A stretch of 21,987 nucleotides of DNA, taken from positions 1 to 21,987 of IMG/VR virus record IMGVR_UViG_3300003873_000673. One strand, written 5' to 3'. Positions 1-21,987 of the stretch are shown here, in pieces; position 1 is the first letter of the stretch; each line of letters begins with the position of its first letter. The notes beneath the pieces are model-generated. The model was not told where the DNA came from. It did not search any database and worked only from the letters and a program-made list of their open reading frames with translations. This stretch comes from a virus. Made by a program: the position numbers and the translations under genes.

Positions 1-222
1 CACTCAAAAGATAACGACAATGCAGTCGAACTCAAGGTGAGTAAGAACAGGCAAGAGGTAAAGCACGAGCCTATTAAACTCTGGCTAGATACTGATGAGC
101 TTAGATTCACAGATGTGCGCGTCTTTGAAACGGTTTATACGCCTATGCCTAGCTATGGTACTAATCAATCTCAGACACAACAGGCACCAGCATCAGACAA
201 AGTCGAGGTAGTTGTCATATGA
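1..222 (+). CDS. C-terminal fragment of a putative RecA-like AAA ATPase/helicase (5' end outside window)
   Basis: The reading frame is open from the first base of the window and ends with TGA at 220-222. A GTG occurs at 37, but the coding sense continues upstream of it (HSKDNDNAVELKVSKNR), so I read this as the end of a longer gene. A Leu-x-Val-x-Lys-Asn-Arg stretch followed by a polar tail resembles the last strand of the RecA-like ATPase core in phage and plasmid RepA/AAA_25 helicases. That would fit its place just before an initiator-like gene, with which it overlaps by four bases (ATGA). Only about 73 residues are visible and no Walker motif lies in the window. The fragment is certain to be open, but its family is a guess. 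Confidence 0.45.
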   Translation, partial: HSKDNDNAVELKVSKNRQEVKHEPIKLWLDTDELRFTDVRVFETVYTPMPSYGTNQSQTQQAPASDKVEVVVI

Positions 223-995
223 GAATGAATTACAAAAGTTATCCGACAGACTATGTGCAGCAACTCAAGCAAAATGCCAACAGAAAGAAAGCACGTGCTT
301 TTATGGAGTACTGGGATGATATGGAGCATGGAGACCACAACACTATACGCTTCTATGCTCAGAGTTGGGATGTCAGTGTTGGATGCACATCCAATTGGCT
401 AAAAGAATTTAATCATGAGATAGACCTTTTTCTATCACATTGGGACATTAGAAATAAGCAACACTATAGCTACGCAAAAAAATCGAGTGAACAAAAAGTG
501 AACAAAATGAACACAGATACAGCCCAAGAAGTAGGGCTTTGTAGAAAAGCAAATGAACACGAAGTGAACGAAGACTTTAATTTATATAATAACAATAATA
601 AAGGGCATTGGGCTTTTGACAAAGACTTTAATGAATTATATTTTGTTTATGGTGCAAATACTAAATACAAGGGAACGAAAGCAGAAGCTTATGAAGCTTT
701 TAAAAATGTTTCAGTAGATCTAAATCTTTTAAAGCTTGCAGCTATGAGATACTTACATGATCCAGAAACAGAAGGTCGTAGATATAATCTACCAAACTTC
801 CTAAAAAATGAAATCTATCTCTCTTACCTACCAAAAAGAATACGATTAACATTGGACGGTGTAGAGCGCATCGGTCTTTATGATGCAAACACATTGATAT
901 TTAAATCTGAGACAGATTCTTTTGTAGGGCAACTTACTTCAAGCAGGCTCGTTGAACTGTTTGAAACCAATAGCATGGAGTTTTTGAAGATATGA
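219..995 (+). CDS. Putative phage replication initiator (O-like), two domains joined by a low-complexity linker
   Basis: 258 residues with three parts. Residues about 15-85 look like a winged-helix DNA-binding domain (NTIRFYAQSWDVSVGCTSNW is a plausible helix-turn-helix). Residues about 88-130 are a polar Asn/Glu/Lys linker. The rest is a compact C-terminal domain (YGANTKYKGTKAEAYEAFK and a Tyr/Leu-rich end), similar to the ends of phage replication and helicase-loader proteins. The start is the ATG overlapping the upstream stop, and the end overlaps the next gene by four bases. The linker DNA carries TGAACA direct repeats followed by an AT-rich block, the arrangement seen at lambda ori inside gene O. 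The initiator call rests mostly on that and on neighbourhood. I did not recognise a specific family. Confidence 0.5.
   Translation: MRMNYKSYPTDYVQQLKQNANRKKARAFMEYWDDMEHGDHNTIRFYAQSWDVSVGCTSNWLKEFNHEIDLFLSHWDIRNKQHYSYAKKSSEQKVNKMNTDTAQEVGLCRKANEHEVNEDFNLYNNNNKGHWAFDKDFNELYFVYGANTKYKGTKAEAYEAFKNVSVDLNLLKLAAMRYLHDPETEGRRYNLPNFLKNEIYLSYLPKRIRLTLDGVERIGLYDANTLIFKSETDSFVGQLTSSRLVELFETNSMEFLKI
487..605 (+). other. Candidate replication origin: TGAACA iterons, small inverted repeat and AT-rich block inside the initiator gene
   Basis: TGAACA occurs at 488-493, 499-504, 508-513 and 554-559, with TGAACG at 565-570, all in the same orientation. Two neighbouring pairs are 11 bp apart, about one helical turn. 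Between the two groups lies an inverted repeat, AGCCC (521-525) and GGGCT (534-538). Immediately after the repeats, about 571-603 is almost entirely A/T. Lambda has the same order (iterons, then an AT-rich strand-opening region) inside its O gene linker. The repeats are short, so function is inferred from the arrangement. Confidence 0.45.
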
Positions 996-1789
996 TTACA
1001 TCAAATATAGAGCAGATTATAAAAGAAATGACAGACTTTGAAAAGAAGCAGCTGCCGTACATAATGAAGTGTACTGCTAATGACATAGCATTTGATGTGA
1101 TGAACACAGCTCGTAAGGAAGTGCGAATGAAGTTTAATGGGCAGAGTTTAGCAAGTGCGATTCTAGTAAATCAAGCAACCAAACAAAATCCAGTTGCAGA
1201 AGTATTTGTAAGTGATGCGTTTAGAGGGATAGGTAAAACTCAATATGCAACACCAACATGGAAAGTTCATGCATTAACAGTACTTGAAAAAGGTGGAATG
1301 AGACCAACAAAAAGCATGGAAAGATTGATGGTAAAGGCTGGTCTTTTACGAGGTACAGAAGTTCTTATTCCTGATGGAAAGATTGAGCCTTGGGTCTATG
1401 TTCAATTAATGTCTGTACTGCATCTTAACTGGAAACCAGGATACAATGCAAACGAAACAAAAGGGAGTAGAAAACGAAGAGAAACAGCTCTGAAAAATGC
1501 AGGGAAATCGGAATCTAAATTTTTCGTTGTTACTACAAAACATATTGCAATATCTCGACATTTTGGAAAAGTAAAACAAAAAAGAACCGGTTTAGCACCT
1601 GGAATATATGCACGCATGTTGGACAATGCAGACAAAAGACAAGTATTTAGGTTATTTAAGATAGGGAGTAATACTAATTATATGAAACGATGGGACTTAG
1701 AAAGAATAGTACATCTTATTTATGATAAAAGAGGGTATAAATATTTTAGTAAAGCCTATGATTATGCAATGTTTACTGCAAGAAGATGA
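992..1789 (+). CDS. Putative phage tail-completion/minor tail protein (family uncertain)
   Basis: 265 residues. The start ATG overlaps the end of the previous gene by four bases (ATGA). The pattern fits a phage structural family I recognise only loosely: an N-terminal helix (EQIIKEMTDFEKKQLPYIM), a segment A-x-x-VMNTARKEVRMKF, a K-x-x-Q-YATPTWKVHAL basic patch, a central GYNAN-x-T-x-GSRKRR turn, and a C-terminal run ending in A-x-x-TARR. Similar proteins sit among neck or tail genes and have been compared with lambda gpZ. Its place here, upstream of the terminase genes rather than with the tail genes, is unusual. It could instead be an unrelated protein of the replication region. Confidence 0.35.
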   Translation: MITSNIEQIIKEMTDFEKKQLPYIMKCTANDIAFDVMNTARKEVRMKFNGQSLASAILVNQATKQNPVAEVFVSDAFRGIGKTQYATPTWKVHALTVLEKGGMRPTKSMERLMVKAGLLRGTEVLIPDGKIEPWVYVQLMSVLHLNWKPGYNANETKGSRKRRETALKNAGKSESKFFVVTTKHIAISRHFGKVKQKRTGLAPGIYARMLDNADKRQVFRLFKIGSNTNYMKRWDLERIVHLIYDKRGYKYFSKAYDYAMFTARR

Positions 1790-1965
1790 AAAAGGTACTC
1801 CGTGCGGCTCATGTATTTGAGGGTAATTGGCACCTCGATTTCTCATTATTTATCAATTTTTGAAAGTAGGTGAAATCGGTTTTTAGGTTAAAAGGTTAAG
1901 TGGTTAAGTGGTTAAATTGGTGAATTTTGTAAAAAGGTTAAATTTTAAAAAGTGAGGGTTTGAAA
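1790..1965. promoter_or_regulatory. Gene-free strip upstream of terS; candidate cos/pac region
   Basis: About 175 bases with no supportable gene on either strand. The left part has a GC-rich patch with partial two-fold symmetry (CCGTGCGG at 1800-1807) in otherwise AT-rich DNA. The right part holds tandem GGTTAA repeats, listed separately. In lambda-type phages the packaging cut site and the small-terminase binding sites lie directly upstream of the small terminase gene, as this strip does. That is positional inference; no known cos sequence is recognised. Confidence 0.4.
1886..1941 (+). repeat. GGTTAA tandem repeats with exact 8-bp period
   Basis: GGTTAA occurs at 1886-1891, 1894-1899, 1902-1907 and 1910-1915, each exactly 8 bp after the last, and again at 1936-1941. 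Looser copies (GGTGAA) are at 1869-1874 and 1919-1924. The array ends about 25 bases before the terS start codon. Possible roles are binding sites for the small terminase (as at lambda cosB), iterons for another protein, or autoregulation of terS. Confidence 0.6.
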
Positions 1966-2508
1966 ATGGTTGAAGTAAGTAAGAGTGAATTGGCAGCACA
2001 ACTTGGTGTAAAACCTTCAATGGTTTCTAAGCATGTGAAGTCTGGTGTACTTGATGGATGCTACACACCAAACGGAAAAAAACTCTATCTTGAAAAAGCG
2101 ATACAGGCGATAGCTCTCTCACGAAAAAAGGGTTCAGATGAGAGTGTGCCGGATACTGATACGGTTGATGAGATACCAGAGCAGATATATACTGCTGAAT
2201 CACAGCAGGAACTATCAAAACTTTTACTTCTCGCGAAGTCTCCATCACAAAAGGTGCAGATTACTAAAGATTTTTGGGTTGGAAAGATTAATAGGCAGAG
2301 GTTTTTAGAGGCTGAAGGGGAGCTCATTAGCGTAAAAGATGCGAAAGTGGCCATTGAGACGCTTCTTGGTCCACTCAATCAATACCTTAACGATCAGGGG
2401 AGTAATCTAAAAAATAACTTTCCGAATATTCCTGTTGAGGTGATGGAGTGGCTTGATGAGGAAAACAACAGACTCAAAGAGCAGCTTAGGGTAACGCAAT
2501 GGGATTGA
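1966..2508 (+). CDS. Terminase small subunit (Nu1-like, HTH)
   Basis: 180 residues from the ATG at 1966. A TTG at 1960 is in frame, but the ribosome binding site (GTGAGG at 1952-1957) is well spaced only for the ATG. Residues 5-50 form a helix-turn-helix resembling lambda Nu1 (SKSELAAQLGVKPSMVSKHV, then a basic wing with YTPNGKKLYL). The C-terminal half (KVQITKDFWVGKINRQRFLE, then an amphipathic end) is typical of the part that binds the large subunit. It ends overlapping terL by ten bases, the usual arrangement. It should bind DNA at the packaging site, probably the repeats just upstream, and recruit the large subunit. Confidence 0.8.
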   Translation: MVEVSKSELAAQLGVKPSMVSKHVKSGVLDGCYTPNGKKLYLEKAIQAIALSRKKGSDESVPDTDTVDEIPEQIYTAESQQELSKLLLLAKSPSQKVQITKDFWVGKINRQRFLEAEGELISVKDAKVAIETLLGPLNQYLNDQGSNLKNNFPNIPVEVMEWLDEENNRLKEQLRVTQWD

Positions 2509-4382
2509 GTGATCAACAAAAGCAGATTATTGACTATGGCATCAATATTTTAAAGCCAAAACCAAAACTCACCGGTTCGCAGTGGGCAGATAAGTACTTC
2601 TACCTCTCTGCTGAGTCTTCATCTGCTCCAGGTAAGTGGCATACACGACCGTGGCAAAGAGAGATCATCGATGCTATGACTGACAACACTACAAAAATAT
2701 GCGTCTTTAAAAAGCCCACAAGGGTTGGATATACCAAAATGCTCAATATTGCTGCGGCGTTTTATATTCATCAGCACCCATCAGTGCAGTTGCATTATCA
2801 ACCAAATGCAGATGAGGCAAAGGGGTATGCAGAAGATGAGTTTGAGCCCATGGTACGTGACAACAGAGTCATTTCAAAGCTTATAGAGACACCAAACATG
2901 CGTGGTCGTGTCAAAAAAGAGAAAACCATCAAAAAACTTTATCCTGGAGGGTATGCAGAGTTTCTCGGTGCGGAGTCTGATAGGAATTTTAACAGACGAA
3001 CTGCAAGGGTTGTGAGTGCCGATGAGCTCGATACATGGAAAAAAGAGGTCGGTAATGCCGGTGATGTTGTGGCCACTATGATGCGAAGAACATCGGACTT
3101 TTGGGACAGAAAAAACATACTTGGAGGAAAGCCTATAGGCGGTGAGTTTACGGCTGAAATGGATGATGATAAACTTGATGGAATCTCACTTATTGACTAC
3201 TGGTTCAAGAAGGGAAGTCAGGAATATAGGCACTTACCGTGCCCATATTGTAAGTTTTATCAAAGGTTTGATTTTGAAGATTTAACCTGGAATAAGGACA
3301 AAGATGAAAACGGCAACACCATCGCACACCATCCTGAAACAGCGCATTTCACGTGTAAAAAATGTGGCGAGAGAATTTACGACCAGCACAAAAGAGATAT
3401 GGATAAAAAAGGCAAATGGGTAGCAGAAAATCCAAAAGCACTTCGTGATGGGATCCGCTCTTTTCACATCTGGGCGATGCTTTCTTACTCTCCAAATGTT
3501 ACATGGGCAGATATCGCTAGAGAGTTTTTGGCTTCTAAAAATGACAGACTCAAACTCAAAGCTTTCACCAGTGAAGTTCTTGCACTTACATGGGAAGATG
3601 AGTACGAAAAGGTCAACATAGGCGACTGGGAAGAGAGAAAAGAACCGTATACCTCACAAGTACCTGAAGGTGTGTATGTTTTAACAGCCGGTGCAGATAC
3701 TCAAGATGACAGGATTGAGTGTGAAGTTGTTGGATGGGGTGCAGCGGAAGAGAGCTGGAGCATAGAGTACAAAATATTTTATGGCGATACTTCCAAGCCT
3801 GAAGTATGGCAGCGTTTTGATGAGTTTCTTTTGAAGACATACACACATGAGAGCGGTGGTCTTATGCGTGTTTACTGCTGCGGGTTAGATACACAGGGGC
3901 ATAGAGCAAAAGAGGCGTATGCGTTTTGTAAGGCACGATTTCACAGGCGTATATTTGCCTTTAAAGGTTCAAGTACTGTTGATGCACCTATTGCACCGCG
4001 TTTGGCAAGTAGAAACAACAAGGGCAAAGTACCACTGTTTCTCATAGGTGTCAATCAGGCAAAGGATGTGATCTATTCTCACATCATGACCGAAGCACCA
4101 GGACCAGGATATATGCACTTTCCTCAAGAGGATGTGTACTCTGCCGAGTACTTCAAACAGCTTACGGCTGAAAAAAGAGACAAAAGAGGAAAATGGATTA
4201 AGACCAGGGCTCGAAATGAGGCTCTTGATGTCAGAGTGTACGGTTATGCCTCTTTGTTCGTTTCAGGTGTAGATATAGAGCTTCTAGCGGCAAATAATAA
4301 ACCTATCATGCATGTACAAACACACAAAGCAGAAAAAAAGCAGCGAAGAAGAGAAAAAAGAGACTATTTGGAGGAGTTTTAA
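2499..4382 (+). CDS. Terminase large subunit, GpA family
   Basis: 627 residues, close to lambda gpA in length. The N-terminal ATPase shows the family's deviant Walker A segment (KKPTRVGYTK, residues 71-80, compare lambda KSARVGYSK) and a Walker B-like VVSADELD (residues 171-178). Two CxxC pairs (C248/C251 and C286/C289) suggest a small zinc-binding insertion. The C-terminal nuclease is marked by GADTQDDRIE, with D400 and D403 placed where the metal-binding aspartate of lambda gpA lies, and by a later DTQGHRAKEA segment. The start ATG lies inside the end of terS. Its role is ATP-driven DNA translocation into the prohead and cutting of the concatemer. Confidence 0.95.
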   Translation: MGLSDQQKQIIDYGINILKPKPKLTGSQWADKYFYLSAESSSAPGKWHTRPWQREIIDAMTDNTTKICVFKKPTRVGYTKMLNIAAAFYIHQHPSVQLHYQPNADEAKGYAEDEFEPMVRDNRVISKLIETPNMRGRVKKEKTIKKLYPGGYAEFLGAESDRNFNRRTARVVSADELDTWKKEVGNAGDVVATMMRRTSDFWDRKNILGGKPIGGEFTAEMDDDKLDGISLIDYWFKKGSQEYRHLPCPYCKFYQRFDFEDLTWNKDKDENGNTIAHHPETAHFTCKKCGERIYDQHKRDMDKKGKWVAENPKALRDGIRSFHIWAMLSYSPNVTWADIAREFLASKNDRLKLKAFTSEVLALTWEDEYEKVNIGDWEERKEPYTSQVPEGVYVLTAGADTQDDRIECEVVGWGAAEESWSIEYKIFYGDTSKPEVWQRFDEFLLKTYTHESGGLMRVYCCGLDTQGHRAKEAYAFCKARFHRRIFAFKGSSTVDAPIAPRLASRNNKGKVPLFLIGVNQAKDVIYSHIMTEAPGPGYMHFPQEDVYSAEYFKQLTAEKRDKRGKWIKTRARNEALDVRVYGYASLFVSGVDIELLAANNKPIMHVQTHKAEKKQRRREKRDYLEEF

Positions 4383-4383
4383 G

Positions 4384-4602
4384 ATGGCATTACAAAAGAG
4401 AATTTATTTACCGCGCAGCACAATAGACTATGCAGCGATTAGAGCCGTGTATGAGTATGCAGAAGATGAGGGTTTGACATTTGGCAAGGCGTTAGAGAGA
4501 ATACTCTTGGATTCTCAAAAGTTCAATGTTTATCTTGAAAAACTCTCAAAAGGGAGTGAGTGGTTTGCAAAAGATGCGGAAGATTTTAAAGAGTCTTCGT
4601 AA
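4384..4602 (+). CDS. Small hypothetical protein after terL
   Basis: 72 residues from the ATG at 4384, which has an excellent binding site (GGAGGAG at 4371-4377). The longer open frame starting at 4312 lies within terL and has no such site, so I reject it. The protein is helical and charged (PRSTIDYAAIRAVYEYAEDEGLTF). It sits where lambda has gpW, but a better gpW candidate is at 7861. It could be a head-associated or regulatory protein. Family not recognised. Confidence 0.65.
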   Translation: MALQKRIYLPRSTIDYAAIRAVYEYAEDEGLTFGKALERILLDSQKFNVYLEKLSKGSEWFAKDAEDFKESS

Positions 4603-4630
4603 AAATATGCTATAATTCCGCACATTTTTT
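4575..4630 (+). terminator. Possible terminator overlapping the orphan promoter
   Basis: A 7-bp inverted repeat (TGCGGAA 4575-4581, TTCCGCA 4616-4622) spans the end of the small gene and is followed, after two bases, by six T residues. The loop is long (34 bases) and an inner GAAGA/TCTTC pairing competes with it, so this is a weak call. Confidence 0.25.
4608..4616 (+). promoter_or_regulatory. Rightward extended -10 promoter (TGCTATAAT)
   Basis: TG-C-TATAAT at 4608-4616 is a perfect extended -10. There is no clear -35, as is usual for Campylobacterota sigma-70 promoters. Transcription would begin near 4623. The right half of the element overlaps an inverted repeat (TGCGGAA 4575-4581, TTCCGCA 4616-4622) followed by TTTTTT (4625-4630), so the same place could also act as a terminator of the packaging genes. 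Confidence 0.55.
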
Positions 4631-4787
4631 AAAAAGCGTGCTACAAAAAGAAACATTTATGTGTTGCTAAGTGGCAAAAAATGGTACTAAGTTTGCTGTT
4701 TGTGTAGATATGGTACTATTTTATTAATAAGTTAGGCGTCGAAAGACAATATAGCACACAAATCATTTTTAATTTGGAGGTTGTGTT

Positions 4788-4823
4788 ATGAAAAATGTTA
4801 TTCAAGGTGAAGGTGGACTTTAG
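4788..4823 (+). CDS. Micro-ORF 1 (11 residues), candidate leader peptide
   Basis: ATG at 4788 follows GGAGG (4776-4780) at ideal spacing and reads MKNVIQGEGGL then TAG. Its stop codon abuts the left arm of a 9-bp inverted repeat (4824-4832 with 4861-4869). It could be a leader peptide, a remnant, or chance. The strong binding site and its likeness to the second micro-ORF are why it is listed. Confidence 0.3.
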   Translation: MKNVIQGEGGL

Positions 4824-4856
4824 TTCCATTTTCAAAATAAATCAAAAAGGAATCTT

Positions 4857-4883
4857 ATGAAAAATGGAATCGAAGGTATCTAA
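4857..4883 (+). CDS. Micro-ORF 2 (8 residues), similar start to micro-ORF 1
   Basis: ATG at 4857 follows AAAAAGG (4844-4850) and reads MKNGIEGI then TAA. Its start codon lies in the loop of the 9-bp inverted repeat 4824-4832/4861-4869. It shares the pattern MKN-x-I-[QE]-G with micro-ORF 1. It overlaps the stop codon of the leftward gene by four bases. Confidence 0.25.
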   Translation: MKNGIEGI

Positions 4884-5545
4884 CACCATTTAAAGTAAAG
4901 TGCTTCCCACTCTTCAGCCAAAGTTTTATCTTTGTGCTTGTCTCTTCTATGCTCTATGTAGGGCTTAAAAAATTCAAAGTTTTTTACTATTACATGCTCT
5001 AGAGACTCTTTTACAAGAGTTTCATCAAGCATTTCGCTCTTTATTCCTATGGCTATAATTTCATATGTATTGATTATAGATAATAAATTTCGAATAATAC
5101 TTACACCATCTTCAGTCATAGAACACATATCTGAAGTTTCTGAAATCTGATAATCTTTACATACCCACTTGTGAACCTCTTCATGGTTTAGTGGATTGTC
5201 TATTCTTCTTCTATCGGTAAAGCTGATAACTTCTCCATTTTCATTTTGAATAGCTTGTGTTTTTATAACAGCTTTATCTATATCAAGCCTAAACTCTTCT
5301 AGGTCTTTTACATAGAATGATATCTTTTCATATGCAAGATGTTTTTTATTCCAGGCGTTGTCTTGTTTGTATTTAAGTAATGCAATAATTGCAGATCCAG
5401 CGATGAACGGGTAGGATATTATCTTTACTATATATTCTGCAGATTGAAGATTCACTTCTATAAAAAAAGCAACGCTAATGAGCGTTATAATAGATCCAGT
5501 GATAAGACCTGCTGTTAATGATACATTATCGTATTTTTTTATCAT
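4880..5545 (-). CDS. DUF4760-like membrane protein
   Basis: 221 residues. Two hydrophobic helices near the N-terminus (about residues 9-29, AGLITGSIITLISVAFFIEV, and 38-58) are followed by a soluble helical domain. The C-terminal part (LLSIINTYEIIAIGIKSEML, then FFKPYIEHRRDKHKD and a final EEWEALYFKWC) matches my memory of DUF4760 proteins, whose function is not established. It is the last gene of a three-gene leftward operon, two bases after its neighbour. In a phage cassette with a regulator it may act at the host membrane, for example in superinfection exclusion. That is inference only. Confidence 0.6.
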   Translation of the reverse strand: MIKKYDNVSLTAGLITGSIITLISVAFFIEVNLQSAEYIVKIISYPFIAGSAIIALLKYKQDNAWNKKHLAYEKISFYVKDLEEFRLDIDKAVIKTQAIQNENGEVISFTDRRRIDNPLNHEEVHKWVCKDYQISETSDMCSMTEDGVSIIRNLLSIINTYEIIAIGIKSEMLDETLVKESLEHVIVKNFEFFKPYIEHRRDKHKDKTLAEEWEALYFKWC

Positions 5546-5547
5546 CT

Positions 5548-6288
5548 CTATTTAAACCTTTGAATATATTGCCCATAAAGTGAGGCATCAAACTCATTGT
5601 CATATTCTTCCATCTCTGGTTCACTGTCAAGCTCTAATTCATCAAGTAAATACTCACTTTTTGATACTAAACGATTGAATTTTTTAGCTTTTTCTTCTTC
5701 TGGTAACTCAGATTCCACAATCTTCCTAAATTTGATAAGTTCTTTTACTTCATCCGTTAAACATTCTTCAGCGGTTTCTTTAGCATCATCTACCTCGTAA
5801 AAAGTTACAAAATCAAATTTATCTTGTAGATATTTATCAAATTCATTATATTTTTCCGGTGTTATGAGCTTCCCAATTAGTTTTAATTCTTCAAGTTCTG
5901 TGTCAGTATCTGGATCATCAAAGTAATAGTATCTATAAGGTTTGTCATATGCTATATCTATTGCGGTTCTCAAAATATCCATTTGCTCTTCTATTTTTTC
6001 AGCCTTAATTTCATCTTCTTCGTATTGGTACTTTTCTTCAAGTTTATCAAATCTAGTTTCTAAAGCTTCAATACCACTGAGTGTTTTAACTTTTTCAGCT
6101 ATTTCTTCTGCCTGTTTTTCTTTCTCATCTTCACTCATTGGCGTGAATGTAGTCATTGATTTTTTAGATGGCGTCTTTATTCCTAGTGTTTTATTTATCT
6201 TATTAACAGCTCTTTTTCCTTTTTTTATTTCCTTGTCTATATAGGCATAGGCAATAAAAACCAAAACAAGGACAGTAATGATTTCCAT
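5548..6288 (-). CDS. Membrane-anchored acidic coiled-coil protein, unknown function
   Basis: 246 residues. The N-terminus is one membrane helix (residues about 2-17, IITVLVLVFIAYAYID) followed by a basic stretch (KEIKKGKRAVNK), which predicts a cytoplasmic C-terminus. The remainder is very acidic and largely helical, with a likely coiled coil near residues 52-105 and an acidic tail (SEPEMEEYDNEFD). Its start codon overlaps the stop of the HTH gene and its stop lies two bases before the DUF4760-like start, so the three are surely co-transcribed and probably act together. No family recognised. Confidence 0.65.
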   Translation of the reverse strand: MEIITVLVLVFIAYAYIDKEIKKGKRAVNKINKTLGIKTPSKKSMTTFTPMSEDEKEKQAEEIAEKVKTLSGIEALETRFDKLEEKYQYEEDEIKAEKIEEQMDILRTAIDIAYDKPYRYYYFDDPDTDTELEELKLIGKLITPEKYNEFDKYLQDKFDFVTFYEVDDAKETAEECLTDEVKELIKFRKIVESELPEEEKAKKFNRLVSKSEYLLDELELDSEPEMEEYDNEFDASLYGQYIQRFK

Positions 6289-6494
6289 TATTTTTCTTCC
6301 CCCTCTTGCTTACTTGCCATCTCTTTAAGTTCTATGCAGTTTTTGATCATCTCTATGGTGATGTTGTTTTTTTTGCAGAAGGCTCCGGTTTTTGTTAGTT
6401 CTAGGAGTTTTGGGAATTTTACTTTCCAACCTTTTATTGTTGCTTCACTTTTGTCTGTATATTCAGCTATGTCTTTATAAGTTACTTTTTTCAT
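6288..6494 (-). CDS. Small helix-turn-helix regulator
   Basis: 68 residues. Residues 4-30 (VTYKDIAEYTDKSEATIKGW) read as a helix-turn-helix of the Cro/MerR-like size range, followed by a basic segment and a Lys/Glu tail. It is the first gene of the leftward operon, facing the antirepressor gene across about 150 bases of operator-rich DNA, so it is the likely repressor of one or both promoters there. A TATAAT lies six bases upstream of its ATG and there is no ribosome binding site, so its mRNA may be leaderless, as for lambda cI from PRM. It has no room for a cleavable C-terminal domain as in CI/LexA. Confidence 0.7.
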   Translation of the reverse strand: MKKVTYKDIAEYTDKSEATIKGWKVKFPKLLELTKTGAFCKKNNITIEMIKNCIELKEMASKQEGEEK

Positions 6495-6500
6495 AAAAAG

Positions 6501-6506
6501 ATTATA
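6501..6506 (-). promoter_or_regulatory. Leftward -10 box giving a possibly leaderless HTH mRNA
   Basis: On the minus strand TATAAT is followed by six bases (CTTTTT) and then the ATG of the HTH gene at 6494. A sigma-70 start site usually lies about seven bases after the -10, which is the A of the start codon. No Shine-Dalgarno sequence is present. Confidence 0.5.
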
Positions 6507-6544
6507 TTTTAAAACTTCTTATAAAATTCTTTTTTTATGTGAAA

Positions 6545-6560
6545 GTTTCCTATTCGAAAC
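6545..6560. promoter_or_regulatory. Operator 1 (16-bp palindrome GTTTC-N6-GAAAC)
   Basis: GTTTCCTATTCGAAAC lies between the divergent HTH and antirepressor genes. It shares 14 of 16 bases with operator 2 at 6612-6627. A related half-site TTTCCTAT is at 6581-6588, and an inverted half-site TTCTTATA is at 6516-6523, close to the leftward promoter. The likely binder is the HTH protein encoded alongside. Confidence 0.6.
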
Positions 6561-6587
6561 CAATTAATAAAAATATAAGTTTTCCTA

Positions 6588-6596
6588 TGTCATACT
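6588..6596 (+). promoter_or_regulatory. Candidate rightward promoter of the antirepressor gene
   Basis: TGTCATACT is close to an extended -10 (TGnTATAAT), with no obvious -35. The start would fall near 6603, between the operator half-site at 6579-6588 and operator 2. This is a modest match, chosen partly because of how the operators sit around it. Confidence 0.35.
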
Positions 6597-6611
6597 TTCG
6601 GCATCTTTAAT

Positions 6612-6627
6612 GTTTCCTATAAGAAAC
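6612..6627. promoter_or_regulatory. Operator 2 (16-bp palindrome) in the antirepressor leader
   Basis: GTTTCCTATAAGAAAC lies just downstream of the likely rightward start site and just upstream of the antirepressor ribosome binding site (AAAAGGAG at 6633-6640). Bound protein would block early elongation or promoter clearance. The TTTCCTAT cores at 6546, 6581 and 6613 are 35 and 32 bp apart, about three helical turns each. Confidence 0.6.
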
Positions 6628-6645
6628 TTTTTAAAAGGAGAATGT

Positions 6646-7422
6646 ATGTCAATGTTAACCGAATTCCAGTTTGGAGAACAAGAAATCAGAGTTGTAGTCG
6701 ATGAGACTACCAATGAACCTTTGTGGGTTGCAAAAGATATCTGCGAGGTGCTTCAATACAAAGAGGTCTCTAAAACTTTATCTAAATTAGATGATGATGA
6801 AAAGGGTACGAAAAAAATTCGTACCCTTGGCGGAGAGCAGAATATGGCGGTCATAAACGAAAGCGGACTCTACACCCTTATCCTGCGCTCAAACAAACCA
6901 GAGGCAAAAAAGTTTAAAAAGTGGGTAACTGCTGAAGTGCTGCCGACTATTAGAAAAACGGGAAGCTACTCAACAACTTCGGGTGTAGACTCAAACGCAG
7001 TGATGCTAGAGATGCTCAAAATGCAACAGCAGCTTATAGAGAACTCCCAAAAACAGACCGAGGCGGTGATAGAGCTTGTAAAGAGTATGCAACAAGCACC
7101 ACAGCTCACGCAAGAGCCACAAACACAGTACCTCGACAGCCGAGACAGAAAAAAGCTGCGTGATGCCATACAGGAAAAAGCCAAAGAGGTGGCCAACGAT
7201 ATTGGCGTGTCAGTCTCAACTATCACACCGGCTATCTGGATCCAGCTCAAAAGCTTCTTTGATGTGGATGATTATCAGGACATATTAAAAAGTCAGATGA
7301 AAGATGTGATGCACTTTGTGATGTTTTGGGAGCCTGAGAAGGGAAGATTTGAGAGAGAAAAACCAACACATCAAATCACACTAGATGAAAACGGCAACTC
7401 TGTTGTGATCCCGATTGTGTAG
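6646..7422 (+). CDS. BRO/Ant-type phage antirepressor
   Basis: 258 residues from the ATG at 6646, which follows AAAAGGAG (6633-6640). The upstream ATG at 6610 is in frame but lies over operator 2 and has no binding site. Residues about 5-105 are a BRO-N domain (LWVAKDICEVLQYKEVSKTL, then GGEQNMAVINESGLYTLILR and a KKFKKWVTAEVLPTIRK end). A helical linker follows, then a C-terminal KLRDAIQEKAKEVANDIGV and WIQLKSFFDVDDYQDI region like ORF6C/antirepressor C-terminal domains. Proteins of this kind counteract prophage repressors and promote induction. It faces the HTH operon and shares its operators. An 11-bp perfect hairpin lies inside the gene (6802-6828). Confidence 0.85.
   Translation: MSMLTEFQFGEQEIRVVVDETTNEPLWVAKDICEVLQYKEVSKTLSKLDDDEKGTKKIRTLGGEQNMAVINESGLYTLILRSNKPEAKKFKKWVTAEVLPTIRKTGSYSTTSGVDSNAVMLEMLKMQQQLIENSQKQTEAVIELVKSMQQAPQLTQEPQTQYLDSRDRKKLRDAIQEKAKEVANDIGVSVSTITPAIWIQLKSFFDVDDYQDILKSQMKDVMHFVMFWEPEKGRFEREKPTHQITLDENGNSVVIPIV
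6802..6828. other. Perfect 11-bp hairpin inside the antirepressor gene
   Basis: AAGGGTACGAA (6802-6812) and TTCGTACCCTT (6818-6828) are exact reverse complements around a five-A loop. It lies in the BRO-N coding region (codons for KGTKKIRTL). So stable a structure is unexpected in AT-rich coding DNA. It could act as an internal attenuator, an mRNA-stability element or a protein-binding palindrome. Confidence 0.7.
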
Positions 7423-7432
7423 GAGGTGTGTG

Positions 7433-7744
7433 ATGAAAAAGAAAAAACTTTTAAAAAAACTACAAGCGTGTCAATATGAAAAAGAGTTTATTTTAGAAGA
7501 GATGGAATATATGCGTGAAGAACTAGAACAGTACAGCTACTCTATAGAGAGAAAAAAGAGCCTCACGCATGATGAACGCTTCGAGATGCTTTTGGTAGAG
7601 GCGGAAAAATCTTGCAAAGCATATAAAAATGGTGGAAATCTTACTGATTTTTATGTAGCACAAACTAGACTGTTTGCACAAAAGTGTCGCGATGCAAATG
7701 TGACGAATGAGAATAGGTGCATAAAATTACAAATCTCAGCTTAA
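7433..7744 (+). CDS. Small coiled-coil hypothetical protein
   Basis: 103 residues from the ATG at 7433, with a near-perfect binding site (AGGAGGTG, 7421-7428) that overlaps the antirepressor stop codon. This points to coupled expression. A longer frame from 7415 lacks a site. The N-terminus is very basic (MKKKKLLKKL), then a coiled coil spans residues about 12-45 (LEEMEYMREELEQYSYSIER). The second half is helical. No family recognised. It ends the cassette: a hairpin follows, and then the head genes resume under a new promoter. Confidence 0.65.
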   Translation: MKKKKLLKKLQACQYEKEFILEEMEYMREELEQYSYSIERKKSLTHDERFEMLLVEAEKSCKAYKNGGNLTDFYVAQTRLFAQKCRDANVTNENRCIKLQISA

Positions 7745-7746
7745 AA

Positions 7747-7765
7747 TTCCCTCTTTTTGAGGGAA
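7747..7765. terminator. Stem-loop terminator closing the cassette
   Basis: TTCCCTC (7747-7753) pairs with GAGGGAA (7759-7765) around TTTTT, a 7-bp stem three bases after the stop codon at 7742-7744. The T-tract after it is poor on the plus strand. On the minus strand the stem is followed by TTTT. Its place at the end of a transcription unit is the main support. Confidence 0.55.
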
Positions 7766-7825
7766 ATCTTCTACAAATTTCAAAATTCTTTTTTAGTACC
7801 CATACCGATATTGAAAAAAAAAGCT

Positions 7826-7831
7826 CATAAT
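7826..7831 (+). promoter_or_regulatory. Candidate promoter for the head-gene operon
   Basis: CATAAT at 7826-7831 in an AT-rich gap between the terminator and the gpW-like gene gives a plausible start near 7838 and a short leader with AAAAGGTG (7848-7855) before the ATG at 7861. One mismatch from TATAAT and no -35 visible. Confidence 0.35.
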
Positions 7832-7860
7832 GCTCTCAAATTTACATAAAAGGTGTTTTT

Positions 7861-8082
7861 ATGACTCTTGGTGAGCAGTTGGCGGATGTACAAGCAGCAC
7901 TTATTCCAGCGAGAAAAGCGATTCGCACTCGAAGTGGTGACAAAGAGGTGCAACGCGCTTACGATATGCTGCTCCAAGAGCAAAAAGAGCTGAGAGAACT
8001 TATTAAAGTTCATGGCTCTGCCTATGATGAAAATCAGATAAGCACTCCAAAAAGTGCCGTGTATGGAGTGAGTTTTGGCTAA
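7861..8082 (+). CDS. gpW-like head-tail joining protein
   Basis: 73 residues, near the length of lambda gpW (68). The N-terminus (MTLGEQLADVQAALIPARKAI) and the helical hairpin with KEVQRAYDMLLQEQKELREL follow the family pattern. It lies directly before the portal gene, as W does before B in lambda, and overlaps it by eight bases. The protein should sit in the portal/neck channel and allow tail attachment. Start chosen for AAAAGGTG upstream. Confidence 0.75.
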   Translation: MTLGEQLADVQAALIPARKAIRTRSGDKEVQRAYDMLLQEQKELRELIKVHGSAYDENQISTPKSAVYGVSFG

Positions 8083-9457
8083 CATCATACGAAAAGCACT
8101 TACTCTTTTTTCTAAACGGGCATTTTACGAGGGTGGAAAGCGTACTTTAGCCAACCGCGACTTTAACAATGCCAACTCCCCATTTGAGTACACCGCAAAA
8201 CTTGACCGCGATGTGATGCGTGCCCGTGCAAGATGGCTCCATGAAAACAACCCAATTATGGCAAATATCGACAAAGCTATCATCAACAATGTTGTTGGTC
8301 GTGGAATAGGTTTGCAGTCAAAAACGGGCAATAAAAAACTAGATGATGCCATAGAGGCAAGATTTAAGGCGTGGGCAAACAGCTGCGATGTTACAGGGCG
8401 TTTTACTTTTACAGATTTTCAGCGACTTGTTCTCTCCTCACGCATGGTAGATGGGGAGATACTTATCTACAAAGTGATCGTAAACGGTGAGTTAAAACTC
8501 CAGCTAATCGAGGTTGATAATCTTGACAACTCAAGAGGCGACAACGGCATCGAGCTTGATGCCATGGGCAGACCTCTTCGTTACCACTTTAAACTCACTT
8601 ACCAAAACGGCGAAACACAGCTCAAAGAGTTTAGCATCCCTGCAAAGGACATCATAAACTACTTTAACATTGAGCGACCTACACAGTATAGAGGCGTTTC
8701 AGAGTACAAACAGTCAATTTTAGACATCAAAAACTTTAGTGCTTTTCAGAGTGCAACCGTTATGAGTGCAAGAGCCAACGCCGAGATTGCCTACACAGTA
8801 GAGAGTGAGAGAGATGCCGGTGTGTTTGGTGTCGGCAGCGGATTTACAGATTATGATGAGCGAATCCAAGAAATAAACGGGCTTATGGTTTACTACCTAA
8901 GACCTGGTGAGAAAGTAGCAAAACATACAAACAATGCAGGCGGTGCAGGGTATGGAGAGTTCATCACAAGCACAGTCCGCATGATAGCAACAGCACGAAA
9001 CATCTCTTACGAGTTGGCATTTAGAGACTACTCTCAGGTTAATTTTGCTTCAAGCCGTGCATCACTCATTCAAGACAACAAACGCTTTGACAATGAACAA
9101 GAGCATTTAGTCTCTCATGTACTCAATGAGATTTTTGATACATGGATGGAGATAGAGGTTTTATCTGGCCGCATCAAAGTCAATCCTTCCAAATGGGCAA
9201 AAGATAAAAGCCAGTTTATTAAACCTCGTTGGAGTTTTCCTAAGCGTGAGTGGGTAAACCCACAGCAGGATATGAAAGCGATTGAGAAAGAGATAGAGCT
9301 TAATCTCACAACTATGACAGATCTTGCACATGAGAGAGGACATGACCTTGAAGACATACTCAAAACAAAACAAAAAGAGCTTGAACTGATGAAAAAATAT
9401 GGAATCAATCAGATAGAGGATAAACCAACTAAAAAAGGAGGTGAAAAAAATGCCTAA
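8075..9457 (+). CDS. Portal protein, lambda gpB family
   Basis: 460 residues from TTG at 8075, with GGAG at 8065-8068. The family signature is clear: DRDVMRARARWLHENNPIM, then IINNVVGRGIGLQS, MVDGEILIYKV, and a clip/crown region ending in ANISYELAFRDYSQVNFASS-like segments (here ATARNISYELAFRDYSQV). The dodecameric portal is the DNA gate at one capsid vertex and docks the terminase. It overlaps the gpW-like gene upstream and the protease-capsid gene by eight bases downstream. The TTG start may keep portal translation low relative to the capsid protein. Confidence 0.95.
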   Translation: MANIIRKALTLFSKRAFYEGGKRTLANRDFNNANSPFEYTAKLDRDVMRARARWLHENNPIMANIDKAIINNVVGRGIGLQSKTGNKKLDDAIEARFKAWANSCDVTGRFTFTDFQRLVLSSRMVDGEILIYKVIVNGELKLQLIEVDNLDNSRGDNGIELDAMGRPLRYHFKLTYQNGETQLKEFSIPAKDIINYFNIERPTQYRGVSEYKQSILDIKNFSAFQSATVMSARANAEIAYTVESERDAGVFGVGSGFTDYDERIQEINGLMVYYLRPGEKVAKHTNNAGGAGYGEFITSTVRMIATARNISYELAFRDYSQVNFASSRASLIQDNKRFDNEQEHLVSHVLNEIFDTWMEIEVLSGRIKVNPSKWAKDKSQFIKPRWSFPKREWVNPQQDMKAIEKEIELNLTTMTDLAHERGHDLEDILKTKQKELELMKKYGINQIEDKPTKKGGEKNA

Positions 9458-11351
9458 GGCAATGCAAAAGAGAGATGCACTCGTCGGTCAAATCCACGAG
9501 CGAAAAGCACAAGTCGCACAGAGTCAAACATCAAGCGATAGTTTGACTTTTGTGATGGTAAGTGAAAATAACGAGGGGATGCGATACGACTGGAGAATAT
9601 CTGATAGTGAGTTTATCGAGCGGTTGGATATTAACGGTGCGGATATGAGTGGGTTAAATACTTTCTTTAAAAATCACAGTAGAGGTGTAGATGACGCGAT
9701 AGGTCGGATAGAAAACACACGAATGGAAGGAACATCTCTGCTGTGTGATGTAGTTTTTGATGAGAGTGGGTTAGACATCAAGCGTAAGTATGAAAACGGT
9801 ACTTTAACAGATGTGTCAATCGGCTACAAAATCAATAAATACACAGTAGAAGAGAGACAAGGTGAGCCTGACATAGTGACGATAACAGACTTTAGCATAG
9901 TTGAGTTGTCGGCAGTAGGGATAGGCTTTGACAGTGGTGCGAAACATCAAGGCAGAGATGCCAAATTTAATACAGGAGAGGATGAAATGCCAAAAGAATT
10001 ACTAGAGAGACTCGCTAAATTAGAGAAAATTTCTCAAAGAAGTGAAGAGCAGGAAAAAGAGCTTGCACAGGTTCGTGCACAGATTGATACTGAGAAAGAG
10101 CTGCAAACGCTAAGAGCTGAGAAGATGGAAGCTGAGCGAAAAGCTGAGATTTTATCTATCGCTACTGCTTACGGTGCAAGTGCTGAAACACGTGCGAAGT
10201 TTGAAGAAAAAGGAACAGCTGCGGAGTTTATGAAGGCTATCTTGGATGAGAGAGCATCACAGCAAGAAACATTTTATGCACGCGCAAAAGATGATTCAAC
10301 GCGTGATGAGATGATGCGAGCTATTACAGACGCAGTCGCTTTAAAAGCAGGTGTGCAAATCGAAAAACCTCATGCAGATGCAAATATGTTCCGTGGTGCT
10401 TCTATGGTGGATATTGCTAAAAAAGTGTGTGGTTTAAGAGGGTATGATAAAAACGAAATCGCTTCTCGTGCGATGGTCACTGCTGATTTTCCGATGTTGC
10501 TTGTAAATGCTGGTAATCGTGTGCTTGAGCAGGGGTATGCAACACAAACTTCATCATTTGAACAGTGGGTCCGTCAAGTGGATGTTCCTGACTTCAAAAC
10601 AAATACAGACATTACACTTGGAACCTCTGGGCGTCTGTCTAAGCTTAACGAAGCAGGTGAGATCAAAGAGAAACAGCTTACTGAAGCCGGTGAAGATTGG
10701 AAAATTGAATCGTTTGCAAATGAATTTGTACTTACGCGTCAAATGATTGTCAATGATGATTTAGGGGCATTTAACAACCTCTTGTCTGAGTTTGGTCAAA
10801 TGGCAAAAAGAACTGCAAACGGCATCGTTTATGATCTACTTCAAGCCAAAGGTGATTATGCCGGTTACAAAATGAAAGATGGTTTGGCAATTTTTGCAAG
10901 TGGACACAATAACTTAGATTCAAGTGGTGCTGTTATTTCAGAAGCATCACTCACTGCTGCTAGAACTGCGATGATGAGACAAACTTCACAAGGTGGCAAA
11001 GATGCGCTTAATATTGTGCCTGAGTTCTTGATTGTAGCTCCTGAGCAGGAGATTACAGCTCGTAAGCTCATAGCATCTGCTTCTACTTTGGAAACAAGCA
11101 AAAATGAAGGCGTAATCAACCCATTTGCAAACAGTATGAAAGTAGTTGTTGACAGTGAGCTTGCAGGCGGTGCTTGGTATTTAGCAGGTAGTACTCGTAC
11201 AATAAAAGCAGGTTATTTAAGCGGTACAGGTCGTAAACCAATCGTGCAGCTTGATACAACAAGTTTGACACGAACAGTATTCCAAGGTGTATTTGACTTT
11301 GGTGTAGTTGCGGAAGATTACCGCTCACTTTATAAAAATGTAGGCGCTTAA
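9450..11351 (+). CDS. Prohead protease / scaffold / major capsid fusion protein
   Basis: 633 residues from the ATG at 9450. AAGGAGG at 9435-9441 is the binding site, so the GTG at 9441, inside that site, is rejected. Residues about 30-165 are an HK97-type prohead protease domain, with candidate catalytic H76 (FKNHSRGVDD) and S123 (LTDVSIGYKI) and the VELSAVGIGF strand. Residues about 180-260 are a Glu/Lys/Gln-rich coiled coil, the scaffold or delta region. Residues about 290-633 are the capsid fold. Annotated phage genomes do contain such protease-capsid fusions. The protease should release the mature capsid protein during maturation. A strong internal start at 9987 may give a protease-free form. 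Confidence 0.9.
   Translation: MPKAMQKRDALVGQIHERKAQVAQSQTSSDSLTFVMVSENNEGMRYDWRISDSEFIERLDINGADMSGLNTFFKNHSRGVDDAIGRIENTRMEGTSLLCDVVFDESGLDIKRKYENGTLTDVSIGYKINKYTVEERQGEPDIVTITDFSIVELSAVGIGFDSGAKHQGRDAKFNTGEDEMPKELLERLAKLEKISQRSEEQEKELAQVRAQIDTEKELQTLRAEKMEAERKAEILSIATAYGASAETRAKFEEKGTAAEFMKAILDERASQQETFYARAKDDSTRDEMMRAITDAVALKAGVQIEKPHADANMFRGASMVDIAKKVCGLRGYDKNEIASRAMVTADFPMLLVNAGNRVLEQGYATQTSSFEQWVRQVDVPDFKTNTDITLGTSGRLSKLNEAGEIKEKQLTEAGEDWKIESFANEFVLTRQMIVNDDLGAFNNLLSEFGQMAKRTANGIVYDLLQAKGDYAGYKMKDGLAIFASGHNNLDSSGAVISEASLTAARTAMMRQTSQGGKDALNIVPEFLIVAPEQEITARKLIASASTLETSKNEGVINPFANSMKVVVDSELAGGAWYLAGSTRTIKAGYLSGTGRKPIVQLDTTSLTRTVFQGVFDFGVVAEDYRSLYKNVGA
9987..11351 (+). CDS. Nested in-frame scaffold-capsid product (internal start)
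   Basis: AGGAGAGG at 9974-9981 is followed five bases later by ATG at 9987 (codon 180 of the fusion). This falls exactly at the boundary between the protease domain and the coiled-coil scaffold segment (MPKELLERLAKLEK). Translation here would give a 454-residue scaffold-capsid protein without protease. That would solve the stoichiometry problem of making hundreds of capsid subunits but few proteases, much as lambda nests Nu3 in C. Inferred from sequence only. Confidence 0.55.
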   Translation: MPKELLERLAKLEKISQRSEEQEKELAQVRAQIDTEKELQTLRAEKMEAERKAEILSIATAYGASAETRAKFEEKGTAAEFMKAILDERASQQETFYARAKDDSTRDEMMRAITDAVALKAGVQIEKPHADANMFRGASMVDIAKKVCGLRGYDKNEIASRAMVTADFPMLLVNAGNRVLEQGYATQTSSFEQWVRQVDVPDFKTNTDITLGTSGRLSKLNEAGEIKEKQLTEAGEDWKIESFANEFVLTRQMIVNDDLGAFNNLLSEFGQMAKRTANGIVYDLLQAKGDYAGYKMKDGLAIFASGHNNLDSSGAVISEASLTAARTAMMRQTSQGGKDALNIVPEFLIVAPEQEITARKLIASASTLETSKNEGVINPFANSMKVVVDSELAGGAWYLAGSTRTIKAGYLSGTGRKPIVQLDTTSLTRTVFQGVFDFGVVAEDYRSLYKNVGA

Positions 11352-11361
11352 TTAGCGTCTA
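11341..11361 (+). other. Stem-loop over the capsid gene stop codon
   Basis: TAGGCGCT (11341-11348) pairs with AGCGTCTA (11354-11361) as an 8-bp stem with one G-U pair and a five-base loop containing the TAA. There is no T-tract after it. Likely roles are protecting the 3' end of the abundant capsid mRNA, or partial attenuation before the cement gene, whose AAGGAG (11365-11370) follows directly. Confidence 0.55.
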
Positions 11362-11376
11362 TCTAAGGAGATAATT

Positions 11377-11736
11377 ATGGCAAAAGAAGCGACAAAAATT
11401 CAAAAAGGTGCAGTTGTTGATTACACAGCATCTGCAACGATTGCAAATGGAGATGTAGTTCCATTGACAGACAGAGTAGGTGTAGCACTTGGCGATGCAG
11501 TTGCAGGTGATACTATTTCACTGGAATTAGAGGGTGTATTTGAGATTACTGCCGCAACTGCTGATGCTATTGCATTTGGAGATGTTTTGTATTTCGATCA
11601 TATCAATAGAGTTGCAACAATATTAAGTGACAGTGTCGGTGACGGTACAGGTACAGCATTTGTAAAAGCAGGCATCGCAACAAGCGTAAAAGCTGCAAGT
11701 GCTGCAGGATCTGTTTACGTAAAAATAGATATGTAA
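11377..11736 (+). CDS. DUF2190-type capsid cement/decoration protein
   Basis: 119 residues with AAGGAG at 11365-11370 upstream. The beta-rich pattern is typical of DUF2190: GAVVDYTASATIANGDVVPL, RVGVALGDAVAGDTISLELEGVFEI, then AFGDVLYFD and a closing GSVYVKIDM strand. Family members decorate the capsid surface. The position after the capsid gene corresponds to lambda D, though D precedes E there. The protein is small, non-membrane and low in charge. Confidence 0.8.
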   Translation: MAKEATKIQKGAVVDYTASATIANGDVVPLTDRVGVALGDAVAGDTISLELEGVFEITAATADAIAFGDVLYFDHINRVATILSDSVGDGTGTAFVKAGIATSVKAASAAGSVYVKIDM

Positions 11737-11737
11737 G

Positions 11738-11863
11738 ATGAAAGTAAAACTTTTAAAAGCGACTGAGTTTCGCGGGAAAAAGTACAAAAAAGGAGCATCT
11801 CTTGATGTTCCCGATGGTGTTGCAAACAAGATGATTTTAAACTCTTTGGCACAAAAGGCATGA
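11738..11863 (+). CDS. Small head protein, 41 residues, unknown
   Basis: Starts at ATG 11738, one base after the cement gene stop, and ends one base before the start of the FII-like gene, so it fills the gap exactly. It reads MKVKLLKATEFRGKKYKKG, then ASLDVPDGVANKMILNSLAQKA. The pattern (hydrophobic strand, GKKYKKG turn, Val-Pro, short helix) resembles very small phage head-region proteins of unknown role. The protein at 12430 has a similar layout. No dedicated binding site; probably coupled to the upstream gene. Confidence 0.6.
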   Translation: MKVKLLKATEFRGKKYKKGASLDVPDGVANKMILNSLAQKA

Positions 11864-11864
11864 G

Positions 11865-12140
11865 ATGGGCATAAACACACTTATGGAAGATGATCTACAA
11901 CTTATCTATGATGAGCTTTATGATGCAAAGGCAACATTTAAAGGCAATGAAATAAGTGTGTTTTTTAGTCCTGATTATGAGATACAAAGTTCTAAAGAGA
12001 AGATCATAACTGCACAAAGTAAAGATGTGTCAGGCATAACGAACAGTGATGTTTTAGCTATTGATGGTATTGATTACAAAGTCATTACTTTTAATGAGTC
12101 CGCAGACGGCAGAGAAACAACAATAGGACTTGAGAAATGA
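11865..12140 (+). CDS. Head-tail joining protein, lambda FII-like
   Basis: 91 residues. It has the FII/attachment-protein pattern: an N-terminal helix with acidic residues (MEDDLQLIYDELYDAKATFKG), beta strands, and a closing SDVLAIDGIDYKVI ... DGRETTIGL. Lambda FII binds the connector and forms the site for the tail. It lies after the small 41-residue gene and overlaps the next gene by four bases (ATGA). Confidence 0.65.
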   Translation: MGINTLMEDDLQLIYDELYDAKATFKGNEISVFFSPDYEIQSSKEKIITAQSKDVSGITNSDVLAIDGIDYKVITFNESADGRETTIGLEK

Positions 12141-12421
12141 AAACAGAAGCAGAACTCGTTACAGATTTAAATACAATAGTTGCAAAGTATGTGACAAATT
12201 TTACTACATCTGTAATCTCACGCAGGACTGCAACTGTCAGTTCTCTTGATACAACAATAGCGATTGTTTTTCAAGATGAAAATATCACAAGTGCAATGCT
12301 TAGTGATCTTGTAAACTATGTTGCACAAAATGATCGTAACAGCTTGTCACTTGAGACAAAAAAAGACTTAGGCAATCTTGATTATGAAGTGATCTTGATG
12401 AACGCTGAAATCTTTTACTAG
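12137..12421 (+). CDS. Putative neck/tail-terminator protein, unknown family
   Basis: 94 residues, start ATG overlapping the previous stop. It has an N-terminal helix (EAELVTDLNTIVAKYVTNF), a serine/threonine-rich strand region, and an acidic hydrophobic end (LGNLDYEVILMNAEIFY). Gene order (after the FII-like gene and before the tail tube) fits a tail-completion or terminator protein in the role of lambda gpU or gpZ. The sequence alone did not identify it. Confidence 0.5.
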   Translation: MKTEAELVTDLNTIVAKYVTNFTTSVISRRTATVSSLDTTIAIVFQDENITSAMLSDLVNYVAQNDRNSLSLETKKDLGNLDYEVILMNAEIFY

Positions 12422-12429
12422 GAGATGAA

Positions 12430-12585
12430 ATGCAATACAAAGTAATCAGACCAAATACATCGCTTAACATAGGTGACAACTCTTATGCAACAGGTGATGT
12501 ATTTGAAGCAAAAAGAGAGGATGTGAAAACATTCTTGAAAAACAATTATATAAAAGAGGTAAAAGATGGCAAAGCAACTATCTAG
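12430..12585 (+). CDS. Small protein of 51 residues before the tail tube gene
   Basis: ATG at 12430, with GGAGATG just upstream (12421-12427). It reads MQYKVIRPNTSLNIGDNSYA, then TGDVFEAKREDVKTFLKNNY and a short Lys-rich end, stopping at 12583-12585, 20 bases inside the tail tube gene. It shares its layout (strand, G-Y-G turn, helix with Asn near the end) with the 41-residue protein at 11738, so the two may be one small head/tail family. Function unknown. Confidence 0.55.
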   Translation: MQYKVIRPNTSLNIGDNSYATGDVFEAKREDVKTFLKNNYIKEVKDGKATI

Positions 12586-13474
12586 CAAAAATACTCTTTT
12601 GTTCGCTACTGGTGCAGTACCGACAGCTACAGAAGTTATCACAACTTCAAATAATGTGATTGTCAACCCGAAGCCAAAAGCAATAGAGTATAAAGATATT
12701 GGGAACGGTCAAGCTGGAAACAGCAAGACATTTATTAACAATGATTTTGTAACTGCTGAGTTTTCAGTTGAACTTGTTTCAAAATCAAGCGGAGCATTAG
12801 GTGTTGCACCAACATACGCAGATCTGTTTAAATGTTGTGGGCTCAGTGAGACTATTACAGCAAGCACAGATGTTGTCTATAAACCTGAACTTGTAGAGCA
12901 AGCCGGTACGGCACTCTCTTATGTAGATGGATATAAAAGACAAATTGATGGCATAGCCGGTGATTTTAGCTTTAGCGGAAAGGTTGGAGAACTTGCAAAG
13001 TTCAGCTTCAATCTAAAGGGTTTTACAACATTAGAACCAATCGCGGAAGCAAATCCGGCTGTAACACTTGATGCAAATAAAAATCTAATTGTTACAAGCG
13101 CTAGTGTAATTACTGTTGGCGGTGGAACTATTGCATTAGATAGTTTCGAGTTCAGTCTAGGAAATGAAACTAAGGAAATCTATGCAGTTGGATCAAAAGA
13201 ATACTTTATTGGAGATTTTAAACCGACACTTAAAGTTACCGCCGTGAAAACAAAAGGAAATGATGAGCACTGGGCAGATCTCAATGCAAACACTAAAAAA
13301 GAGGTGATTATCACTTTAGGTGATACTGCCGGTGATATCATAGAGTTTAAAGCATCTTATTGCCAACCATCGGATGCAAACGAGAGTGATGATGGCGGTA
13401 GTTTGATCTACGATAGAACATGGGTATGTGAAAATAGTGCAGGCGGCGATAATTTCTCCGTCACTTACAAATAG
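12566..13474 (+). CDS. Major tail tube protein
   Basis: 302 residues. The protein is mostly beta strand, Gly/Thr/Val-rich and low in charge, with the segments typical of siphovirus tube proteins: TSNNVIVNPKPKAIEYKDIG, VELVSKSSGALGVAPTYADL, DGIAGDFSFSGKVGELAKFS and DSFEFSLGNETKEIYAVGSK. It would polymerise as the tail tube around the tape measure. The binding site is GAGG at 12555-12558. It is followed by a pseudoknot-forming gap and then the tail chaperone, the standard order in lambda-like tails. Confidence 0.85.
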   Translation: MAKQLSSKNTLLFATGAVPTATEVITTSNNVIVNPKPKAIEYKDIGNGQAGNSKTFINNDFVTAEFSVELVSKSSGALGVAPTYADLFKCCGLSETITASTDVVYKPELVEQAGTALSYVDGYKRQIDGIAGDFSFSGKVGELAKFSFNLKGFTTLEPIAEANPAVTLDANKNLIVTSASVITVGGGTIALDSFEFSLGNETKEIYAVGSKEYFIGDFKPTLKVTAVKTKGNDEHWADLNANTKKEVIITLGDTAGDIIEFKASYCQPSDANESDDGGSLIYDRTWVCENSAGGDNFSVTYK

Positions 13475-13477
13475 CAA

Positions 13478-13516
13478 GCTGGGTTTTCCGTAGTTTCCCA
13501 GCACTAAAAAACTACG
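13478..13516 (+). promoter_or_regulatory. Predicted H-type RNA pseudoknot upstream of the tail chaperone gene
   Basis: Stem 1 is GCTGGG (13478-13483) with CCCAGC (13497-13502). Stem 2 is CGTAGTTT (13489-13496) with AAACTACG (13509-13516). Both are perfect and interleaved, with loops of five (13484-13488) and six (13503-13508) bases and no base between 13496 and 13497, so the stems can stack. A second AAACTAC (13520-13526), ending next to the AAGG of the chaperone gene, could replace the stem 2 partner. It has no T-tract, so it is not a standard terminator. Confidence 0.5.
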
Positions 13517-13537
13517 AAAAAACTACAAGGAAAAACT

Positions 13538-13834
13538 ATGAAGAAATTTAAAATCCAAAGAAAACGAATCAAATTTGAGTATGAGTTTACAGATGGCGAT
13601 ACCGCTAAGTTCGAGTACCTAGAGCCTACAACAAAACAGATTGACAAGTCAGTAGAACTTGAGAGTGTTTCGGAACAAATGGACTTTGCAAAAAAGACAC
13701 TTAGAGATTGTTTAGTGTCAGAAACTGATGGTGCAGTCGAAAAGCTTATCAGAGAGCAGGTTGAAGACGGAAACATTTATGAGTTCAGAGTTGCTCTTGA
13801 TGAAGAGTTGGGAAAGCTCAAAAAGAGCGCATAG
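13538..13834 (+). CDS. Tail assembly chaperone (lambda gpG-like)
   Basis: 98 residues; binding site AAGGA (13527-13531). The N-terminus (KIQRKRIKFEYEFTDGDTAKFEYLEPTTKQIDK) and acidic helical body fit the short tail chaperones that coat the tape measure during tail assembly. GGGAAAG at 13810-13816 lies near the end in the right phase for a -1 shift (G GGA AAG), giving the longer GT form. Without the shift the protein ends at TAG 13832-13834. It lies between tail tube and tape measure, as in lambda. Confidence 0.85.
   Translation: MKKFKIQRKRIKFEYEFTDGDTAKFEYLEPTTKQIDKSVELESVSEQMDFAKKTLRDCLVSETDGAVEKLIREQVEDGNIYEFRVALDEELGKLKKSA
13810..13816 (+). promoter_or_regulatory. Programmed -1 ribosomal frameshift site GGGAAAG
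   Basis: The heptamer is phased G-GGA-AAG with respect to the chaperone frame, identical to the lambda G/GT slippery site. A small hairpin, GAGC (13825-13828) with GCTC (13834-13837), begins eight bases downstream. After the shift the frame stays open for 106 codons. Confidence 0.85.
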
Positions 13835-14136
13835 CTCGACTATATGAATGGGCAAAGCAAAATGCAAAAGGTGAAGGCTCTTTAAACGAGTCTATAAAAA
13901 AACACAAAGGGGAAATAGATGGCGTTGAATGGCTTGATGATGACAAAGAGCTTAATGACATTGCAAATATTTTTATGCTTATCCCCTTTGATTACGGATT
14001 TAGCGGTGTTACCGGAAAGAAGTATGAAGCCATTAAAGACTTTCTCAAATGGAATGGTTTTGATGTTTCATACTGGACGCCAGTACTTTCAACTATGGGA
14101 GTTATATGGGCTGTTGAAACCAGTAAATCAGAGTAG
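13816..14136 (+). CDS. T-like extension of the tail chaperone made by -1 frameshift (GT form)
   Basis: This frame has no start of its own. It is entered by slipping back one base after the AAG of GGGAAAG. It reads AQKERIARLYEWAKQNAKGE and continues to TAG at 14134-14136. It carries WLDDDKELNDIANIFMLIPF and a Trp/Tyr-rich end, and the full GT product would be about 199 residues. In lambda, GT binds the tail tube protein through T and the tape measure through G. The composition and length fit a T domain. The plus-strand frame from 13919 to 14296 overlaps it in another phase and is a shadow. Confidence 0.85.
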   Translation, partial: AQKERIARLYEWAKQNAKGEGSLNESIKKHKGEIDGVEWLDDDKELNDIANIFMLIPFDYGFSGVTGKKYEAIKDFLKWNGFDVSYWTPVLSTMGVIWAVETSKSE

Positions 14137-14271
14137 TGGCTGTTTCGATTTGAACACATATACAAATCGAGCAATCACAAGTAATATCCACAATGGATTA
14201 AGAGTTGTCGTGAAGCCAATAGCGCTTATAAAAACGATTATAAATGTAATAAGTAGTTGCATAGAGACCAT
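14128..14271 (-). CDS. Candidate leftward small two-helix membrane protein (moron)
   Basis: 47 residues from ATG at 14271-14269, or 44 from ATG at 14262-14260. Two strongly hydrophobic segments (QLLITFIIVFISAIGF and WILLVIARFVYVF) are separated by TTTLNPL and end in a basic tail (KSKQPLL). It fills the otherwise empty 156 bases between the chaperone and tape measure genes. A minus-strand TATAAT (14275-14270) lies seven bases before the second ATG, so a leaderless mRNA is possible. I recall that HK97 gp15, a small membrane superinfection-exclusion protein, is also encoded between tail chaperone and tape measure genes. Short length and AT-rich DNA make chance a real alternative. Confidence 0.4.
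   Translation of the reverse strand: MVSMQLLITFIIVFISAIGFTTTLNPLWILLVIARFVYVFKSKQPLL
14146..14169. other. Inverted repeat after the chaperone extension
   Basis: CGATTTG (14146-14152) and CAAATCG (14163-14169) form a 7-bp stem with a ten-base loop, ten bases after the GT stop codon. No T-tract on either strand. It could protect the chaperone mRNA end or be part of the small leftward gene. Confidence 0.35.
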
Positions 14272-14292
14272 TATACCAAAAAAGGCTAAGTC

Positions 14293-17200
14293 GTGACAAA
14301 AGATTTAAAGATTAAAATCAGCATCGACAAAAAAACAGGAGAGTTAAAAGTCGTCAATGGCGAACTAAACAAAGTCTCAAATTCTGTAAAAAAAGCCGGA
14401 GATGCTACTGGAAAATTCTCTAAAAGATTAGTCGATATGGCACATACTGCCGTTGGTTTGTATGCAGTTACTAAGGCATTCGATATGATGTACGAGTCTG
14501 CAAAGCAGTTTATAAACACTGCATCGATGTTCGAGAAATACAATACCACTCTAAAAACGATCGAGGGCAGTTCGCAAAAAGCTTCACAGTCTATGGACTG
14601 GATAACGAACTTCGCAGCGAAGACTCCATATCAGCTCGACCAAGTTACTGCATCGTTCATAAAGTTGAAGTCATACGGTATAACTCCGACAGATGGAACA
14701 TTGAAAACATTAGGTGACACGGCATCCGGTCTTGGAAAATCACTCAATGATGCTGTTGAAGCTATGGCAGATGCGGTTGTAGGCGAAAATGAAAGATTAA
14801 AAGAGTTTGGTATCAGAGCCTCAAAACAAGGCAATCAAATAGCGTACTCATGGATGACAGCGAGCGGTAAATCGAAGCACATCATAATACAAAACAACTC
14901 TGAAATCATACAAAGCACACTAACGGCGATATTTAATAGCAAATATGCAGGAGCTATGGAGGCGCAATCGAGAACTCTAGCAGGAATGTTATCAAATATG
15001 CAGGATAATTGGACGAAATTCCAAAACAAGGCGATGCAAAATGGGCTTTATCAATATTTAAAATCTATTGTATATGTTGTTGGTGAAAGACTCTCTGAAG
15101 CATTTAAAGTTACAGCAGACAATACTCAGTCGTTTGCAACAAAAGCTATCAACTGGATAGACAATGTAATAGGCGCTCTTGGTTTTATGAAAGATGCGGT
15201 TACTGGTATACAAGTAGTTGTGAAAGGTCTTGAGATTGGTTTTTATTATTTAGTGAAAGGCATAACATATGTTGTAGATGCTGGAATTGACTCAATAAAC
15301 TATCTTATTGAAAAATATAACTCTTTACCGGAATGGTTAAGAGGTGAAAAGATAGGTATATTTAATAATTTAGGGCAAGGCGCTATTGACAATGAGATTA
15401 CAAAATCAAAACAAGAAATAGATAAGCTTGTTGCTAGTTTGGAAGATGGAAGAAAAAGTGCAAAAGACTTTTTAAAAGATGTAGATGTTGCGTTTAAAAC
15501 ATTGGGTAAAGATACAAAAGATGTCGCAAAAGAAGAAGTAAAAGGTGCTATGGATGGTGCTTACACATCAACTACAAATAATGTTAAAAAAATGCAGGAA
15601 AAGGCAGCACGAGCAGCACTTGGAGACAAAACAACACTTGATCGTGTCTTTGATAATATAAACAAGGCGATGGAATACCAGTTCTTTGATGCGATGACAG
15701 GAAAGTTCAAATCATTCGGTTCTTGGCTTCAGGACTTCTGGTCATCTATCACTGAGTCTATGGCTCGCGGGCTTTCAAAAACACTTGCAGACAGTATGAT
15801 GGGCGGCATACGAGGCGGTATTCAAAATCAGTTTAGAGGATTTGGCCTCTTTGGCAGCGCAGGTGCAGTCGGGACAAGTCTTTCAGCAAGCGGTGTACAG
15901 TCTGTTGGTGGAAAAGTCGGTGAGGCGTTTGTAACAAAAGGCGGGACCGTCATCGATGCTTCAGGGAAGATACTTAAAGCAGGAACAGACTCAAACAGCA
16001 TCCTCTCAAATACAAGCAATCTTTCACAGGCAAGTGCATGGGCAGGGGCACTCTACGCACCTAGCTACTACATGGGTCAAGCAGCAGGTATGGCGTATGG
16101 TGCAGGGTTCACAGGAACAGGAAGTTTCTTGGCTGGAAGTGCGAATGTGCTTGGCGGCGGAGGCATCAGCGGACTCAGTGGTGCTGCATGGGCTGGCGGT
16201 GCACTTACGGCAGGTGCACTTGGAGGTCTTGGCGGTTATGCGCTTGGAAGCATTGGTGACAAGCTCTTTGGTGCAGATACAAAGGCTGCTAACTATGGTG
16301 CTATCGGCGGTTCGATCGGTGCGGTAGTCGGCAGCGTTGTTCCAGGTCTCGGAACTCTTATAGGCGGAGCGATAGGTGCCGCTCTTGGAAGTGTTGTCGG
16401 CGGTTTCTTCGGCAGCACATCTATGACAGGAAGCGAGCAGGGAATTGACATCTTCGGAAGTGCATCCTCAGAGAGTGTCAAAGGTCGTGAGTGGCTTGTA
16501 AAGCATATGAAAAAGAGCTCTTGGTTTAGTTCAAGCAGCTGGGATGAATGGTCATACAGCGGCTTTTCCGATAAGCAAATAGGAGCTATCAAAAGTGTCA
16601 TAGGAACTTTCGACCAGCTCCTTTGGATGATGGGTGATACAGAAAAGACACTCACCATACAGGGCGGAAGATACAGCAGCATAGAATCGTTCTTGAACAA
16701 CGGTGTTGTGAAGGCATTTTTGACAGAGACAACGACCGCGAACCTTAGTGATGTTTACAGTGTATGGTCTGATTATGCAAAATCTGTGAACAAGAAGATC
16801 TACGAAGCATTTAGTGATGTTGTTAACAACTATGTCTCTTCTCGAAGAGGTTTTCAGGAGTGGTACCTAGGCTTTAAAGGCAACAGCATAGGTCTTGCAA
16901 AGTATCAGCAGCAGACAGCACTTGAAGATCTCAGTATCGTACAAAGAACGATAGGTGAGAGTGCTGCAGGTGTAACCATAGAAAATTACATGAGTGCGTA
17001 CAAAAAAGCGATAGAGACTAACTTCACGCCACAGGTTGTAGATCAGTGGAAAGCACTTGGTGAAGCTCTTATGAAAGCAAGTGATGCCCAAAAGAAATAT
17101 CAAGACGCGCTTACAGGCGGAACATCGGTAGTGAACGGTCGCGCAGATATGATGCTTGCAGGTGCATACAACGCAACTGCTATTGACCTGCTTTCAGCTC

Positions 17201-17295
17201 AGAATAATGCAGATGAGACAAACAAACTTCTTTTCTATGCGATTCTCAAAGAGCTCAAGAAGCAGACATCAATCTCACAAGGACTTGTAGCATGA
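14293..17295 (+). CDS. Tail tape measure protein
   Basis: 1000 residues from GTG at 14293 (AAAAAAGG just upstream). The N-terminal 300 residues have the usual tape measure pattern (SMFEKYNTTLKTIEGSSQKA, TNFAAKTPYQLDQVTASFIK, then MEAQSRTLAGMLSNMQDNW). Hydrophobic helices lie near residues 285-335. Residues about 595-710 are a Gly/Ala-rich region with glycine-zipper repeats (IGGSIGAVVGSVVPGLGTLI), suited to inserting into the host membrane for DNA passage. By the usual 1.5 Angstrom per residue rule the tail would be about 150 nm. The second half looks richer in G and C than the first, which suggests a mosaic gene. Confidence 0.95.
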   Translation: MTKDLKIKISIDKKTGELKVVNGELNKVSNSVKKAGDATGKFSKRLVDMAHTAVGLYAVTKAFDMMYESAKQFINTASMFEKYNTTLKTIEGSSQKASQSMDWITNFAAKTPYQLDQVTASFIKLKSYGITPTDGTLKTLGDTASGLGKSLNDAVEAMADAVVGENERLKEFGIRASKQGNQIAYSWMTASGKSKHIIIQNNSEIIQSTLTAIFNSKYAGAMEAQSRTLAGMLSNMQDNWTKFQNKAMQNGLYQYLKSIVYVVGERLSEAFKVTADNTQSFATKAINWIDNVIGALGFMKDAVTGIQVVVKGLEIGFYYLVKGITYVVDAGIDSINYLIEKYNSLPEWLRGEKIGIFNNLGQGAIDNEITKSKQEIDKLVASLEDGRKSAKDFLKDVDVAFKTLGKDTKDVAKEEVKGAMDGAYTSTTNNVKKMQEKAARAALGDKTTLDRVFDNINKAMEYQFFDAMTGKFKSFGSWLQDFWSSITESMARGLSKTLADSMMGGIRGGIQNQFRGFGLFGSAGAVGTSLSASGVQSVGGKVGEAFVTKGGTVIDASGKILKAGTDSNSILSNTSNLSQASAWAGALYAPSYYMGQAAGMAYGAGFTGTGSFLAGSANVLGGGGISGLSGAAWAGGALTAGALGGLGGYALGSIGDKLFGADTKAANYGAIGGSIGAVVGSVVPGLGTLIGGAIGAALGSVVGGFFGSTSMTGSEQGIDIFGSASSESVKGREWLVKHMKKSSWFSSSSWDEWSYSGFSDKQIGAIKSVIGTFDQLLWMMGDTEKTLTIQGGRYSSIESFLNNGVVKAFLTETTTANLSDVYSVWSDYAKSVNKKIYEAFSDVVNNYVSSRRGFQEWYLGFKGNSIGLAKYQQQTALEDLSIVQRTIGESAAGVTIENYMSAYKKAIETNFTPQVVDQWKALGEALMKASDAQKKYQDALTGGTSVVNGRADMMLAGAYNATAIDLLSAQNNADETNKLLFYAILKELKKQTSISQGLVA

Positions 17296-18176
17296 AAATA
17301 GTAAGACCGGTTGCTATAGCGCTTACAAGTTCAAATGTTTCAGACAGCTCTTATGCTGTGTGGGATAGTGCAGCTTCTTACAATGTCGGTGATCTTGTCT
17401 ACTTGAATGACAATCATGGAGAGTATCAGGCTCTTACTGCAAATTCTAATGTTAATCCGCTTGATAATCCTGCAGACTGGCAGTGGCTCGGAACGACAAA
17501 CCGATGGAGAATGTTCGACCAGTATCTTAACACAGTAACATCCAATGCCGGAACGATTGTTGTCGAGATAGTACCTGCTTATTCAAATGCGATCTATCTC
17601 GGAAATGTTACCTGCAACACGGTGACTATTGAAGTGATTGACAATCAAAGCCTTGCAGTTATAGAAACATACACGCAGGATATGGTTGAGGATGTCATTG
17701 ACTGGCAGGACTACTTTTATGGAAGCTGGATAAATCAGAAAAAAAGCATCGTGATGTATGAGCGAACAACTTTGACAGCAGATGTGACTTTTAAAGTGAC
17801 ACTCGATGCAGGAGTAGATACAGCGTCATGCGGTATTGTCGTGTGTGGTAACAGCATCAACATAGGTTATACACTCTTTGATTTACAGGCATCAGCACTT
17901 GACTATTCAAAAGTAATCACAGATACAAACACCGGTGCGACATATCTTGAAAAAGGCAACTATGCAAAAACTGTCAATGCAGACATCTTTACAAGCACTG
18001 CAAATGTTGATGTAGTGTACAGGGTGCTTACCGACATCAGTGGCACACCTGTTGTGTTCATCGGCGGTGGAGATTATGAGACGCTTTCTGTCTTTGGCTT
18101 TGTGCAGAAGTTTGAGACAGCCATCAAAGGCTCAAAAGAGACCATCATAGCACTTGAAATTCAGGGATTAATTTAA
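17292..18176 (+). CDS. Tail tip / distal tail protein with CBM-like module
   Basis: 294 residues; the start ATG overlaps the tape measure stop by four bases. Residues about 20-68 resemble a chitin-binding-type carbohydrate module (W-x-x-AASYNVGDLVYLN, GEYQAL, P-x-x-x-ADWQWLG). Then comes TTNRWRMFDQYLNTVTSN, a motif I associate with phage tail tip proteins, and beta-rich domains. It probably forms the distal tail structure and may bind surface sugars. No lambda-type M, L, K, I or J genes are seen, so it may also do the work of a hub. Confidence 0.6.
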   Translation: MKIVRPVAIALTSSNVSDSSYAVWDSAASYNVGDLVYLNDNHGEYQALTANSNVNPLDNPADWQWLGTTNRWRMFDQYLNTVTSNAGTIVVEIVPAYSNAIYLGNVTCNTVTIEVIDNQSLAVIETYTQDMVEDVIDWQDYFYGSWINQKKSIVMYERTTLTADVTFKVTLDAGVDTASCGIVVCGNSINIGYTLFDLQASALDYSKVITDTNTGATYLEKGNYAKTVNADIFTSTANVDVVYRVLTDISGTPVVFIGGGDYETLSVFGFVQKFETAIKGSKETIIALEIQGLI

Positions 18177-18189
18177 AAAAGGGGAGAAA

Positions 18190-19101
18190 ATGGCAATAAA
18201 TCAAACAATAACAGACATACCGACACCGCCAAGCAGTACAGACAGTGCAAACTTCAGAGTACGTGCTGACAATTTCATGGCAAGTCTTGACAACTTGGCT
18301 GCAGAGCTCAACACATACAAAGATGAGGCGAACACACTTGAAACAAATGTGAACGACAAAGAGCAGAGCACACAGGATGCTGCAACCATAGCACATGTAG
18401 CTGCCAACTTCAAAGGTGCATGGGACAGTGCAACAGCATACACGCACCCATCAGCCGTGATCTACAACGGAGTTTTTTACATCAGCCTGCAAGATTCGAC
18501 AAATCAAGATCCGACAACTGCTACGGCGTACTGGGATGTTGTGAAAGATCAGGCGAATTCATTACATATAGTAGGAAGTGGACTCCCAAATGAAGCGTAC
18601 ACGAAAGGTGATATTGATAATGGTTTGGCACTTTCTGCAGGCAGCATAATAACAATGTCACATTCAACTGTTCCAAATGGCTTTTTGGAATGTAATGGTG
18701 CAGAATTGTCAAGAACTACTTATGCAGATTTATATGCAGTCCTTGGTGATACTTATGGTGCTGGTGATGGAAGCACAACTTTTAATATCCCAGACCTTAG
18801 AGGCGAGTTTATTCGTGGGTTTGATAATGGTCGTGGCATTGATAGTGGTCGTGCTATTGGTACAGCACAAGGTGATGCTATTAGAAATATTACAGGTAGT
18901 CATGAAGAGTGGGCATCTCGTGGAGACCAACAATTTAATGCTTCAGGGGCATTTACGCACAGCACAGGGACACTTACTGGTCTTTCTGCAAGTTCTTCAG
19001 GCACAACAACAAAATGGACTTTTGATGCATCAATAGTAGTTCCAACAGCAAGCGAGAATAGACCTAGAAATATTGCAATGATGTATTGCATTAAATACTA
19101 A
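18190..19101 (+). CDS. Tail fibre protein with CBM-like module and collar (receptor-tip) domain
   Basis: 303 residues, binding site GGGGAG (18181-18186). Residues 1-70 are helical and coiled-coil-like. Residues about 77-118 are a second CBM-like module (GAWDSATAYTHPSAVIYNG ... AYWDVV), related in layout to that of the upstream gene. The rest is a phage tail collar domain: GSIITMSHSTVPNGFLECNG, then DLYAVLGDTYGAGDGSTTFN, IPDLRGEFIRGFDNGRGID and a final ENRPRNIAMMYCIKY. The fibre would recognise the host receptor. Base composition becomes visibly more AT-rich after about 18590, marking an exchangeable tip. Confidence 0.8.
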   Translation: MAINQTITDIPTPPSSTDSANFRVRADNFMASLDNLAAELNTYKDEANTLETNVNDKEQSTQDAATIAHVAANFKGAWDSATAYTHPSAVIYNGVFYISLQDSTNQDPTTATAYWDVVKDQANSLHIVGSGLPNEAYTKGDIDNGLALSAGSIITMSHSTVPNGFLECNGAELSRTTYADLYAVLGDTYGAGDGSTTFNIPDLRGEFIRGFDNGRGIDSGRAIGTAQGDAIRNITGSHEEWASRGDQQFNASGAFTHSTGTLTGLSASSSGTTTKWTFDASIVVPTASENRPRNIAMMYCIKY

Positions 19102-19110
19102 GGAGAAGAT

Positions 19111-19716
19111 ATGAAAATTTACAATTACGATAAAAGTACAAAAGAGTATATCTCAACAACACAAGCCAGTGAAAACCCTTTAGAAAAAGGAAAATATCTC
19201 ATACCTGCAAATGCGACAACTATTACAATAGGCACAGGTAAAGATGGCTTTGTTCAAGTATTTGATGATATTAATAAAAAATGGGATTATATGGAAGACA
19301 ATCGAGGCAAAACAGTCTATGACATCACTACAAAACAAGAAAGTAAAATTGATTATTTAGGTTCTATTAAAAGTGGTTTTACTGAACTTGTACCAAATGA
19401 GTTTGATGTATGGAATGGTACAGCTTGGGAAGTTGATACAGTTGCACAAATAACAGCTCAGACAAGAGAAATAAACAATGCTATCCAAAACCACTTAGAC
19501 ACAAAAGCTCAAGAGTTCAGATATGACAACATGATGTCCGCTCGTTCTTATACTGGATATACAAATCCTTTTCAAGCTGAAGCTCAGGCACTTGCTACTT
19601 GGTGTGCTGATTGTTGGACTACGGCTGGAGCTATTCAAGCTGATGTTGAAGCCGGAAACCGTGCTATGCCTACAGTTGAAGAAGTGTTGGCTGAATTGCC
19701 TGTGTATGGTGCGTAA
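19111..19716 (+). CDS. Tail fibre assembly chaperone (Tfa/DUF4376-like)
   Basis: 201 residues, binding site AAGGAG (19100-19105), directly after the fibre gene. The C-terminal part (NAIQNHLDTKAQEFRYDNMM, SARSYTGYTNPFQAEAQALA, then a Trp-rich TWCADCW segment and PTVEEVLAELP) follows the DUF4376 pattern of fibre-associated proteins. The N-terminal half with FVQVFDDINKKWDYMEDNRG fits Tfa-like chaperones, which fold or cap the matching fibre tip. Its AT-rich composition matches the fibre tip rather than the tail genes before, so the pair probably moves together. Confidence 0.7.
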   Translation: MKIYNYDKSTKEYISTTQASENPLEKGKYLIPANATTITIGTGKDGFVQVFDDINKKWDYMEDNRGKTVYDITTKQESKIDYLGSIKSGFTELVPNEFDVWNGTAWEVDTVAQITAQTREINNAIQNHLDTKAQEFRYDNMMSARSYTGYTNPFQAEAQALATWCADCWTTAGAIQADVEAGNRAMPTVEEVLAELPVYGA

Positions 19717-19717
19717 C

Positions 19718-20032
19718 ATGGTAGTCGTTTCTCCAACTTCAAACAACACATACAAGCTTCAATCTCCAATCGTCACACGAGATGCAGTGATAGAATCAGG
19801 GTATGAGACGAATGGCGCGAACATTCCAAGAGTATTGTGGTGGTTTGTTCCGCCGTTTAAGCCAAAGTACCTCAAAGCTATCATAGTGCACGACTACTTT
19901 TGTGACAAAGAACTGTATAAAAAAGCTGATGATCTCTTTGAAGAGCTGTTATTTGAAGTGGAGAAGAGCATCTATACAAGAGCTATGGTGATGGCTGTGA
20001 GACTGTACCATAAAATAAGATACAAGGTTTAA
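19718..20032 (+). CDS. DUF1353 protein
   Basis: 104 residues from ATG at 19718. An in-frame ATG at 19706 overlaps the previous gene, and neither has a clear binding site. The DUF1353 signature is plain: SGYETNGANIPRVLWWFVPP (the family usually has TDGaSiPr; here Asn replaces Asp), then KAIIVHDYFCDKELYKKADD and a final AVRLYHKIRY. DUF1353 proteins are common next to phage tail fibre and lysis genes. Their role is not established to my knowledge. The conserved His-Asp suggests a metal site. Confidence 0.8.
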   Translation: MVVVSPTSNNTYKLQSPIVTRDAVIESGYETNGANIPRVLWWFVPPFKPKYLKAIIVHDYFCDKELYKKADDLFEELLFEVEKSIYTRAMVMAVRLYHKIRYKV

Positions 20033-20036
20033 AAAA

Positions 20037-20561
20037 ATGACTGATGAGACAGTGAAAGATCTGGTTACTAAACACGACATGACCATCACGCATCTTGTTA
20101 CAAGTGTGGAGCATTTAGTGCAATCTCAAACAGAAACAAATAAGCGGCTTGAAGAGATAAGCAAATTTCTTGCAAAACAGGCTGTATTTAGCAATAAGCT
20201 AGAGTTGATGGATAAAGGGCTTGGCGAGAGTTTTAAAAGAGTTCATAAACGAATTGATGAGATCGATACTATTCAAAAAGCAGATACCGGGTGCAATGCA
20301 ACGAAGCTTTTAAACAAGGACGTAGGATCTATAACGAAAGAAATGAACAGACTCATACTCATTTGTGAAGAGCACCGAATCAACATTGAATCACTTCAGA
20401 GACATAAAGCATCACAGATATCACCTACTACGATTAAATGGGCTGCAGGTTTATTCATTCCATTTTTCATAATCTTTAGTGTGTATTTAGTGCAGAGCAT
20501 CAACACGATAGAAAATAGGGTAATCACTCTTTCTGAACATATTAAGGGGATAGAGAAATGA
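20037..20561 (+). CDS. Coiled-coil protein with C-terminal membrane helix (lysis region)
   Basis: 174 residues. Long helical segments with heptad-like spacing (residues about 5-125, including THLVTSVEHLVQSQTETNKR and SITKEMNRLILICEEH) precede one membrane helix (about 136-154, WAAGLFIPFFIIFSVYLVQS) and a short amphipathic end. The layout resembles XhlA-type lysis proteins and phage proteins of unknown role upstream of holins. The stop overlaps the holin start by four bases, so expression is coupled. It could modulate the holin or be a membrane-attached structural protein. Confidence 0.5.
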   Translation: MTDETVKDLVTKHDMTITHLVTSVEHLVQSQTETNKRLEEISKFLAKQAVFSNKLELMDKGLGESFKRVHKRIDEIDTIQKADTGCNATKLLNKDVGSITKEMNRLILICEEHRINIESLQRHKASQISPTTIKWAAGLFIPFFIIFSVYLVQSINTIENRVITLSEHIKGIEK

Positions 20562-20770
20562 CACAAAAAGAAAAAAGCAGACAAAAGCTGCTCTGGTATA
20601 GCTTCTGGTTTATTGTTGTTGTCACGCTGCTTGCATTTGTAAGCGCATGGCTAGATAAAGACTTAAACGGCATCAATGCAATAGTCGCTACAACGATCAG
20701 TGCATTAAGCCTGCTTGGTATTGGTAACCTTGCTACAAAACCAAGTCAAAAAAAAGGAGACTATGAATGA
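20558..20770 (+). CDS. Putative holin, two membrane helices
   Basis: 70 residues: a basic N-terminus (MTQKEKSRQK), helix one (LLWYSFWFIVVVTLLAFVSA), a short acidic loop (WLDKDLNGIN), helix two (AIVATTISALSLLGIGNL) and a polar basic tail. Size, two-helix topology and place before spanins and endolysin support a class II holin. The start overlaps the coiled-coil gene and the stop overlaps the next small gene. Family not matched to a specific holin group. Confidence 0.65.
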   Translation: MTQKEKSRQKLLWYSFWFIVVVTLLAFVSAWLDKDLNGINAIVATTISALSLLGIGNLATKPSQKKGDYE

Positions 20771-20862
20771 AAAAGTTGAAGTATATACCGGTAATCATCG
20801 TGATGTTCGTACTATGTGCAGTTGGAAAACTAATCGGCAAAGATTGTAACAATGTTATGTAA
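20767..20862 (+). CDS. 31-residue membrane peptide in the lysis cluster
   Basis: ATG at 20767 overlaps the holin stop (ATGA), and the frame ends at TAA 20860-20862. It has a basic start (MKKLKY), one hydrophobic helix (IPVIIVMFVLCAVGKLIG) and a short end with two cysteines in total (KDCNNVM). The AGGAG at 20756-20760 is well placed. It may help or restrain the holin, or be a small exported peptide. Known small lysis peptides have such shapes, but no family is recognised. Confidence 0.5.
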   Translation: MKKLKYIPVIIVMFVLCAVGKLIGKDCNNVM

Positions 20863-20880
20863 AGATTGGATCGAAATATA

Positions 20881-21270
20881 ATGTTCACACAGCTAAACGC
20901 TTATAAAAATCTTATCATTAGTGGATTGATAGTATTTGCAATCATAGGGCTGTATGCGTATGTACATGGCCTAAAATCAGATAACGATTACCTGAAGATG
21001 CAGATATCAAAAAAGAATGTGGAGATAGCAAACAAGACACTAGAAGTAGAAAGGTATAGGAGTAATTTGGTTCGTCAGAATGAAAAAATAGCTGCACTTG
21101 AGATTGATAAACAAACTGCTGATAAAAAACTTGCAGAGTGGAAAAACAAACCAAAAGAAGTAAAGTATAAAGTTATATACAAAACAAAAGAGGTAAAAAG
21201 CGATGACTGCAAAGATATTAAAAAGCGTCTTGATTATATCAAGCATCTTGACATTAACAAACTGTACTAG
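20881..21270 (+). CDS. Inner-membrane spanin (Rz-like)
   Basis: 129 residues from ATG at 20881; the TTG at 20866 is in frame but has no binding site. One N-terminal membrane helix (NLIISGLIVFAIIGLYAYV, about residues 10-28) is followed by a long periplasmic coiled coil (KMQISKKNVEIANKTLEVER to about residue 90) and a Lys-rich end. The gene for a lipoprotein overlaps its 3' end in another frame, the hallmark of Rz/Rz1 pairs. It would span the periplasm with its partner to disrupt the outer membrane after endolysin action. This shows a Gram-negative host. Confidence 0.8.
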   Translation: MFTQLNAYKNLIISGLIVFAIIGLYAYVHGLKSDNDYLKMQISKKNVEIANKTLEVERYRSNLVRQNEKIAALEIDKQTADKKLAEWKNKPKEVKYKVIYKTKEVKSDDCKDIKKRLDYIKHLDINKLY

Positions 21271-21439
21271 ACAACCTGGGATTAAATATGTCGATAGACC
21301 AGTTGAAGTGAAGGTACCGGTCAAATGTGTAGTTCCTCAAGCAGAATGTGATTTCAATCAACCAACTTATACAGAAACTTTAAATGCATTAGTTGAATGC
21401 CTAATAAAGAAGAACCACAATGAAGAAAAATGTAGATAA
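21203..21439 (+). CDS. Outer-membrane spanin lipoprotein (Rz1-like)
   Basis: 78 residues. The signal peptide (MTAKILKSVLIISSILTLTN) ends in a lipobox-like LTNC with Cys at residue 21, Asn being an unusual -1 residue. The mature part is about 58 residues with further cysteines (VKCVV, AECDF, VECLI, EKC) that could form disulfides. It overlaps the Rz-like gene by 68 bases in a +1-type phase and the next gene by 20 bases. It lacks the strong proline richness of lambda Rz1 but has PVEVKVPVKCVVP. Confidence 0.75.
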   Translation: MTAKILKSVLIISSILTLTNCTRQPGIKYVDRPVEVKVPVKCVVPQAECDFNQPTYTETLNALVECLIKKNHNEEKCR

Positions 21440-21590
21440 CGAGTACTCCTGTGCAAAATGTCTCGGTGTAGTTGGTAAAAGATGGCTCGTACTCGTTCCA
21501 CAGAATGATTTTGGCGTGTGTAGTATGTGCAACAGTAGAGCTTTGACATATCATAAGAAAATAGTAATAGGGAGAAAGTTTGAAAAGTAA
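21420..21590 (+). CDS. Small zinc-ribbon protein, 56 residues
   Basis: ATG at 21420, inside the end of the Rz1-like gene, to TAA at 21588-21590, eleven bases into the endolysin gene. Two CxxC pairs (C11/C14 in YSCAKCLG and C34/C37 in GVCSMCN), twenty residues apart, make a probable zinc ribbon, and the C-terminus is basic (HKKIVIGRKFEK). Binding site weak (AAGAAG). Its place between spanin and endolysin genes is odd for a nucleic-acid-binding type protein. Role unknown; it may regulate late genes. Confidence 0.6.
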   Translation: MKKNVDNEYSCAKCLGVVGKRWLVLVPQNDFGVCSMCNSRALTYHKKIVIGRKFEK

Positions 21591-21987
21591 GCACTTTAAA
21601 ATTCACGAGCTTGTACCACGTAAGATGTACGAGAAGTATGGAGAAAAAGCGTGGCGGTATGTTGATGTGAGACTCATCGAGACGATAGACAAACTCAAAG
21701 AGCATTTTAATCTTGGAACTATGACTATCAATAATTACTATTGGGGTGGATCAAGGGAGTGGAGCGGAATACGCACGCCGGATAGTCCAGAATATAAATA
21801 CGGATCACAGCACTCATACGCTAATGCCTTTGATATTGTGTTCAGTCATTACAGTGCAGAAGAAGTACGAAACTACATCATAAATAATCCGCATGAGTTT
21901 CCACATATAAAAGGTATGGAGCTTGGAGTTAGTTGGTTGCATATTGATGTAAGAAATGAGGATGAGATTGTTTTGTTTAGAGTGTGA
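21580..21987 (+). CDS. Endolysin, peptidase M15 family
   Basis: 135 residues from TTG at 21580, with GGGAG (21570-21574) well placed; the stop codon is the last three bases of the window. The metal-binding pattern of M15 D,D- or L,D-peptidases is visible: a His in YGSQHSYANAFDIVF, the Asp shortly after it, and the final His in SWLHIDVRNED. The N-terminal FKIHELVPRKMYEKYG also fits family members that cut the peptide cross-links of peptidoglycan. No signal peptide, so export depends on the holin. It closes the lysis cluster. Confidence 0.85.
   Translation: MKSKHFKIHELVPRKMYEKYGEKAWRYVDVRLIETIDKLKEHFNLGTMTINNYYWGGSREWSGIRTPDSPEYKYGSQHSYANAFDIVFSHYSAEEVRNYIINNPHEFPHIKGMELGVSWLHIDVRNEDEIVLFRV

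Follow-up and report, generated by a model that had tools for sequence, protein, structure and literature searches.

A phage that fuses its prohead protease to its major capsid protein would, if the gene gave a single product, place one protease on each of hundreds of capsid subunits, which raises the question of how such a phage sets its protease dose. We examined this question in a virus-derived stretch of 21,987 nucleotides (positions 1 to 21,987 of IMG/VR record IMGVR_UViG_3300003873_000673; hereafter the window), whose fusion gene contains an internal start signal that offers a simple and testable answer. The relevant features are the following:

9435-9444, plus strand: Shine-Dalgarno (SD) sequence AAGGAGGTGA of the full-length start, overlapping the end of the portal gene; duplex energy -15.9
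9450-11351, plus strand: full-length protease-scaffold-capsid fusion gene, 633 aa; coding 9450-11348, stop codon 11349-11351
9492-9911, plus strand: predicted S78-like protease domain, residues 15-154 (AlphaFold2 model and Pfam S78)
9924-10001, plus strand: predicted disordered linker, residues 159-184, pLDDT below 50
9974-9981, plus strand: internal SD AGGAGAGG, read directly from the sequence; duplex energy -8.0
9987-9989, plus strand: nested in-frame start codon ATG (Met180), read from the sequence; ATG, GTG or TTG in relatives
9987-11351, plus strand: nested scaffold-capsid open reading frame, 454 aa, starting MPKELLER
9996-10349, plus strand: predicted scaffold region, helices, residues 183-299 (AlphaFold2 model)
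10380-11348, plus strand: predicted HK97-fold capsid region, residues about 311-633 (Pfam and Foldseek)

The start of the fusion gene overlaps the stop codon of the portal gene (TAA, 9455-9457). Its protein is matched over residues 14-633 by PHROG 4523 ('major head and protease protein', E 1e-119) and over residues 35-633 by NCBIfam NF045541 ('prohead protease/major capsid protein fusion', E 4e-131), the latter with a score of 438.8 bits that lies under the family cut-off of 525. Protease, scaffold and capsid share one open reading frame in our three-part model, which places the gene in the fusion family, and PHROG 133, which holds ClpP-type fusions, matches residues 179-632. In an AlphaFold2 model built from 35 relatives (mean pLDDT 80.5), residues 15-154 form the strands and helix of a protease. 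The Pfam S78 match to this part is marginal (E 0.001; 19.6 bits, slightly below the cut-off of 21), and TIGR01543 matches five of eight family members, the window protein not being among them. H76, S123 and E152 are invariant across the 35 relatives, and these conserved His, Ser and acidic positions suggest that the protease part is a prohead protease of the S78 or HK97 type. The capsid part is matched by Pfam Phage_capsid_4 (residues 336-630, E 2e-36), by the HK97, phiXacJX1 and D3 capsids in Foldseek (E about 1e-9) and also by Mu gpT, and it is predicted to adopt the HK97 fold. When solved structures were searched by sequence with the window protein, only distant gpT-like capsids were returned.

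Inside this gene, the letters at 9974-9989 read as the SD AGGAGAGG, a five-base spacer (ATGAA, 9982-9986) and an in-frame ATG, as the initial annotation had described (context ...AAATTTAATACAGGAGAGGATGAAATGCCAAAAGAATTA...); counted from the AGGAG core, the spacing to the ATG is 8. The offset from the ATG at 9450 is 537 bases and the nested ATG is thus in frame with the fusion gene, and the coordinates bear out both predicted lengths, 633 residues for the fusion and 454 for the nested product. The placement of this start at the boundary between protease and scaffold holds as well: the AlphaFold2 model puts Met180 in the disordered inter-domain linker, right ahead of the first scaffold helix at residue 183.

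The initial annotation had further proposed that such a start could be a general solution for fused protease-capsid genes, to be sought in relatives. A single-sequence scan yielded one close relative among viral contigs and only two distant partial matches among genome contigs, so we used profile scans to collect relatives. Among 54 non-redundant S78 fusions (group 1; mutually less than 75% identical), 45 carry the signal that we counted, an in-frame linker ATG preceded at 4-12 nt by an SD match. Out-of-frame linker ATGs with an SD occur in 7 of the 54, windows of equal size that touch neither the linker nor the gene's own start score 1-7 hits per 44-54 fusions, and a window that overlaps the downstream end of the linker gives 10 of 54. 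The recurrence of the signal in S78 linkers is not due to chance. Our initial test, restricted to AGGA, GGAG or GAGG followed by ATG, overlooked GGGG-type SDs and GTG or TTG starts, and most of the nine other fusions have AAGGGG- or GGGG-type SDs or start with GTG or TTG; on case-by-case inspection of these misses, a single S78 fusion (L056) was left without a convincing internal site. In five S78 loci (L026, L031, L039, L040 and L088) the linker holds two SD-ATG sites, 22-29 residues apart.

Such recurrence might also arise if the SD-like sequence were a by-product of an acidic or basic linker peptide (GEDEM, KE, EE) in which the methionine is incidental. The closest relative (L002, 87% identical) retains both ATAGGAGAAGATGAAATG and the peptide GEDEM, and when each S78 gene is re-coded synonymously according to its codon usage, about half still show an SD-ATG (24.3 +/- 2.5, maximum 32 of 200). 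However, the observed count exceeds this null by about 8 standard deviations (z about 8, region-level test), and GEDEM is conserved in the closest pair only, while relatives of 40-46% identity carry TTGGGGGAAAATATG (L011), ATAGGAGTTCAGAAATG (L012), TTGGGAGTTCAGAAATG (L013), GAAGGAGGAGATATG (L014) and AAGGAGGATGAATTG (L015) within peptides that are unrelated to one another. Across the S78 fusions the SD occupies each of the three codon registers (14/9/28), a distribution that points to selection on the nucleotides. SD 4-mers occur 4-12 nt before linker ATGs at 0.126, 0.243 and 0.050 per position, compared with 0.006-0.013 before the other ATGs of these genes, and none occur 13-18 nt before linker ATGs, so that the enrichment is confined to canonical spacing. 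The nested sites are also more unpaired than 83% of codons drawn at random from these genes.

The same pattern extends to fusions in which a homologous capsid is joined to a ClpP-like protease (group 2, proteases assigned to ClpP by Pfam). Here the signal is present in 31 of 33 non-redundant members, about 6 standard deviations above the synonymous null of 15.1 +/- 2.6, and none of the 33 has an out-of-frame linker signal. Their SDs are weak (about -6) and spaced 9-11 from the start. Within the enterobacterial/Pseudomonas clade, position -5 holds a GAG, AAG, CAG or GGA codon, which always yields AGGA or GGAGA; the test of this codon used the best-scoring start per gene and is subject to selection bias, and for this reason we rely on the region-level test instead. 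One ClpP-type fusion (L164) has Ile in place of the nested Met (NNIP instead of xNMP), and we saw no other strong site in it. Profile comparison of S78 and ClpP fusions detects homology only from about residue 227 onward, and the position of the domain boundary was thus not drawn from this comparison.

Two further groups of fusions were examined, comprising those of Microbacterium EE, Curtobacterium and Arthrobacter AN phages (group 3) and those of Arthrobacter AU/AW, Gordonia DJ, Streptomyces, Faecalibacterium FP_oengus and Lactococcus P078 phages (group 4). In group 3, 33 of 46 fusions have an SD-ATG, a count that rises to 43 of 46 when any start codon after the SD is accepted, and same-size windows elsewhere give 0-1, except for the leftmost window, which holds the gene's own start. 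In group 4, every one of the 86 loci has a start codon directly ahead of a conserved xNVF motif; this codon is usually ATG, with GTG in 10 and TTG in one. The Met is thus exchanged for codons that can themselves start translation, and wherever it has become Val, the codon is GTG (10 of 10, P about 2e-6), which makes up only 31% of the Val codons in those genes. The synonymous re-coding test was not significant in either group (33 versus 29.2 +/- 2.4 in group 3; 50 versus 45.8 +/- 3.0 in group 4), which the by-product explanation would allow, so that the case in these groups is made by the position and the type of the start codon. Over all the evidence, we consider it very unlikely that the peptide alone produced these sites. 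Two group 4 loci from Arthrobacter AU/AW phages (L184 and L189) contain two SD-preceded in-frame ATGs, one past the protease (residues 241/246) and one closer to the capsid (about 306/308), making three nested products possible.

An S78 protease is common to groups 1, 3 and 4 in profile comparison, in which their scaffold-capsid halves gave no detectable match to one another, and these sequence comparisons suggest that the fusions of the four groups likely arose separately. The generality anticipated by the initial annotation extends to nearly all of the fusion genes examined, in four groups and with two protease folds.

A nested site at a domain boundary could also act on the elongating ribosome. 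SD-like sequences have been proposed to pause ribosomes, and a pause at this position might let the protease domain fold before the capsid is synthesized. A pause does not need a start codon 4-12 nt downstream, yet the codon there remains ATG, GTG or TTG, and out-of-frame ATGs lack the pattern (0-7 per group); we regard pausing as a highly improbable explanation. It could be argued, too, that the nested start is a functionless relic of two genes that fused recently, given that related loci exist in which protease and capsid are separate open reading frames (L057, 2770-5229; L081, 1028-3576). However, a relic would be expected to decay, and the persistence of the site among relatives with 25-30% protein identity and across the four groups of fusions, together with its re-encoding in different registers, counts against this origin and leaves it a very slim chance. 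In both of these split loci the separate capsid frame starts with a signal-like hydrophobic stretch that precedes the scaffold helices, which is odd for a capsid protein.

We consider it highly likely that the window gene instead produces two proteins from one mRNA by initiation at two starts. Initiation at the ATG at 9450 would give protease-scaffold-capsid, and initiation at the internal SD and ATG (9974-9989) would give scaffold-capsid. Both products would co-assemble via the scaffold-capsid part that they have in common, with a protease consequently present on just a fraction of the shell subunits; this protease would then remove itself and the scaffold to leave identical mature capsid subunits. 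We infer the co-assembly and the later loss of protease and scaffold from HK97, in which gp4 is the protease and gp5 combines scaffold domain and capsid, the scaffold being fused to the capsid N-terminus (PMC10275583). The domain order is that of the window and gp5 is the counterpart of the nested product, but HK97 has two genes with a stop codon between them (4025 / 4028); the window gene would in effect be the HK97 gene 4 / gene 5 pair minus the intervening stop codon.

The proportion of the two products is a separate matter. The initial annotation expected a minor full-length and a major nested product, an expectation that the duplex energies do not support: in the window the full-length SD is stronger than the nested one (-15.9 versus -8.0), the two SDs have about the same strength across S78 fusions, and in ClpP fusions the nested SD is usually the weaker. 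Mechanical calls of full-length starts are biased toward strong SDs. SD strength was tried as a predictor of the product ratio and found no support. Upstream coupling and ribosome traffic could alter the ratio.

Nested starts of this class are already known, since those of lambda nu3 and Mu Z are annotated. Lambda C (4418-5737) and nu3 (5132-5737) are a full-length protease-scaffold and a nested product with a common C-terminus, and, as in the window, the nested start is in frame at the protease/scaffold boundary; the lambda protease is of the S49 type, unlike the S78-like one here. In Mu, Z is likewise annotated as starting within I, in frame and at that boundary, its site caacaggagaacaaacccATG resembles the fusion sites, and the capsid family matched by the window protein (gpT) is named after Mu T. 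In both phages, however, the capsid is a separate gene (E in lambda, T in Mu), and the nested product is scaffold only in lambda and lacks the capsid in Mu, whereas the nested frame of the window continues into the capsid. The fusion start is thus a variant of the lambda/Mu arrangement that differs in that the major capsid protein is part of its nested product, and inner initiation would for this reason set the protease-to-capsid ratio. In herpesviruses, UL26 is a protease-scaffold and UL26.5 a scaffold made in larger amounts, and the two have a common C-terminus; unlike in the window, UL26.5 comes from a separate nested transcript and the herpesvirus capsid protein from a separate gene.

Protease-capsid fusions are named in several papers (PMC6536676, PMC9671004, PMC9753647, PMC6606914 and PMC12750149). 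The annotations of NF045541 and of its ClpP-like equivalent NF045540 describe a single product and leave a nested start unmentioned, and no nested CDS is annotated in the fusion records that we examined. The initial annotation knew of no description of the start in this family, and we found none in the literature searched, which left most subscription papers outside its reach; the nested start in fusions is probably new, although its mechanism has precedents in lambda C/Nu3 and Mu I/Z. Cleavage should leave the two products indistinguishable and so make ordinary virion proteomics blind to the nested one, which may be why the nested start has gone unnoticed.

Overall, we think it likely that the nested start is under selection and nearly universal in phage protease-capsid fusions, spanning two or more protease folds and several subfamilies of capsid, and that these genes are covert two-product operons, lacking an intervening stop codon, in which inner initiation sets the protease dose per capsid. 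This would imply that hundreds of annotated 'fusion' genes conceal a second gene product, and it suggests that a lambda/Mu-style nested module was kept while protease and capsid types were swapped around it.

Elsewhere in the window, a three-gene cassette on the minus strand (4880-6494) is inserted between the terminase and portal genes and encodes a DUF4760 membrane protein, an acidic 246-aa protein and a small HTH-like protein. A PADLOC search of this cassette gave no match; it adjoins a Bro-N/ORF6C gene (6610-7422) and is a candidate accessory or immunity module.
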